In this document: positions 1 to 64,000 of the stretch, piece after piece
Layout of the letters: every line of letters starts with the position of its first letter
Position numbering within the stretch: the stretch's first letter is position 1
The notes under the pieces: model-generated
The model's input: only the letters and a program-made list of their open reading frames with translations
The model's database searches: none
What the model was told of the DNA's origin: nothing
Origin: Coleofasciculaceae cyanobacterium
Lineage (GTDB): Bacteria > Cyanobacteriota > Cyanobacteriia > Cyanobacteriales > Xenococcaceae
NCBI GenBank assembly: GCA_036703275.1
Contig: DATNPK010000016.1
Location: 1 to 64,000 of the forward strand
Length of the DNA stretch: 64,000 nucleotides
Reading direction: 5' to 3'
Program-made: the position numbers and the translations under genes

Positions 1-88
1 CGGAAGCTGGTCTAATGAAATATTAGATCTAAACGCTTGGGGAGATTCGACCTCTATCTTGGTTGGTGGCAACACCTGCGAGGGTAAG

Positions 89-1075
89 TCAAATCGCTGA
101 ACCAAGAATCCCCTGATTTTTAATCGGGGGAGTGTCAACACCGCGATTTAGCACATGAGTATAAATCATGGTTGTTTTGACATCTTTATGTCCTAGCAAT
201 TCTTGAACTGTGCGAATATCATAGCCATTTTGTAGCAAATGCGTGGCAAAACTATGATGAAATGTATGACAACTTACCCTTTTATTAATCCCTGCCGTTT
301 TAACTGCTTGTTTCAAAGCTTTTTGTAAACCACTCTCATGAAGATGATGACGGCGAATAAATTTACTACGAGGATACGAGTGAGATTCTATTTGAGAGAA
401 AGACAAATTGCCAAATCCATTCGCGACTTGCATTTTTATACTTTCGCATCTTAGCAAACGGCAAATAAACCGAACCGTAGCCTTTTTCTAAATCTTGTTG
501 ATGTAGACGCTTAACAATCTGTAAATGAAATTGTAATTCTTCTATTAGACTTGTCGGTAACATTGTGACTCGACTTTCCCTGCCTTTAGCATCTGTGACT
601 GTCAATTGTTGTTGAGCAAAATCAAAATCTTTGACTCGCAACTGCAAACATTCAGTTTGTCGTAATCCAGTGCCCTAGAGAAGTTTGACTACAAGCTGAT
701 AAACACCTGATAAATTATCGATAATAGTCAAAACTTCTTCTTTGGTTAAAACTGTTGGTAGGTATCTACTTCTGTTTGCTCGTACTGCGTCAACTTTTAA
801 ATTTAACTCTTGCTTGAGAACTTCTTTATACAAAAATAAAATTGCGTTGTTATCGCCTGATTGTGAGTAGATGCAGCTATATTTTCTTCTACTGCCAAAT
901 TAGTGAGAAATTCTTCTATTTCCCTTCCACCCATTTCTTGAGGATGCCTTTTATCATGGAATATGATGTAGCGTTTAATCCAATTAACGTAGCTTTTTTC
1001 AGTTTTGTAAGAATAATGCTTAATACGAATGACATCGCTAACCTGTTCAAACAGTTTTTTAGTCGCTTTTTCCAC
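89..1075 (-). pseudogene. intI: Integron integrase (IntI-type tyrosine recombinase), decayed
   Basis: Three collinear fragments in different frames together give about 329 codons, the usual IntI length. The N-terminal SAM-like part (about 850-1075) has HYSYKTEKSYVNWIKRYI. A middle part (about 370-840) resumes after a frameshift near 845 and carries an in-frame TAG near 674 where LLYGTGLR is expected. The C-terminal part (89 to about 380) follows a second frameshift and holds [20 protein letters not shown] and the tyrosine motif [12 protein letters not shown]. The stretch with KYKNASREW before [13 protein letters not shown] is the extra segment found in integron integrases and absent from XerCD. 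The HxxR box reads HTFHHSFA, so the second catalytic Arg has become His. Two frameshifts, one stop and a lost catalytic residue mean no active enzyme. Reading starts at a GTG at 1075. It is oriented away from the cassette-like units to its right, as intI normally is. Confidence 0.9.
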
Positions 1076-1077
1076 GG

Positions 1078-1203
1078 AATGATATCCAGAAAAAGTCGGG
1101 ATATCACCGACGAATATAGGGAAAGTTTCTTGATATCATACTCCACGGGGTAGATATACGGAAAAATTCTGCTTTTTGTCCCATATAGGGTGGATATCCA
1201 GAA
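1078..1203. repeat. Phased ATAT-centred repeats beside intI
   Basis: Four imperfect copies of a unit like GATATnCnGAAAnnTTC lie with their ATAT cores at 1082, 1114, 1154 and 1194, giving steps of 32, 40 and 40 bases. Further ATAT cores at 1102, 1133 and 1173 fall between them, so AT-rich cores recur about every 20 bases. The array starts at the first codons of the integrase remnant and occupies the place where attI and the intI and cassette promoters are normally found. Its role is unknown; a protein-binding array is one possibility. Confidence 0.5.
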
Positions 1204-1343
1204 AGTTTCCGCATAATAAATAGTTATGCAGCTTTAGTTTTTGGCAAGGACACAATCTAGAAGTTACCGAGGTGCGGCGAGCGCTTTGATCGTATAAGGA
1301 GCAAAACGATCGCACTTGAATTAAGTAATCGTGCAGCTTAGCC

Positions 1344-2093
1344 TCAAACGTTCATAAATCCGCCATCAATCACGAGATCTGCTGCTGTCATGTAAGATGA
1401 CTCATCACTGGCGAGAAAAACGACACCAGCAGCAATCTCGACTGGGTTTCCGAATCGCCCTAATGGGGCAGATTGCTTAATATAATCACCAAAACTGTTG
1501 AGTGCTTCTGGTGATAGTCCCATTTTGCTCTGAAAATTCGTAGGCACAAAACCAGGGCTGATCGCATTAACTCGTATCTGGCGAGATGCTAATTCAGCAG
1601 CCAATGTTCGAGCCAACGATCGCACCGCTGCTTTTGTTGCAAAGTACACACTTCCCATTGCTGCACCCTTCTCATTCACGGCTGATGCATTCAAGATAAC
1701 GCTTGCCCCTTCATTCAGGAATTCAGCAAGCTTCTGCACCGTGAAAAATACACCTTTGACATTGACATCAAACTGATTATCGTAGAATGCTTCATCAATG
1801 GCATTTAGGGGTGCAAACAGCCCGATACCAGCATTCGCAAACAGAATGTCCAGTCCATCAAATTCTGCTTTTACTCGTGCTGCCAATGATTCCAGGTCAG
1901 GCAGGAAACGAACATCAGCTCGAACTGGAATCGCCGCTTCACCCAGTTCTTTCACAGCAGCTTGCAAACGCTCCTCATTCTGTCCAGTAATCATGACTCG
2001 TGCTCCTTCTGTAACAAACTGTTTGGCAGTTTCAAATCCAATTCCAGTTGTGCCTCCGGTGATAACGGCTGTTTTATTCGCTAATCGTGCCAT
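1344..2093 (-). CDS. SDR family NAD(P)-dependent oxidoreductase
   Basis: A 249-residue classical short-chain dehydrogenase/reductase. The Rossmann motif TGGTTGIG is at residues 12-19, NAG at 87-89 and N111 in the NVKG motif. Ser137 precedes the YFATK motif with Tyr150 and Lys154, so the catalytic Asn-Ser-Tyr-Lys set is complete. Length is normal for the family, and the substrate cannot be told from sequence. The gene lies downstream of a tetR gene on the same strand with a 63-base gap. That gap contains an operator-like inverted repeat 27 bases before the ATG, so repression by the neighbouring TetR protein is likely. Such TetR/SDR pairs often handle xenobiotic carbonyls or quinones, but that is inference here. 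Confidence 0.9.
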   Translation of the reverse strand: MARLANKTAVITGGTTGIGFETAKQFVTEGARVMITGQNEERLQAAVKELGEAAIPVRADVRFLPDLESLAARVKAEFDGLDILFANAGIGLFAPLNAIDEAFYDNQFDVNVKGVFFTVQKLAEFLNEGASVILNASAVNEKGAAMGSVYFATKAAVRSLARTLAAELASRQIRVNAISPGFVPTNFQSKMGLSPEALNSFGDYIKQSAPLGRFGNPVEIAAGVVFLASDESSYMTAADLVIDGGFMNV

Positions 2094-2120
2094 TGTGATT
2101 CCTCGCTTGCTAGTGGCGAC

Positions 2121-2144
2121 AACTTACACCGATTGGTATAAGTT
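2121..2144. promoter_or_regulatory. TetR-type operator before the SDR gene
   Basis: Arms AACTTACACC and GGTATAAGTT flank GATT and are complementary at 9 of 10 positions. A related 24-base site with 18 identical positions lies at 2764-2787 in the tetR/snoaL divergent promoter. Two matching sites around one regulator gene are the expected picture for an autoregulated TetR repressor. Confidence 0.7.
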
Positions 2145-2156
2145 AAACAAAAAAAA

Positions 2157-2747
2157 TTAGACGGTTTTGAGCAGTGCCAGTGTTGCCTCTACAGTGCTGC
2201 GTAAAAGCACTTCATCTTCCAAGACTCGACCAATTAATGCCATGCCTTGTGTTGTACACAGCAGTAGACGCGCAAGGTTGCGGGAACTAGCAGCCGTATT
2301 GATCTCGCCTGCTTTTTGAGCACGGTTGATCGCAATACAAAAAGCATCTTCCATTGCTTGAAGGTGGTAACGCAAAATGGATGCAATTTCTACCTCATCT
2401 GTATCAAAGTCAGCAATATTAGTGCCCAACATACAGCCTTGACTGCTGGGTAACGAATGTTGTTGCTGCAAGTGTTGGAGGACTTGTTCCAGGTTCTCCA
2501 AGGGCGAACCTGGTGCTAAAACCTGATCTCGGATGGCTTTCACCTCTGTCTGAGCATAGTGGTCTAACGCCTTGAGGAAGAGCGATCGCTTGTTGCCAAA
2601 CGTGTCATAGAGACTCTTTTTACCGATTCCCATGTGTTCAAGCAGTTCAGCAAGGCTGGCTGCCTCATATCCTCGTGCCCAAAAAACTTCCATTGCCTTT
2701 GCTAGGGCAATTTTAGGATCGAATTGTTTTTCAGGTCCTCTGCTCAT
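2157..2747 (-). CDS. TetR/AcrR family transcriptional regulator
   Basis: A 196-residue protein with an N-terminal TetR DNA-binding domain. The helix-turn-helix spans about residues 31-57 and includes SLAELLEHMGIGKKSLYDTF followed by GNKRSLF. The C-terminal half is the helical ligand and dimer domain with a LLLCTTQGMALIGR segment. It is transcribed toward the SDR gene and diverges from the SnoaL-like gene at 2802. Operator-like sites lie on both sides (2121-2144 and 2764-2787), implying that it represses itself and both neighbours. The inducer is not evident. Confidence 0.92.
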   Translation of the reverse strand: MSRGPEKQFDPKIALAKAMEVFWARGYEAASLAELLEHMGIGKKSLYDTFGNKRSLFLKALDHYAQTEVKAIRDQVLAPGSPLENLEQVLQHLQQQHSLPSSQGCMLGTNIADFDTDEVEIASILRYHLQAMEDAFCIAINRAQKAGEINTAASSRNLARLLLCTTQGMALIGRVLEDEVLLRSTVEATLALLKTV

Positions 2748-2763
2748 GGTGATATAGTAGCAT

Positions 2764-2787
2764 TAATTATACCGAATGGTCAAAGTT
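2764..2787. promoter_or_regulatory. TetR-type operator in the tetR/snoaL intergenic region
   Basis: The core TATACCGAATGGTCAAAGTT matches the site at 2121-2144 in 18 of 24 positions when both are read on the plus strand. It lies in the 54-base gap between the divergent starts at 2747 and 2802, where a bound dimer would cover both promoters. Confidence 0.65.
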
Positions 2788-2801
2788 TTTGAGAGCAGCC
2801 T

Positions 2802-3188
2802 ATGACAAACCTTGAAATTATTCAGGAATTGTATAGAGCTTTCCATGAAAAGGATTATGATGCCTTTCTACGAATCTGCACTCCTGATCTTGAATGGATT
2901 CAGAATGAAGGATTTCCGCGAGGGACAATTCATCGAGGAGCCGAAGCAGTCGTCGAGGGGGTTTTCAAAGCATTTGATGACAACTGGGAATCGTGGTCGT
3001 TTGATATTGAACAGTATCTAGATGCAGGGAAAACTGTAATCGTTATTGGCAGTTATGCGGGTCGTAATCGCTCAACGGGTAAGTCGTTTTGCTCTTCGGC
3101 AGCCCATGTGTATGATCTTTGTGATGGAAAAGTCTCTCGATTTCGACAGTTTACGGATACTAAGGTAATCTGGGACGCAATGAACTAA
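2802..3188 (+). CDS. SnoaL-like / ketosteroid-isomerase-fold protein
   Basis: A 128-residue single-domain protein of the NTF2/SnoaL fold. It opens with EIIQELYRAFHEKDYDAFL, has the typical central W and RG motifs, and ends in DGKVSRFRQFTDT, as nuclear transport factor 2-like proteins do. These proteins form cone-shaped pockets and include isomerases, hydrolases and stress proteins, so no substrate can be named. It is transcribed away from the TetR gene and shares its operator region. An attC-type site starts 16 bases after the stop, so the gene (perhaps the whole trio) looks like the content of an integron cassette. Confidence 0.85.
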   Translation: MTNLEIIQELYRAFHEKDYDAFLRICTPDLEWIQNEGFPRGTIHRGAEAVVEGVFKAFDDNWESWSFDIEQYLDAGKTVIVIGSYAGRNRSTGKSFCSSAAHVYDLCDGKVSRFRQFTDTKVIWDAMN

Positions 3189-3203
3189 TCGGTGGCGATC
3201 GCT

Positions 3204-3292
3204 GCATAACAATGCCCATGCACACCGACCGTTGAAAGTTTATTGGTTATGACGCAAAGGTTATCTGCGGCGGGTGATGGGCAACGTTAGCA
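3204..3292 (+). repeat. attC: attC-type integron recombination site 1
   Basis: The outer boxes are GCATAAC (3204-3210) and GTTAGCA (3286-3292). Inside them TGCCCATGCAC pairs with GTGATGGGCA, leaving one unpaired G on the left arm. Pairing then resumes between ACCGACCG and GCGGCGGG. An extrahelical base in the left arm, an asymmetric spacer and terminal AAC/GTT are the structural marks of attC sites; the left-arm bulge gives plus orientation. The 89-base length is within the known range. It follows the SnoaL stop codon and is followed directly by a signal-peptidase fragment. Confidence 0.8.
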
Positions 3293-3293
3293 A

Positions 3294-3681
3294 TTACACT
3301 ATCCCAATGCGATTTAGAGGCCAAAAGCGAAACACCGCGTGACCAATGACGTTTTTGGCCGGCAAAAAGCCCCAAATATGGGAATCATTGCTATTGTTGC
3401 GGTTGTCTCCCATCACAAATAACTGCCCTTGGGGTACGGTAACTGGCATTAGGTCATATTCTGGGGGAGCTGCAATGTAATTTTCGGCTAAAGGCTGATT
3501 GTTTACGTAGACCAAACCATCCTTAACTGCTAATGTTTCTCCTTCTGTAGCGATCGCTCTTTTGATAAATGCCTGGTTTTTTCGTAACCCAAAATTCTTA
3601 ATTGGTTTGGTGGTTGAAACACAACAATCTCTCCCCTGTCTGGAGGATGAAACTTATACGCTACTTTTTCTACTATTAAGC
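3294..3681 (-). pseudogene. lepB: Truncated signal peptidase I duplicate
   Basis: This repeats the C-terminal two thirds of the intact signal peptidase gene at 7015-7581, including the GDNRNNSNDSHIWG box and the same stop codon. Similarity ends abruptly after 3681, so the membrane anchor and catalytic Ser are missing. A T-tract near 3578 has six T where the intact gene has seven, which shifts the frame. Both ends match the intact gene almost exactly, while about 3346-3540 differs by many mainly silent changes. This mosaic suggests an older paralogue partly converted by the intact copy. The stop lies immediately after attC site 1, just as the intact gene abuts attC site 3. Confidence 0.9.
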
Positions 3682-3957
3682 TGATTTTGGCGCGATTCGT
3701 GAATAAGGACGCGCTTCATCAGGCATACTTCAACGCCGCTTTGTTGATGTTGTCGGGCGGCGCGAAGTGGACGCGCGGCAATCCTTACGGTGATAACGGT
3801 CGGCTGGGAAGGATATTTCCATATTGATTGCTATGACACGCTTCGTAATGGAGATATAGCTATTTGTATTAATTCTTATGGTGGACCGCTAACGCTATTA
3901 GGGATTAAGCCTTCATATCAGTGTTTCAAGCTTCATGACGGGTCAGCCTACTACTGA
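3681..3957 (+). pseudogene. Cassette-borne coding remnant of unknown function
   Basis: Two overlapping short reading frames follow the truncated signal-peptidase copy. The first, up to a TGA at 3825-3827, reads through LHQAYFNAALLMLSGGAKW and has no start because it begins at the breakpoint. The second, from a GTG at 3790 to a TGA at 3955, gives 55 residues including GYFHIDCYDTLRNGDIAI and GGPLTLLGIKPSYQCF. The protein-like composition of both suggests either two cassette genes or one frameshifted gene that lost its 5' end. GC content is higher than in the flanks at the start. The end lies 20 bases before attC site 2, the usual gene-to-attC spacing. I recognise no family. Confidence 0.45.
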
Positions 3958-3977
3958 GAACTTGAATAAATCTTGCT

Positions 3978-4062
3978 ACTTAACAATCGCGTGCACCTGG
4001 CTGACCGACGATCTTTCTGCTTCGCTCAAGTCCCTTGCAGGCAGTGACGCTAGTCGTTGGCT
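3978..4062 (+). repeat. attC: attC-type integron recombination site 2
   Basis: ACTTAAC (3978-3984) matches the RYYYAAC box exactly, and GTTGGCT (4056-4062) is the partner. The left arm GCGTGCACCTGGCTG pairs with CAGGCAGTGACGC, with an extrahelical G at the same place as in site 1 (TGCAC against GTGAC). Length is 85 bases, in plus orientation. Confidence 0.7.
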
Positions 4063-4140
4063 GCCAACACCCAGTATCTGGTTCAGATAATAAAAGCCTC
4101 ACGAACGTAAGGATATGTTGAGCGCTGTTATATCCGATAT

Positions 4141-4159
4141 ACCATTAACCTATAATGGT
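4141..4159. repeat. Inverted repeat before the GAF gene
   Basis: ACCATTA and TAATGGT are perfect arms around ACCTA. The right arm overlaps a TATAAT-like hexamer at 4151-4156, so this may be an operator or part of the promoter. A GTTAGCA heptamer at 4173, 14 bases before the ATG, resembles the core seen at attC sites 1 and 3, but no matching left arm was found. Confidence 0.4.
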
Positions 4160-4192
4160 GTTTCATCATTAAGTTAGCACCGCAGTAAAACT

Positions 4193-4951
4193 ATGAAGGC
4201 TAGCGTTCCTGCAAACGAGTCTGCTCGGCTTGAAGCACTCAGGCAATATAGAATTCTAGACACGCCTTTTGAGCAAGCCTACGACGATATTACTGCACTC
4301 GCTGCCTTCATCTGCGATGTGCCCATTGCTCTTATCAGTCTAGTTGATGCAGACCGTCAATGGTTTAAATCTAGTGTGGGTATCAATGTTGACGGAACCA
4401 GCCGTGATGTATCGTTCTGTGCGCATGCAATCTTGAATGAGAGCATCATGATTGTAAATGATACACTTCAAGATGAACGCTTCGAGAATAATCCATTGGT
4501 GATCTGTTCGCCAAACATCCGCTTCTATGCTGGCATGCCGTTGCGGACTCCTGAGGGTCATGCGCTGGGTACACTCTGTGTTATCGATCACAAACCCCGA
4601 GAACTATCGGAGTATCAAACCAAAGCCCTTGAAGCACTAGCTCGTCAAGTTGTGATGCAACTGGAATTGAGGCGAACCTCTGCTCAACTGGCAGATGCTT
4701 TAGACAAGATCAAGTTGATGGAAGGACTCATCCCAATCTGCTCGTATTGCAAAGGGATTCGGAACGACAAAGGCTATTGGTCAACAGTCGAGAAATTTAT
4801 CAAACGCTTTTCCGATGTTGAATTCTCTCACGGGGTATGCGATCGCTGTATGCGGCATTTTTTCCCAGATGTAGCTCAAGTTTTGCTGACCGATGCTGAT
4901 GATGACTCGCCCAATAATGACTATAAGTCATCAGATGAATTGTTGGGCTAG
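4193..4951 (+). CDS. GAF domain protein with C-terminal Cys-rich motif
   Basis: A 252-residue soluble protein. Residues 1 to about 165 form a GAF domain of the type that begins SARLEALRQYRILDTPFEQA and contains GTLCVIDHKPRELS. The tail carries LIPICSYCKGIRNDKGYW followed by FSHGVCDRCMRHFFP. This paired-Cys module (CxxC then CxxC) ends many bacterial sensor and GGDEF proteins and probably binds zinc. No output enzyme is present, so it may act as a small sensor or partner of a kinase. It sits alone between integron-type sites on the plus strand. The last codons can form a hairpin (GCCCAA at 4909-4914 with TTGGGC at 4943-4948, plus an inner ATGACT/AGTCAT stem) that could serve as terminator. Confidence 0.85.
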   Translation: MKASVPANESARLEALRQYRILDTPFEQAYDDITALAAFICDVPIALISLVDADRQWFKSSVGINVDGTSRDVSFCAHAILNESIMIVNDTLQDERFENNPLVICSPNIRFYAGMPLRTPEGHALGTLCVIDHKPRELSEYQTKALEALARQVVMQLELRRTSAQLADALDKIKLMEGLIPICSYCKGIRNDKGYWSTVEKFIKRFSDVEFSHGVCDRCMRHFFPDVAQVLLTDADDDSPNNDYKSSDELLG

Positions 4952-5615
4952 AGATAGGTTAGATAATCCCAGCAAAGCTAGCAGCAAGGGTAACACTTGA
5001 TTCGGGAGTTTTTGGAAAATAAGACAAACTTCAACCTTCCCAAAGAATGGTAATGAGGTTTGAAAACGCCAATCTAAGTAGACTCACTCTTAATATCGAC
5101 TTATAATAAACAAACTAGGAGTAGAAACCCTACCAGAGTTAGACTTGACTCTGTAAAAAGAGGAAGGGACAAATCCTTAAATTTACGCAGCATAATGGTC
5201 TCCTGAAGTTTTTCTACCCCGACAGGCTTGCCTGACTGGGATGTAAATTAGTTTTTTGATTTAATCTTGAAATGAAAATCTGGCAAAAGTTGCGAACGGT
5301 CGCAATGCGAAATTCTCTAGGCACTAGAAATTAGGACGGGTACAATCCTTTAGAAGATGAATCATATTAGACAATTAGAAGCGCTAACGCTCCTGTCACA
5401 ATAGCGCTTAACCAACCCACCTGTTTATACATCTCACAAGCAGACCTTCGGTTCGATCATTGCCGTAAGAAGCTGTAAATGTGGGGGTATTCCAATATGA
5501 AAAAGACAACTGCAAACCCGCTAACATTGCGTGACTTAGTTTGGTCGTTGCAACTAAGTTGCTGTGTAGACATCGTTGTGTCCATTCCTATTTAAGCTTA
5601 GCGATGAGCGAGAGA
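4952..5615. other. Non-coding stretch with hairpins, possible degenerate attC
   Basis: No convincing gene is visible. Notable structures are AAGCGCTA (5379-5386) pairing with TAGCGCTT (5402-5409), and ACTTAGTT (5534-5541) pairing with AACTAAGT (5552-5559). The second hairpin lies between GCTAAC (5520-5525) and GTTG (5575-5578), so 5519-5581 could be a worn attC; arms outside the central stem match poorly. AGAGT/ACTCT at 5135-5152 followed by GTAAAAAG is a weak terminator-like hairpin. Confidence 0.3.
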
Positions 5616-5834
5616 TTAACCGTCAGTAAGTAAGCTAATAGTGATATCAACATCTTTTCCAATGCCCCATGATTCCTTCAGAATTTCACGGAAAGTCGTT
5701 GTTTGATAGAGCATTGTTTCCCGCAACTGAATTAGCAATTCATGAGCGTCTTCGTGAGAAAGCTTTCGAACTTGACCTTCAAAGACCTGAAGCTCAAATT
5801 GTTGCTCAAGCGGTAACTGTTGGCGAATATTCAT
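5616..5834 (-). CDS. nblA: NblA-family phycobilisome degradation protein
   Basis: A 72-residue protein with the NblA signature LPLEQQFELQVFEGQVRKLS followed by a second helix AHELLIQLRETMLYQTTTFREILKESW. NblA is a small two-helix adaptor that binds phycobiliproteins and recruits the Clp protease, so that antennae are broken down under nitrogen or other stress. The tail after ESWGIG is about ten residues longer than in typical family members. It lies on the minus strand between cassette-like units rather than with photosynthesis genes. That raises the possibility that it is itself mobile, or is an original resident around which cassettes accumulated. Confidence 0.85.
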   Translation of the reverse strand: MNIRQQLPLEQQFELQVFEGQVRKLSHEDAHELLIQLRETMLYQTTTFREILKESWGIGKDVDITISLLTDG

Positions 5835-6222
5835 AGGTGTTTGTGCTTTTTTGTAACTCTATATAAATTAATGTAACATATCTTTTAAAAAATTGTCATA
5901 TAAAAACTTTTATGCTAGATGTAAATGTTCAGCAATAGCCTTTTTCGAGGCGTGGGGTTGCTGAGTAGTATCAGCTCGCAAGCAGCTTGTTTTTGAGAGC
6001 GTATGGGCGTTCGCGCCGCTTTTCGGTCATCGCCCAGGGAAAAAAGCATGATATTACTGGTATGTTGATTCACCATAATTGCAACTTTAAAACCGTTGAA
6101 GTGCGATCGCTCCAACACATTCGTTTTTAACCTTGAATCTTTCCTGCACAACACCCAAGAGCAATTGCTGGAGTATCGGGGGCAATCTAGTAGGACATAT
6201 TTAGAAGTGCTCGGGGAGGAAA
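5835..6222. other. Intergenic stretch upstream of nblA
   Basis: An AT-rich nblA upstream region (5835-5910) precedes sequence of uncertain nature. A 79-codon frame on the minus strand (5915-6154) has no recognisable domain. Its composition, with a cluster of Arg, Lys and Gln near the middle, does not clearly argue for or against a protein. It may be a remnant. Confidence 0.3.
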
Positions 6223-6247
6223 GCCAGCTAATAAATAGTTAGCTGGC
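6223..6247. repeat. Perfect 9-bp inverted repeat
   Basis: GCCAGCTAA (6223-6231) and TTAGCTGGC (6239-6247) are perfectly complementary around a 7-base loop. The right arm includes GTTAGC, and the left arm matches the left end of attC site 3 (GCCAGCTAAC at 6926-6935). It lies 45 bases before the decayed gene at 6293, where the junction of that cassette with its predecessor would be expected. Confidence 0.5.
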
Positions 6248-6292
6248 AGTATAATTTACACTCAAAAAGATTTATCTGAAAAGAGTTTTAAT

Positions 6293-6798
6293 ATGGAATT
6301 ACAACCTTCACAATCTAACGATGATCCGAGAAAGCGAGAAAGTTTGTTATCGAGTCGATTGATAAACTTCTAAAGGGTGTGGTGAAATTTGCTGAAACTT
6401 GTGAGCGGGAAGCAACGAAGTCCACAAGGCTTAAGCGGAGCGGCAGATGGGTCAATGGCATACTCGGTGGCTTAACAGCATTACTAGGAATTATAGTCAC
6501 CGCACTTCCTTCTAATACAAATGATATTCGCAAATATATTGGTCTTGCCGGTGCTATAGCTGGCTCAATAGTTGCGACCGGACAATTTATTGACCCTGCA
6601 AGATCTAAGCAACGTGCTATCGACTTAAAAACTTTAAGGGCACCCCTATAAAATCTTGAAGAAGAGAGTAAGCTACAGTTTCTGATTTTGAAAAACGACA
6701 AAGCAAATACGGATAGGCTAGTCAGTTTGAATGAAGACCTTATGAATAAGTTCGCCGAACTTCAGAAAGAAGCTTTTAACCGTGGGGTTAATGTTTGA
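6293..6798 (+). pseudogene. Decayed two-helix membrane protein gene (cassette content)
   Basis: An ATG at 6293 starts MELQPSQSNDDPRKRE. A frameshift near 6340 leads into a frame with FAETCEREATKSTRLKRSGR and then two hydrophobic helices, GILGGLTALLGIIVTALP and YIGLAGAIAGSIVATGQFI. A TAA at 6649 interrupts it, but the same frame continues to a TGA at 6796 through a coiled-coil-like tail (NTDRLVSLNEDLMNKFAEL). The layout of charged N-terminus, two close transmembrane helices and helical tail resembles SLATT-type membrane proteins found near defence or nucleotide-signalling genes. That assignment is tentative. One frameshift and one stop in an otherwise coherent gene show recent decay. attC site 3 follows. 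Confidence 0.65.
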
Positions 6799-6928
6799 CT
6801 TCGATTAGGAGGGATATTTTAGAAACTCAACCTGGTCGATTGACCTTAGAATACCTGCACATTAACTCGAACTGTTCACGCTGTTGGTGATGCGGAAGAT
6901 AGAATAGTTAAGACAATAATGAGTTGCC

Positions 6929-7013
6929 AGCTAACACTGCATTGGAGCGAATGGGCGAAAACCCCTGTGCAGTTGCAAAAGTTGTTCGCCGCCGCTGAAC
7001 ACGAACGTTAGCA
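6929..7013 (+). repeat. attC: attC-type integron recombination site 3
   Basis: AGCTAAC (6929-6935) and GTTAGCA (7007-7013) have perfectly complementary GCTAAC/GTTAGC cores. Inside, ATTGGAGCG pairs imperfectly with CGCTGAAC, and GGGCGAA pairs with TTCGCC. The right box and the next bases AATTACAC are identical to those at site 1. The site ends one base before the stop codon of the intact signal peptidase gene, so it looks like the boundary between the integron and the old chromosome. Confidence 0.7.
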
Positions 7014-7014
7014 A

Positions 7015-7581
7015 TTACACTATCCCAATGCGATTTAGAGGCCAAAAGCGAAACACCGCGTGACCAATCACGTTCTTTGCTGGTAAGAATCCCCAGATAT
7101 GAGAGTCGTTACTATTATTGCGGTTGTCTCCCATGACAAATAGCTGTCCTTTTGGCACTGTGACGGGTATTAGTTCGTATTCTGGAGGTGCAGCTATGTA
7201 GTCTTCGATTAAAGGTTGTTCATTGACGTATACCACACCGTTTTTGACAGCTACAGTATCGCCAGATTGGGCGATCGCTCTTTTGATAAATGCCTGGTTT
7301 TTTTCGTAACCCAAAATTCTTAATTGGTTTGGTGGTTGAAACACAACAATGTTTCCCCTGTCTGGAGGATGAAACTTATACGCTACTTTTTCTACTATTA
7401 AGCGATCGCCAGTTGCTAAAGTAGGAAACATTGATTCTGAAGGAATATAGCGGGGTTCGGCAATAAAAACTCGGATTATAAAGGCTAAAATCAGAGCAAT
7501 AAGAACCGTAGTGCTGTTTTCTTTGATCTTGTGCCATAATTCAGCTTTATTTTGCGAATTATCAGGTTTGGTTACAGACAT
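7015..7581 (-). CDS. lepB: Signal peptidase I
   Basis: A 188-residue type I leader peptidase that cleaves signal peptides on the outer face of the membrane. After a short cytoplasmic tail there is one membrane helix (about 24-40, TVLIALILAFIIRVFI). Catalytic Ser50 is in PSESMFPT and general-base Lys100 is in FIKRAIAQSGD. The GDNRNNSNDSHIWG box lies near the C-terminus. I chose the Met at 7581: the longer frame from 7710 adds 43 residues with no family match, while MSVTKPDN immediately before the anchor fits cyanobacterial LepB. Its stop codon abuts attC site 3, and a partial copy lies at 3294-3681. Confidence 0.92.
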   Translation of the reverse strand: MSVTKPDNSQNKAELWHKIKENSTTVLIALILAFIIRVFIAEPRYIPSESMFPTLATGDRLIVEKVAYKFHPPDRGNIVVFQPPNQLRILGYEKNQAFIKRAIAQSGDTVAVKNGVVYVNEQPLIEDYIAAPPEYELIPVTVPKGQLFVMGDNRNNSNDSHIWGFLPAKNVIGHAVFRFWPLNRIGIV

Positions 7582-7782
7582 AAAATATTTATATTTAATA
7601 GTTGTAGAACTTAGTGCATAAGTTCTTAGCGAGGATTGGGCAATGGTTAAAGGGAAACGATGAAAAGATTTATTGGGTGAATCCTCAGTTTTTAAGGTGA
7701 CATGGAACAATATTTCTAGAGTTACAGCTTAAGGCTTAGAACTTGGAGCTAGAAACAGTATTACATTAAATGGATCTCGAAT

Positions 7783-8472
7783 ATGGCAATGCTTTCTATT
7801 GATACTATTGTCGTGCCTCAGGGCGCAGAATATCAGGCAGTTTGTCGCGGTTTGCAGCAGGCTAATGCCGATATTGCGGCGATCGCTATTCCGATTGGCA
7901 CTAAAAATGTACGCCAAATTTTAGCCAGTTATACTCAGCAATTAAGTCAGGCTCAAACAGTTCTGATTATGGGCTTGTGTGGCAGTCTTACTCCATCTTA
8001 CGCAGTGGGAGATAGTGTAGTTATTCAAAGCTGTTGGGATTTAAACCACAATTACCTCAATCTCGAATCAGAATTAATTAAGATAATTCAAAACAAATTA
8101 TCAATTGATGCCGTTGCGGGATTGACTAGCGATCGCATGATCGCTTTGACCCAAGAAAAACTCAAGCTCAGTCAGCAATATCCCGTTAGCATTGTCGATA
8201 TGGAAGGCTATAGCTACATAACCCAGCTGCAACGACAGGGAATAACTGTAGCCATGTTGCGAGTAGTCAGTGATGATTTGAGGGGAGATGTACCCTGTCT
8301 GAGTAACGCTATTGATAGCGCGGGAAACCTCAAGACTGTAACCACGGCGATCGCCTTTTTGAAACAGCCTATTGCTGCATTGAGGTTAATTCAAGGTTCT
8401 TTGACTGGGTTAAAAGCTTTGGAACTAACTACCGCTCAACTGTTTACCAGCGAAAAACTAGCGGTCTCCTGA
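7783..8472 (+). CDS. Phosphorylase-superfamily (MTA/SAH nucleosidase-like) protein
   Basis: A 229-residue member of the purine-nucleoside phosphorylase/5'-methylthioadenosine nucleosidase fold. It shows VLIMGLCGSLTPSYAVGDSV in the first half and the base/ribose-binding VDMEGYSY motif in the second, then RVVSDD. The usual catalytic Asp segment of MtnN is replaced by RVVSDDLRG, which is compatible with nucleosidase activity on a purine substrate. The exact substrate is uncertain; a cyanobacterial hopanoid- or futalosine-type side role is possible. A second in-frame Met (residue 3) could be the true start. Its end overlaps by 15 bases the end of the convergent rsh gene. Confidence 0.75.
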   Translation: MAMLSIDTIVVPQGAEYQAVCRGLQQANADIAAIAIPIGTKNVRQILASYTQQLSQAQTVLIMGLCGSLTPSYAVGDSVVIQSCWDLNHNYLNLESELIKIIQNKLSIDAVAGLTSDRMIALTQEKLKLSQQYPVSIVDMEGYSYITQLQRQGITVAMLRVVSDDLRGDVPCLSNAIDSAGNLKTVTTAIAFLKQPIAALRLIQGSLTGLKALELTTAQLFTSEKLAVS

Positions 8473-10710
8473 ATTCATCACGCGACGGATATTAAGAATA
8501 TCGCTCATGTTGCTAATTCTTTGAAAAACATACTCTAGCTGCTGGCGATCCCTAATATCTAAACTTAAGGAAATTAGGGCGGGTTTGTTGCGATGAGTTT
8601 TGACTCCTGCATTGCATACATTAATGCCGCGATCGCTCAACCGCGCGAGGATATCTTTAAATACTCCAACTCGGTCCATCGCTTCAATCTGAATATCTAC
8701 AGGGTATGTAAAAGCTGTACCGTCTTCTTCATTATCATTCCAATTAACAGGAATAATCCTTTCGCCTGGAACTTTCTTAACATTGTGACAGCCTTGACTG
8801 TGAATTGAAATTCCTCTAGAGCTTAAAGCTACCGCACCAATAATTGATTCCCCAGGCAGAGGTTTACAGCAACCCGCTAAATGATAAAGCATTCCCTCTA
8901 CGCCAATTATGGGCGACTTGCCACTGCTTTGCTGTTTAACGCTGCTTTGGAGGTGAGAAGCAATTTCTACTTCTTCGGCTTCGACTGGTACTTCTTCTAC
9001 TGGCTGCTGCTCTTTGACTACATCTCGTAAACGGTTTACTACATGATTTTGCGTAATTTCGCCATATCCTAAAGCTGCTAGCAAGTCATCTACCGAATGA
9101 TAATTACAACGCTGCGTCACTATCTGCATCGGCTCAGACTTGAGTAAAGAGTCAAAACCACTTTTACCCATTTCTTTCTCTAATAGTTCTTTGCCACGGG
9201 CAATATTTTCATCACGATGGGATAGCTTGTACCATTGTCGAATGCGATTGCGAGCTGTAGGAGATACCACAAAGTTGAGCCAGTCCAAACTTGGATGACT
9301 ATTTTTTTGCGTAACAATCTCTACAATATCTCCATTTTCTAAAGGTTTTGACAACACGGACCAGCGACCATTTACCCTCGCACCCTTCATGTGATTACCA
9401 ATTTCACTATGAATGCGATATGCAAAATCTACAGGAGTTGCTCCTTGAGCCAAGGCAATTACATCACCGTCAGGAGTAAACACATAAACATCATCCTCAA
9501 ACAAATTATCCTTGACGCTCTCCATATATTCTTGAGCATCACTGAGATCTTTTTGCCACTCTAATAGCTGTCGTAGCCAAGTAAATTTATTATCTTCTTC
9601 AGATGATGGGTCGATCTCGCTTGAGCCTGTTTCTTTATACTTCCAATGAGCCGCAATTCCATATTCAGCGATATGGTGCATTTCCATAGTCCGAATTTGA
9701 ATTTCAATAGGACGACCATTGAAGCCAACTACCGTAGTGTGCAAAGACTGATAGCAGTTGGGCTTTGGCAAGCCAATGTAATCTTTAAAACGACCTGGAA
9801 TTGGTTTAAAGGCATCATGAACTACTGCCAAGGCACGATAACACTCTTCGTTAGTCTCGACAATGATTCTAAAAGCAGCAATGTCATAAATTTGACTAAA
9901 TTCTTTTTGCTGCCGCTGCATTTTTTGATAGATACCATAAAGATGCTTCGGTCTTCCTTTTAGCTCGACAACATTAACTTTCAAATGCTCTAAGCGCGAT
10001 CGCAGGGTTTTGGTAACTTGAGCAATTCTAGCTTCGCGATCTGTCCTTCTTTCAGCAATTAAAGCTTTAATTTCGGCATAGGCTTCTGGTTCTAGATATT
10101 TGAAGCATAAATCTTCTAGTTCCCACTTAAAGCGACCAATACCTAGTCGATTTGCCAAAGGAGCAAAAATTTCTCTAGTTTCTTGGCTGATGCGTCGTTG
10201 TTTTTCTGGTTTAAGATGGTCTAGCGTGCGCATATTATGGAGTCTATCTGCTAACTTGACCACGATGACGCGAATATCCGTTGCCATTGCCAAGAACATT
10301 CGGCGAAAGTTTTCCGCCTGACGCTCGGTAGTACTAGAGAAATTAAACTTGGATAGCTTAGTTACCCCTTCTACCAACAGGCGCACCTGCACGCCAAACA
10401 TTGCTTCTATTTCTTCTGAGGTAACTTCAGTGTCTTCTACCACATCGTGCAAAAAACCCGCAGCAATAGTTACGCTATCTCCTCCCAAATCCCGCAACAA
10501 GCTAGCGACAGCTATGGGATGAGCAATATATGGCTCTCCCGACTTACGAGTTTGACCTTCATGCAGCTGGTAGGCAAAATTAAATGCACGACAAATTAAA
10601 GCACCATCAGCTTCTGGCTGCTCCGATTGCTGATCGATCAAGCATTCTTTTAACCAGCAAGGAAGTTTAACTTCTTTGGCGCGATTTTCTATGATAGAGA
10701 TAGCGGTCAT
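8458..10710 (-). CDS. spoT: Bifunctional (p)ppGpp synthetase/hydrolase (RelA/SpoT homologue)
   Basis: A 750-residue long RSH enzyme that makes and degrades the stringent-response alarmone. The N-terminal HD hydrolase domain keeps HDVVEDT and DRLHNMRTL. The synthetase domain includes DIAAFRIIVETNEECYRAL and GRFKDYIGLPKPNCYQSLHT. A TGS domain follows (DDVYVFTPDGDVIALAQGAT), and an ACT domain ends the protein (DRVGVFKDILARLSDRGINV). HD residues are intact, so both activities are expected. A CCKP-type zinc-finger region (AGCCKPLPGESIIG) precedes the ACT domain. It is probably the only long RSH of the strain, as is usual in cyanobacteria. No obvious operon partner. Confidence 0.95.
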   Translation of the reverse strand: MTAISIIENRAKEVKLPCWLKECLIDQQSEQPEADGALICRAFNFAYQLHEGQTRKSGEPYIAHPIAVASLLRDLGGDSVTIAAGFLHDVVEDTEVTSEEIEAMFGVQVRLLVEGVTKLSKFNFSSTTERQAENFRRMFLAMATDIRVIVVKLADRLHNMRTLDHLKPEKQRRISQETREIFAPLANRLGIGRFKWELEDLCFKYLEPEAYAEIKALIAERRTDREARIAQVTKTLRSRLEHLKVNVVELKGRPKHLYGIYQKMQRQQKEFSQIYDIAAFRIIVETNEECYRALAVVHDAFKPIPGRFKDYIGLPKPNCYQSLHTTVVGFNGRPIEIQIRTMEMHHIAEYGIAAHWKYKETGSSEIDPSSEEDNKFTWLRQLLEWQKDLSDAQEYMESVKDNLFEDDVYVFTPDGDVIALAQGATPVDFAYRIHSEIGNHMKGARVNGRWSVLSKPLENGDIVEIVTQKNSHPSLDWLNFVVSPTARNRIRQWYKLSHRDENIARGKELLEKEMGKSGFDSLLKSEPMQIVTQRCNYHSVDDLLAALGYGEITQNHVVNRLRDVVKEQQPVEEVPVEAEEVEIASHLQSSVKQQSSGKSPIIGVEGMLYHLAGCCKPLPGESIIGAVALSSRGISIHSQGCHNVKKVPGERIIPVNWNDNEEDGTAFTYPVDIQIEAMDRVGVFKDILARLSDRGINVCNAGVKTHRNKPALISLSLDIRDRQQLEYVFQRISNMSDILNIRRVMNSGDR

Positions 10711-11076
10711 AGATCTAAAAAAATATTTGGTAAGTGTGGAAGATTAGAGATTACTCCGCCCTATGACGACGAAACCCGCCTTAGTCGTTGCACAAAACCC
10801 AGTATAAAAATCCTTAAATTAGTGCTACTTATTTTGAGTACTTGGGCATTCTTTAAACTTTGGTTAAATTGCTAAATTCTGAGTTAGATGCCCTGAATCA
10901 AACCATAATTTATAATTTAATTTTGCTATCTAATCTAAGTATTAATCTATAAAATTAACCTGTTTCTTTAAGCCTAAAATCTCAAGTTTCTCAATCGGTT
11001 AAGACTATGCATAACCAAAAAGTCAAGCCTATTTAGTAGAATTTTATTTGGTTAATTACCTTATTTTAACTCAATA
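10711..11076. other. Intergenic region rsh / patD-like
   Basis: A 366-base divergent spacer, AT-rich in its second half. It must hold the promoters of both genes. I see no hairpin, repeat or small gene worth naming. Confidence 0.5.
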
Positions 11077-11448
11077 ATGTTATCTGCATCACATCGTCGA
11101 GCATATCACGAACTCATGACTTGGTTAACTAAATTTGACAGCCTGTTGCCGAACCAAAACCGCGAAGTCGTGCAGCCTCAAATAAGACTAGAATTTCACA
11201 GCTTAACACAATGGTTTAATCAAAACATTGCCAACTTGAGTAGTGAAGGTTTAGATCGGGCGATCGCACCTCGCTGGCAATCGGTACAAACAGAAATTAA
11301 GCGCGAGTTTAAATTATTAACCACGGATATTTTATTTTTTGCTTCTGCACGTCAGAATCCTACTCAGACTAAAAGACTAACGAGCATTAGCGATCGCCTA
11401 AATAAATTAATTGGTTATTGTCAAATAATGTTAAACGATGGCAACTGA
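11077..11448 (+). CDS. PatD-like cyanobacterial protein
   Basis: A 123-residue helical protein that resembles the family annotated as heterocyst frequency control protein PatD: N-terminal MLSASHRRAYHELMTWL and a central WQSVQTEIKREFKLLTTDI, then DRLNKLIGYCQ. PatD tunes heterocyst frequency in Nostoc, but homologues occur in cyanobacteria without heterocysts, where the role is unknown. No membrane segment or catalytic motif is visible. Assignment rests on recalled family resemblance. Confidence 0.55.
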   Translation: MLSASHRRAYHELMTWLTKFDSLLPNQNREVVQPQIRLEFHSLTQWFNQNIANLSSEGLDRAIAPRWQSVQTEIKREFKLLTTDILFFASARQNPTQTKRLTSISDRLNKLIGYCQIMLNDGN

Positions 11449-11532
11449 CAATTTATGTAGATTACAAAGGCAGGTAGCCAATAGACCCATGATAATATTT
11501 TGCCAATAATTAAATTGGAGTCAGAATAAAGA

Positions 11533-12384
11533 GTGAGTCGATTACTAATACGTTTAGCAATTGGTGCGATCTTCGCGGTCTTTGCTATGTTTAACTATTT
11601 CACTAATGTGAGTGAGAATCCGATTACGGGAGAAAAACAGAGAGTGCAGCTTTCTCCCCAACAAGAAATAATTATTGGTCGTCAGTCTGCACCCAAAATG
11701 GCAGCACAACACGGTAATTTATATCCTGATCGCGCTTTACAAGACTATATCGATGGGGTGGGCAATAAGGTAGTACAAAGTTCAGGGGCCAAAGATTCTC
11801 CCTATCCCTTTGAGTTTCATCTGTTACGAGATCCGCAGACAGTTAATGCTTTTGCACTTCCAGGAGGCCAAGTATTTATTACCGCAGCTTTGTTAAGTAG
11901 GCTAAATTCAGAAGCTCAGTTGGCGGGAGTTTTGGGTCATGAGGTTGGTCATGTGATTGGCAGACATGGTGCAGAACATTTAGCCAAACAACAGTTAGGT
12001 AGTACCTTGGTTAATGCCGTGGGTATTGCCGCCAGCGATCGCCCTGAAAATAGCAGACAGGCAGCTATTCTAGCTCAAGCGGTAAATCAGATGGTCAATC
12101 TTAAATATGGTAGAGACGATGAGTTAGAAAGCGATCTGCTCGGATTTCAATTTATGACTGAAGCAGGTTATAACCCTGTAGGGATAGTCGAGCTACTGAA
12201 AATCCTTAATTCAGTTAGAGGTAGTGCTGGAGAACAACCAGAGTTTATGAGTACTCACCCTAATCCTGCCAATCGGATTGAGCAACTCATTGCCATCATT
12301 AACCAAGAGTATCCCAACGGTATTCCAGGCCAACTAGAGGAAGGAAAAGAGCGCTTTGCGCAAATAGTAAATAGCCGTCTTTAA
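11533..12384 (+). CDS. M48 family metalloprotease
   Basis: A 283-residue zinc protease beginning with GTG and a membrane helix or uncleaved signal (LLIRLAIGAIFAVFAMF). The zinc motif HEVGHVIGRH (HExxH) lies near residue 136. The third ligand Glu is in DDELESDLLGFQFM, about 60 residues later. It resembles Oma1/BepA-type peptidases involved in envelope protein quality control, probably anchored at the plasma or thylakoid membrane and facing the periplasm or lumen. The STHPNPANRIEQL motif near the end is typical of the family. It stands alone, 84 bases after the PatD-like gene. Confidence 0.9.
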   Translation: MSRLLIRLAIGAIFAVFAMFNYFTNVSENPITGEKQRVQLSPQQEIIIGRQSAPKMAAQHGNLYPDRALQDYIDGVGNKVVQSSGAKDSPYPFEFHLLRDPQTVNAFALPGGQVFITAALLSRLNSEAQLAGVLGHEVGHVIGRHGAEHLAKQQLGSTLVNAVGIAASDRPENSRQAAILAQAVNQMVNLKYGRDDELESDLLGFQFMTEAGYNPVGIVELLKILNSVRGSAGEQPEFMSTHPNPANRIEQLIAIINQEYPNGIPGQLEEGKERFAQIVNSRL

Positions 12385-12420
12385 TTACACCCTGTTAATT
12401 TATCTTAAGAAAGGCTAAAG

Positions 12421-12540
12421 GCGCAGCGCGTACGCGGACGTGCCTCCAGGCACTAATCCTTTAGGGCAGATCGTCGTCGTAAGACGATATCCGAAGGTGT
12501 ATCCTTTAGGACTGGCAAATCTTCGATTTGCGCAGCTAAA
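12421..12540. repeat. Cluster of short palindromes and direct repeats
   Basis: Several small elements are packed together: the palindrome TGCCTCCAGGCA (12441-12452), two copies of ATCCTTTAGG (12456-12465 and 12501-12510), ATCGTC/GACGAT arms (12470-12475, 12483-12488) and CAAATC/GATTTG arms (12516-12521, 12525-12530). Such mosaics of GC-rich palindromes are common dispersed intergenic repeats in cyanobacterial genomes. It lies between the M48 and DUF456 genes. Confidence 0.6.
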
Positions 12541-12587
12541 AATCGATAAATCATCATGAAGCTAACTCACCTTAAACATTAACAACT

Positions 12588-13127
12588 ATGGATATAACTA
12601 CTATTTATTGGATTGTGCTGACTTTGATGGGGATAGGAATAATTGGCGCAATTATTCCTGGGCTTCCTGGTAGCAGCGTTATTCTAGTTGCCATTTTAAT
12701 TTGGAGTATTGCCACTGGCTTTGCGGGAATTGGCTGGCCAATGATCATAATTTTTGCGGTTTTAATTCTCAGTGCGGGAGTAGAATATCTGGCTTTATAT
12801 TTTGGGGCAAAACAGTCTGGGGCAAGCAAATGGAGCCAATATGGTGCGATCGCTGGTATGGTATTAGGATTTGTGGGTTTATTGCCCGCCTTACCCTTGG
12901 GAGGTCCTTTGTTTGGCGTGCTTTTTGGAGCAATATTAGGGGCATTTATTGGAGAATATCTCTATCGTAGTAATCTTGATTCTGCTGCACGAATGCGACA
13001 GGCATTAAAAGCCAGTGCGGGTGTTGTGGTCGCGTCTCTAATTGGCAATATAATTGAAGCACTGTTAGCAGCCTTAGCAGTGGCAATATTTATTTATTCC
13101 ACCTGGTCTGTAGTTTTTATTAGTTAA
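12588..13127 (+). CDS. DUF456 family membrane protein
   Basis: A 179-residue very hydrophobic protein with about five membrane segments. It opens with the DUF456 pattern YWIVLTLMGIGIIGAIIPGL PGSS and contains a Gly-rich internal repeat near GAIAGMVLGFVGLLPALPLG. The function of the family is unknown; the glycine-zipper-like repeats suggest a small channel or membrane-organising protein. It follows the palindrome cluster and has no clear operon partner. Confidence 0.8.
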   Translation: MDITTIYWIVLTLMGIGIIGAIIPGLPGSSVILVAILIWSIATGFAGIGWPMIIIFAVLILSAGVEYLALYFGAKQSGASKWSQYGAIAGMVLGFVGLLPALPLGGPLFGVLFGAILGAFIGEYLYRSNLDSAARMRQALKASAGVVVASLIGNIIEALLAALAVAIFIYSTWSVVFIS

Positions 13128-13156
13128 CACTCAACACTCAACACTCAACGGTTAAC
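13123..13156. repeat. Tandem ACTCAAC repeat between GTTAAC boxes
   Basis: Three tandem ACTCAAC heptamers lie between GTTAAC at 13123-13128 and GTTAAC at 13151-13156. The first box overlaps the stop codon of the DUF456 gene. Short tandem heptamers are frequent in cyanobacterial intergenic DNA. Confidence 0.7.
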
Positions 13157-13296
13157 AAAAATAAAATCAGGTGAATTTAATTTTTTTACCAGACTAATTA
13201 GTAATCATTAGGCAAGATCACAAATTTTATAGACCCGCTAGAATTAACTTAAGTTAAGCCAGGTAGCTAGCTACTAGGTGTGAGATAAATAATCTT

Positions 13297-14487
13297 ATGA
13301 GCGAAAAATTACGTATCTGTATTGTTGGTGGCGGTTTTGGTGGTTTATATACTGCCATGCGCCTATGTGAGTTTCCTTGGAAAAATGATGAGCAACCAGA
13401 AATAACTCTGGTCGATAAAAGCGATCGCTTTTTATTCTCTCCCCTCTTGTATGAATTAGTCACAGAAGAGATGCAGAGTTGGGAAATTGCACCACCGTTT
13501 GCTGAACTGTTGGCAAATACGGGCATAGTTTTTCAGCAGGGTAGCGTCACTAATATTGACATTGAAGCCAAACAAGTTACCTTACAAGACGATACCAAGA
13601 TTGATTATGACAAGTTAGTTCTTTCGACTGGGGGTAAAACTCCCGTAGATACACTGCCTGGTGCCAAAGAACACGCTCTACCATTTCGCTCTCTCAATGA
13701 TGCTTATCGTCTACAAGAACAATTAAGGCTGCTTGAAGTAGCTAATCTAGATCGGATTAGAGTAGCGATAGTAGGTGGCGGCTATAGTGGCGTAGAGTTA
13801 GCCTGTAAGCTCGCAGATCGTTTAGGTGAAAAAGGCAGAATTCGCATTATCGAGCGGGGAACACAAATTCTTGAAGATAGCTCTGAATTTAATCGTCAAA
13901 CCGCGATTAAAGCTTTAGAAAAAAACCAAATTTGGCAGGATTTAGAAACAGAAGTCGAGCGAGTCGAATCTAATAGCATTGCCCTAGTTTATAAGGGACA
14001 AACCGATACAATTCCCGTAGATCTGGTTTTATGGACCGTAGGAAATCAGGTTTCAGAATTAATTGAAAAGCTACCTTTAACACAAAATAACCGAGGACAA
14101 TTAGAAATAGAGCCTACTTTATTGGTTAAAGGTAGGGAAGACATCTTTGCTTTAGGAGATGCTGCTAATAGTTGCGATCAAAACGGCAATTCGCTTCCTG
14201 CTACAGCACAAGTCGCTTATCAACAGTCTGATTACTGTGCTTGGAACCTTTGGGCAGCGGCTACAGATCGCCCCTTATTGTCGTTCCGTTATCAACCTTT
14301 AGGCGAAATGATGACCTTGGGGACAGACAACGCTACTATCAATGGTTTGGGTCTGAAATTAGATGGTCCGATGGCTTATGTTGCCCGTCGCTTGATCTAT
14401 TTATATCGTTTGCCGACTTTAAAACATCAGTTAACCGTAGGATTTAATTGGATTACTCAGCCAATAGTTGAATTGCTTTCTCAGTAA
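13297..14487 (+). CDS. ndbB: Type II NAD(P)H:quinone oxidoreductase, NdbB-type
   Basis: A 396-residue FAD enzyme of the single-subunit NDH-2 family. The first dinucleotide motif is VGGGFGGLYTA (about residues 10-20), the second is VAIVGGGYSGVELA, and the FAD-binding IFALGDAA lies near the end. The N-terminus (FPWKNDEQPEITLVDKSDRF and FSPLLYELVTEEM) matches the cyanobacterial NdbB branch, which reduces demethylphylloquinone in vitamin K1 synthesis. A general role in quinone reduction at the membrane is equally compatible. The next gene's reading frame overlaps its last bases, but that gene's likely start is 83 bases downstream. Confidence 0.85.
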   Translation: MSEKLRICIVGGGFGGLYTAMRLCEFPWKNDEQPEITLVDKSDRFLFSPLLYELVTEEMQSWEIAPPFAELLANTGIVFQQGSVTNIDIEAKQVTLQDDTKIDYDKLVLSTGGKTPVDTLPGAKEHALPFRSLNDAYRLQEQLRLLEVANLDRIRVAIVGGGYSGVELACKLADRLGEKGRIRIIERGTQILEDSSEFNRQTAIKALEKNQIWQDLETEVERVESNSIALVYKGQTDTIPVDLVLWTVGNQVSELIEKLPLTQNNRGQLEIEPTLLVKGREDIFALGDAANSCDQNGNSLPATAQVAYQQSDYCAWNLWAAATDRPLLSFRYQPLGEMMTLGTDNATINGLGLKLDGPMAYVARRLIYLYRLPTLKHQLTVGFNWITQPIVELLSQ

Positions 14488-14569
14488 AGATTGCCACAGT
14501 GTTAGGCAGGATTTACTCAGATCGACTCCGCTCAACGAAACTATCACACCGTTTGCTCGTTCAATAAGT

Positions 14570-15778
14570 ATGCCCGATTCCTCTAAAGTGGATCTTAAGT
14601 TTTTGCCACCGAAGCGCAATCCTCTGCTTACCCGTTTGATTCAGAGTGTTGCTTATTTGGTGGTTTATTTTGGTTACAAAATCCGAGCAATAATTGATGA
14701 GGATGATTTAGCCAATTTAAAAGCGATCGCCGAGCATCGAGTAGTCTATTTGCCCAATCATTCCACCTTAGATGATGGTTTGGTGATGTTCCTCTTCTCG
14801 GCACGCATTGGGCAACTGTTTCACTATGTTGTGGCTTATGAGGCTTTCCAAGGCGTGATTGGCAAGCTAATGCAAAGAGTAGGAGCTTATTCCATTCGGC
14901 GTGGAGTTGGCGATCGCTATAGCATTGTTCAAACCCTCGACATACTTCAACAACCTCAGTGCAAGCTAGTAATTTTTCCAGAAGGGGGCTGTTCCTATCA
15001 AAACGATACGGTGATGCCTTTCCGTTCGGGCGCAATTGAACTATCTTTCAAGGCGATCGAGAAGTTATTTAAACACAATGGTATTATTCCTGATTTTTAT
15101 TTAGTTCCCGTCAGTTTAAAATATGTTTATCCTAATGTCACAGACACCCAGCTAGAACAAGCCTTGAGTCGCCTCGAAACAGCTTTATCACTTAAACCAG
15201 CTCAAGCCGATTATTATTTACGTTTAAGAGAGATAGCTACTCAAGTATTAAAAAATTTGGAAGTTGAGTATCATCAAAGCCCGATAAATTCGACTAATTT
15301 AAATCCACGAATTAAGCATTTAAAAAAGCGAATGTTGAATTATTGCGAGGAGAAACTAGAGCTAGCTTCTCTATCTCAGATCCCTGAGCGCGATCGCGTT
15401 TACAAAATTCAGTCTGTTTTGAGTTCACTTGCAGATTCAGCCAAGAAACCAAACCTAAATTACGAACATATTTATCAAACTACGGTTCGTCTGCTCAATT
15501 TCGATGCTATTTATGATGGCTATGTGGCAGAAAAACCAACTCCTGAAAGATATTTTGCTACTATTGACCGTTTAGAACGAGAGGTATTTAAAATTGATCG
15601 GCCAAAACTAAAAGGAAGGCGACAGGCGATCGTCAAAATAGGCACACCAATTAATCTCAAAGAACACTGGCAAGTCGAGCTAAATAATTCGCTAAAGCCT
15701 CAATCGTATTCTCGCCAAAAAGTAATTGATAATTTGACTCAAGCAGCACAACAGGCAGTTCAAGCTTACTTAGATTAA
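14570..15778 (+). CDS. PlsC-domain acyltransferase (glycerolipid acyltransferase family)
   Basis: A 402-residue protein with a PlsC acyltransferase core in its first half. The HX4D motif is NHSTLDD, and the acceptor-binding motif is FPEGGCSY. The rest (about 200-400) is a helical extension seen in cyanobacterial paralogues of unknown acceptor. I chose the ATG at 14570 (MPDSSKVDLKF): a longer frame from a TTG at 14468 would overlap ndbB and adds an unconserved stretch. It probably transfers acyl groups to a glycerolipid or other membrane lipid. The hydrophobic segment SVAYLVVYFGY near the start may anchor it. Confidence 0.8.
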   Translation: MPDSSKVDLKFLPPKRNPLLTRLIQSVAYLVVYFGYKIRAIIDEDDLANLKAIAEHRVVYLPNHSTLDDGLVMFLFSARIGQLFHYVVAYEAFQGVIGKLMQRVGAYSIRRGVGDRYSIVQTLDILQQPQCKLVIFPEGGCSYQNDTVMPFRSGAIELSFKAIEKLFKHNGIIPDFYLVPVSLKYVYPNVTDTQLEQALSRLETALSLKPAQADYYLRLREIATQVLKNLEVEYHQSPINSTNLNPRIKHLKKRMLNYCEEKLELASLSQIPERDRVYKIQSVLSSLADSAKKPNLNYEHIYQTTVRLLNFDAIYDGYVAEKPTPERYFATIDRLEREVFKIDRPKLKGRRQAIVKIGTPINLKEHWQVELNNSLKPQSYSRQKVIDNLTQAAQQAVQAYLD

Positions 15779-15810
15779 TTCTCGATTAAAATCTTTATTT
15801 TTAGCGAACA

Positions 15811-16536
15811 ATGTCCAAGATGATCTCTCAAATTACAACAGATACTAGACCCAAAGTTATTTTTCTAGATGCTATGGGTACCTTATTTAAGCTTAAAAGT
15901 AGCGTCGGCAAAATCTATCAACAATATGCTCTTAAATATGGTGTTCAAGCGGATGCAGACCTACTTGAAAAGGCTTTTATCAAAAGCTTTAGGTCTGCTC
16001 CTCCTTTAGCGTTTTTAGCAGCGGAATTAACCCAACTTAAAGAACAAGAGTTTGACTGGTGGAAAAATGTAGTTAAAACAACTTTTTTGCAGCTTGGCTT
16101 ACTAAAAAAGTTCAGTAATTTTACGGCTTTTTTTGCAGAAATTTATACTTATTTCTCGAATAAAGACCCGTGGTATGTTTTCCCCGATACAATTAATAGC
16201 CTTGAGAAATGGAGTAACCAAGGTATCCAGCTAGGAGTTATTTCCAATTTCGATACCCGCTTAATAAAAGTATTAAATGTTTTAGATCTAGAGCAATTTT
16301 TTATTAGCATTACTATTTCTTCGGTTGCAGGATTTGCCAAACCAGACCAAAATATCTTTAAAATTGCTTTAGATAAACACGGATTTGTGGCTCAGCAAGC
16401 ATGGCATATTGGAGATAGTTTAACTGAAGATTATCAAGGTGCGAAAAATGCGGGAATTAGATCATTCTGGTTGAACCGTGGCTTGTCTTCATTGAATGTT
16501 GAAAATCAACTACCAAATTTAAGTACTCTGGGATAA
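15811..16536 (+). CDS. HAD-superfamily hydrolase (HAD-IA, REG-2-like)
   Basis: A 241-residue haloacid dehalogenase-type phosphatase. Motif I reads FLDAMGTLF, where the second Asp of the usual DxDxT is replaced by Met, as in the REG-2/HDHD3 branch. Motif II is LGVISNFD, the Lys motif is FAKPDQNIF, and motif IV is HIGDSLTEDYQGAKNAG. A helical cap domain lies between motifs I and II. The substrate is unknown. It follows the acyltransferase by 32 bases and may be co-transcribed with it. Confidence 0.88.
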   Translation: MSKMISQITTDTRPKVIFLDAMGTLFKLKSSVGKIYQQYALKYGVQADADLLEKAFIKSFRSAPPLAFLAAELTQLKEQEFDWWKNVVKTTFLQLGLLKKFSNFTAFFAEIYTYFSNKDPWYVFPDTINSLEKWSNQGIQLGVISNFDTRLIKVLNVLDLEQFFISITISSVAGFAKPDQNIFKIALDKHGFVAQQAWHIGDSLTEDYQGAKNAGIRSFWLNRGLSSLNVENQLPNLSTLG

Positions 16537-16603
16537 ACTTGTCTTTATAACTTGCTTTATATATACACTTTTAAAAAGTTTAAACAAATGGGGGATATAG
16601 GTT

Positions 16604-17488
16604 TTGGACACAGCTAATCAGCAGAGAATTCTAGGATATTTTATAGAAGAAGCAAAAGAACATCTTCAAACTTTGGAGCAGGGGATTCTACAGCTAGCTA
16701 CATCGGTAAAGGACACGGAAACTGTCAACGAGATGTTTAGAGCTGCTCACTCAGTTAAAGGTGGTGCTGCAATGTTGGGCTACACCAGCATTCAAAAAAC
16801 TGCTCACCGTCTGGAAGATTCTTTTAAAATACTTAAGGACAATCCTGTTGATGTCGATCAAAAATTAGAGACGCTTTTTCTTAACGGATACGATCATCTA
16901 CAAGACTTAATCGAACGTTTGGAAAATTCTGCCGACTTTAATGATGGTGATGCCATTGAAATTCTCCAGCAAGCAGAATCGAACTTTGCCATATTAGATC
17001 AATACCTACAACAATTATTATCTGGTGGTTCAGGTCAGGTTAATTTGAGTGGGCAGGTAACAACAATACTCAAACAAATGCTGCAAATATTTAAACAGCC
17101 TGATAGTCCAGAAAGCCGTCAGAAGCTGCATATATGCTGTAGGCATCTGAGACAAATAGCTCCCGAAGAAGCCAATTGGCAACAGTTATTAACCACGACT
17201 CAAAAAGCAATTACCAACAAAAAATATCCTTACGGCACTATTGCTCAGGTAGTTATTAAAGAAATTAAGCAAGCTGGAGATTATTTGAATGCTGGTCAAG
17301 CACAAAAACTAGTCCCTAGTAAAAATCTTCAACAGTTAGCTGCTACTGCTGGTGGTCCTGCTGGTGGTACTTATAGCGGTACAGTGAGCATACCTAGAGA
17401 TCCTCAAGGCGCAGCATTAGCCTTAATGAAAACTTTTAATAAGCAGCAAATTACGCAAATATTTCAAATCATTAAAAGCCGTATTTAA
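16604..17488 (+). CDS. Hpt-domain phosphotransfer protein
   Basis: A 294-residue protein starting with TTG, preceded by GGGGGATATAG. An Hpt domain occupies about residues 1-115: IEEAKEHLQTLEQGI, then RAAHSVKGGAAMLGY with phospho-accepting His49. The rest is a Gln-rich helical region ending in a Gly-rich linker (AATAGGPAGGTYSG) and a terminal helix. It has no kinase or REC domain, so it would relay phosphate between separate hybrid kinases and response regulators, or act in a CheA-like pili/phototaxis pathway. The TTG start was chosen because no ATG precedes the Hpt helix. Confidence 0.85.
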   Translation: MDTANQQRILGYFIEEAKEHLQTLEQGILQLATSVKDTETVNEMFRAAHSVKGGAAMLGYTSIQKTAHRLEDSFKILKDNPVDVDQKLETLFLNGYDHLQDLIERLENSADFNDGDAIEILQQAESNFAILDQYLQQLLSGGSGQVNLSGQVTTILKQMLQIFKQPDSPESRQKLHICCRHLRQIAPEEANWQQLLTTTQKAITNKKYPYGTIAQVVIKEIKQAGDYLNAGQAQKLVPSKNLQQLAATAGGPAGGTYSGTVSIPRDPQGAALALMKTFNKQQITQIFQIIKSRI

Positions 17489-17580
17489 ATGTGTATTTTA
17501 CAACTTGCGAGTTAGATTTGACAACACTAATATATGTCATAATAAATGCTAATGAAGTAGTTTTTTAGATAATATTAGTT

Positions 17581-17850
17581 GTGTTTCAATTTGCTATTCA
17601 TTCTGCCACTTTGTTTAAACTACTACTGCTTGAACTTCGAGTTGTTGGAGCTTTTTCAATATTAGGTCTTTGTAGTTGGAGTTTAATTAGCTGTATTATG
17701 GACGTATTAACTCAAGCAAAAAGAATGCACCAAGTTCCCTGTACTAAGTGCCGTTTTTTTACTGGAGACTACCACCTCAAATGTACTGTGAATCCATCTG
17801 TAGCTAACACTGAACAAGCTATTGGCTGTGGCGATTATCGAGACCAATAA
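17581..17850 (+). CDS. Small conserved-looking Cys-rich protein
   Basis: An 89-residue frame from GTG. The first 40 residues include a hydrophobic segment (LRVVGAFSILGLCSWSLIS). A shorter product from the ATG at 17695 would keep only the soluble part. The C-terminal part has CTKCRFFTGDYHLKC and a further Cys in AIGCGDY, a four-Cys pattern like small metal or Fe-S binding proteins. The same kind of tail occurs in small cyanobacterial proteins of unknown function. Confidence 0.55.
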   Translation: MFQFAIHSATLFKLLLLELRVVGAFSILGLCSWSLISCIMDVLTQAKRMHQVPCTKCRFFTGDYHLKCTVNPSVANTEQAIGCGDYRDQ

Positions 17851-17961
17851 ATAAGTAATAGTTAGTGTTCATTACCTAGAGTGAACATTTTAGCTACGAG
17901 TTAAAATGTTCGAGAATTCTATTTAACCAATCAATTTTTAAAAATCAAATCTTTGCTGGCT

Positions 17962-18918
17962 CTATTCTGGGTCGCTTATTAGTTCACAGTATCTTTCTCT
18001 ACCTTGATTATATCTATTGCTAGGATAGCCCATCATTTTATGGATAATCCACTTTTGCGATTTGCCGTCTTTGAGCAGTAAAGCGATCGCCTGTCGCATA
18101 ATCTCATCATCATCCAGGCAGTGTTTAGTAAAATAGCTGCTGGTTTTACGAAAGCTACTCTTACTGTTTTCACGCTCAAAGTGAAGATATATTTGAGCCA
18201 GCAAGATCTTGTAGGACTTAGGTTTTGGCTGGTTGGCAAAAGTCTTGTCCCAAAATAATTCAGATAGTTTCCAATATTCATTCTGGCTTTCGACGGCAGT
18301 AATTTTTCGCGCCAAAGATTTTAGTGTGCTGGGGTTGGCTTGAAGAATCTGATGATATAAATAATCAGTTGACAATCCCTGAAGTAAAGTTGCGCCCAAA
18401 AACTCCAAGTGCTTATCAGAAGCGGAATGTTCTAGTTCTGGCTTGAGATAGCGTTTGAGCAACGGTATGATTAAGCGTTTTTGTAGCCAATTCCGTGCTT
18501 GAGAAAAACCCCGATCAATATATATGGCGCCAACCAAGGCTTTAAACGCTTGCTCAAAAGGATTACTCTGCTTTACTCGCAGACGATGCCGTTCTTCTTT
18601 TAAACCCAGAAAGGGGTAGGCTTCTCCCAACTGCAAATCGTACCAAAGATTAGTCAGTCTATCTGATTCATTCAGCTTATCGCGTAAAGCTTTCTGTTTT
18701 CCTACCTGAAAATGAGAAAAATGTTGATAGATATAATCAACTAAAACTAAATTAAGAATTGCTTCGCCTAGAAATTCTAGACGCTGATTATTAATTTCTG
18801 GCTCATTAATCTGTTTAGCGTAAGAGGGATGTATTAAAGCAAGGCGAAGAGTTTGATCGTATTTAAAGTTGATGCCAATTTTGTTTTCGACTGGTGATGC
18901 TTCCCAATTACTACTCAT
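17962..18918 (-). CDS. RNase III-like protein with degenerate active site
   Basis: A 318-residue protein with an RNase III fold at residues about 20-150 and a weaker second copy at about 165-250 (DKHLEFLGATLLQG). In the signature, NQRLEFLGEAIL replaces NERLEFLGDAVL: the first Glu is Gln45 and the metal-binding Asp is Glu52. The second acidic site, normally DxxEALIGA, reads QAFKALVGA (Gln123, Lys126). Three or four catalytic acids are therefore altered, and no double-stranded RNA-binding domain is evident at the C-terminus. It is probably not an active RNase III and may bind structured RNA or regulate. It faces gghA on the same strand, 131 bases away. Confidence 0.8.
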   Translation of the reverse strand: MSSNWEASPVENKIGINFKYDQTLRLALIHPSYAKQINEPEINNQRLEFLGEAILNLVLVDYIYQHFSHFQVGKQKALRDKLNESDRLTNLWYDLQLGEAYPFLGLKEERHRLRVKQSNPFEQAFKALVGAIYIDRGFSQARNWLQKRLIIPLLKRYLKPELEHSASDKHLEFLGATLLQGLSTDYLYHQILQANPSTLKSLARKITAVESQNEYWKLSELFWDKTFANQPKPKSYKILLAQIYLHFERENSKSSFRKTSSYFTKHCLDDDEIMRQAIALLLKDGKSQKWIIHKMMGYPSNRYNQGRERYCELISDPE

Positions 18919-19049
18919 TAGCTGTAATTTCCTAGAATTGAATGCCGTTGTTGCGAGGTGCGATCGCGCCCATAACGTATCATACCTAGATATCTACCGC
19001 TATTGGCAAAACTATAGAATATGGATATATCGCTCTAGATAAAATGTTG

Positions 19050-21563
19050 CTATTTTAGAGTCAATAATATACCTTGACCATTCCCCAGGTTTAGCTTGCT
19101 GAGATCTGATACTTCTAAATTAGGAGTTGCGATCGCAATTTCCCATTGAGCTAAATCAGTCTTTAAGATCTTGGTGGCATCTAGCTTAATTACATCCCCT
19201 TCAAAATTAGCGATTATTGCTACTGCTGGTTCTTTTTTAGAGTTATGGCGTATCCCATAGACAACAGTTCGATCGCGATCGTCAATCTTATCAAAAGTAT
19301 CGCTTGGGCCAATATTTTGAGCCAACCAAGAATATTGATGACGAAACTCTCTGGTGGTCAAATTAAATTTGGCTTTTGAGCTATCAACCTTTGATTCATA
19401 ATTGCCGACATTGCAAACTTGATAGCAATCTTCCATAAACATCAGGGCAAATCTTTTGAGGCGATCTTCATCTAATTTTTTCAGAAAACGTACCATTCCT
19501 CCCCGCATCAATTCGCTCAAAGGAGACAATTCTTTAATACAGTGAGTCTCAGGCATAGTACAACACCGTAAAACTTCTACTACTTCGGCTAGATTATTAT
19601 CTTGCTGAATCATGGCGTGGTTTAGGGCTGTGCCAAACTGTTGAAGCTGCTTAAGTTGCTTAAATCCCATCGTTTTCAGGCGAGGAAAACAGTGGGCTTG
19701 TCGGTACAAATTAGAACTGATTTGCCAGTCTAAAAAGCCTACTTCTTCCGACACGACCTTTACGCCATACTGTTCATCAGTGTTGCGGAAAAATAACCAG
19801 GGGGCGTGCATAGTAGCGTTAATAAAGTCCATTGGCAAGCCAGGACTAAAACAGTTTACCCAGAGAGTCACGGCAGGATTGTCATAGGCATTGTGCAGTA
19901 CATCGGGCAAAGTTTTACCTAAATGCCAATTGATTGCTTCTTTAGCATCAATCTGATTGCCGCGTCTGACGGTATCGTGGTTGCCACAGCCAGTAATCCA
20001 ATGATCGCCCATCGTCATCACTTCCATTACCCGCGACCATTTCTTATCCCAAAATCCTTTGAGACTTGGAGTGTTATGAGCAAAAATTAACGGTCCCCAT
20101 TGATAAGATTCTGGCTTGAGTTCGATCAATTCGCGGTAGGTAGATTTTTCTTCCCAGCCTTCTTCTGGCCAAGGACGACCATCTTCAAAAATGGTAAAGA
20201 GAAGTCGCTTGTGACCCTTTATTTCTTGAACAATGTTGCTCATTTCGAGTAGATAGGCATCGTCCTGTTCTACTCTGCCAGAAAGGGGATTAAAAAAGCG
20301 AAAATCCTGACCGCCATCAATTCTGAGCCCGTCTGCACCTGTGTCTATTTTGCGTCGCTGCATTTCCAGGAGAATTGAGCGCACCATTGGTAACTGATGG
20401 TTAAGATCCTGACCGTACATATTTGGACCTTTGAGAAACTCGCGGGCAATCAATAATTCGCTTTGATTATCTCCATGTCCGTAAACTATGTCATAGATTA
20501 ACTGAATTGGATGAGTGGGAAAATTATGTAGAGTGGCAATAAAATCTACCACCTCATCGGGACGCAAAGAAGCGAGTAGGGCGGGGTTGGTAGTGCTTGA
20601 GCCTAAAATCGGTACGTCATAACCCCAATCTTGAGTATTTGGTTTAAACAGTTCAATTTCAACTACATCGTCTTCTTCAGCAATAAAGGCAAAAAACTCA
20701 CTTTCTGGACTGTATTCGTCGCGATATTCAATTGTTGGTTCAGTTGGCAATAGTTCGATCGCATCATAACCAATATAGTTTTGTTCGCTAGGAGTTAGCG
20801 GCTTTTCGTGCTTAATCTTGGCAGCAATTTCTTGATAAATACGAGTTAGTCCTTCAATCGTGCCTTCAGAAGAAGCAGTCCCTACATGAATCTGAAGTAT
20901 GTTTTTGGGATCGCCAACCCGAGGAATCTTAATTTTAGGATCGTTAGATTTAGCAGTACGTTCAAAATAGTCTAAATCTTTTCTATTTGCTTGAAGACTA
21001 TCTATATCGTATAGCTCGGCAGGAGCAAAAATACCGTAGGGCAGAGAATGCGGAACCAGATCGCGAATTGTCCGCAGCTTTTCGGCGCGATCGACATAGC
21101 GTAACCAATAGAAAGAACCAGCTTTTTCTCTAGTTCCTGGCTGCATTCCGGCCACTACACCCCAAATAAATTCTCCCTGCTGTTCTAGGTGCAGGCGATC
21201 GCGTTTAAATTTAAGGCTCTGTTCTTTTTCTTGCCAGTCAATCGGCTCTAAAGGAGTAAAAACTTCTAGATAAATTTCTCGCTCATGTAACACATCTCTG
21301 ATTAACCCTGGCACCCAAAAGCCAATCTCTGTTAATCCATCAGGTCTGTAGTATGCTCCTAATTTACGAGAGATCGCTTTAGTTTGTTCTAGATATGTAT
21401 TGGTTGAACTTTCTAATCCTGATGCCCAAGCTAGTAATTTTCCTGTAGCTTCGGGAACTAACCTAATTGATGTGTTTACTTCTACTTTCACGCAATTTTC
21501 TCTTGATGTGGATGTTTGCCTTTTCCCTTTGTTCATTCTGATGTATAGAAGACAACAGGGCAA
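19050..21563 (-). CDS. gghA: Glucosylglycerol hydrolase (GghA-like, amylase-clan)
   Basis: An 837-residue amylase-fold hydrolase. Visible catalytic motifs are ADGLRIDGGQDF (nucleophile Asp), LLFTIFEDGRPW (acid/base Glu) and GCGNHDTVRRG (transition-state Asp). The architecture matches the cyanobacterial glucosylglycerol-degrading enzyme (Synechocystis Slr1670). It would split the compatible solute glucosylglycerol to glucose and glycerol when salinity falls. Divergent ggpS 351 bases away makes the assignment strong. The frame's first Met (21563) gives an unusual MPCCLLYIR start; an internal Met at 21536 or a later start is possible. The enzyme has no signal peptide and should be cytosolic. Confidence 0.85.
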   Translation of the reverse strand: MPCCLLYIRMNKGKRQTSTSRENCVKVEVNTSIRLVPEATGKLLAWASGLESSTNTYLEQTKAISRKLGAYYRPDGLTEIGFWVPGLIRDVLHEREIYLEVFTPLEPIDWQEKEQSLKFKRDRLHLEQQGEFIWGVVAGMQPGTREKAGSFYWLRYVDRAEKLRTIRDLVPHSLPYGIFAPAELYDIDSLQANRKDLDYFERTAKSNDPKIKIPRVGDPKNILQIHVGTASSEGTIEGLTRIYQEIAAKIKHEKPLTPSEQNYIGYDAIELLPTEPTIEYRDEYSPESEFFAFIAEEDDVVEIELFKPNTQDWGYDVPILGSSTTNPALLASLRPDEVVDFIATLHNFPTHPIQLIYDIVYGHGDNQSELLIAREFLKGPNMYGQDLNHQLPMVRSILLEMQRRKIDTGADGLRIDGGQDFRFFNPLSGRVEQDDAYLLEMSNIVQEIKGHKRLLFTIFEDGRPWPEEGWEEKSTYRELIELKPESYQWGPLIFAHNTPSLKGFWDKKWSRVMEVMTMGDHWITGCGNHDTVRRGNQIDAKEAINWHLGKTLPDVLHNAYDNPAVTLWVNCFSPGLPMDFINATMHAPWLFFRNTDEQYGVKVVSEEVGFLDWQISSNLYRQAHCFPRLKTMGFKQLKQLQQFGTALNHAMIQQDNNLAEVVEVLRCCTMPETHCIKELSPLSELMRGGMVRFLKKLDEDRLKRFALMFMEDCYQVCNVGNYESKVDSSKAKFNLTTREFRHQYSWLAQNIGPSDTFDKIDDRDRTVVYGIRHNSKKEPAVAIIANFEGDVIKLDATKILKTDLAQWEIAIATPNLEVSDLSKLNLGNGQGILLTLK

Positions 21564-21914
21564 CTGTTTATCTCAAGTTGTTAAACTTCCTTAAATTTGT
21601 GCAGACATAATTAGGCCTGTAAATCTCATTGAATCGCTTGAATAGGTATATTTTGGTTCATGGCGGCAATTAGTGTAGGATTCAGATATGTTGGTTCAAT
21701 ATTTTATTTATGGGGAAAAGAATACGAAGGTGTTCGCTCCAAGTTTAAAGAAAGTCAGTAATGCTGAAAACAATAAATAATATTTGTTTAGTTGTATCTT
21801 TAATCTGTGACCGCTGGTCAAACCCAAGTCAATCGATTTGTGTGGATCAGCTTGTTTGAGTTTGATATCGCACCATCAATTACAAAGTAGTTCTGCAATC
21901 AATAAAAAATAATT
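21564..21914. promoter_or_regulatory. gghA/ggpS divergent control region
   Basis: A 351-base intergenic region that must hold the salt-responsive ggpS promoter and the gghA promoter. It includes the small reading frame at 21660-21761. In Synechocystis a small gene (ggpR) overlaps the ggpS promoter and represses it, so a similar control layout is plausible here. Confidence 0.5.
21660..21761 (+). CDS. 33-residue small ORF upstream of ggpS
   Basis: ATG at 21660 to TAA at 21759 encodes 33 residues including ISVGFRYVGSIFYLWGKEYE, then a basic tail ending in SKFKESQ. The composition (aromatic amphipathic helix, basic end) is protein-like. It lies on the ggpS strand, 153 bases before the ggpS start. 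The position recalls the small repressor gene ggpR of Synechocystis, but I cannot establish homology. The ribosome-binding site is weak (AGG about 15 bases upstream). Confidence 0.35.
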   Translation: MAAISVGFRYVGSIFYLWGKEYEGVRSKFKESQ

Positions 21915-23405
21915 ATGAAATCATCTTTAGTTATCCTCTATCATCGTGAACCCCATGACGAAGTAATCAAAGATGGCAAAATCCATTATGTACCGAAAAA
22001 AAGTCCGAACGGGATAGTTCCAACGCTCAAAAGTTTCTTTGCAAATGTAAATCAAGGAACCTGGATCGCCTGGAAACAAGTAAATGAATCACAAAAAGAT
22101 AGCTTTGAAGAGCTGGTAAACATTGAGGGAGAAGCCAACTACAATGTACGACGCATTGCTTTAGACGAAGAACAGGTCAAACAATTTTATTACATTACTT
22201 CTAAAGAAGCTTTTTGGCCAATTCTGCATTCTTTTCCTTATCATTTCACTTCAGAAACTGCCGAATGGGAAAACTTTAAAAACATCAATCGTTTATTTGC
22301 CGAAGCCGCCTGTGAAGAAGCAGCGGAAGACGCATTAATTTGGATTCATGACTATAACTTATGGTTGGCACCTCAGTACATTCGAGAACTAAAGCCTAAT
22401 GCTCGAATTGCTTTTTTCCACCATACGCCATTCCCTTCGGTAGACATATTTAACATTTTGCCTTGGCGTGATGCGATTGTGGAAAGCTTGCTCTGCTGTG
22501 ATATTGTTGGCTTTCATGTCCCTCGTTACTCAGAAAACTTTGTTAACGTTGCTCGTAGTTTAAAACCTGTTGAAGTGCTGAAGCAAGAAGCTGTTGACGG
22601 ACATATGACCCCAGTAGGCATTGCTCTGGCCGAACCTGAAATAACGACTCAGTTAAACTATAAAGGGCAAATTGTTAATATTGATGCCTTTCCTGTAGGG
22701 ACAAATCCCCAGTTTATTCAGTCGATTTTAGCCAAGACAGAAACCAAAAATAGAATATATCAAATTAAAGAAGAACTTGGAGGCAAAAAACTAATCATTG
22801 CTGCTGGGCGAGTAGACTACGTAAAGGGTAATGAGGAAAAGTTAGCAGCCTATGGTCGCTTATTACAGCGGCGTCCCGACTTACACGGTAAAATTAGTTT
22901 TGTCATGACCTGTGTGGAGGCTGCCGCTGGCATGAGAGTTTATGAAACCGCTCAAAGCACGATTGAACAGCTTGTGGGTCAAATCAACGGTCGTTATGGC
23001 AAGCTAGACTGGATGCCAGTTCGGTTATTTACTCAACCCATCTCTCTAACTTATTTAATGGCTTACTATAAAGCTGCTGACATTTGTTGGACAACTCCTT
23101 TACGAGACGGTTTAAACTTAGTGGCCAAGGAATACATTGTGGCTCATGAAGGGCATGACGGTGTTTTGGTTTTATCCGAATTTGTCGGTGCAGCAGTCGA
23201 GTTGCCAGAAGCAATTTTAACTAACCCCTATTCTTTGGAGGGTATGGATCGCGCTATCGAACAAGCTCTAGCAATGTCTGAAGCAGAACAGAAAGAACGG
23301 ATGTCAAAAATGTACCAAACTGTTACTACTTATGACGTTAAGTACTGGGCGGATCGCTTGCTGGGTAAATTCAAAGACCTAAAGCACGAAACCATTGCCG
23401 CATAG
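21915..23405 (+). CDS. ggpS: Glucosylglycerol-phosphate synthase
   Basis: A 496-residue GT20-family glycosyltransferase, the OtsA-like enzyme that joins ADP-glucose and glycerol-3-phosphate to make glucosylglycerol phosphate, the main salt-protective solute of moderately halotolerant cyanobacteria. The start is MKSSLVILYHREPHDEV. Sugar-nucleotide and acceptor motifs are HHTPFPSVDIFNILPWRD, GRVDYVKGNEEKL and TPLRDGLNLVAKEY. The length equals that of known GgpS. The gene diverges from gghA, which degrades the product, so synthesis and breakdown share one control region. Expression should rise with salt. Confidence 0.95.
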   Translation: MKSSLVILYHREPHDEVIKDGKIHYVPKKSPNGIVPTLKSFFANVNQGTWIAWKQVNESQKDSFEELVNIEGEANYNVRRIALDEEQVKQFYYITSKEAFWPILHSFPYHFTSETAEWENFKNINRLFAEAACEEAAEDALIWIHDYNLWLAPQYIRELKPNARIAFFHHTPFPSVDIFNILPWRDAIVESLLCCDIVGFHVPRYSENFVNVARSLKPVEVLKQEAVDGHMTPVGIALAEPEITTQLNYKGQIVNIDAFPVGTNPQFIQSILAKTETKNRIYQIKEELGGKKLIIAAGRVDYVKGNEEKLAAYGRLLQRRPDLHGKISFVMTCVEAAAGMRVYETAQSTIEQLVGQINGRYGKLDWMPVRLFTQPISLTYLMAYYKAADICWTTPLRDGLNLVAKEYIVAHEGHDGVLVLSEFVGAAVELPEAILTNPYSLEGMDRAIEQALAMSEAEQKERMSKMYQTVTTYDVKYWADRLLGKFKDLKHETIAA

Positions 23406-23475
23406 ACATTCACAAGTGAGATCGATCGAGGATATAGCCAGTCAGAACAACGCTATATCCTTTATCGGTAAGTCA

Positions 23476-24390
23476 TCAATCTTCCCCCGCATGATATGAA
23501 CTTCTGACCAAAGGTGCCGATCGCACATGAGAAAATCCCAGATCTTGAGCGATCGCACCCAAACGGGTAAATTCCTCAGGAGTCCAATATTTTTGGACGG
23601 GAAGATGAGCCAAAGAAGGACGCATATACTGACCAAGGGTAAGGCGATCGCAATTAATGTTTCTTAAATCTTTCAAAGCTTGAATTATTTCAGCTTCTGT
23701 CTCTCCTAAGCCCAGCATTAAGCCAGATTTAGTGGGTATAGTGGGATCTATTTCTTTGACCGAACGTAAAACATTGAGCGAGCGAGCGTATTTTGCACCT
23801 CTTCTGACTGGTGCTTGTAAACGTTGAACAGTTTCTAAATTATGGTTATAGCAGGCAGGTTTTGCTGAAACCACCGTGGCAATTCTCTGCTTTTGACTCG
23901 TAACTGCGTCTTTGCCACTCCAAAAATCGGGGGTTAAAACTTCTATCTTAATTTGAGGATTTGCAATGCGGATTGCTGTCATTACTTGAACAAACCATGC
24001 TGCGCCACCATCACTTAAATCATCCCTCGCCACAGAAGTTAGCACAACATAGCGTAATTTCAATAAACTGACTGCATCAGCTACCATTTGAGGTTCATTT
24101 GGATCTAAGGTCATCGGCGCATGACCTTTTTCCACCTGACAAAAAGCGCAGGCGCGAGTACAGGTTTGTCCCATTAAAAGGAAAGTTGCTGTCTGATTAG
24201 CATAACATTCGCCTCGATTGGGGCATCTTCCTTCTTCACAGATAGTATGAATATTTCTTTGTTTAATAATTCGCTGTACCGTAGACAGCTCACTTGCCCT
24301 GCCGATAGGCCGTTTCAACCAGGTTGGTAAAGAAGTAACCTCTGTACGCCAGCTATGTTTAGTCGAATGTGACGGTTGAGATTGATTCAT
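23476..24390 (-). CDS. lipA: Lipoyl synthase
   Basis: A 304-residue radical-SAM enzyme that inserts two sulfurs into octanoyl groups. Both cluster motifs are present: [13 protein letters not shown] (auxiliary 4Fe-4S cluster) and [13 protein letters not shown] (radical-SAM CxxxCxxC). [13 protein letters not shown] and [11 protein letters not shown] follow, and the C-terminal serine of the RSSYHAGE tail is the known cluster ligand. Length and motif order are normal. The cofactor serves pyruvate and glycine-cleavage complexes. It is isolated, with no lipB beside it. Confidence 0.95.
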
Positions 24391-24569
24391 AATGCCTTAC
24401 TATCAGCAATATTACTGAAACAGGATACAAAAATAATTACCATTTGGATGTTTTTTACTGTTATTTTAGTAATTTAAAAGGGAACTCTAAATTTGTAAAC
24501 TATAAACTAACTGCCAAAACCAGTCTAGTAGATCTTAGGCATGAGGAGTTAGTCGCTTAGGAGTAAATC

Positions 24570-25133
24570 GTGTCAACCCACAAAATTCTAGTCATTGATG
24601 ACAGCAAAGTCATTAGAATGCGAGTCAAAGATATGTTACCAGAAGGGAACTTTGACATTCTTGAAGCCAAAGATGGTCTTGAAGGATTTAATTTGATTAG
24701 AACCGAAAATCCTAATTTAATTATGCTGGATTTTCTACTGCCAAAAATGAGTGGGTGGGAAGTATATCAAGAAATTCAGAAACAACAAAAATATCGTTCT
24801 ATTCCTTTGGTCTTGATGTCTGGTCGTAAGGAAGAAGTTACTGATAAGATAACTGAGCCTTTTGAGCATTTTTCTTTTGTGGAGAAGCCTTTTGATCGCG
24901 AACAGCTAGTAGACGCGATTCGTGATGCGATGATGAAGGCCAAAAAACAACCTCAACCTAGCGCGACTGATTTGTCTATGGTATCTGGTGAAACTGCTGC
25001 TAATATTATTTCAACTTTGACCACTGAAATCGAGCAATTAAAGCTTAAAGTTGCTCGGCTAGAACGAGAATCAGAACAGATTAAAAAACAGTTTAATCAA
25101 CTAGTTAATTATATTAAGCAAAAGCTTAGATAA
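24570..25133 (+). CDS. Response regulator, REC domain with coiled-coil tail
   Basis: A 187-residue regulator starting from GTG. Residues 1 to about 125 are a REC domain: ILVIDDSKVIRMR, phospho-acceptor Asp in LIMLDFLLPKMSGW and the Lys of FVEKPFD. There is no DNA-binding output. The last 45 residues form a coiled coil (TTEIEQLKLKVARLERESEQ). It probably acts through protein contact, as CheY- and PatA-like regulators do. The partner kinase is not adjacent. Confidence 0.85.
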   Translation: MSTHKILVIDDSKVIRMRVKDMLPEGNFDILEAKDGLEGFNLIRTENPNLIMLDFLLPKMSGWEVYQEIQKQQKYRSIPLVLMSGRKEEVTDKITEPFEHFSFVEKPFDREQLVDAIRDAMMKAKKQPQPSATDLSMVSGETAANIISTLTTEIEQLKLKVARLERESEQIKKQFNQLVNYIKQKLR

Positions 25134-25214
25134 ACAAGTTAAGCCAGGCAGTTCTTTGGGAAAGAACGCGCAGCTTTTGTCTATTGCTGAATCTGCAAGA
25201 CTCGCTCTAATAAG

Positions 25215-25367
25215 TTAATTTTCATGAACATTTCTAATCCATTGATCATGAATGTCATCTGTCCAGCGTGCTTTGAAAAGAGCGGTAACGGCTAGCCAGA
25301 TTAAAAAGTCACGAAGCGCTGCTGGATATAGAACACAAGCATCGTAAACAACAGTAAAATTTGCCAT
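25215..25367 (-). pseudogene. PIN-domain toxin, N-terminal remnant
   Basis: Fifty codons from an ATG at 25367 include VVYDACVLYPAALRDFLIW and ALFKARWTDDIHDQWIRNV. This is the start of a PIN ribonuclease of VapC-like toxin-antitoxin systems, with its first acidic residue in VVYDAC. A stop at 25215 ends it after about a third of the normal length. I see no antitoxin gene before it and no remaining PIN sequence after it. Probably a dead toxin. Confidence 0.7.
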
Positions 25368-25497
25368 CTATTATTTTTATTATTTTTGAAGCCTTGCGTA
25401 ATATTCTAAGAAGAGCGATCGCGCCTTGATCTCTCCTCAACTCCAGTCAATAGGCAAAAATTAGATTAAGATATGTCATTATCCTATTGAGGTACTG

Positions 25498-26517
25498 ATG
25501 TCTCTCAATTTAGATTCGGTTGAAATATCTGTAATAATTCCTCTGTATAATGAGTCAGAAAGTATTGAACATCTGTTTACCAGATTGACTCCAGTTTTAG
25601 ATCGGCTCGATACTAGCTATGAAATAATCTGCATTAATGACGGTAGCCAAGACGATACTCTCAACAGGCTAATTGAAATTAATCATCGAGATCCTGCCAT
25701 AAAAATAGTCAATCTTTCGCGTAACTTTGGTAAAGAAATTGCTTTAACCGCAGGTCTAGATTACGCAAGTGGTGCCGCGGTAATTGTGATCGATGCCGAT
25801 CTCCAAGATCCTCCAGAATTGATTAAGAAGTTAATTGATAAATGGCGGGAAGGTTACGATGTAGTTTATGCTACCAGGCGATCGCGCCAGGGAGAAACTT
25901 GGTTAAAAACAATATCTGCCAAAGCCTTTTATCAAACCATTGGTAGAATGAGCCGTGTGCCAATACCTGCCAATACAGGAGACTTTCGGCTGCTAGATCG
26001 TCGAGTGGTAGAAGCTATCAAGAAACTACCTGAGAGAACCAGATTTATGAAGGGCTTGTTTGCTTGGGTAGGATATAAGCAAACTTCGATTTTATTTGAC
26101 CGCGAACCACGCTACTCTGGTAAAACTACTTGGAGTTATTGGAAGCTGTGGAACTTTGCTCTTGACGGTATTATCTCCTTTAGTTTTTTACCGCTTAAAG
26201 TTTGGAGTTATATTGGCGTAACTATTTCGTTTATATCCTTGCTATATGCTTTAATGCTGGTAATTCGCACGCTTATTTTTGGAGTTGATGTTCCTGGCTA
26301 TGCGTCTTTGATGGTAGCAATTTTGTTCTTGGGAGGAATACAGTTAATTACGTTAGGAGTGCTGGGAGAATATTTAGGTCGAGTTTACGAAGAAGTAAAA
26401 GGTAGGCCATTATATTTTGTACGAGAAGAATATGGCTTTAGAAATCAAAAATCAACTGAAGGCAAAATAGTGTCTTCCCCGTATAAAAGTCAAGAGTCGC
26501 AAAATGCTCAAGCTTAA
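25498..26517 (+). CDS. GT2 family glycosyltransferase (polyprenyl-phosphate type)
   Basis: A 339-residue DPM1/GtrB-like family 2 glycosyltransferase. The N-terminal GT-A domain has SVIIPLYNESES-type start, ICINDGSQDDTL and the metal-binding DADLQDPPELI. Two membrane helices lie at the C-terminus (FLPLKVWSYIGVTISFISLL and LMVAILFLGGIQLITLGVLG). It would transfer a sugar to a polyprenyl phosphate at the inner membrane for later flipping. The stop overlaps by 14 bases the next gene, a VTT membrane protein, so they form one transcription unit. Confidence 0.85.
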   Translation: MSLNLDSVEISVIIPLYNESESIEHLFTRLTPVLDRLDTSYEIICINDGSQDDTLNRLIEINHRDPAIKIVNLSRNFGKEIALTAGLDYASGAAVIVIDADLQDPPELIKKLIDKWREGYDVVYATRRSRQGETWLKTISAKAFYQTIGRMSRVPIPANTGDFRLLDRRVVEAIKKLPERTRFMKGLFAWVGYKQTSILFDREPRYSGKTTWSYWKLWNFALDGIISFSFLPLKVWSYIGVTISFISLLYALMLVIRTLIFGVDVPGYASLMVAILFLGGIQLITLGVLGEYLGRVYEEVKGRPLYFVREEYGFRNQKSTEGKIVSSPYKSQESQNAQA

Positions 26518-27205
26518 AAATAGCGTTGTTTTATTAACTGTTTTCTGCATTATTGCCACGGGAATAGGTGTGGTAATTATCGCGGGGATAGATCGCCAAC
26601 AGTTACAAACATGGCTGGAAACAATGGGAGTTTTTGCGCCACTTATTTATATCGTTCTTTATACAGTCGCTACTCTGCTAATTCTGCCTTCCACTCCTTT
26701 GAACTTAACAGGAGGGGCAATTTTTGGCATTTGGTGGGGAACATTATGGACTACTATAGCTGCACTAGTAGCTGCGATCGCCGCTTTTGCTTTTACTCGT
26801 ACCGTTGGTAGAGAATTAGTTGCTCAAAAACTTGCGGGGCGTTGGGATGCGGTTGATGCTGAAATACGCCAGGGTGGTTTATTTTATCTGTTTGCCATCC
26901 GCCTGTTGCCGATTATTCCCTACGGTATCGTTAACTTTGTAGCAGGTTTAACCTCGATTAAATTTAAAGACTATTTGACTGGCACTATGTTAGGTACTGT
27001 ACCAGGGGTTTTACCTTTCGTAATGATGGGTGCAGGGATTAGTGAATTGTCTCAAGGTAAGATTTTACCTCTAATGTGTGCTTTTGCCTTAACTGGAATA
27101 TTAGTTGGTGGTGCAACCTGGTATCGTCGCCGTCGGCAAAGTCTTCAAAAAGCTTTAGCTAGAGGTAGCGATCTAACTTCTCCTCCGTTACGCGATCGCC
27201 AGTAG
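26504..27205 (+). CDS. TVP38/TMEM64 (VTT) family membrane protein
   Basis: A 233-residue membrane protein with about five helices. It carries the VTT domain motifs LILPSTPLNLTGGAIFGIWWG and RLLPIIPYGIVNFVAGLTSI. DedA- and VTT-type proteins are linked to lipid scrambling and polyprenyl-phosphate recycling. That fits the overlapping upstream polyprenyl-glycosyltransferase, since the pair may handle one lipid-linked sugar. The direction of transport is inference. Confidence 0.85.
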   Translation: MLKLKNSVVLLTVFCIIATGIGVVIIAGIDRQQLQTWLETMGVFAPLIYIVLYTVATLLILPSTPLNLTGGAIFGIWWGTLWTTIAALVAAIAAFAFTRTVGRELVAQKLAGRWDAVDAEIRQGGLFYLFAIRLLPIIPYGIVNFVAGLTSIKFKDYLTGTMLGTVPGVLPFVMMGAGISELSQGKILPLMCAFALTGILVGGATWYRRRRQSLQKALARGSDLTSPPLRDRQ

Positions 27206-27283
27206 CAATATGCTGGCTAAATGAATTGGCTTATAGCTGCAAGATAAAATATAGATAACTTAGCTTTGGGAAATATCAATTCC

Positions 27284-27512
27284 ATGACGGCAATTACAGT
27301 TAACTTCAACTCGATTATTAGATATTAGCGACGAACAGTTTGATCAACTCTGTATTCATAATCCTGATACCAAATTTGAGCGTAACGCCGATGGAGAAAT
27401 TGTAATTATGCCTCCTACTGATGAAGAGAGAAAACGCAATACAGACTTAATTGTTCAGTTAGGTGTTTGGAATCGACAAAGCTTTACTTTAGATCTAGCC
27501 AATATTTTTTAA
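27284..27512 (+). pseudogene. Uma2-family (DUF820) nuclease, truncated and frameshifted
   Basis: ATG at 27284 opens MTAITVNF but meets a stop. A second frame from about 27313 holds ISDEQFDQLCIHNPDTKFER and IVIMPPTDEERKRNTDLIVQ, the N-terminal signature of Uma2-type endonuclease-like proteins. It ends at 27512, before the catalytic core. Uma2 genes are highly multiplied in cyanobacteria and such fragments are common. The next gene's ATG lies 12 bases later. Confidence 0.75.
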
Positions 27513-27523
27513 GCTAAATTATC

Positions 27524-28903
27524 ATGTCCGAAATATCTTTAGATTCGATTCTCTTTCCCGTTTTAGAAGAAAAGTATTTGCAAGATTTAGAAGCTTGTGG
27601 CACAGCTTTGGAACTTAAGCCAGGAGATATTCTCTATCAAGAGGGTGATAGTGCTTACTGTTTTTATGTGGTTTTGTCTGGACAAATTAAAATTACGAAA
27701 CAGCTTGGTATAGAGGAAATTGTAGTTACCATCCATCGTCGGGGTGAGTTTACGGGCGATTTAAGTATGTTGACGGGAGGGATTTCTCAAGCAACCGCTA
27801 GCAGTATTGATACGAGTCGAGTAATTCAGTTTGAAGATTTTAAAGAATTACTCAAAGGTTGTCCTCGAAGTATCGATCTATTTGTGCCGGCTTTGGCAGA
27901 ACGTTCTAAAGATTTAGAAATAAGGCTGCGTCAGCAAGAGAAACTGGCAGCATTAGGTAAGTTATCGGCAGGATTAGCCCATGAATTGAATAATCCCGCA
28001 GCAGCAGGCAGAAGAGCTGCTAAACAGTTAAACAGCGCGATCGCCTCTTTACAGCAAAATATGCTTTCACTGCGCGGTAAACATTTTTCAATCCATCATC
28101 GTCAGCTATTAAGTGAACTGCAACAACAGGCAAGACAAAAAAACTGTAAATCATGCTTATCTCCCTTAGAACAAAGCGATCGCGAAGATGAATTAGCCGA
28201 CTGGCTGGAATCTCTGGGGATAAACAACGCTTGGGAATTATCTCCTAGTTTAGTTAGTGCAGGAATCGAGCGATCGCAATTAGCAACTTTAGCCAACGAA
28301 ATGGAATCTTCTGCTTTCAGCGAAGCCTTGATGTGGCTTGAGGCGACTTTAACGATGAATGGTTTAGTTAATGAGGTAGAACAAAGCACTAGCAGGATTT
28401 CTGACTTAGTAGGAGCGATCAAAAACTATTCTTACATGGATCGAGGTGCGGTACAGGAAGTAGATCTGCATGAAGGTTTAGATGATACTCTCAAGATTTT
28501 ACATCACAAGCTTAAGTATGGTGTGACGGTTCATCAAGAATATAATACCGACATTCCTAAAATATCTGTCTACGGCGGTGAACTAAATCAGGTATGGACT
28601 AACTTAATTGATAATGCGATCGATGCGATGGATGGAAAAGGAGAATTAACAATACGCACCAGTCAAGAAAATAACTGTGTGTTAGTGGAAATTATTGATA
28701 ATGGTGCAGGTATTCCCACAGAATTTCAATCCCGCATCTTTGAACCTTTTTTCACTAGCAAAGGAGTAGGTAAAGGAAGCGGTTTAGGTTTAGATATTTC
28801 TCGTCGTATTGTCGTACAAAAGCACAAAGGCAATCTCCGCTTTGAATCTCAACCAGGAAGAACTAATTTTCAGGTACGTATTCCGATCGAACAATCTACT
28901 TAA
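27524..28903 (+). CDS. Histidine kinase with N-terminal cyclic nucleotide-binding domain
   Basis: A 459-residue soluble sensor kinase. Residues about 15-130 form a CNB domain (LKPGDILYQEGDSAYCFYVV and GEFTGDLSMLTGG). The phospho-accepting His lies in LSAGLAHELNNPAAAGRRAA. A long insert follows before the ATPase (N box WTNLIDNAIDAMDGKGE, G1 DNGAGIP, G2 GKGSGLGLDISRRI). It could couple cAMP or another ligand to phosphorelay. No REC domain or response regulator gene is adjacent. Confidence 0.9.
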   Translation: MSEISLDSILFPVLEEKYLQDLEACGTALELKPGDILYQEGDSAYCFYVVLSGQIKITKQLGIEEIVVTIHRRGEFTGDLSMLTGGISQATASSIDTSRVIQFEDFKELLKGCPRSIDLFVPALAERSKDLEIRLRQQEKLAALGKLSAGLAHELNNPAAAGRRAAKQLNSAIASLQQNMLSLRGKHFSIHHRQLLSELQQQARQKNCKSCLSPLEQSDREDELADWLESLGINNAWELSPSLVSAGIERSQLATLANEMESSAFSEALMWLEATLTMNGLVNEVEQSTSRISDLVGAIKNYSYMDRGAVQEVDLHEGLDDTLKILHHKLKYGVTVHQEYNTDIPKISVYGGELNQVWTNLIDNAIDAMDGKGELTIRTSQENNCVLVEIIDNGAGIPTEFQSRIFEPFFTSKGVGKGSGLGLDISRRIVVQKHKGNLRFESQPGRTNFQVRIPIEQST

Positions 28904-29151
28904 ATCTACCGCCTTATTTAGCTCGTTTGTTATTTAAGTTGTCCACAGATGAACGCAGATGGATGAATCGCTTTGTCTGTTTAGGTTTTGGCTTGGGATG
29001 ATTGGATGAGCGATCGCTTTATTTAGCTAATTTGTTTAAATTAAAAATTCCAGTCAAGGTAATTGGTACTCTGATTGGAATTTTATGAGACTTTTTTTAA
29101 AAGTGGATTATTTTATTTATAGAAATTGATAGCCACGATCCTTAAGCAAAT
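28904..29151. other. Intergenic region between histidine kinase and plsY
   Basis: A 248-base convergent spacer with no recognised element. Confidence 0.5.
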
Positions 29152-29790
29152 TTATGATGCTTGACCAATTTTTGGCTCAATACCAGCTAGTAAACGCTGA
29201 ATATTAGCTTTGTGGCCTAAAATTACATATAGTCCCGCGATCGCGGCAAAGATCGTATAGGGTAGAGGCTGATTAAGCGCAATCATCAAAATGTTAACCG
29301 CGATCGCACCGCAGATTGAACTGAGAGAAACGATGCGTGAAATGCTCAAAATAATTCCAAAGCTAGCTAAAGTTCCTAAAGCAACTAAAGGATTCATCAC
29401 GAACAAAACGCCTAGAGTAGTAGCAACAGATTTACCACCAGTAAAGTTGAGCCAAATCGACTTACTGTGACCAATAATGGCACTTAAAGCCGCTCCTGTA
29501 ATTAACCAAAAATGCCAGCGTTCTGGTAAAAAGTTAGTAGGTGCATTAGCATAAACTAAATTCACTGAAGCTATTGCTAATAAACCTTTAAGTAAATCAA
29601 TCGCCAGTACTGCGATCGCAGCAGGCTTACCTACTGTACGTAAAACATTAGTTGCTCCAGTTGAACCAGAACCATATTCTCGAATGTCAATTCCTTTTAA
29701 ATAATGTCCCGCTAAATATCCTGTAGGAATTGATCCCAATAGATAAGATAACAAAAGCAGTAGCGTGCAAATAGCTAAATTTATGCCCAT
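29152..29790 (-). CDS. plsY: Glycerol-3-phosphate acyltransferase PlsY
   Basis: A 212-residue integral membrane protein with about five helices. It starts the first step of phospholipid synthesis by transferring an acyl group from acyl phosphate to glycerol-3-phosphate. The three PlsY motifs are visible: GSIPTGYLAGHYLKGIDIRE with YGSGSTGATNVLRT, IIGHSKSIWLNFTGGKSVAT, and VILGHKANIQRLLAGIEPK. Length is normal. No plsX is beside it. Confidence 0.95.
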   Translation of the reverse strand: MGINLAICTLLLLLSYLLGSIPTGYLAGHYLKGIDIREYGSGSTGATNVLRTVGKPAAIAVLAIDLLKGLLAIASVNLVYANAPTNFLPERWHFWLITGAALSAIIGHSKSIWLNFTGGKSVATTLGVLFVMNPLVALGTLASFGIILSISRIVSLSSICGAIAVNILMIALNQPLPYTIFAAIAGLYVILGHKANIQRLLAGIEPKIGQAS

Positions 29791-29892
29791 ATTTTTTTAT
29801 ACATTTTTTATACATTGTGCATTTAGGACTAGTTTAACGGCTTTTAGCCTTAAAAAAATACCTGCACTAACGTAAATTTAGATTAACTATTA

Positions 29893-31329
29893 CTAATATA
29901 AATAATTAGCAGAAGTCGATTTATTGGTGGAAGCAAAAGCTAGCCAGAGGGGGAACTTCAGCATGGATAAATTCAGCAGTTCTTCTGTCTCATCAATAAT
30001 AATCATGGGCAATAGTTTGTCTGCCAGCAAACGTTCGGCACGCTGTACCAGAATTTCAGGAGAATCGAACAGCACTACGCCTCGGTTAGCACCAAAATTG
30101 CTGCGGGATATTCCCAAACAGTCTTGTAATCCTCTACGCCATTCGCCTAGATTTTCGGGGGTATCTGTCAGAACTAAAATTCGACAGCGATCGCCATATA
30201 AACTATGCAAAATAGAAATTGCTGCCGAAGCAACTAAAATATTTTGCAGACGGCTGCCCATACTATCTACAGCACCTCTACCTCCTTGAACAAAAAACCA
30301 ATCCTGAACCTTTTTGGCTTGATTTGCTTCAAATGTACGCCTTAATTGCCAAGGAGAGCCATAGTAGTCGGGTTTATTGCGATATTGATTTAAAAGCTGC
30401 TGAATACGTCTACTTTGGTCGGCAAAAGTAGGTTCGGAAAACTGTGATTGAGGAGCTTGGGCAGAGGGATTTCTAGATCTACTTCTTTCATTCTCTCTTC
30501 TGCTACCTCTTTCTCTTTCATCTCGACGAGGATCTCTGCTTCTGACTCTTTCTCTCGATCTAGATGCAGGTGCTTCGACGCGAGCTAATTCCAATTTTTC
30601 CGCAGCAGTCGCCAAATCCTGTAGACTGCCAACCAGATAGTCTTTAAAGCCTTGAACTCTGACAGCCAATTCCTGAGATGAGCCAGCAAAATTGCTGCGC
30701 ATTTCCTGATTAATTCTTTCTCTACGGCGTTCGAGCTTTTCGATTTCAATTTGCAGAGCCATTTTGCGCTCTTTTAATTCCTTAGTTCCCTCCTCTACCA
30801 TCTGCCCCATATGTTCTTGGACTTCTCTTGCCTGCTGCAAAAGGATTTGTTCTTTTTGCGCCTTTAATTGCTCAATTTCTCGATGTAAATTAGCTTTGCG
30901 CTGTTCTAGCTGTTCAACTTCATCGGTTTCAGTTTGATTTTGAGATTGAGGAATATTAGTAGCTGCCAGAACTGATGGTTCATCTAACCAGCGATCGACA
31001 AAAAGTTCTGGTTCGTCTGGGGACTCATCTAAAGGCGGACTTTCTGGATCGATACTGCTTTCACTATCTTCTGCCAGTTCTGTATCTAAAGTCGAGGCTG
31101 ATAACTCAAATTCTGATAGTTTAGATTCGGGATTCTCAGCAGTGAGATCTAATTCAGCTGATTCTGCTTCTATCGGAACGTCTATAACATCATCTTCCGA
31201 CCAAATGTCTGCAATGGCATCTGATGTTACTTTAATCGACTTGTATTTTAATTGTAGTTCGTCTAATGATTCAATAGGTTCAAAGTTAGTATTGTCTGAT
31301 TTAGGATTAGAGGGAGTTTCAGAATTCAT
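29893..31329 (-). CDS. DUF3086 domain protein with coiled coil and Arg/Ser-rich linker
   Basis: A 478-residue cyanobacterial protein. An acidic N-terminal region (about 1-135) is followed by a coiled coil (about 140-200, with EREIEQLKAQKEQILLQQ-like heptads). Next come a helical segment with QELAVRVQGFKDYLVGSLQD and a strikingly Arg/Ser/Glu-rich linker (about 255-300). The C-terminal DUF3086 domain (about 310-478) includes RNKPDYYGSPWQLRRTFEAN and VLTDTPENLGEWRRGLQDC. It is cytosolic and its function is unknown. It precedes the DUF3119 gene in the same direction with a 56-base gap, and that pairing is typical of cyanobacteria. Confidence 0.8.
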   Translation of the reverse strand: MNSETPSNPKSDNTNFEPIESLDELQLKYKSIKVTSDAIADIWSEDDVIDVPIEAESAELDLTAENPESKLSEFELSASTLDTELAEDSESSIDPESPPLDESPDEPELFVDRWLDEPSVLAATNIPQSQNQTETDEVEQLEQRKANLHREIEQLKAQKEQILLQQAREVQEHMGQMVEEGTKELKERKMALQIEIEKLERRRERINQEMRSNFAGSSQELAVRVQGFKDYLVGSLQDLATAAEKLELARVEAPASRSRERVRSRDPRRDERERGSRRENERSRSRNPSAQAPQSQFSEPTFADQSRRIQQLLNQYRNKPDYYGSPWQLRRTFEANQAKKVQDWFFVQGGRGAVDSMGSRLQNILVASAAISILHSLYGDRCRILVLTDTPENLGEWRRGLQDCLGISRSNFGANRGVVLFDSPEILVQRAERLLADKLLPMIIIDETEELLNLSMLKFPLWLAFASTNKSTSANYLY

Positions 31330-31385
31330 AAGAATGCCAGGATAAGTAATATAGTTTAAACAAAAAGGGTGATAAATCTAGTTTT

Positions 31386-31775
31386 TTAACGAGGATAATG
31401 CTTATGCAGACAATCTGCCAGAGTTTTAGCATCAAAAATAATTGGTAGGAAATGAATACTTTTAACTTCTTTGAAATAAAACAGAATAGGAATAGGCGAC
31501 CAAAAAATTTCCCAATTTGACCATTCACTATAAGGAAAACTGCGGATTACTTTGCCAGAACGAAGCACATTAAGAGCCTGGTCGGTAAACTGTAATCTAA
31601 TTAAAACCGTCTGAATGGTTAAGAATAGACCGAAAATAGCGATCGCCACGGCTAACCACAACGAAACCAAAGACAACGCTCCAGCTCCTAAAATTAGCAA
31701 TACGGGAATTTTAAAGTTAGGTGAGAGTTCTACTACTTCGGTTGGGTCAGCTTCAATATTGGTAGTCATTTGCAT
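31386..31775 (-). CDS. DUF3119 family membrane protein
   Basis: A 129-residue protein with two adjacent membrane helices near the start (VLLILGAGALSLVSLWLAVA and IAIFGLFLTIQTVLI), then a soluble part with RLQFTDQALNVLRSGKVIRS and YSEWSNWEIFWSPIPILFYF. This is the DUF3119 pattern, restricted to cyanobacteria and plastids. It is likely co-transcribed with the downstream DUF3086 gene. Function unknown. Confidence 0.8.
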   Translation of the reverse strand: MQMTTNIEADPTEVVELSPNFKIPVLLILGAGALSLVSLWLAVAIAIFGLFLTIQTVLIRLQFTDQALNVLRSGKVIRSFPYSEWSNWEIFWSPIPILFYFKEVKSIHFLPIIFDAKTLADCLHKHYPR

Positions 31776-31923
31776 ATCTCGGTTTAATTGATATAGAAAA
31801 GGCTTGTTTCTTATTCTGCCATTATCATGTTAGGAATTAGAAGTAGCATTTTCTGCTAGGGTTATGTCTTTTATTTTACAATGACCTAAATTTTGGCTTT
31901 ACTTAATCAAAGCTAATTGCTGT

Positions 31924-32712
31924 TTAATTCAAAAACTGACGACCTAGACCTTGGAACATGATCCATGACAAAAAAAAGTTAGTAATAAAAATCGCAATTA
32001 AAGCCATAACTACGGCGGTGGTGGTAGACTCTCCCACCCCTTTTGCCCCTCCAGTAGTAGTCAACCCCCAGTTGCAACCAATAATCGCAATAATTCCGCC
32101 AAAAATGACGGCTTTAATTAAAGCACTAACCAGATCCCAGATTTGCAAGAAAGTCTCGATGGACTCGATGAAAGTGGTTTGAGAAATACCATAAAACAAG
32201 TTGGCGACCAAAACTCCACCTATAAGACCCATGACCAACGAAATTATCGTTAAAATTGGCAGCATTGCACAGCAAGCAATGAGACGAGGAATAACCAAAT
32301 AGTCTATAGGGTCACTTTTTAAGACATAAAGAGCATCAATTTGTTCGGTAACTTTCATCGTACCTATTTCCGCAGCAAAAGCCGAACCTACCCTGGCAGC
32401 AAGAACTACCGCAGTCAATACGGGAGCTAATTCGCGACTCAAAGCCAGAGCTAATACTCCACCAATAGCTTGAACCGCTCCAAAATTGAGGAACTCGCGG
32501 GCAACCTGAATAGTAAACACCATGCCGACAAACGTAGCTGTCACCAGAGCAATAATTAAAGAATCTGGACCGACGATCGCCATTTGTTCTTGAGTATTAC
32601 GCTGATGTATTTTGCCTTGCAGCAAGTGAATCACAACTTGTCCTGCCAAAAAAAATGATGCCAATGAACGTTCTAGCCATATTTGAAATCCGTTACTAGA
32701 GTTACTGCTCAT
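31924..32712 (-). CDS. mlaE: MlaE-family ABC transporter permease
   Basis: A 262-residue permease of the MlaE/TGD1 type that moves phospholipids or similar lipids between membranes. The family motif SRELAPVLTAVVLAARVGSA and the downstream EIGTMKVTEQIDALYVL are intact. About five helices follow, including GLTTTGGAKGVGESTTTAVV. It normally works with an MlaF-type ATPase and an MlaD substrate-binding protein, neither of which is adjacent. It may be co-transcribed from the cobO side (73-base gap). Confidence 0.9.
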   Translation of the reverse strand: MSSNSSNGFQIWLERSLASFFLAGQVVIHLLQGKIHQRNTQEQMAIVGPDSLIIALVTATFVGMVFTIQVAREFLNFGAVQAIGGVLALALSRELAPVLTAVVLAARVGSAFAAEIGTMKVTEQIDALYVLKSDPIDYLVIPRLIACCAMLPILTIISLVMGLIGGVLVANLFYGISQTTFIESIETFLQIWDLVSALIKAVIFGGIIAIIGCNWGLTTTGGAKGVGESTTTAVVMALIAIFITNFFLSWIMFQGLGRQFLN

Positions 32713-32785
32713 TAATTGATTTTACGACTGAATATTGCGCTAGGGATAAAAGAAAAAGTACTAAGGTAGTATCTGTTCCCATTGC

Positions 32786-33400
32786 CTAGAATTCAATTCC
32801 TGGTTGAGCTTTGACTCCTTGCTCGCGGAATGGATGTTTAATTAAAGACATTTCAGTAACCAAATCGGCGATCGCAATTAGTTCCTGGGGCGCACCTCTT
32901 CCTGTCAGGATAACGTGGGAGTCGAGCGGTTTTTGGGATAGACCTTGAATCACAGTATTAACGTCCAAATAACCTAGCTTTAGTGCGATATTAACTTCAT
33001 CCAACAAAACTAGTCGATATTCAGGATCGAGAATATACTCTAAACTTTTTGTCCAAGCAACGGTGGCTTTTTCCACATCTCGTTCGCGATCTTGGGTGTC
33101 CCAAGTAAATCCTTCCCCCATAGCGTGAAATTTTAGCCGATCCTGCCATGTTTCTAACACCGCTTTTTCGGCAGGTTCCCAAGCGCCTTTGATAAACTGC
33201 ACTATTGCCACCTTATAGCCATGACCGAGCGATCGCATGACCATACCTAGAGCTGCGGTTGTTTTGCCCTTACCGTTACCCGTGTTAACGATGATTAGAC
33301 CTTTTTCCTGATTTTTTTCAGCCAGACGCTTTTCTTGAACCTCCTTGCGACGCTGCATTTTTTGCTTGTGCTGTTCGTTGCTGATTGTTGCTTCACTCAT
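32786..33400 (-). CDS. cobO: Cob(I)yrinic acid a,c-diamide adenosyltransferase
   Basis: A 204-residue CobA/CobO/BtuR enzyme that adenosylates corrinoids with ATP. The P-loop is GNGKGKTTAALGMVMRSLGH and the C-terminal TEMSLIKHPFREQGVKAQPG tail is diagnostic. A basic N-terminal helix (QKMQRRKEVQEKRLAEKN) precedes it. It works in coenzyme B12 synthesis together with cobI elsewhere in the window. No cob neighbours are present here. Confidence 0.95.
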   Translation of the reverse strand: MSEATISNEQHKQKMQRRKEVQEKRLAEKNQEKGLIIVNTGNGKGKTTAALGMVMRSLGHGYKVAIVQFIKGAWEPAEKAVLETWQDRLKFHAMGEGFTWDTQDRERDVEKATVAWTKSLEYILDPEYRLVLLDEVNIALKLGYLDVNTVIQGLSQKPLDSHVILTGRGAPQELIAIADLVTEMSLIKHPFREQGVKAQPGIEF

Positions 33401-33487
33401 GTTTATTTTTAAGGTGTATCGGTGATTAGTAATTTTGTTTTTTTTAACTATCAGCTAAGAGCTATTAGTATTTAGATAGGCGATCGC

Positions 33488-33612
33488 TTATTCTGCACCA
33501 GGGAGATTATCCCCCGAAGTTTGATTGATGTGCTGAACTAACCCTAAATCTTTAACAATATGCGCGCTCGCCAACCCTGAAGCAAAGCTCCCAGCAACTG
33601 TCGATCGTCTGT
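33488..33612 (-). other. Short protein-like remnant before the livH stop
   Basis: An open frame on the minus strand without a clear start reads GSFASGLASAHIVKDLGLVQ and ends at a TAA (33488-33490). It lies directly after the LivH stop codon and before cobO. It may be the end of a lost gene. I recognise no family. Confidence 0.25.
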
Positions 33613-33615
33613 TAA

Positions 33616-34470
33616 TTATCCTTTAAAAAGTCCTTGAGGACGTAGCAGCAGAATAAAGATCATAATTGCTAAAGCGACTCCCAACTTATATTCTGAGCCT
33701 AAGAGGGGAACACTCAACTCTTGAGCAATGCCGATAATAAACGCGCCGGCGATCGCGCCGTAGGGATTACCAATGCCACCCAAAATGACTGAGGCAAACA
33801 TCGGCAGAATCAAAAACCAACCCATATTAGGACGCACCACGGCAATCAAACCATACATTCCTCCAGCCAAGGCAGTTAAAGTTCCTGTAATTACCCATGT
33901 CCAGAGAACAACTCGTTCAACATTTATGCCTGAAACTCTGGCTAAATCTATGTTGTCGGCAACAGCCCGCATTGCTTTACCGATTTTTGTGTTTTGTAAA
34001 ATAAAATGTAGGGCAATGATAGCGGTGATCGCTAAACCAACTACTACGATCCGATAATAAGCAACTCTTAGATCTCCCAACTGTAAAGCAGGTATTACGG
34101 GTAAGAGATAAAGTTGATTACTACCGCCATAGAGCAGCAAAATTCCGTTCCGCACGAACAAAGCAAGTCCAATGGAAATAATAATTAGAGTCGTATCGCT
34201 AGCACGGCGATCGCGCATTGGTTTCCAGAGCAGATATTCGGCAATCAACATGGCAATAATTGTTCCCCCCGCCCCTAAAATCATTGCCAGCCAGATATTT
34301 AACCCCCCAGTGTTAGCTAACCAGGTTAAATAAGCTCCTAGCGTCATAAAGTCCCCATGCGCAAAGTTAGAAAGATTGAGGATGCCGTAAGTAAGGGTCA
34401 AGCCGATAGCAGCCAATGCAAGAATACTACCAACAGCGATGCCGTTAACAATAAGCTGGAGATCGATCAT
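33616..34470 (-). CDS. livH: Branched-chain amino acid ABC transporter permease (LivH-type)
   Basis: A 284-residue inner-membrane permease with about eight helices. The LivH signature covers AIGLTLTYGILNLSNFAHGD near the start and AVADNIDLARVSGINVERVV in the EAA-like coupling loop. The C-terminus has GAIAGAFIIGIAQELSVPLL. It corresponds to the NatD subunit of the cyanobacterial neutral amino acid transporter. Other subunits (LivM, ATPases, binding protein) are not in the window, so it is an orphan locus, as is common in cyanobacteria. Confidence 0.9.
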   Translation of the reverse strand: MIDLQLIVNGIAVGSILALAAIGLTLTYGILNLSNFAHGDFMTLGAYLTWLANTGGLNIWLAMILGAGGTIIAMLIAEYLLWKPMRDRRASDTTLIIISIGLALFVRNGILLLYGGSNQLYLLPVIPALQLGDLRVAYYRIVVVGLAITAIIALHFILQNTKIGKAMRAVADNIDLARVSGINVERVVLWTWVITGTLTALAGGMYGLIAVVRPNMGWFLILPMFASVILGGIGNPYGAIAGAFIIGIAQELSVPLLGSEYKLGVALAIMIFILLLRPQGLFKG

Positions 34471-34598
34471 TATATTTTCAGGTTAGTAACCGCGTTCTGT
34501 TGTTAATTAGCTCCACTATATTAAAACAGCTTCTACATTAGGTTATTAACCTTGGCGATCGTTAAATATTGATCGAGAACAAATATTCTTAATCGAGG

Positions 34599-34961
34599 TC
34601 AATTACAATTATGATGCTTTTCGTAATGTACACACTCATCGCAAGGACCTTCAGGATTGATGGCACAGCGAATATAAGGAGAGTGTGCATTATTGACACA
34701 GGTAGTGTCGCCAATGAAATATTTAGTCACTGGTCTACGACGATCTCTCAAGGGATGGGTATCGCCAGTGTAGCGATAGGGATCGTGGTATAGTCTACCT
34801 CGATGATGATTGTAAGTAGTTAAGATTTGGGCGCGTCTTAACCTCGTCTGCCAGCGTTTCTTAGCTTTCTGAAATATGAGCAAATAAACTAAGGATGGCA
34901 AAATACTTAATAGGAGGATAAGAGCTAGCTTGATGACAAAATTGGCAGAAATGTTAGTCAT
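34599..34961 (-). CDS. DUF6464-like small protein
   Basis: A 120-residue protein with one N-terminal membrane helix (IKLALILLLSILPSLVYLLI). A basic region follows, then a Cys-rich tail IGDTTCVNNAHSPYIRCAIN and PEGPCDECVHYE. The CVN-x-SPYIRCAINPxGPC pattern recurs in cyanobacterial proteins of the DUF6464 type. The four cysteines could bind metal or form disulfides. Function unknown. Confidence 0.6.
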   Translation of the reverse strand: MTNISANFVIKLALILLLSILPSLVYLLIFQKAKKRWQTRLRRAQILTTYNHHRGRLYHDPYRYTGDTHPLRDRRRPVTKYFIGDTTCVNNAHSPYIRCAINPEGPCDECVHYEKHHNCN

Positions 34962-35320
34962 ATTGAGCTAGGTAAATATTGTGAGGGGCTAGTTTGGCAT
35001 TTCTTTATTTATTATCCCTGTTAAATCAAATCTGGCTCGATTAATTGGAAAATAATTTTATATTTCCTCATTTTTAGTTTCAATTCTCGCTACTTGGTTA
35101 GGCTAGAAATTAGATTTTTGATAGTTTAGTTATTTTCAATAAGCTAATTACATAAGGCTAAGACGCTTTTACATACCTCCGTTGGGATTAAGCGATCGCA
35201 ATGTGCTAAGAAAATCTCAGCACATTTTGCGTTCATAAGTGTTTAGAGGAGTAAAAATTGGGGAATGAGACCTCAAAAATGAGGGAAGTTACTCTAAATT
35301 CTAACTTCTGAAGATGAAAT
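34962..35320. other. Intergenic region downstream of speD
   Basis: 359 bases. AATGTGCT (35200-35207) pairs perfectly with AGCACATT (35219-35226); this could end the speD transcript but has no T-tract. Nothing else is recognised. Confidence 0.45.
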
Positions 35321-35680
35321 TTAACTTAGTACTAATGGTATAAAGCCACGTTTAAGTTCTTGTATTTTTACCTGTCGCGCTTTTAAAGCCGTTTGCAAAA
35401 CCCTCATTGCTCTTTCGGGCTGACCCGTCCCACAAAAAAACAAATCGGCAGCAAAATAACCATGTTCTGGCCAAGTATGAATTGCAATATGAGACTCTGC
35501 TAAGGTTGCTGTTGCGGTTACACCATGAGGGCTGAACTGATGAACACTTAAGTCTATTAGAGTTGCTTTGCCCGCAGAGATAGCTTGCAGTAATGCTTTG
35601 CGTATTGCTTCGGGATCGTTGAGTAATTCAGCTGGTGCTTGCCAAGCATCTACAATTAGATGAGTTCCCATTTTTTCCAT
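35321..35680 (-). CDS. speD: S-adenosylmethionine decarboxylase proenzyme
   Basis: A 119-residue prokaryotic AdoMetDC that makes the aminopropyl donor for spermidine synthesis. The self-cleavage site is LAESHIAIHTWPEHGYFAAD, where the Ser after Glu becomes the pyruvoyl group. His and Cys in FFCGTG complete the site. A second in-frame Met (residue 4, MGTHLIVDAW) is the likely start, giving 116 residues. It is monocistronic with a 263-base gap upstream. Confidence 0.95.
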   Translation of the reverse strand: MEKMGTHLIVDAWQAPAELLNDPEAIRKALLQAISAGKATLIDLSVHQFSPHGVTATATLAESHIAIHTWPEHGYFAADLFFCGTGQPERAMRVLQTALKARQVKIQELKRGFIPLVLS

Positions 35681-35943
35681 GCGTTTAACCTTTAATCAAC
35701 TAACTGAATTAATAGAGAAACTATTGTAACTAATACATTGTGCTAAATATTTCTAGCTTAATGAGTATTTTCAATAAAATTCCCTTTTGTTAAGATAGCG
35801 TTTAATGTTTACTTTATTTATTCTTAATCTTTCCTTATGGGGTTCACCAAGCAAAAAAAAGATGATTCTGGCTGATGTACAAGGCGATCGCTAATATCGC
35901 TAACGGCTAATCCTCAATACTCCATCAACTACGCTACCAAAAT

Positions 35944-36606
35944 CTAAAGTAATCCCCGATAGCGAATAAATAGCAAGATAACCGCCCACGAACCTAGGGC
36001 TACTTTTAAGGCAACCAGAATATTAAGTAATGGAATCATCCCACCACTAAATAGTGCGCCCAATTCTCCTTGGGGCAATTGCCATCCAGTCAAGGTGACA
36101 ATAGCCAGAACGATAAAAATTAGTACTGAAACTTTTTCCCAGGTAGCAGCGTGCCATTTTTGATATATTGCTTCCATCCATTGAGATGATGAGGTGATAG
36201 CAATCAAACCGATCGCTGTTCCTCCAGCCACCCCCGCAGCAAACCCACCGCCTGGGCTAAGATGACCGCGAATTGCCAGTTCAATACTTACCAGTGCAGC
36301 AATGGTTGCTCCCAGACGCGCCAAAACAATAGAAGGGCGATCGCTAAACTGATAAACTGTTTTGATCGGTTGTTCATCTGCTAAAAGAAAACCCACACCC
36401 AAAATTGCGATCGTAAATACTACTACTTCAAAGATTGTGTCATAAAGACGATTGCGAAAAATGATGCCTGAAACTACATTAGATACTCCACTATCTTTTA
36501 CTATCGATTCAACAATCGAAACTCCGTCCCATTCTGCTGCTGGATTGGGCATAACGAGCATTTTGACGAACAAGGCGATTCCTGCTGCAACATAAAGCCA
36601 TTTCAT
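35944..36606 (-). CDS. mrpB: Mrp antiporter subunit B (MnhB-type)
   Basis: A 220-residue membrane protein with a MnhB domain: RNRLYDTIFEVVVFTIAILG and LSPGGGFAAGVAGGTAIGL. MrpB is an integral subunit of the multi-subunit Na+/H+ antiporter. It is the last gene of the mrp set; its ATG overlaps the stop of the preceding DUF4040 gene (36606). The N-terminal 60 residues include one helix before the domain. Confidence 0.85.
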   Translation of the reverse strand: MKWLYVAAGIALFVKMLVMPNPAAEWDGVSIVESIVKDSGVSNVVSGIIFRNRLYDTIFEVVVFTIAILGVGFLLADEQPIKTVYQFSDRPSIVLARLGATIAALVSIELAIRGHLSPGGGFAAGVAGGTAIGLIAITSSSQWMEAIYQKWHAATWEKVSVLIFIVLAIVTLTGWQLPQGELGALFSGGMIPLLNILVALKVALGSWAVILLFIRYRGLL

Positions 36607-37181
36607 TAATGTTTATTCTCCACGTTTGATATCGGTATATATCTCAGAGTTGTCTCTGGCAGAGATGCTTCAGTTTGCATAATTTCAAATAGACGACGAA
36701 CTCTAATCGTAGTGTTATAGATTTTTTCAACATTTGATTTTGCTGTATCGTCGCCTAATAGTTCTACTCGTTTGGTACAGGTAGCATGAACTTCTTTAGC
36801 CATCAACGCCTGTTCTAAAGCCTGTAAATTAGAATATTCGATTAGTTCCAGACGTAAATAATGTTTATTGCTCACTTTTTTAATCTTGGCGATTAATTCG
36901 GCAAAATAGCTTTCTTGTTCTGTTTGCGACTTAATTATTCCCAAGCGCATCACTAAAGATGAACGAACAGCGATCGCATAAAGCGTAATCGCTAACATCG
37001 TACCTACCAAAGCTTCGGTTAAAGCTACATCCGCAGCCCCTAAAATCGCATAAATTAAGGTTGCTAAAGCTCCTAAGATCCCTCGAATTACTAGAGCATG
37101 ATAGGGATTAGCTTGAAATACCAACATCAAAGCTGCTAAAGGTAGCAGGGCAATGATGACATAAACATAATGATCGATCAT
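36606..37181 (-). CDS. mrpA: Mrp subunit A-like (DUF4040/MbhD) short protein
   Basis: A 191-residue protein corresponding only to the C-terminal part of MrpA: VIIALLPLAALMLVFQANPY and LGAADVALTEALVGTMLAIT mark the MbhD/DUF4040 segment. A soluble tail of about 90 residues follows. The large antiporter-like core of MrpA is not encoded beside it. This split, short MrpA is the form seen in cyanobacterial mrp operons. Confidence 0.75.
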   Translation of the reverse strand: MIDHYVYVIIALLPLAALMLVFQANPYHALVIRGILGALATLIYAILGAADVALTEALVGTMLAITLYAIAVRSSLVMRLGIIKSQTEQESYFAELIAKIKKVSNKHYLRLELIEYSNLQALEQALMAKEVHATCTKRVELLGDDTAKSNVEKIYNTTIRVRRLFEIMQTEASLPETTLRYIPISNVENKH

Positions 37182-37217
37182 TGGTGATTTTGTTAGTAGT
37201 TAGTTATCAATTAGTTG

Positions 37218-37514
37218 TCAATTATCATAGTTCGCCTCATTCTTGATTGCGCCAGCACTCGAACAATAGGCTAGGACATAACCCAGTACTGTATTCCAAA
37301 TTGCTAGAGAAATAATTGCTAAAAGCAACAGCGACCATTCACTAGGTATTTTTAGCAGTAACCCGAAAATAATACTCATTGAACCGAGAGTATCGGCTAC
37401 CGAAAGACTGTGGAGTTTGAATAATACCGATCTGTTGCCGATTAACGGTAATGTTCCCCAGAACCAGAAAATAATGCCAATAACTATCAAGCCATAACTT
37501 AAAACATCAATCAT
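37218..37514 (-). CDS. mrpG: Mrp antiporter subunit G
   Basis: A 98-residue protein with three membrane helices. The MnhG/PhaG motif LHSLSVADTLGSMSIIFGLL is present. It overlaps the upstream mrpF stop by four bases (ATGA-type), so translation is probably coupled. Confidence 0.85.
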   Translation of the reverse strand: MIDVLSYGLIVIGIIFWFWGTLPLIGNRSVLFKLHSLSVADTLGSMSIIFGLLLKIPSEWSLLLLAIISLAIWNTVLGYVLAYCSSAGAIKNEANYDN

Positions 37515-37762
37515 ACTTCGTTCATCCGTTTAATTAAATTTGCCAAGAGCATTAACGCCGCATTGCCTACACTCAGAATAATGACTGCAACTACCCCAAT
37601 CGACCAATCATCACGCCAGACGGAGATAACCAACATCATAATTGAGGTTTTAGTAGCAATACTGGCAAATGCCAGCATTTTTTGCCAGATATCATCATCT
37701 TGGCAAGCTTCATAAATTGGTATTAGTAAAGCTAAAATCATCGCTATTAAAATTGAATCCAT
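37511..37762 (-). CDS. mrpF: Mrp antiporter subunit F
   Basis: An 83-residue hydrophobic protein with three helices, length typical of MnhF/MrpF. It lies at the start of the second half of the mrp cluster (F-G-A'-B), separated from mrpE by a 430-base gap that holds two related palindromes. It may therefore have its own regulated promoter. Confidence 0.75.
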   Translation of the reverse strand: MDSILIAMILALLIPIYEACQDDDIWQKMLAFASIATKTSIMMLVISVWRDDWSIGVVAVIILSVGNAALMLLANLIKRMNEV

Positions 37763-37850
37763 GTTTAATTTTGATTAGTTTAAAAAAGTTTAAAAAGTAG
37801 AAAATAATTTGGTTTTTCTGGTGGTATATATTAGTTTTTGCTTGGAGTAA

Positions 37851-37870
37851 GATGTTTTCATATGAACATT
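37851..37870. promoter_or_regulatory. Imperfect palindrome, copy 1 of an operator-like site
   Basis: GATGTTTTCATATGAACATT shares 16 of 20 positions with the perfect palindrome at 38013-38032, and the right half TATGAACATT is identical. It lies about 90 bases before the mrpF start. Confidence 0.5.
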
Positions 37871-38012
37871 TTTGACGTTGTCATAGTAGCTTTGAAGGCT
37901 AATAAAAAGCTAAATTTAAAACAATTTTTAGGACTTGATATATTTTTGTTAACAGTCGCAAAGCGGTTTTAAGCGTGTTTATGTGCTGCTAGATAGCTAT
38001 TTTAAAAAATAG

Positions 38013-38032
38013 AATGTTCATATATGAACATT
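38013..38032. promoter_or_regulatory. Perfect 20-base palindrome, copy 2 of an operator-like site
   Basis: AATGTTCATATATGAACATT is a perfect inverted repeat. ATATGAACA/TGTTCATAT half-sites resemble those bound by ArsR/SmtB-type repressors. No regulator gene lies nearby. Confidence 0.6.
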
Positions 38033-38192
38033 TTAAAATGAGCAAAAAAGATTGTTGTTAGCGATAAAAAGAGGGAATTTTATAGTTTTATTTTAATTTT
38101 GATATTTAATCAGTATTTGTAACTCTTGTTTTGTTAAATTATTATGGCGAAGAGCGAATATTTAAGGTAAGAATAAATAATTATAATTATTT

Positions 38193-38597
38193 CTAGCGGA
38201 GTTTTTTTCGTTTAACTTGGTGTACTTCATACCAGCCCTGTTCGTCATATTTCACCACAATAGTTTTAGGAGTAAAAGTAATCAAAAAGATATCCAAAAA
38301 TATAAGTCCTGGTGTTCTTCGAGGTTTAACTCTTTTTCTAACAATTCCTTCATCGTTATGGGGGCGTAGCATAATTTGGATCGCTTCTACATAAGCCTGA
38401 GGAATTGCCACAATAATTTCCCACAACACCCGAAGCCAGTCTTTTAACCCTCCTAAGGATGTACGACTACGGGGTAATAACAAGGCGATCGCCACACCAA
38501 TAATGATATTTGCCAAACTATAATCGGCGGTAAGTAAAAACCAGATTGTCAGTCGCAGGATTATATTGAGAATTGCGCTCGCGTCCATACTGTCCAA
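38193..38597 (-). CDS. mrpE: Mrp antiporter subunit E
   Basis: A 134-residue MnhE family protein. A hydrophobic N-terminal half (LRLTIWFLLTADYSLANIII) is followed by a basic soluble tail including LRPHNDEGIVRKRVKPRRTP. Its start overlaps the end of mrpD by 37 bases. MrpE is needed for full antiporter activity in other bacteria. Confidence 0.8.
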   Translation of the reverse strand: MDSMDASAILNIILRLTIWFLLTADYSLANIIIGVAIALLLPRSRTSLGGLKDWLRVLWEIIVAIPQAYVEAIQIMLRPHNDEGIVRKRVKPRRTPGLIFLDIFLITFTPKTIVVKYDEQGWYEVHQVKRKKLR

Positions 38598-40039
38598 AAA
38601 AGTAAAATTAACATCAAACTCATCACCCCAATTAAATGATCGAATTGTTCGATCGCCCGTGGTAATTTGATTACCAACTTTTGAAAAATTAAAAGATATG
38701 CCAGCCAGCCAATAGCAATTGTTACCAGTGGTTTAACAATATTTTTAAGAGTGTAAGCTTCGTAATAAAAACCATTTGCTGCAATTAATCCGCCGAGTAA
38801 GATAACCATTGCCCACCAAAAACCAGGGTGTATCTTCTTTCCCTCTTTAAGCACCACGTCATCATGCCAACCCTGTTTTCGATGGGGTAAAAAAATAAAT
38901 TTGGCAAAGGAAATTGCTGTTCCCAATGCAGCAATGTTCATGGCAATAACCTGCCAGGGTAAGAGGTTTTTGGTAGTTAACACCTTTGCCCCAAAGCCAG
39001 ACAATAAGGGAAAGCCAGAAATCGAAAAACTAGCGATCGCACTTGCAATCCAAATCTTGGTATCAATGGGCTGTTGCTGCAACTGTTTAAAGTTACGACT
39101 GGGTAAAACACCCGCAATTAAAAATAAAGCAGACTTTACTAAACCATGAGTCAGGGCATAAAAACCGGCTACCACTGGCGCAGCAAGGACAAAACCTAAT
39201 TGAGAAATGGTGTGAAATGCTAGCATCCGCTTAGTGTCTTTTTCAAATACGGCATAACCAACTCCTAAAAGTGCCGTAGCAACACCAAAAAGCCGAACGA
39301 TAGGATCGATTTCTTCTAACATCAACGCGCAACGCACCAGGGGAAATACACCTGCTTTGACCACAACACCTGAAAGCACCGCTGATACTGGGGTTTCTGA
39401 TTCGGAATGAGTTGAGGGCAGCCAAAAACCTGAAACAAAAATACCACCCTTGACTAATAATCCTAGAAAAATTAGGGCGATCGCCTCAGGAGGTGAACCG
39501 AGCAAACCTGCATAATTAAAGGAATGATGTGCCTGATATACCAGCACCGCACCCACTAAATAAAACAGCATGGCTACATTGCTGATGAAAAGGTAGCGCA
39601 ATCCTACCCAAATTGATTTGTCAGTACGAGGATAGGCAATTAGAAGAAAAGCAGCAATACTAATTACTTCTAACGCTACATACAGGCTAATGAAATCGGC
39701 ACAGATAAAAGTGGCGTTAACGCTGCCATGCAGAATAGTTATCTGCATATAGAAGAAAGCTTTTTTACCGCTTTGCCAACAGTAAAAAATTACTGCTGCT
39801 GTAACCAAAGCATTAGTTAGGATAAAAAAGCCACTTAATTGGTCGATGAGTAAAGTAACGCCGAAATTATCTAGTAACTGGATATTTAAAGGCGATCGCT
39901 CTAAAAATATCTGTAAGGCATAGCCAGACGAAACCAATGCTATCCCCAATGCCAACCAGCGATCGAGCTGGGGTAGGAGATAAATCACGAACCCGATAAA
40001 AAATGGTAAGGCAAGCCAGGCGAGGGTAATGGCGATCAT
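38561..40039 (-). CDS. mrpD: Mrp antiporter subunit D (proton-conducting NuoN-like)
   Basis: A 492-residue membrane protein with about 14 helices, homologous to the proton-pumping subunits of complex I. Family motifs include DFISLYVALEVISIAAFLLI (with the conserved Glu) and FLGLLVKGGIFVSGFWLPST HSES (conserved Lys and His). FEKDTKRMLAFHTISQLGFV lies in the broken helix. It is the only large antiporter-like subunit visible in the cluster. Its start overlaps mrpC by four bases. Confidence 0.88.
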   Translation of the reverse strand: MIAITLAWLALPFFIGFVIYLLPQLDRWLALGIALVSSGYALQIFLERSPLNIQLLDNFGVTLLIDQLSGFFILTNALVTAAVIFYCWQSGKKAFFYMQITILHGSVNATFICADFISLYVALEVISIAAFLLIAYPRTDKSIWVGLRYLFISNVAMLFYLVGAVLVYQAHHSFNYAGLLGSPPEAIALIFLGLLVKGGIFVSGFWLPSTHSESETPVSAVLSGVVVKAGVFPLVRCALMLEEIDPIVRLFGVATALLGVGYAVFEKDTKRMLAFHTISQLGFVLAAPVVAGFYALTHGLVKSALFLIAGVLPSRNFKQLQQQPIDTKIWIASAIASFSISGFPLLSGFGAKVLTTKNLLPWQVIAMNIAALGTAISFAKFIFLPHRKQGWHDDVVLKEGKKIHPGFWWAMVILLGGLIAANGFYYEAYTLKNIVKPLVTIAIGWLAYLLIFQKLVIKLPRAIEQFDHLIGVMSLMLILLFWTVWTRAQFSI

Positions 40040-40371
40040 AGCGTATTATTCTCTTCGATCGCGCTAGTTTCCAGTGTGGGATTATTCTTTGCCAACTTCA
40101 TAACTCCCACCAACATCAAAGCTTGTATTGACAAGCCAATGACAATCGCTGTTAAGATAACCGCTTGGGGAACAGGATCGGCATAAGCAACATTGTCTTT
40201 ATTGCCCACAATTGGCGTAAACATACCATTCCGTGATGCCACTAATACGTAGTAGGCAATTACCCCTGTACTCATAATGTCCATCGAAATGATTTTCATC
40301 ACCAGATTTTTCTTGAAAATAATCCCAAAAAATCCACATAATACCGTGGCAAAAACACAAGCTTCTAACAT
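40036..40371 (-). CDS. mrpC: Mrp antiporter subunit C (NuoK-like)
   Basis: A 111-residue protein with three helices. It has the NuoK-type pattern FGIIFKKNLVMKIISMDIMS and VPQAVILTAIVIGLSIQALM. It is the first gene of the mrp cluster and overlaps mrpD by four bases. Confidence 0.85.
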   Translation of the reverse strand: MLEACVFATVLCGFFGIIFKKNLVMKIISMDIMSTGVIAYYVLVASRNGMFTPIVGNKDNVAYADPVPQAVILTAIVIGLSIQALMLVGVMKLAKNNPTLETSAIEENNTL

Positions 40372-40638
40372 ATTTTATTTAACCTTAAACATTTATCATT
40401 AAACACTTTTTAAAGCTTGAAAATTGCTTATTTTAAACTTAAAAAAAGTAAAAATAACTAGGCAAAATTTGACATTTCAATTCACAAAGATAAGTTATTA
40501 AGTTTGTACATAGACTAGACACTCATCGTCATTAGTTAGCGTAAAAGGGTAAAATTACTCAAGAAACATAAAGTTACGATAATTGGTTTTGGTTGGAACG
40601 ATCGCGTAACCTACAAAAAATACCACCAATAACTTTTT
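40372..40638. other. Intergenic region upstream of mrpC
   Basis: 267 bases that should hold the mrp promoter. Nothing distinct was recognised. Confidence 0.4.
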
Positions 40639-40851
40639 TTAAATACCATTTTTGAGTAAAAAAATCATTGGAAAAATCAACGCAATGCGGAAGATAAACC
40701 AAGAAGCAAATTCTAATGCTTTTTGAGGGGAAATATCTACATTTTTAGATTTTAATTCGATTGTACTGGGTAATATTAACACTGCCGCAAAAACGTAAAC
40801 AGTAAAACAAAACCAAACTAAAGTATTTTGCTCTGTAACTAAATAATTCAT
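40639..40851 (-). CDS. Small two-helix membrane protein
   Basis: A 70-residue protein with two membrane helices (LVWFCFTVYVFAAVLILPST and FASWFIFRIALIFPMIFLL) separated by a Lys-rich loop. It recalls no named family. It lies between the Mrp cluster and the antiporter/BicA genes and shares their direction, so a link to ion transport is possible but unproven. Confidence 0.5.
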   Translation of the reverse strand: MNYLVTEQNTLVWFCFTVYVFAAVLILPSTIELKSKNVDISPQKALEFASWFIFRIALIFPMIFLLKNGI

Positions 40852-41021
40852 GATCTTTATTAGACCTATAGATTTATATCTATAAAAAAACTTTTTGCAT
40901 AGTAAATATACTATATTGCATCCAAGAAAAAAACAACCACAGATGTATTTAAGTTTTTACTCTCTGTAAGGTAGTTAATTAAACAATTCTTAAAGTCAAT
41001 GTCAGATAATTTTTAGATTAA

Positions 41022-41441
41022 GTGACAGCTAAAAAGTATTTTCAATCAATGAAATTGTTAACTAGATATTTTTATCAAATCAAATTAGACAAAGCAATTC
41101 TTTGGTGTTATTTAATTTGGTACTTTGTTATAGTTTATTTTTATTTCGATCCTTCGCCTAAAATATGGATTAATGCGATCGGCATTAGTGGTGTAATCGG
41201 TACTGGTTTGATGTTGAGTGTTTCTTCTAAGAAAATTGGTATCAGAGATCATTGGCAGACATTTAGGTTATATCTAATGCCGTTTTGTGTTTCCAGTTTT
41301 TCTGCATTGATCAAAGGCCAAGGATTTATCGCAGTAATATCACCAAAAATTCAAGAAACTACTGTAGCAATATCTTGCTGCGCTATCTTTCTGTTAGTTA
41401 TTATATTAATCAAATTAATTAAGCACAAAAGCGTTTCCTAA
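41022..41441 (+). CDS. Hypothetical membrane protein, four helices
   Basis: A 139-residue protein from a GTG start. Four hydrophobic segments are visible, including LIWYFVIVYFYF and ATTVAISCCAIFLLVIILI-type stretches, with a basic C-terminus ending in LIKHKSVS. No domain recognised. It is transcribed toward the convergent NhaS3-like gene. Confidence 0.5.
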   Translation: MTAKKYFQSMKLLTRYFYQIKLDKAILWCYLIWYFVIVYFYFDPSPKIWINAIGISGVIGTGLMLSVSSKKIGIRDHWQTFRLYLMPFCVSSFSALIKGQGFIAVISPKIQETTVAISCCAIFLLVIILIKLIKHKSVS

Positions 41442-41489
41442 TTCAATTAATAATTCAATTAGTAGGGTGAGCTATTGCCCACCTGCCAA

Positions 41490-42878
41490 TTATTGATTAT
41501 TGGTAACAGCTAAATCTGGCTTTTCTACTACTTCTCCTTTTTGGAAAGCAAAGCGTAGTAGAGGAGGAGCAATAAAGGTAGTTAAAATTACCATGATAAT
41601 AATTGCTGCCTGTAAAGGCTTATCTAAAACGCCACTGGCTGCACCAATACCAGCAAAGACTAAACCAACTTCCCCCCGAGGAATCATCCCAACACCAATG
41701 GCTAAACGATTTACTTTCTCTTGACCAAAGACTGCCCAACCAGTAATCACTTTACCGATAATCGCTACCACAATTAAAAAAGCTGCAATCACCAATCCTT
41801 GACGATTATCAGCACTGGCGGGATTCAAGACGCTGAGATCGACTCTTGCCCCTACCGATATAAAAAAGATGGGAACTAAGATGTCTGCAATCGGAATAAT
41901 TTGCTGATCTAACTCTTTACGTTTGTCAGTCTCATCTAAAACCAAACCAGCAGCAAAAGCACCTAAAATTGCTTCTAAATGAATAGCATTAGCTAAAAAC
42001 GCCATCGACAGAGCAAAGATTAACGCAGGAATGACTAAATTACCTCTAGTTTGTAATTTTTCGGCGATCGCAACAAAGCTTTTATTAAAGAATTTACCTA
42101 AAAAGATCGAGCCTAACAGAAAAGCTGTAGCACTGATAATTAAGTAAATTAAATTAGTGACATCTACTTCTCCTGTTTTTGCCAACGATGCCACTACCGC
42201 TAAAACAATGATGCCGAGAACATCATCAATCACCGCTGCGCCGACAATAATCTGACCTTCCGTAGATTTAAGCTGTCCTAACTCCGATAGCACCTTGGAG
42301 GTAATACCAATACTGGTAGCAGTCAACGCTGCCCCCGCAAACACCGCAGGAATAGTTGGCATTCCAAAGATGAACATCAATCCTACTGTACCAGCGACGA
42401 AAGGAGCAACAACACCAACAACTGCAACAATCGCCGCTCTCGAACCAACTTTTTGTAATTCTCTTAAATCCGATTCTAAACCAATTTCAAATAAAAGAAT
42501 AATTACTCCTAGTTCGGCTAAAACAGAGATGACTTCACTAGAGGAGGCAAATACCTCTTCAATGCTTTCAGGATTTAAACCCGCAATCTGCTGCAAAATA
42601 GTCATCACAACCGAATCGCTAGCAACCGCCCCAGCTGAGGGAAATACTAATAGGTGCAATGCTGAAACTCCAACCAGTACGCCAGCCACTAATTCCCCTA
42701 GTACAGGAGGTAAATCGACTAATTTAGAAAGTTCTCCCCCCAGTTTGCTTGCTAGATAGATAAAGATGAGACTTAATAAAACCCCCGCTAAAATCATCGG
42801 TGCAGCTTCAGGATCGGGCGCGGTTGCTAATAATGGGAAACCTAATTTACTATGAAATATTGATTCTAGAGGCATCAT
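41490..42878 (-). CDS. CPA2-family Na+/H+ antiporter, NhaS3-like
   Basis: A 462-residue monovalent cation/proton antiporter with about 12 helices and no RCK or TrkA domain at the C-terminus. The paired acidic motif is IVGAAVIDDVLGIIVLAVVA, the ion-binding signature of the family. LGAFAAGLVLDETDKRKELD and GMIPRGEVGLVFAGIGAASG are also typical. Length and layout match Synechocystis NhaS3, which moves Na+ across the thylakoid membrane. It lies 77 bases after bicA on the same strand, so the two are likely co-expressed: one imports Na+ with bicarbonate and the other removes it. Confidence 0.85.
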   Translation of the reverse strand: MMPLESIFHSKLGFPLLATAPDPEAAPMILAGVLLSLIFIYLASKLGGELSKLVDLPPVLGELVAGVLVGVSALHLLVFPSAGAVASDSVVMTILQQIAGLNPESIEEVFASSSEVISVLAELGVIILLFEIGLESDLRELQKVGSRAAIVAVVGVVAPFVAGTVGLMFIFGMPTIPAVFAGAALTATSIGITSKVLSELGQLKSTEGQIIVGAAVIDDVLGIIVLAVVASLAKTGEVDVTNLIYLIISATAFLLGSIFLGKFFNKSFVAIAEKLQTRGNLVIPALIFALSMAFLANAIHLEAILGAFAAGLVLDETDKRKELDQQIIPIADILVPIFFISVGARVDLSVLNPASADNRQGLVIAAFLIVVAIIGKVITGWAVFGQEKVNRLAIGVGMIPRGEVGLVFAGIGAASGVLDKPLQAAIIIMVILTTFIAPPLLRFAFQKGEVVEKPDLAVTNNQ

Positions 42879-42955
42879 AATTATTTTTTTGATTTGGTTA
42901 GAGGAAGATTAAATCTGGCCATCAGCTTTTGGTTGTTCAAGCTAACAGCTTTAAA

Positions 42956-44674
42956 TTATCCGATCGCTTGAGGATTAATTATTTCCCCTGTTTGGAGATT
43001 AATTGTTTCGCCAGCAAAATCAGCAACGTGTTGGTCAACATAATTGACTGCTTGTTTTAAAGCTGTAGTGCGATCGCTAACAATATTTTGACTGGGTATT
43101 TGTGCCATTACACCCATCTTTCTTAAGCGTTTTTCCGCTTGACCTTGTAAACCAACTAAGAACACTTGACGGCCTTTTTCAATTGCTTCAGCGATCGCAT
43201 TTTCTAAAGCTAATGCCGAAGTTACACCCAAAATTGGTACTTCTGATATATCTAAAACTAATGCCTGATAGTCGTTAATTAAATTGTGTTCGCGAGAGAT
43301 GGCTTTGGCTACGCCGAAAATCATTGGACCGCTTAGGTAAAATAGCAGTACGCGACCATTAGCTCTTTCTAGTAACTGTTTTTCTTCATTGTTGAGTACA
43401 ATTTCTTCATCGTCATAAGTAACAGCCTTAACTTTTTCGGCTCGTAAATTAGACAGACGTTCGATAGTCAAAATGTTGGCAATGAATACACCTACACCTA
43501 CAGCTACAATCAAGTCAACAAAAACAGTGAGGATAATTACCCCATACATAATAAATGCTGCTTTAGGAGAAATTTTGTGAGCGCGTTTCAAGAAACCCCA
43601 GTCCACAATATCGATCCCGACTTTAAAAGCAATACCCGCTAAAACTGCACTAGGAATACCTGTTAAATACTGACTTAAGCCTAAAACTACTACCAGTAAA
43701 ACTAAGGCGCGAGTCAAACCAGATAAAGCAGTTCTACCACCAGCTTGAATATTAACTACCGTACCCATAGTTGCCCCCGCACCAGCAATACCGCCAAATA
43801 AACCAGCAACTAAATTACCAATTCCTTGACCGATTAATTCTTTATTGGAATCATGTTCGGTACGGGTTAAACTGTCCGCTACCAAGGAAGTAAGCAGCGC
43901 GTCAATACAGCCCAGCATCCCTAATACCAAACCGTTAACCACCATGGTTCGCAGTTGCTCAGGAGTAAAGGTAGGAACTTGTAACTTAGGTAAACCAACT
44001 GGAATTTCACCAATAGTACGAATATCAGCGTTACCAAAGAAAAAGATCGCAATTAAACTGCCCACGATTAACGCCAATAGCTGAGGAGGGATGAATTTCT
44101 TGAGCTTGGACGGATAAAAGAACAAAATCCCCAAAGTCAAAGCAGCAAGTAATGTTTCTAAGGGATTAATATTTACCACTAGGGACGGTAAATTTTGTAC
44201 TGTACCTAAAGCACCGCCCTTGGGACTGTCCTGACCTAAAAATGGCGCAGCCTGTAAAATAACTAGGATTAACCCAATACCTGACATAAATCCAGATATC
44301 ACCGTGTAGGGCATTAGGGTAATGTATTTACCTAATTTAAAAAATCCAAAGATAATTTGGAAAATACCTGCTAGCATGACGACGGTAAATGCCATTGCCA
44401 AGCCATTTTCAGGATCGGCAGCGGTGAGAGAGGCAATTACGGCAGTCATTACCACTGTCATTGGACCAGTCGGTTCAGAGATAAGACTGGGAGTTCCGCC
44501 AAAGAGGGCAGCAAAAAAACCAATTATAATTGCGCCCCAAAGCCCCGCCGAAGCTCCCGCACCAGAAGCAACCCCGAAAGTTAGAGCCATTGGTAAGGCG
44601 ATAACCGCAGCAGTGACACCACCAAAGATATCGCCTTTTACGTTCCTAAAGTGAATCCTGTTAGTAATTGACAT
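42956..44674 (-). CDS. bicA: Na+-dependent bicarbonate transporter BicA (SulP family)
   Basis: A 572-residue SulP transporter with 14 helix-type segments and a C-terminal STAS domain (about 440-560). Near-identical motifs to known BicA include IHFRNVKGDIFGGVTAAVIA, PTLISEPTGPMTVVMTAVIA (here PSLISEPTG) and LVADSLTRTEHDSNKELIGQ. BicA takes up bicarbonate with Na+ at high flux and low affinity for the carbon-concentrating mechanism. It precedes the NhaS3-like gene in the same direction. Confidence 0.93.
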   Translation of the reverse strand: MSITNRIHFRNVKGDIFGGVTAAVIALPMALTFGVASGAGASAGLWGAIIIGFFAALFGGTPSLISEPTGPMTVVMTAVIASLTAADPENGLAMAFTVVMLAGIFQIIFGFFKLGKYITLMPYTVISGFMSGIGLILVILQAAPFLGQDSPKGGALGTVQNLPSLVVNINPLETLLAALTLGILFFYPSKLKKFIPPQLLALIVGSLIAIFFFGNADIRTIGEIPVGLPKLQVPTFTPEQLRTMVVNGLVLGMLGCIDALLTSLVADSLTRTEHDSNKELIGQGIGNLVAGLFGGIAGAGATMGTVVNIQAGGRTALSGLTRALVLLVVVLGLSQYLTGIPSAVLAGIAFKVGIDIVDWGFLKRAHKISPKAAFIMYGVIILTVFVDLIVAVGVGVFIANILTIERLSNLRAEKVKAVTYDDEEIVLNNEEKQLLERANGRVLLFYLSGPMIFGVAKAISREHNLINDYQALVLDISEVPILGVTSALALENAIAEAIEKGRQVFLVGLQGQAEKRLRKMGVMAQIPSQNIVSDRTTALKQAVNYVDQHVADFAGETINLQTGEIINPQAIG

Positions 44675-44766
44675 TGTGAAAACCTCGAATGTAATATTGG
44701 TAGATTTTACTATGGTTTAAGTTTTTAATCTTGACAAAGCAATAAAAACTATGTTAAAAGGACGAA

Positions 44767-44979
44767 TCATAGAGATGACTCAACCATCAGAATGTAAATT
44801 TGATAAGCACTCAGAATTAAAATTCCACTTAGACATTGAAATAACAACGGGCTAGAAAAGTACCCCAAACTTAAAGAAACAACACCAACAGAAGCTAAAG
44901 CTAGTCGATGAACTTCGTCAGCTATTTTTAAACCAGTCCAGATAATTACTAGTCCCAAGAGAAATAGAATGCAGTGTGC
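44767..44979 (-). CDS. Small hypothetical membrane protein
   Basis: A 70-residue product from MAHCILFLLGLVIIWTGLKI; a longer frame to 45039 adds 20 residues of uncertain value. Three hydrophobic segments are visible. It shares direction with bicA, 92 bases upstream of it. No family recognised. Confidence 0.45.
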   Translation of the reverse strand, partial: AHCILFLLGLVIIWTGLKIADEVHRLALASVGVVSLSLGYFSSPLLFQCLSGILILSAYQIYILMVESSL

Positions 44980-45328
44980 CATTAGATTACACAGATTTTT
45001 AATTTGGTCTGTTATCAAACTGACATAGATAATAACCAATCGTCAAAATTATTTAATTGATTTTAGTCTATGTAAATATCGTACCGGAATAAATGAAAAA
45101 AGCAATATTTACAGCTTGAAGTTTTTTTATCTGATGAGTAAAAAAAGCTGATGAATCAAACTTACTAGGCTAAAAAAACTATTATTTGTATTGATTTCAC
45201 GTTAAATATTATTGTCCCGAGCAAAAAATAGTTAATTATTCAGCAACTTTAATTTCTTGGGTACAAACATAGTTTGACTCACGCTATGGTATGTAATGGT
45301 CTTAAATTATCAATAACCAAACGAGAGC

Positions 45329-46054
45329 GTGAAACTAGGAACACTATACGGTATCAGTGTCGGTACGGGAGATCCAGAACTAATTACCGTCAAAGGCTTG
45401 CGGATCTTGCAAAGCTGTAATGTCATTGCTTTTCCCTCTGGTATCAATAATCGTCCAGGAATAGCCCAAAATATTATTCAATCTTGGCTACAGCCGCAAC
45501 AACAAATTTTACCGTTAGAATTTCCCTATGTTCAAAATGAAAAAAAGCTACAGCAAGCTTGGAAAGTAGCAGCTGTAAAAGTTTTGCACTATCTTCAACA
45601 AGGAACTGATATTGCCTTTGCTTGTTTAGGAGACATTAGCTTTTATAGTACCTTTACCTATTTGGCACAAACTTTACAGCAATTACATCCCGAAATAAAA
45701 ATAGAAACTGTGCCTGGAGTTTGTTCGCCGATGGCGATCGCTTCTATACTAGGAATTCCCTTGACGGTTAATCATCAGCGATTAGCAATACTTCCTGCTT
45801 TATATTCAGTCCAAGAATTAGAAATAGCGCTGGATTGGGCAGAGGTAGTAGTTTTACTCAAGGTTAGTTCTGTTTATCAGCAAGTTTGGCAAATTCTACA
45901 GCGAAGAAATTTGTTGGATTCTAGTTGGATCGTCGAAAAAGCTACTTTTCCCGAACAAAAGATTTATGGGAATTTAAGTAATTGTCCTCAGCTAGATTTG
46001 TCTTATTTTTCAATTCTGCTCGTCCATCAAGTGATCGATAATCAAGATGTCTAG
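45329..46054 (+). CDS. cobI: Precorrin-2 C20-methyltransferase
   Basis: A 241-residue SAM-dependent methylase of the CobI/CbiL family in corrin synthesis, starting with GTG. The N-terminus GTLYGISVGTGDPELITVKG and the PGVCSPMAIASILGIPLTVN segment are diagnostic. It acts on precorrin-2. No cobalamin riboswitch was found upstream, and no other cob genes are adjacent; cobO is 12 kb away. Confidence 0.93.
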   Translation: MKLGTLYGISVGTGDPELITVKGLRILQSCNVIAFPSGINNRPGIAQNIIQSWLQPQQQILPLEFPYVQNEKKLQQAWKVAAVKVLHYLQQGTDIAFACLGDISFYSTFTYLAQTLQQLHPEIKIETVPGVCSPMAIASILGIPLTVNHQRLAILPALYSVQELEIALDWAEVVVLLKVSSVYQQVWQILQRRNLLDSSWIVEKATFPEQKIYGNLSNCPQLDLSYFSILLVHQVIDNQDV

Positions 46055-46196
46055 CAATATCGCAAATTTACTTTACAAAGAATATTGCAAAATATTTTAA
46101 ATTTGTCAAAAGTTATACAAAATGAATAATTAGCATGTTACTTTTGGGAGTGAAGTAGAACCGATCTATAAGTAAAAATAGCAGGAGCTTATTGCC

Positions 46197-46403
46197 TTGG
46201 ATACTCAACCTACAAATCAAATGCCAGAATTATTTCGCGAAGATATTAGCGAGTACGTAGCACAGTTGCAGCTACATATGGCACTCCAAGCCCGTAATTT
46301 AGTACCCACGCTGACTAATATTAGTGCGGCCGACAGCAGACAACAAATGCTGCAAGAAACTCAGGCGATCGTTGAGAAGTTTGCCTCACGCCAATCTTTA
46401 TAA
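46197..46403 (+). CDS. Small hypothetical protein
   Basis: A 68-residue soluble helical protein from a TTG start (MDTQPTNQMPELFREDISEY). No domain recognised. A strong hairpin terminator follows seven bases after the stop, and a GGAG box eight bases upstream supports translation. Confidence 0.55.
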   Translation: MDTQPTNQMPELFREDISEYVAQLQLHMALQARNLVPTLTNISAADSRQQMLQETQAIVEKFASRQSL

Positions 46404-46409
46404 AATGCT

Positions 46410-46463
46410 GAGCGATAGGAATAAGTCTAACCTCCCTTCAAGTTAGGCTTATTTTCGCTCTTT
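46410..46463 (+). terminator. Rho-independent terminator of the 46197 gene
   Basis: GAGCGA (46410-46415) pairs with TCGCTC (46455-46460). Inner pairs are AATAAG/CTTATT and CTAAC/GTTAG, with a short T-run after. Confidence 0.8.
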
Positions 46464-47144
46464 AACAAAACATTTATCAAAGTTTGAGTTAAAACTGATT
46501 AGATACATACAATTTAAGCTGGTTGTCGATGCCACAGTTACGATTAACCTGGAAAAATACTCAAGATCTCGTCATTGACTGGGAAATATGACTTTATATT
46601 ATTGGCTAATATTGGCTAAAATTCCAGTGCTTTTCTAAAGGTTGAAAAATCGATATTATCCGAATTTATCAGAGAATATACGCAAATATAAAATAATTAT
46701 GTTCGCAGTTATTTTAGGTTTAATTATTCTTGTGTGCGTCTATAAAAATAGATGGTATAACTGATATATAATTGAGTAACTATTACAATCTATGCTTAAT
46801 TACAATAGTTGTGAGCGAAAATATCTCACACTTTAATAATTTATCAAACTAAAATTAAATTTTTAAAGTGTGAGATTATTTTACTGTAAAAATATAGTTA
46901 TACGTAATGATAAGTTTAGATATATTTTAATTTTAATTATTAATTAAAAAAGCGTTTATTAAGCTTTTGAATGTTTAAAAGATTGCCTGAAAAGTTTTGA
47001 GAAAATATTCAATATTGAAGCCCTATTGAGCTAAATATTATCTGTAGTTTTAAGGCTAATTATTAGCTGGGACTACTTTTTAAAGCTACGGCAATAGTTA
47101 GAAATTATCTACTCTGACTATTGCTCATTACCCAATAGTGGTAG
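46464..47144. other. AT-rich non-coding stretch with long inverted repeat
   Basis: About 680 bases without a clear gene. ATCTCACACTTTAA (46823-46836) and TTAAAGTGTGAGAT (46863-46876) are perfect 14-base arms around a 26-base AT loop. A 21-codon frame (46699-46764, MFAVILGLIILVCVYKNRWY) could encode a single-helix membrane peptide, but this is weak. A short frame at 46529 (MPQLRLTWKNTQDLVIDWEI) looks like a gene fragment. Confidence 0.5.
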
Positions 47145-48548
47145 ATGAACAAGAAGTATAACGAGAGACTACAAGAAAAAATATTAATCGTAGATGACTT
47201 ACCAGAAAACGTCAGGCTCTTATCATCTTTGTTGAGAGAGCAAGGTTATCGGGTTGATTCGGCTACTGATGGTCAGATGGCTCTGTCTATAGTTAGAAAA
47301 GAATGTCCAGACTTAATACTGCTGGATATTATGATTCCTGAGATGGATGGCTATCAAGTTTGTCGTTATTTAAAATCGGCAGACGAGACGCGACACATCC
47401 CGATTATCTTTTTAAGCGGTTTAGATTCGGAATTTGATAAGATTGAAGCCTTCAAGGTTGGAGGTGTTGACTATATTACTAAACCTTTCTTTGTCGAAGA
47501 AGTTGTGTTTCGGATTAAAGCACAACTATCGATTATTCAGCAGCAGCAGAAATATCAGCGAGTACTTACCGAGCAAATAGCAGAGCGAAAAATTGCTGAG
47601 ATCGAATTAAATAAATCTCGTGCATTATTAACCGGGGTCTTAAATAGCTCTTTAGATGGAGTTGCTGCCTTTGAGTCAATCCGCGATCGCCAAGGACAAA
47701 TTGTTGATTTTCGCTGGTTAATTGCTAATCCTGTGGCAGCAATGACGGTTGGCGGTACAATTGAAACCCTTAAAGGAAAACGTTTGTTTGTCGAAAGTTA
47801 TCCTGGACATTTGTTTGATGGCTTATTTGAGCAATTTGTTCAGGTAGTGGAATCTTGCACTGTACTCGAACAAGAATATGAATATAATTCTTTTTCACTT
47901 AAAGCCTGGTTTCATATTGTAGCGGTCAAGCTTGGTGATGGTTTTGCGATGACGTTTCGTGAGATCAGCGATCGCAAACAAACAGAAATAACTCTGCAAA
48001 AAGCTAATCAACGCCTCACTTATCAAGCAAATATTGATAGCCTGACTCAAATAGCTAATCGTCGTCGCTTTGACGAATATATTACTCAAGAGTGGTCGCG
48101 GTGCGCTAGAGAAAGAGAATATTTATCTTTAATATTATGCGATGTAGATTACTTCAAAGCCTACAATGACACTTACGGACATCAAGCAGGAGACAACTGT
48201 TTACATGAAGTGGCCAAAGGAATTGAACGAGCCGTTAAACGGCCTGCTGATGTAGCATTTCGTTATGGCGGAGAAGAGTTTGCCATTATATTGCCCCATA
48301 CTGAAGGAAAAGGAGCAATCAAAGTCGCAGAAGATATACATCAACAAATTCAGGATCTACAAATACCTCATGTCTCATCAGATGTTAGTAGTGTAGTCAG
48401 TCTGAGTCTTGGAGTTTCCAGTATTATTCCCGCTTCAGATACCCGAACCTCACCTCACACCTTAATTTCAGCTGCTGACGATGCTTTATATGATGCCAAA
48501 CTTAAAGGTCGCAATCGCGTCATCTATAAGTTAGTCGAGTTTAGTTAA
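47145..48548 (+). CDS. Response regulator with PAS-like and GGDEF domains
   Basis: A 467-residue diguanylate cyclase. The REC domain (about 10-125) has LIVDDLPENVRLLSSLLR and phospho-Asp in LILLDIMIPEMDGYQV. A PAS-like segment spans about 155-275. The GGDEF domain has the active FRYGGEEFAIILPHTEG signature and begins NIDSLTQIANRRRFDEYI. It would make cyclic di-GMP in response to phosphorylation. The GGDEF part is similar to the broken gene at 56460. The kinase partner is unknown. Confidence 0.92.
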   Translation: MNKKYNERLQEKILIVDDLPENVRLLSSLLREQGYRVDSATDGQMALSIVRKECPDLILLDIMIPEMDGYQVCRYLKSADETRHIPIIFLSGLDSEFDKIEAFKVGGVDYITKPFFVEEVVFRIKAQLSIIQQQQKYQRVLTEQIAERKIAEIELNKSRALLTGVLNSSLDGVAAFESIRDRQGQIVDFRWLIANPVAAMTVGGTIETLKGKRLFVESYPGHLFDGLFEQFVQVVESCTVLEQEYEYNSFSLKAWFHIVAVKLGDGFAMTFREISDRKQTEITLQKANQRLTYQANIDSLTQIANRRRFDEYITQEWSRCAREREYLSLILCDVDYFKAYNDTYGHQAGDNCLHEVAKGIERAVKRPADVAFRYGGEEFAIILPHTEGKGAIKVAEDIHQQIQDLQIPHVSSDVSSVVSLSLGVSSIIPASDTRTSPHTLISAADDALYDAKLKGRNRVIYKLVEFS

Positions 48549-49216
48549 ACTGCCAATCTTCCATCCCTTGAGGATCGCAACTAGCTAACTAGCTGATTTA
48601 TCGATCGTCTTGCAAGATTACATACTGAAGTTAAAATCAGTAAATTCCTGTAAGATGTCAATTTATATGTTGATTAAACATATATGCCACTAGTATTTAT
48701 TTTTAATAATGTACTAAATAGACGTTTTAGACAGATAGCCTAATTATCACCATCTTAAATTACTTAATAATTATTCTCAATAATTGTAATAATTGTTAAG
48801 TACGCTGCAATTTTAATGCAGTTTTTATTTATATCCTATTGTGTACTCGACGGATATTATTTTTTCTTTTAAAGTTCTTTTAGAGATTTTGACTATCGGC
48901 CTATAGATATTGCCATTTTCTAGTTGGACGAAATTCTAATTTAAGATGTTTATCTAGTAAAAAGGTATTGATTTAATAAAATATCTAGCTATGCCGTTTT
49001 TGACCAATCAATATTGTGATAATCGATACTGTTTTCTCGGGAGGGCTTAGCAATAGACAATACTTTAAATCAAAAGCAGTAATGTATTAACTTAGCAAAA
49101 ATTGAAATTAGTAAAAATTATCATTAATAACTAGCATCTATCTTTTGCTTTATTGCTGTTAAAAACAAATATTATTTTTATTTATCCGTATTAATGTTTA
49201 ATTTTAGGACATATTC
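48549..49216. other. AT-rich intergenic stretch
   Basis: 668 bases with no recognised gene, RNA or repeat. It should include the promoter of the 49217 gene. Confidence 0.4.
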
Positions 49217-50077
49217 ATGATTAAAATACTTGTGGTGGACGATCAAAACTTCACCCGACAAGCTTTACAGGCAATCTTAGAAGCTGAATCAGATTTAGAA
49301 GTAGTGGGGAAAGCTACTAATGGACAAGAAGCTATTAAGTATTTAGAACAAACAAAAGTCGATATTACTATTGTCGATTTAGAAATGCCAGAAATGAGCG
49401 GTTTAACCGTTACCAAAATACTTGGTCAGCGTTTTCCAGAAACTAAAGTAATAATTCTTAGCAGTCATGATGATGAGGATAATATTAACTCCGCAGTTGA
49501 ATTTGGGGCTAGAGGTTATTTACTTAAAAATACTTCTTCGCAAGAAATTATCGATACAATTCGTGCTGTTCAACGAGGTTATTTTCAACTAGGTCCAGGA
49601 TTGTTTGAGAAACTGCTTTCCCATCTAATTCGAGAAAGGGAACAAGCCGCCGATAACTTGTCTAATTTGGAAAATAATTACACTCGCTCAATGATTGAAC
49701 TTGAAAAAAAAATTATTTCTCAAAACGAAGCTGAAAGACAAGCAATGTATCAAGAATTAGAGCTTCAAATACTTAGCTTAAAACAAGATTTTCGTCAGGG
49801 ATTAGAGAATTTTCAATATCAAGTCAGCAATCAATTGCAAAACGGGATAGAAGTAGCTAATCAGCAGTTAAATAGAACCATACCAGGTATTCAAAAAATA
49901 GAAATGCAGATTGATCATCGCAACCTTGAGCAGCAAAGGTATATTAATACTTTGTTTGCTGGAACTAAACAAGCAATTAAAAAATTAGAGAATCAAATTA
50001 ATTCTGTACGTTATTTTGTAATTTTTCTTAGCACCATCTTTTTTATTGTCGGTGTTAGTATGTTAGTCCTCAACTAG
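49217..50077 (+). CDS. Response regulator with coiled coil and C-terminal membrane anchor
   Basis: A 286-residue protein. The REC domain (about 1-125) has KILVVDDQNFTRQALQAILE and phospho-Asp in ITIVDLEMPEMSGLTVTKIL, with the NarL-type GARGYLLKNTSSQEI switch end. No HTH follows. Instead there is a long coiled coil (about 140-260) and a C-terminal helix VRYFVIFLSTIFFIVGVSML ending in VLN. This tail-anchored layout is unusual for a NarL-type REC protein; it suggests output by membrane-bound coiled-coil contacts rather than DNA binding. Confidence 0.85.
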   Translation: MIKILVVDDQNFTRQALQAILEAESDLEVVGKATNGQEAIKYLEQTKVDITIVDLEMPEMSGLTVTKILGQRFPETKVIILSSHDDEDNINSAVEFGARGYLLKNTSSQEIIDTIRAVQRGYFQLGPGLFEKLLSHLIREREQAADNLSNLENNYTRSMIELEKKIISQNEAERQAMYQELELQILSLKQDFRQGLENFQYQVSNQLQNGIEVANQQLNRTIPGIQKIEMQIDHRNLEQQRYINTLFAGTKQAIKKLENQINSVRYFVIFLSTIFFIVGVSMLVLN

Positions 50078-50317
50078 CTATTCGAGCTAAAATTAAACTC
50101 GATCCAGAAATGTCATCGAATTCAGACTAAATTATTTGATTAGTTTTGAGCAAAGCTTCACACCAGTTAATTTATTTATATAGTTAGAATCTAAATTACT
50201 TTAAACCTTTATCTGTACCGCTGTTTTGGGTTTGATTTTGAATTTAACCATGGCTGCGCTAGGAAATTTCGGTAATCCCTACAAGACTAATCAATTCAAA
50301 AATTTAGATAATGTTGT

Positions 50318-50344
50318 TTAGCACTCGCCACCGAAGAGTGCTAA
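50318..50344. promoter_or_regulatory. CIRCE element
   Basis: TTAGCACTC (50318-50326) and GAGTGCTAA (50336-50344) with a 9-base spacer exactly match the HrcA-binding CIRCE consensus. It lies 43 bases before the groEL2 start, so heat-shock control by HrcA is expected. Confidence 0.97.
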
Positions 50345-50365
50345 ATTTGCAAATGGAATATGTAG

Positions 50366-52060
<1,695 letters not shown>

Positions 52061-52113
52061 TGCCGGTTTTTCTACCCAAAAATTGAGACAAGTAATCAAT
52101 TAGCTTATGTCTT

Positions 52114-52150
52114 GAGGTAAATCTTTGATTAGATTGCCTCTTTTTTTTTT
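52114..52150 (+). terminator. Rho-independent terminator of groEL2
   Basis: GAGGTAAATCT (52114-52124) pairs with AGATTGCCTC (52131-52140) with one bulge, followed by ten T. Confidence 0.85.
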
Positions 52151-52190
52151 GCCAGCTTTTCTAATTAAAAATAGCTTAAGCTTTTAAAAA

Positions 52191-52832
52191 CTAATTTAAT
52201 CTAATTTGAGACTCTGTTTGATTGAGATGAGAGGTATCTCCGCAGAAGTCTAATTGCCAATTATTATCTTGGCTACGAACCACTTTAGTTAAACAGCAAA
52301 GAGCAACCTTAAAATATTCAGTATCAGGAACAAGACCATAAGTGACACCATGTACCGATGCACCATGTCCCACAATTAAAATATTTTCGGAAAATTCAGC
52401 TACAAGTTTTTTAGCTGTTTCTGCTGTACGCTGATTAACGTCCGCTTTGCTTTCAGGATATTGAGGAATTAGACAAGATTGATAGTTCCAGTCGATTAAA
52501 GGATATTTAGCTGCCAAAAAGTCCTGAGGATGAATTTCAGGTGCTTCGCTCATCCATTGAGGATTATGCCATTCACCCAATCCCGCCTCTAGCTTGATTG
52601 GTAGATTTAGAACTTTTGCTACTTTGTTAGCAGTTTGGATAGTTCGTAAAAAAGGAGATGCAAAGATATGACTGATATTTTCAGATTTGAGTCTTTGTCC
52701 TAATTCTGTTGCTTGTACAAAACCATCTTGTGATAAGGGAGGATCGTAACGCCTGGCTGCCGTATTGAACCATTCGGGATTAACAAAATCAAGACGATTA
52801 CCATGTCTGGCAATCCAAACTGTTTGAGACAT
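52191..52832 (-). CDS. Histidine phosphatase family protein (RHG)
   Basis: A 213-residue member of the phosphoglycerate-mutase-like histidine phosphatases. The RHG motif is WIARHGNRLDF, the second Arg is in ASPFLRTIQTA, and the late catalytic His is in ILIVGHGASVHGVTYGL. The insertion between the motifs is typical of the eukaryote-like branch (UBASH3-type). The substrate is unknown. Confidence 0.88.
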   Translation of the reverse strand: MSQTVWIARHGNRLDFVNPEWFNTAARRYDPPLSQDGFVQATELGQRLKSENISHIFASPFLRTIQTANKVAKVLNLPIKLEAGLGEWHNPQWMSEAPEIHPQDFLAAKYPLIDWNYQSCLIPQYPESKADVNQRTAETAKKLVAEFSENILIVGHGASVHGVTYGLVPDTEYFKVALCCLTKVVRSQDNNWQLDFCGDTSHLNQTESQIRLN

Positions 52833-52863
52833 TATTTAAAGTGGTGCGATCTGATTGAGAATA

Positions 52864-53097
52864 TTATTGTCGCTCAATATCAAGTAAAAGTTTGGTCTGA
52901 GTATCGAACATAAGATTCTTAGTGTAGCTTACACCGCGATAGGTGTAATAGTGTATTGGTCTAATCAAATTATTTTGATTAGCATCTTGAGCATTAGCAA
53001 GACAATACTTTTTGAGTAATATCGCAGATTGAAGCTGCTGGGGTCTAACCTCTATTTTCTGAGATTGATAATTAATGCCACGGTAAGTCAGTTTCAT
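52864..53097 (-). CDS. DUF4278 family protein
   Basis: A 77-residue small protein that begins with the DUF4278 hallmark MKLTYRGINYQSQ and ends with a second copy YTYRGVSYTKNL. The family is confined to cyanobacteria and has no known function. Confidence 0.85.
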   Translation of the reverse strand: MKLTYRGINYQSQKIEVRPQQLQSAILLKKYCLANAQDANQNNLIRPIHYYTYRGVSYTKNLMFDTQTKLLLDIERQ

Positions 53098-53261
53098 CGT
53101 ATTTTCTGGGTAATTTTAAATTTGAAAATCAGCAAATTTATCGATTACTATTTGATACGTAAGACATTAAAAAAAATTGCAGTCATCATCGAAAGATATC
53201 AACTGCAATAGCTCATAAATATGAAAAAGTGGGTCAAAAATTATACTTTATTAACGGAAGA

Positions 53262-53762
53262 TTACTTACAGGCCAAAGATTCGCGAGTATCGACTCCAGT
53301 TTGAGGATTAACTCCAACAGCATTTTCACATAGCTGTTTCACCTGCCATTTCTCTAAAACCGCAAAAGAGAAATCTGTCCCATCTATCTTTGCATCTTTG
53401 AAAGTAGAAAAAGATAAAATAGACTCTTGAAAATTAGCATTAGTCAAATCTGCACCATCAAAGTTGGTTAGATAACCAAAGCCATAGCTAAAATCTGCTC
53501 CTGATAAGTTAGCCTTAGCCAAATTAGAAGCATTAAATACTGCTCCTCTAATATCTGCATTGCTAAAGTTAGCCTCTTCTAAGTCTACTTTGGCAAAATC
53601 TACGCTCTGCAAAACTTTACCCGAAAAATCTTTATTCTTGAAGTCTAATTCGCTAAAGGTAGAAGGAGTAACAGAAGAGGAACTTCCTGCTATAGCTGGT
53701 AAGGGAAAAAATAAAACAATTAACAGCAACAAAAATGCACTTAGTCGGAGAAAATATTTCAT
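53262..53762 (-). CDS. Secreted or lumenal pentapeptide-repeat protein
   Basis: A 166-residue protein with a signal peptide (about 1-25, [20 protein letters not shown]). About eight pentapeptide repeats (A(D/N)LXX) follow, as in [20 protein letters not shown] and [15 protein letters not shown]. The right-handed beta-helix form is typical of thylakoid-lumen proteins. A C-terminal pair of cysteines ([10 protein letters not shown] and ESLACK) may form a disulfide. Role unknown. Confidence 0.85.
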
Positions 53763-53871
53763 GGATTAAATTTATTTTTAAGCAAATTAAGCTCAAAAGA
53801 ATACCGTCTTTAATTGTAAATCGTCTTTTACCTCCAGTGCGAGGAATCATCCCCATAGCCATAAAACCATC

Positions 53872-54915
53872 ATGGAACATAATTCAATAGATTTTTCGAG
53901 TCTGCTACAGCAGCTATTAGATAGACAATCACTGTCTCAATCTCAAGCTGCACAATTAATGGAAGGATGGTTGCGATCGCAAATTCCTGCCGTATTGTCT
54001 GGAGCAATTCTGGCAGCTATTCAGGCAAAAGGAGTTACTGCCGAAGAATTAGCAGGAATGGCGCAGGTGCTTAAATTTCAATCTTTACAACAACAAAACA
54101 TTAGTTATGATTATCCTGTTATCGATACCTGTGGCACTGGCGGGGATGGTGCTTCTACCTTTAATATCTCAACCGCAGTAGCCTTTGTTGCAGCAGCAGC
54201 AGGCATAAATGTGGCTAAACATGGTAATCGTTCTGCCTCCAGCAAAGTTGGTTCAGCAGACGTTTTAGAATATCTCGGCGTTGACCTCAATGCTGCACCA
54301 GAAAAAGTCAAAGCGGCGGTGGATCGAGTGGGGATTACCTTTCTTTTTGCCCGTGGCTGGCATCCTGCAATGAAGAGCGTTGCACCTTTACGCAGCACCC
54401 TCAAAATTAGAACCGTATTTAATCTTTTAGGTCCTTTGGTAAATCCTCTCTGTCCGACTGGTCAAGTAATTGGAGTCTATGACAGCGCCTTTCTTGACAG
54501 CATGGCAAAAGCTTTGAATCTGCTCAATATTTCTAATGCTATGGTGATACACGGTCGAGAAAACCTGGACGAAGCAGGATTGGGTGATGTTACAGACTTG
54601 AGTATGGTTAATAATGGTAAAGTCAGTTCAGGAATTCTTAATCCTCAAGCTTTAGGTTTAAAACCTGCCTCTGTTAGCGAACTAAAAGGAGGGGAAGTTG
54701 AGGAAAATGCCGCTATCTTACGCAACGTACTACAGGGAAAAGGAACATCTGCACAACAAGATGCTGTAGCTTTGAATGCTTCTCTTGCTTTACAGGTAGG
54801 GAAGCTTGTACCTTTTGGCGATCATCTTAAGGGAGTAGTTATTGCCAAAGAGGTGATGGGCAGTGGGGCAGCCTGGTCTAAGTTAGAAGAGTTGGTCAAG
54901 TTTCTCAAGAAATAA
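53872..54915 (+). CDS. trpD: Anthranilate phosphoribosyltransferase
   Basis: A 347-residue enzyme of tryptophan synthesis that joins anthranilate and PRPP. The PRPP site is [19 protein letters not shown] and the anthranilate site is [40 protein letters not shown] is also conserved. Length is normal. It diverges from the pentapeptide gene 109 bases away. Confidence 0.95.
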
Positions 54916-55100
54916 GAAGTTATCGAGCCTGGATCGATAAAGTTTTGAAAACGTATCTCCAATAAATGAAACAGATGAAAACGATCGCCCAGCTTGGTTA
55001 TGTTCGATCTCAAAAATGGGAACTATAAATCTAAGTTATTAGCTAAATAAAAAGCAGGTAATTACTCTCTGTCGGCTTTGAGATTAAGTTAAGTAATTAT

Positions 55101-55670
55101 ATGGCTATAAAAAATCGAAAAACTACCTTTGGGTCTAGTTTTAGTCGTTCCTTTTGTTTTGCAAATTTTTGCTGCGGTAGGATTGACGGGCTATTTATCG
55201 GTGCGTAACGGACAAAAAGCGGTTAAGGATCTGGCTACGCAACTGCGAGGGCAAGTTAGCGATCGCGTCGGTCAGCATTTAGACCGCTATTTAGCTTTAC
55301 CCCATCAAATCAATCAAATCAACGGCCAGGCGATCGAACAGGGGTATTAATCGATGTTAGCAATTTACGTGGCTTTGGTCGCTATTTTTGGCAGCAAATG
55401 CACGTTTTTGAAGACTTCGGCTACATTAATTTTGGTAATTCTCAAGGTGACTTTGTCGGAATTAATCGCAATGATGATAATAGTCTACGCCTCGATTTTA
55501 TCGAACAAGCTTATTTGGGAGAATACCACGGTTACGCCACAGACGATCGCGGTAATCCTACCCAACGAGTTATTGTCGATGAATTTGATTTTCGAGTCGA
55601 TAGTTGGTATACAGATGCGGTCAAAGCTAGTCATCCTTTGTGGAGTGAAATCTATACTTGGGATGATGAT
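55101..55670 (+). pseudogene. Cache-type sensor, 5' part, broken
   Basis: ATG at 55101 opens MAIKNRK, then one extra A in an A-run shifts frame. The sensor start continues as LVLVVPFVLQIFAAVGLTGY with a membrane helix and DRVGQHLDRYLALPHQINQI. A second frameshift near 55345 leads into GFGRYFWQQMHVFEDFGYIN and ends at SHPLWSEIYTWDDD. These are the helix and periplasmic Cache domain of cyanobacterial sensor kinases and GGDEF proteins. The rest of the Cache domain, the second helix and the output are missing. The group II intron starts exactly after codon WDDD. Confidence 0.85.
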
Positions 55671-56459
55671 GTGCGACTCGTTTCAGTCTAACTACATCTT
55701 GTAGGAACGCTGAGGGTATTATCTAGAACCTAGAAAATACAATAACTCTAAATTCATGTAGGTTTAATTCCTACCGACGAATGAGACGTTTGAATCCATA
55801 TCCTATGTGCTGTTAGATAACATCATAGTGGTGCAGAGCTAGGATAAAAGCAGATAGCTAATAGCCGAATTTGGTAACTCTGCAAGGGAAGTTGTTTAAG
55901 TTCAACAAAGTCTAACTAATTTTACAATATCTTCGTCAAGTTAAAGTAGTGTAACGGCTTAATACACTACTGCCAAAAGGCAACAGAGGTACGTATTTCT
56001 TTTAGAGTTGGAAGAAATAAAAAGAATATTAAGATTCTTCTTCTTGATATTTTCTCATCATTATACCTCTGGGAGTATAGATTAGGGACTAAGAACAACG
56101 CGAAATGAAGTTAGGGAACGGGATAACCCCATATTTCTATCAAGACACCCTTGATAAACCAGATGTGAAGCGTATGAAATATGGGAGTAGGATGCTGTAA
56201 AAAGCCAATGCTTAACCTGAATTAACAGGTAACGCCCGACAGGGATGGATGTAATGTCTGAGATATGCTGACGTGCAGCCGTGAGTGTAGTAGGGAAATA
56301 AGTAGTTCTTAATGACTAATACAGCATCGAATCGATGATTGTGGTTTATAGAACAAAATATAAAGTACCGAAAAGCCAGAAGGAGCCGTGTGCGGTGAAA
56401 GTCGCAAGCACGGTTTTGAATGGGAGTGTCAGAGGGCGACCTCTGGCTCGACCCCTAAC
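55671..56459 (+). ncRNA. ORF-less group II intron
   Basis: The 5' end GTGCGACTCG (55671) fits the GUGYG intron start. Domain V is GAGCCGTGTGCGGTGAAA then GTCGCAAGCACGGTTT (56383-56416), with the AGC-type triad position, GAAA loop and closing pair intact. Domain VI follows with TCAGAGG/CCTCTGG arms and a bulged A before ACCCCTAAC at the 3' end (56459, AY end). At 789 bases there is no room for an intron-encoded protein, and none is readable, so splicing or movement would need a maturase from another intron. Both exon edges fall on codon boundaries. Confidence 0.9.
56383..56416 (+). ncRNA. Group II intron domain V
   Basis: The catalytic hairpin, with stem AGCCGTG/CACGGTT, a two-base bulge and a capped GAAA loop. 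It is the most conserved part of group II introns. Confidence 0.92.
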
Positions 56460-57141
56460 ATACCGATAATATTTATTACAGCTTTAGGAGATACAGAAGA
56501 TAAAGTTAAAGGCTTGTCTTTGGGAGCAGTTGATTATATTACTAAACCATTTACAATTACAGCTACTATGCAAAAAAATCATTTACCAAAACCAAAAATT
56601 AGCCAAAGCCAATCGACAATTGCAATATCTAGTTAATTTTGATGGCTTAACTCAAGTTGCCAATCGTCGTCATTTTGATCGATATTTAGAGCAAGAATGG
56701 AATAGGTTGCAAAGATCACAGCAACCACTATCTTTAATTTTGTGCGATATTGATTATTTTAAAAACTATAACGATTACTATGGTCATCAAGCAGGAGATG
56801 ACTGTTTGCAAAAAGTAGCTCAAGCTTTAAAAAATGCAGTCAAGAGATCCGCAGATTTAGTTTGTCGTTATGGTGGAGAAGAATTGGTGATTATTTTACC
56901 CAATACCGATTTAACAGGAGCAGTTGAAATAACTCAACTAATTCAGTTGGCAATTAAAGAACTTAAACTGGTTCATGCTCATTCTCCTATTAGTAAAAAT
57001 ATTACGCTTAGTTTGGGTATTAGCTGCGAAATTCCCCATTCACAATCTTCAATTAAGTTCTTGATTAATGCTGCCGATACTGCTTTATATAGAGCTAAAA
57101 AACAGGGAGGCGATCGCTATCATCTGTTTAAAATAGATTGA
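56460..57141 (+). pseudogene. REC-GGDEF protein, 3' part, broken
   Basis: The exon begins IPIIFITALGDTEDKVKGLS, the second half of a REC domain, and reaches DYITKPF. A frameshift near 56560 then separates it from KLAKANRQLQYLVNFDGLTQ and a complete GGDEF domain. The signature is CRYGGEELVIILPNTD, with GGEEL in place of GGEEF. The N-terminal half of REC is missing. An internal start near 56530 could express the GGDEF domain alone. It resembles the intact protein at 47145-48548. The Cache exon and this REC exon do not belong to one normal protein, so the pair looks chimeric. Confidence 0.8.
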
Positions 57142-57285
57142 CTATCAAGTTAATAGCTAATAGTTAATAGCTAATAGTAAAGACCTAATTTTTAGGCTGC
57201 TGCAAAATGCCAGACGATTATCTAGTTCTCAAAACTTATCTGACGAGCGACTCCAGGGAGGTTTCTTATAATTCTAAGTTAAGCT

Positions 57286-57720
57286 TTACTTTGTTTCTAT
57301 TACTTGAGTCAACCGCTCAATAGCACCTGTAAGCCTTTCTTGGGCTAAAATATTAGCTTCAGGCGCTTCTTCTTCAGCTAATGCTTCCTGACGGATGATC
57401 CGCTTTTTTGCTTTTTCAAATGCTTGCACCAAGACATAAATACAAAAAGCAATTACTAAAAAGTTAAGCACGGCTGCTAGAAACAAACCATACTGAATTC
57501 CCCCAGCCGATAATTCCGATAATCTGTTTACTCCTGCAGCTTTCATTGCGGGATTCAAAATGGCGGGCGTGATAATATCCCCCACCAAAGAATCAACAAT
57601 TTTACTAAATGCTGCACCGATAATTACTGCAACAGCCAGGTCAACAACATTACCGCGCATAATAAAGTCGCGAAAGCCAGACAAAAATCCGCCTGCTGCT
57701 TGTGTTCCTCTTCTAACCAT
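57286..57720 (-). CDS. mscL: Large-conductance mechanosensitive channel
   Basis: A 144-residue MscL with two membrane helices. The pore-helix signature RGNVVDLAVAVIIGAAFSKI VDS is present, then a periplasmic loop and GLFLAAVLNFLVIAFCIYVL. I chose the start MVRRGTQAAGG at 57720; a longer frame to 57756 adds a 12-residue unconserved stretch. It releases osmotic pressure on down-shock, complementary to glucosylglycerol turnover. Confidence 0.93.
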   Translation of the reverse strand: MVRRGTQAAGGFLSGFRDFIMRGNVVDLAVAVIIGAAFSKIVDSLVGDIITPAILNPAMKAAGVNRLSELSAGGIQYGLFLAAVLNFLVIAFCIYVLVQAFEKAKKRIIRQEALAEEEAPEANILAQERLTGAIERLTQVIETK

Positions 57721-57841
57721 AATTTTTGACTCTACTAGTTTTAAAACTTTTATCAATTCATGGATTAAAAGATTATAAATGTTTTTATCGACACAACAGA
57801 TTTAGATTAAATAAAAAATTTGTTTTTAATTTGAAAATTAT

Positions 57842-59053
57842 TTATTTTGATTGAGAATTTAAAGCTTCTAATTGTTGCGAACATAGATATAAAGCACGAG
57901 GAACATGAAAACAGCCTTTCCATTTACCACCTTTGAGATTTAGCAATACTTCTCCTCTTCGATCTAAGTAGCCAAACCATTCACCATAACTAGAATCGGT
58001 GAAGTGATTCCAGGTATATTGATGAACTTTTTGAAACCACTCAAGACACTCTTGTCGTCCAGTTAAATTAAATCCCATTAATAACGCAACTAAAGTTTCT
58101 AAATGCACCCACCATAGCTTTTGATTCCACTCAAGCTGATGGGTAGGATGTCCTTGAACATCCATAAAGTAATATATGCCCTGGTATTCTTTATCCCAAG
58201 CAAAGTCAAGAATATTTAGCACCACATCAACTGCTTGATTAATTAAATTGAAATTATCGCGACGGCTGGCTATATCCATGACAAACCACATCGCCTCGAT
58301 ACCATGGCCAGGATTAATTAACCTACCATCAAAGCAATCTAGATGTTTGCCATCAGCTGTCACGTTTTCATATATTAATCCCGTATCTGAATCGCAAAAT
58401 CCCATTACCTCTTGCACTGTTTGGTCTAAAACCGTTTCTAGCTGACTGCTTTGCAGCAACCAATCCATTTCCAAGGAGAGGTTGGCAAGAATCATGGGTA
58501 CGGCTAAACTTTTGAGCGATCGCGTTCCAGGATAAGCCTTGTTATACTTACCTTTAGGATTATTTTGACGACGCAATACATTGCTATATGCTTGCAAGGC
58601 GATTTCTTTCGCCTCCTCTTCTCCAGAAGCCAAGGCATATTGACTAAAAGCCATCGCTGCAAAACAGTCGGAAAAAATATTATAAGGTTGGACTAAAGGT
58701 TGTCCAACCCGATCTAAAGCAAAATACCAGTTGCCCTTATCGTCTCGACCATGTTTAGCGAGAAACTCTACCCCATTACGAGCAATATCGAGCCATGCTG
58801 ATTTTTGGCTTAAACGATTGTACAACATAGAATATGTCCAGATCTGACGGTTTTGTAGCCAGATAAACTTATCTGTGTCGTAGACATTTCCTTCTCTGTC
58901 CAAGCAGGTAAAATATCCCCCACATTCCCAATCTACAGAATGCTGTGACCAAAAGGGTAAGACATTATTGAGTAAAGTAGTTTTGTATAATTTGGCTAAA
59001 CTCTCAAACTGGTTCATAAAATCTTCAAATAAGTTATTTGTTTTTAGGGGCAA
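57842..59053 (-). CDS. AGE-family epimerase/isomerase
   Basis: A protein of up to 403 residues of the N-acylglucosamine 2-epimerase family with an (alpha/alpha)6 barrel. Motifs include [60 protein letters not shown] and [18 protein letters not shown] Met at residue 13 (59017) may be the true start. The sugar substrate is uncertain: N-acetylglucosamine, cellobiose and mannose enzymes share this fold. Confidence 0.85.
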
Positions 59054-59256
59054 TAGATAAAGTAATTGAAAAACATCGCCCCTAAAGGAAGTCAGTTGCG
59101 ATCGCTATTTGTAAAGTTTTAACTGCTTGTGCAATATCTCCTCGAAAATCATTAAGTTTATTCATGATTTTTTACTAAATGGCATGATTATCGGCGAAAA
59201 ACAAAGGATTTAGATAGAGTAAAACAGAGTTTGAACGCAATCTTTGTTTCTATTAA

Positions 59257-60132
59257 ATGAGCAATAATCTATATCAAGATATTCGAGAATTTTACGACGC
59301 TTCCAGTGGACTATGGGAGTCAATCTGGGGTGAACATATGCACCATGGTTACTATGGCAAAAATGGTAACTACAGGCTAGATCGCCGTCAGGCTCAAATC
59401 GACCTGATTGAAGAGTTATTACTTTGGGCTGGTTATGAGCAAAATAATACTCAAAATAATACTAATGTGCCTCAAAATATTATTGATGTTGGCTGCGGTA
59501 TAGGCGGAAGCACTCTATATTTAGCTCAAAAGTTCGGCAGCAATGCTACAGGCATCACTCTCTCTCCTATTCAAGCATCAAGAGCCCAAGAAAGAGCAGT
59601 TGAAGCGGGTATGGATAGTAGGGTGCGTTTTCAAGTAGCTAACGCTTTAGAAATGCCTTTTGAAGATAATACTTTCGATCTGGTTTGGTCATTAGAAAGC
59701 GGTGAACATATGCCCGAAAAGGCTAAGTTTGTAGCTGAATGTTATCGTGTTTTAAAACCTGGCGGAAAAATGATTTTAGCTACCTGGTGTCATCGTGAAA
59801 CTAATTCTCTAGCGGGGGATTTAACTCCTAGTGAAGTCGCTCATTTAAAGGAAATCTATCGAGTGTATTGTTTACCCTACGTTATCTCATTATCAGAGTA
59901 TCGAGCGATCGCCTCTGAATGTGGTTTTAAAGATTTAAAATCTGATGATTGGTCAATAGCGGTTGAACCTTTTTGGAATGTGGTAATTGATTCGGCGATC
60001 GCTCCTCAAGCAATTGTGGGCTTATTTAAAGCGGGTTGGCAAACTATTCAGGGAGCATTATCGCTTAATTTGATGAGCCGAGGCTATGCCAGAGGTTTGA
60101 TTCGCTTCGGTTTGATTTATGGTATTAAATAG
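59257..60132 (+). CDS. Gamma-tocopherol methyltransferase-like enzyme
   Basis: A 291-residue SAM methyltransferase. The SAM-binding motif is IIDVGCGIGGSTLYLAQKFG and the start IREFYDASSGLWESIWGEHM HHGYYG is typical of cyanobacterial tocopherol methylases. RVLKPGGKMILATWCHRETN also fits. It would convert gamma- to alpha-tocopherol. The next gene, HPPD, makes the homogentisate precursor, and in Synechocystis the two genes are also neighbours. The 48-base gap suggests one transcript. Confidence 0.85.
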   Translation: MSNNLYQDIREFYDASSGLWESIWGEHMHHGYYGKNGNYRLDRRQAQIDLIEELLLWAGYEQNNTQNNTNVPQNIIDVGCGIGGSTLYLAQKFGSNATGITLSPIQASRAQERAVEAGMDSRVRFQVANALEMPFEDNTFDLVWSLESGEHMPEKAKFVAECYRVLKPGGKMILATWCHRETNSLAGDLTPSEVAHLKEIYRVYCLPYVISLSEYRAIASECGFKDLKSDDWSIAVEPFWNVVIDSAIAPQAIVGLFKAGWQTIQGALSLNLMSRGYARGLIRFGLIYGIK

Positions 60133-60180
60133 GTAGGTAAGTAGGTAAGTAGGCTTAATAATGACGCCAGCAATAACTTT

Positions 60181-61239
60181 ATGAAGATCGATCATGTTCA
60201 TTTCTATACCAGAAATGCAGCACGAACAAGAGACTGGTTTATTCAAAATGTCGGCTTTAAAGCGATCGGCAACTGTATTAATCAACACACCCATACAGAA
60301 ATAATTGTCCTCAATTCTTGCTTCTTGGTTTTCTCTTCACCCGTAACTTCTGCTAGTCCAGTCGCGGAGTATCTTAATTTCCACCCTTCTGGGGTGGTTG
60401 ATATTGCCTTTAGAGTGAAAGACTTAGCAGAAATTATTAATCGCAGTCGCTGTTTGGGCATCAAGCTGCTGCAAAATATTCAACTGTCTCAAAGTTCTCA
60501 AGGAAGTTTTAAATCTGCTAAGATTGCTGGCTGGAATGACTTACAGCATACTTTGATTGAGGTAACTGGTGATTATGATTATTGTTTGCCAAATCTTCAA
60601 ATCAAGCAATACGCAACAGCTAGTCACTTTCAGTCTCACATTACTAATATCGACCATGTAGTTTTAAATGTCGCTCAAGGAAAATTAAACCTGGCAGTTA
60701 AGCTGTATCAGGCTTTGTTCAAATTCCAAGTTCAGCAGAGTTTTGACATTCAAACTCCTAAATCGGGATTGATTAGCCAAGCTTTAATCGATGATGCAGG
60801 AGAAGTACAGTTTAATATTAATGAACCGACTTCAGCTAATTCACAAATTCAAGAATTTATCGATCTTAATGGCGGATCGGGCATACAACATTTAGCATTG
60901 CGATCGCAAAATTTGATTGCCGATGTAGCCCGAATGCAGGGTCAGTTGCCATTTTTAAGCGTTCCCCAGGCTTATTACAGCAAACTTCAAACATCACTGC
61001 CTCTTAGCGTCGAAGAACAGCAGGCGATCGCTGAACAACAAATTTTAGTCGATAGCGATCGCCATAACCCTCAATCTTTACTAATGCAGATCTTTACTCA
61101 ACCAATCTTTGAGCAACCGACATTCTTTTTAGAATTTATCGAGCGTAGACAAGAAGCACAAGGTTTTGGTCAGGGGAATTTTAAAGCTTTATTTGAAGCA
61201 GTAGAAAAAGAACAAGAGAACAGAATTTTTAGTACTTAG
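60181..61239 (+). CDS. hppD: 4-Hydroxyphenylpyruvate dioxygenase
   Basis: A 352-residue non-heme iron dioxygenase that makes homogentisate for tocopherol and plastoquinone-type quinones. Iron-binding His and Glu are in IDHVVLNVAQG, GSGIQHLALRSQNLI and FFLEFIERRQEAQGFGQGNF. The first VOC half begins KIDHVHFYTRNAARTRDWF. Length and layout are normal for the cyanobacterial enzyme. Confidence 0.93.
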   Translation: MKIDHVHFYTRNAARTRDWFIQNVGFKAIGNCINQHTHTEIIVLNSCFLVFSSPVTSASPVAEYLNFHPSGVVDIAFRVKDLAEIINRSRCLGIKLLQNIQLSQSSQGSFKSAKIAGWNDLQHTLIEVTGDYDYCLPNLQIKQYATASHFQSHITNIDHVVLNVAQGKLNLAVKLYQALFKFQVQQSFDIQTPKSGLISQALIDDAGEVQFNINEPTSANSQIQEFIDLNGGSGIQHLALRSQNLIADVARMQGQLPFLSVPQAYYSKLQTSLPLSVEEQQAIAEQQILVDSDRHNPQSLLMQIFTQPIFEQPTFFLEFIERRQEAQGFGQGNFKALFEAVEKEQENRIFST

Positions 61240-61243
61240 GTAC

Positions 61244-61852
61244 TTAGGATTTTATTTCTCTAGGATAACGAGGCACACAAGGAGTTCCCCAAGCCACCTG
61301 CTGAGACGGAATGCTTTTCATCACGGTACTTCTGGCGCCGATTACACTGTTTGAACCAATATCAACTCCTGGTGCAATAAAACAGTCTGTAGCAACCCAA
61401 GTACCATTACCAATATTGATTGGGGCAGTGATTAAGGCAAATGATTTGTTTTCTAGATCATGACTTCCAGTACAAAGATAAGATTTTTGTGAAATGACAC
61501 AGTGAGAGCCAACTATAATATTGTCAACGCAGTAAAAAACGACATCATCTCCAATCCAGCTATAATCACCGATTGCTACTTTCCAAGGATAAAGAAAACG
61601 AGCCGAAGGACGAATTACTACTCCTTTGCCAATTTTTGCGCCAAAAAGACGTAACACAAAGCAGCGCCAAAGATTAAAGTTATGCAGGCTGAGAGGAAAA
61701 GCGATCGCCTGTATTAACCACCACAGCATTACCAGCCAGCTAGGTTTTCCGCGCTCAAAATTAGATATATCGTATGTAGTTAAGTCAATAAGTGCTGGCT
61801 CATGCAAAGATGTTGTGTATTCACAATCTCCCTGTGTATTACTTGAGATCAT
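61244..61852 (-). CDS. WcaF-like colanic-acid-type acetyltransferase
   Basis: A 202-residue left-handed beta-helix acetyltransferase. Hexapeptide-type turns include GKGVVIRPSARFLYPWKVAI, GDYSWIGDDVVFYCVDNIIV and NIGNGTWVATDCFIAPGVDI. A hydrophobic N-terminal stretch with LVMLWWLIQAIAFPLSLHNF matches the WcaF/Wbb-type putative colanic acid acetyltransferases. It would modify extracellular polysaccharide. It ends only four bases after the stop of the convergent hppD gene. Confidence 0.88.
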   Translation of the reverse strand: MISSNTQGDCEYTTSLHEPALIDLTTYDISNFERGKPSWLVMLWWLIQAIAFPLSLHNFNLWRCFVLRLFGAKIGKGVVIRPSARFLYPWKVAIGDYSWIGDDVVFYCVDNIIVGSHCVISQKSYLCTGSHDLENKSFALITAPINIGNGTWVATDCFIAPGVDIGSNSVIGARSTVMKSIPSQQVAWGTPCVPRYPREIKS

Positions 61853-62063
61853 CCAAAAATAAGCAAATTGTCAGAAACAATTCAGAAACAATAATAGCAA
61901 AACGTTAAATCAAGCAAGAACCTTGTAAAAGGTAACTTTAATCTAGCCTGATATATTTTTTAGTCAAGTTTATTGAATATTTCTTATCTTGGTAATGCCA
62001 GGGAACAGAGAAAGTGAGCTAACAGCTATTGATTAAAACTCAATTAAAAGTAATCACAGTGTT
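61853..62063. other. Intergenic region before the PepSY pseudogene
   Basis: 211 bases with no recognised element. Confidence 0.4.
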
Positions 62064-63250
62064 TTACGTATTATATCGCTCGATTAATTCTCTGTTATCC
62101 GATGATTCTAATCTTTTGCGACGACGACGCAGACGATACATAATAAAACCAGTAATAAACAAAATTAGAGAAAACCCGACAAAAACGTAAAGAATGCGAG
62201 TAGATAAACTGCCAAATGTGCCAAAGTGCAGTTTCAGCCAAGAAATTACAATGCGATCACCTAGTGACTGTTGCTGAGGTGAACCTTTGATTTTGAGAAC
62301 TTTAGCCCTATAAGGATCGAGATATACAGTGCGATCGTAAGATTCTCTATAAACTTCAACTCGATCGCTAGAGGAAAAAGGTACATACATCTCTCCCACC
62401 AGTAAATCTGGCGATGCTTTAATTGCTTGCTGTAATAAAACATCAAGTTTTGCCCTGGTTGGATTCGTTTGAAGATCGACATTAACTACAACGGTTTCCT
62501 CTTCACTAGCTGGCTGAGGACTAAAAGTAAGAGCGTGGGTTATTGGTACTGACCAATGATAAAAACAGAGAAAAAAGCCTGTAATAGCTGTCAAGGCTAA
62601 AAAAACTGCCACAATAATCCCTATAACTTTGTGTAGGTCGAAATTACGTCGCTTGCTATCTGCCTTGCACTTAATTTTGAAACCTGCTTTGAGGTTACGC
62701 CAGCCAGGTCATAATAAAATACCCGTAATTGCCATAACGAATAGAAGTAAACCTGTAATTCCTGTTGCATACATTCCCGTATCACCTTGAATAAACAAGC
62801 GATAGTGGAGATTGAGCAAAAATCGATAATAGCTAAAGCGATCGATGCGATCGCTTAAAATTGGTCCTGTGTAAGGATTGACAAATATAGTATGTATCCC
62901 GTATAAATAAACTCCTGCTTCAATACTGTTCGGTTAGTCGCTAAAGCATTTTGTCCGCCCCCTAAATCCCCCAACTCTAGGGGACTTATTTAAATCTGGC
63001 TTCCCCAATTTTGGGGGCGGGGGGGCTTAAGCGAACGTTATTGACTCCTGCTTCATCCTTAGAATCAGGCGCGATCGCTTCTACCATTAACGATTGTTTT
63101 TTGTTTCCATTCCAACTGAGAGAATCGATTTTCCAGTCTGGGTAAGCTGCTTGTACGGTTTTAAAAATGCGATCACTGTTAATCATTTCTGCTTGGGGAG
63201 CGATCGTGCCGATCTGTCGGCTAACCAGCCAAGGATCGATTCGTAGAAAG
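62064..63250 (-). pseudogene. PepSY-domain membrane protein, broken
   Basis: A siderophore-locus type PepSY/iron-reductase-like protein. From its 5' side: FLRIDPWLVSRQIGTIAP (about 63190-63240), IFKTVQAAYPDWKIDSLSW, a 133-base insertion at 62923-63055, then IFVNPYTGPILSDRIDRFSY and GLLLFVMAITGILL. A TGA at 62709 replaces a Trp codon, after which GWRNLKAGFKIK and the last three membrane helices follow (FLALTAITGFFLCFYHWSV). The first membrane helix is missing. The remaining C-terminal frame (62064-62612) is intact, so a fragment could still be made. It follows a TonB-receptor fragment on the same strand, the usual order in siderophore uptake loci. Confidence 0.85.
62921..63043. mobile_element. 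MITE-like insertion in the PepSY gene
   Basis: About 123 bases flanked by ACTCCTGCTT (62911-62920 and 63044-63053), giving a target duplication of 10-12 bases. Ends are CAATACTGTTCGG and, reversed, CAATAACGTTCGC. The centre has a large hairpin of CCCCC/GGGGG-type arms (CCCCCTAAATCCCCCAA with TTGGGGGCGGGGGGG). No coding capacity. It shifts the host frame by one. Confidence 0.75.
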
Positions 63251-63602
63251 CTAAAGTTGAAGACAGGCGATTATTTGATAATAACGGTTGAGATAGAGTT
63301 CGGTACGAGTTTCGTCCAAGTTTTCTCGTGGTTCTGGATCTCCTAAATAACGGCTAATCGGGATATCGGCGACTTCATTATTACTTAAAACTACAAGTTT
63401 GCGATCGACTGGTCGAGTATCATCTAAATAGGAAAATTCCAGGGTTAACTCGGTATCATCACTAATTTGCCATGATAAAGTCGGTGCAATAAAAAATCTT
63501 TCAGTCTGTACGCCATCACGAAAACTGCCAGCAAATGTATTTATTCGTAAAGATTAAGCTGCTGGAAATTGCTACGGTATAGGTTTTGTGATTTATTAAT
63601 AA
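63251..63602 (-). pseudogene. TonB-dependent siderophore receptor, internal fragment
   Basis: About 110 codons of a TonB-dependent siderophore receptor: FAGSFRDGVQTERFFIAPTL, TLEFSYLDDTRPVDRKLVV and ADIPISRYLGDP. The 5' end near 63560 is frameshifted and the plug domain and most of the barrel are absent. It ends at a TAG at 63251. With the PepSY pseudogene it marks a lost iron-siderophore uptake locus. Confidence 0.8.
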
Positions 63603-63635
63603 CATTACTGTAGCTCAATAGGCGATCGCGAATCA

Positions 63636-64000
63636 ATGAAAAACTTGTTTAGAACCAGCCTGTGTACTATTAGCCTGAGTTTGATTGCTAGTTCAGTAAA
63701 CGGACAGATTGCACCAGACGGTAGTTTACCTACTAACGTGGATCGACAGGGAAATGTAACCGAAATTACAGGAGGAGAACAAGCCAGAAGCAACTTATTT
63801 CACAGCTTTCAAGATTTTTCTGTGCCTACAGGCAACGAAGCTTTTTTCAACAATGGCATAGATATCGATAATATTCTCTCTAGAGTTACAGGGGGGAATA
63901 TTTCTAGTATTGACGGACTAATTCGGGCTAATGGTTCAGCAAATCTGTTTTTAATTAATCCAGCGGGAATTATCTTTGGTAACAATGCCAGATTGGAAAT
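63636..64000 (+). CDS. Haemagglutinin-type TPS-domain exoprotein (5' part)
   Basis: ATG at 63636 opens a signal peptide ([17 protein letters not shown]). It is followed by the two-partner-secretion N-terminal domain: [19 protein letters not shown] and [17 protein letters not shown]. Such proteins are exported through a TpsB-type outer membrane pore and form surface beta-helical filaments. The gene continues past the window. Confidence 0.88.

Follow-up and report, generated by a model that had tools for sequence, protein, structure and literature searches.

A complete ORF-less group II intron at the seam between halves of two sensor-operon genes in a cyanobacterial genome

The window analysed here is a stretch of 64,000 nucleotides (positions 1 to 64,000 of the forward strand of contig DATNPK010000016.1) from the Coleofasciculaceae cyanobacterium assembly GCA_036703275.1, a 5.6 Mb draft in 116 contigs with a listed completeness of 100. 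Two intact genes in the window, trpD (anthranilate phosphoribosyltransferase; positions 53872–54915, plus strand, an ORF of 347 aa) and mscL (an ORF at 57286–57720, minus strand), stand about 2.4 kb apart; both names are putative family assignments. The space between them holds, on the plus strand, what is left of a gene for a dCache hybrid histidine kinase (55111–55670), a complete ORF-less group II intron (55671–56459) and the remnants of a REC-GGDEF gene, which comprise the second half of the receiver (REC) domain (56460–56552; IPIIFITALGDTEDKVKGLSLGAVDYITKPF) and the GGDEF domain with the rest of the gene as far as its former stop codon (56584–57141).

The intron is recognized by domains V and VI (56381–56459, plus strand), which score 50.9 bits with the Rfam model RF00029 (gathering score 40), and its borders are set by the ends common to six full-length copies in the genome, giving a length of 789 bp. 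A first, sequence-only reading of this DNA had placed a group II intron at the seam of two gene halves, and in this it was correct. Bacterial group II introns have conserved 5′ GUGYG and 3′ AY ends. All six full-length copies start with GTGCGAC, and five of them, including the window copy (CCCTAAC), end in CTAAC and one, on contig C60, in CTGAC; when the 5′ ends from 13 distinct sites are aligned, GTGCGAC stands at the start of all 13. The intron RNA folds better than 20 of 20 shuffled sequences (z −5.3). No long ORF or reverse transcriptase is present within 55671–56459 in the ORF list of the window. The group II maturase domain PF08388 has 10 matches elsewhere in the source genome, so that a helper protein acting in trans is plausible for this intron, and the best RNA similarity is common to two of these matches (L122 and L123).

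Other copies of the intron, a point raised in the same reading, were looked for and found: a DNA search of the source genome gave 18 matches, of which six are full length and 12 partial, the two weakest scoring below 53 bits. The other full-length copies (on contigs C111, C25, C11, C60 and C15) are 83–87% identical to the window intron, and the family is present in 11 of 60 neighbourhood genomes, the source genome included. Two full-length copies that lie within genes were checked, in a tnpB gene (C25) and in a PAS gene (C60), and in both the two exons come from one gene. The C25 copy (L003) and a copy at the end of C108 (L010) are inserted in phase 0 at the zinc-ribbon end of TnpB-like genes with a Cas12f1-like TNB domain, and the joined flanks of the former match the TNB domain across the intron site. 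The C60 copy (L005) is likewise in phase 0, and since its joined flanks give a single PAS-like match, this intron may be spliced within a working gene. On C34 (L007, L012) one copy begins inside the domain IV region of another, and on C68 (L009, L014) two intron 3′ ends lie side by side; these nested and tandem copies look like twintrons. In two genomes of the genus (L104, G012:C127; L107, G009:C4), the same 5′ flank adjoins copies that end after 92 and 333 bases, respectively, and this intron is an insertion shared by the two.

The 5′ exon was delimited by tblastn in two frames, and by alignment, with the intact 940-aa kinase of a member of the same genus (G002), and it corresponds to approximately residues 12–200 of that protein, the domains of which are dCache, HAMP, HisKA, HATPase and REC. 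A 99-aa fragment of the exon is 77% identical to the G002 kinase over 99 residues. This fragment alone has no Pfam match and is called Cache because the dCache_1 match of the intact kinase spans that part. The exon ends in TGG GAT GAT GAT, in phase 0 of the ancestral frame, and in intact homologues the border falls after TWDDD and before PSI. The homologous Cache frame contains a stop codon at 55108–55110, has no start codon where one is expected and none after that stop, and is broken again between about 55308 and 55371. The earlier identification of a Cache exon is thus upheld by the identity to the intact kinase, and the ATG at 55101 does not open the Cache frame, in view of that stop.

The 3′ exon starts with ATA CCG ATA, also in phase 0 of the ancestral frame and directly before the IPIIF of the receiver in intact homologues; both exon borders therefore lie on codon boundaries, as had been read from the sequence. 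Its description as half a REC domain plus GGDEF is likewise borne out. The first part aligns with positions 71–100 of 111 of the Response_reg model at 27.7 bits, a score below the curated 30.2, and is matched in tblastn by the REC-GGDEF proteins of G002 and of a genome from the same family (G019). The second part matches PF00990 with 189 bits and is 84% identical to the REC-GGDEF protein of G019, to which the 3′ exon aligns best. A tally of REC-GGDEF matches at E 1e-70, in which up to 30 candidates per genome were scored, counts at least two genomes, with the source genome and G019 among the matches listed and the G002 gene outside it. A 38-bp loss relative to G019, located by alignment between CATTT repeats (56547–56548), breaks the frame between REC and GGDEF, and a 203-codon ORF with a TTG start (56530–57141) still spans the GGDEF domain. 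An 82-codon ORF (56388–56636) joins the intron end in frame with the receiver remnant. The tblastn match, too, runs 49 bases into the intron, the final codons of which resemble the receiver sequence before IPIIF; we think that this likeness is due to chance.

Because both exons carry frame breaks, splicing cannot yield a whole Cache-GGDEF fusion. No frame in the spliced RNA runs from the start through GGDEF, and the longest frame across the junction (195 codons from stop to stop) includes neither the N-terminal membrane part nor the GGDEF domain. Splicing had been expected to give an in-frame, nonsensical fusion; the frames do agree at the junction and break elsewhere, and a functional spliced product was accordingly rejected. 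The locus is now a pair of pseudogenes, and the seam is therefore without likely use.

The two halves had been taken to be unrelated, a view that comparison with relatives overturns. In G002 the kinase gene is followed on the same strand, after 21 bp, by a REC-GGDEF gene of 314 aa. G019 has the same order with a spacing of 24 bp, its kinase gene being cut short near a contig end, and in Aliterella atlantica CENA595 genes of 924 and 348 aa overlap by 4 bp; the pair is also adjacent in G009, as judged by tblastn. The truncated G019 kinase (L063, 11700–11932, at the end of G019:C41) is cut near its sensor part; no intron was matched at the Cache site at this contig end, and the gene is interrupted by non-intron sequence. 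A contig scan for relatives found two, Aliterella atlantica and a Scytonematopsis MAG, both cyanobacteria. At three loci with a related sensor (L065, L066 and L132) the same-strand order was not found: L065 has a REC-GGDEF gene nearby on the other strand, and no REC-GGDEF match was obtained at L066. The order of kinase followed by REC-GGDEF is thus recurrent, though not universal.

The two border sites are separated by 2493 bp in G002 and by 2447 bp in Aliterella. Measured against these relatives, the seam amounts to a loss of about 2.45–2.49 kb, from the middle of the first gene to the middle of the receiver of the second, with the intron in its place; given that the halves are the 5′ and 3′ parts of adjacent, co-directional genes of one operon, the deletion is local. 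The lost kinase stretch was sought in the source genome with a 230-aa query that runs from just after the Cache site to HAMP, short of the common HisKA, HATPase and REC domains. The best match had 39% identity and covered part of the query.

Outside the operon, trpD orthologues with 78–91% identity occur in the 12 other members of the genus and mscL orthologues in eight of the 12. Both genes were detected in nine of the 13 genus genomes. They are neighbours in two of the nine, the source genome and G012; three have them on a single contig at a large distance, and four on separate contigs. G012, whose trpD (91%) and mscL (93%) are the most similar within the genus, has 79 bp between the two stop codons and lacks the entire sensor operon (G012:C13, L094, 5883–5967). 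This spacer is similar to the 3′ end of the GGDEF gene and to the sequence beyond it, a likeness that is consistent with loss of the operon in G012; gain in the source genome is also possible. Two more trpD-like genes of the source genome (G000:C6:3527–4582 and G000:C4:5508–6332) are 58% and 65% identical to the trpD of the window.

Pairing between intron and exons was examined with the help of the other copies. EBS2 (AGTTA, 55939–55943, plus strand) was assigned from covariation with exon positions −13 to −9 in those copies; in the register chosen by the scan, it pairs at 5/5 positions in seven of nine copies, at 2/5 in the window copy and at 0/5 in C111. A probable EBS1 (TTCTTC, 56038–56043, plus strand) lies in a hairpin loop and forms four of six pairs with exon positions −6 to −1 of the window. 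At the best register EBS1 pairing is complete in C111, C15, C34a and G009a, and in another register in C60 as well; C25 and C11 reach at best 5/6, and G009b is too short. Outside the loop, in a stretch common to other copies, the window intron contains a 6/6 complement to exon positions −7 to −2 (TCATCA). An early EBS1 candidate near intron positions 45–55 was discarded when it gave no covariation in the scan. A probable EBS3 (T at 56078, plus strand; alignment column 517, the best column of a scan) pairs with the A that opens the 3′ exon, and this column pairs in seven of seven copies, the window copy included, with one G-T pair. The intron of the window is thus a poor match to its 5′ exon and fits the first base of its 3′ exon; these are the pairings that the sequence-only reading had proposed to check.

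A target signature emerges from 13 distinct 5′ exons, the window's counted: T at −18 is present in 10, A at −17, T at −16 and A at −15 in nine each, and A at −8 in 12. The Cache site has all five signature bases. Of the four bases from −18 to −15, only two are present at the G019 and G002 receiver sites, which have C at −8, and the EBS sequences pair no better with them (3/5 and 3/6 for G019, 2/5 and 2/6 for G002), the ancestral sequence being lost. We read the Cache site as a real target of the intron family and the resident EBS2 as probably stemming from another insertion, a reading drawn from few bases; the poor EBS2 fit could also come from insertion at a poor site, as the value of 0/5 in C111 illustrates. 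Since the window copy does not fit its 5′ exon or either of the two receiver sites (G019, G002), the pairing is not decisive evidence.

Intact relatives of either exon carrying the intron, which would have been the parents of the seam, were not encountered. Pieces of the operon are present at none of 52 other intron-bearing or maturase loci, where the only tblastn match was to a kinase-like gene of 27% identity at L104 and L107. The two junctions were sought as sequence patterns in 388 genomes that were drawn from a larger set within the order. When one mismatch was allowed, the pattern from Cache to intron was found exactly in the source genome and once, with one mismatch, in G226, where there is no intron sequence and the match is due to chance; the pattern from intron to receiver was found in the source genome only. 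This absence of the intron at either parental site is compatible with parental copies that have been lost. A mosaic test on the window copy was significant at p ≤ 0.001 for four of 56 parent triplets. When eight copies were run as a control, three of 42 triplets were positive for the window copy, two of 42 for C11 and three of 42 for G009a, with none for the other five, and after removal of the domain VI stem nothing was detected in any of the eight. The test was therefore set aside as proof of recombination, the signal coming from the domain VI stem and appearing in control copies too.

We hold with moderate confidence that two intron copies in the same direction in adjacent genes recombined, with the loss of about 2.5 kb. 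The genes for the dCache hybrid histidine kinase and the REC-GGDEF diguanylate cyclase, members of one operon, would each once have carried the intron, the first after the DDD codons of the Cache domain and the second before the IPIIF of the receiver. The copies would then have undergone homologous recombination, which removed the intervening DNA and left one full intron between two half genes. If the crossover was upstream of EBS2, the resident EBS2, EBS1 and EBS3 would all derive from the copy in the second gene, which would account for the misfit of EBS2 with the 5′ exon. We infer both the existence of two copies and their recombination; for borders that are exact on both sides, recombination of two same-direction copies is the simplest route. 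Recombination between two copies with deletion of the DNA between them had also been the proposal of the sequence-only reading, and the full intron at the exact seam and the other copies in the genome speak for it; what has changed is that the genes were not unrelated and that the loss was only local.

It is unlikely, and still the strongest of the alternatives, that the operon only ever contained a single intron, at one site or the other, and that the adjoining 2.5 kb was removed by a deletion or by an aberrant retrotransposition that joined the intron cDNA end to a distant upstream end. One copy is all that is seen in the operon, its 5′ exon has the target signature at the same time as EBS3 fits the 3′ exon, poor EBS2 pairing recurs in C111, and the 38 bp gone from the 3′ exon mark the locus as prone to deletion. 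Such a history nevertheless asks that the second breakpoint coincide by chance with a terminal base of the intron, at its start or its end, or else invokes a process with no direct precedent in the family. A further idea is that the deletion came first, fusing the genes in frame at DDD/IPIIF, and that the intron entered the fused gene afterwards. In its favour, the phase-0 position of both borders would have kept the reading frame of such a gene intact across the junction. Against it, the insertion must have struck exactly the base at which the genes were fused, the fit of EBS2 to the 5′ exon is poor, and no fused gene was noticed in relatives in the course of searches not dedicated to it. We regard this sequence of events as improbable.

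Equally improbable is a false join, in which the 116-contig assembly would have merged two intron copies. Contigs do end inside intron copies (C108, C64, the start of C111, C34, C70 and C68). The window intron, however, differs by 13–17% from the other full-length copies, with 83 bp as the longest exact stretch shared, and a false join predicts that the middle of the kinase lies elsewhere in the genome, where the 230-aa piece has no close match. No contig end bearing an intron has pieces of the operon, and the listed completeness of the genome also speaks against an artefact.

If two copies did recombine here, the locus offers a clean natural case in which an intron seam is explained through the order of operon genes in relatives, and it indicates that the central part of an operon can be deleted through a mobile intron with an exact, in-phase junction left behind. 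It also carries a warning for annotation, as the seam, by way of its 82-codon ORF, can pass for a short response regulator. A far more speculative thought, to which we give little credence, is that recombining ORF-less introns that favour phase-0 sites are a working form of exon shuffling in cyanobacteria, with this locus as a failed trial caught after decay. Were that true, deletion between introns in neighbouring genes would in one step create an in-frame junction and keep an intron that can be spliced, and new fusions of sensor and output domains could be tested without a harmful break.

The closest parallels come from other cyanobacteria. In Thermosynechococcus elongatus, a single ABC transporter pseudogene is described as split between two introns, its 5′ segment forming the 5′ exon of TeI4f and its 3′ segment the 3′ exon of TeI4g, and exon-shuffling homologous recombination between two ancestral introns was proposed for this (Mohr et al., 2010; PMC2882425). 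By that description, the introns resemble ours in that they are cyanobacterial group II introns present in many copies, one branch of which lacks ORFs (PMC2882425). The outcome differs: in T. elongatus the halves of one gene are parted between two introns, whereas here the halves of two neighbouring genes are joined by one, in a local deletion. The twintrons and ORF-less introns described for Trichodesmium (PMC4649490) are cyanobacterial introns within introns, an arrangement that C34 and C68 appear to share. Literature searches on Wolbachia introns and on exon shuffling showed no such seam among the entries listed. For the deletion itself there is an engineered counterpart, in that recombination between two targetrons deleted a two-gene operon (2 of 648; Jia et al., 2011, as cited in PMC3792343). 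There, as proposed here, group II intron copies in the same direction recombine and the DNA between them is lost, but the targetron copies were identical and made in the laboratory (PMC3792343), while the recombination at the seam in the window would be natural and is deduced from its product. The seam thus most likely adds a natural example, in genes that have since decayed or were decaying, to the recombination proposed earlier for introns of cyanobacteria.
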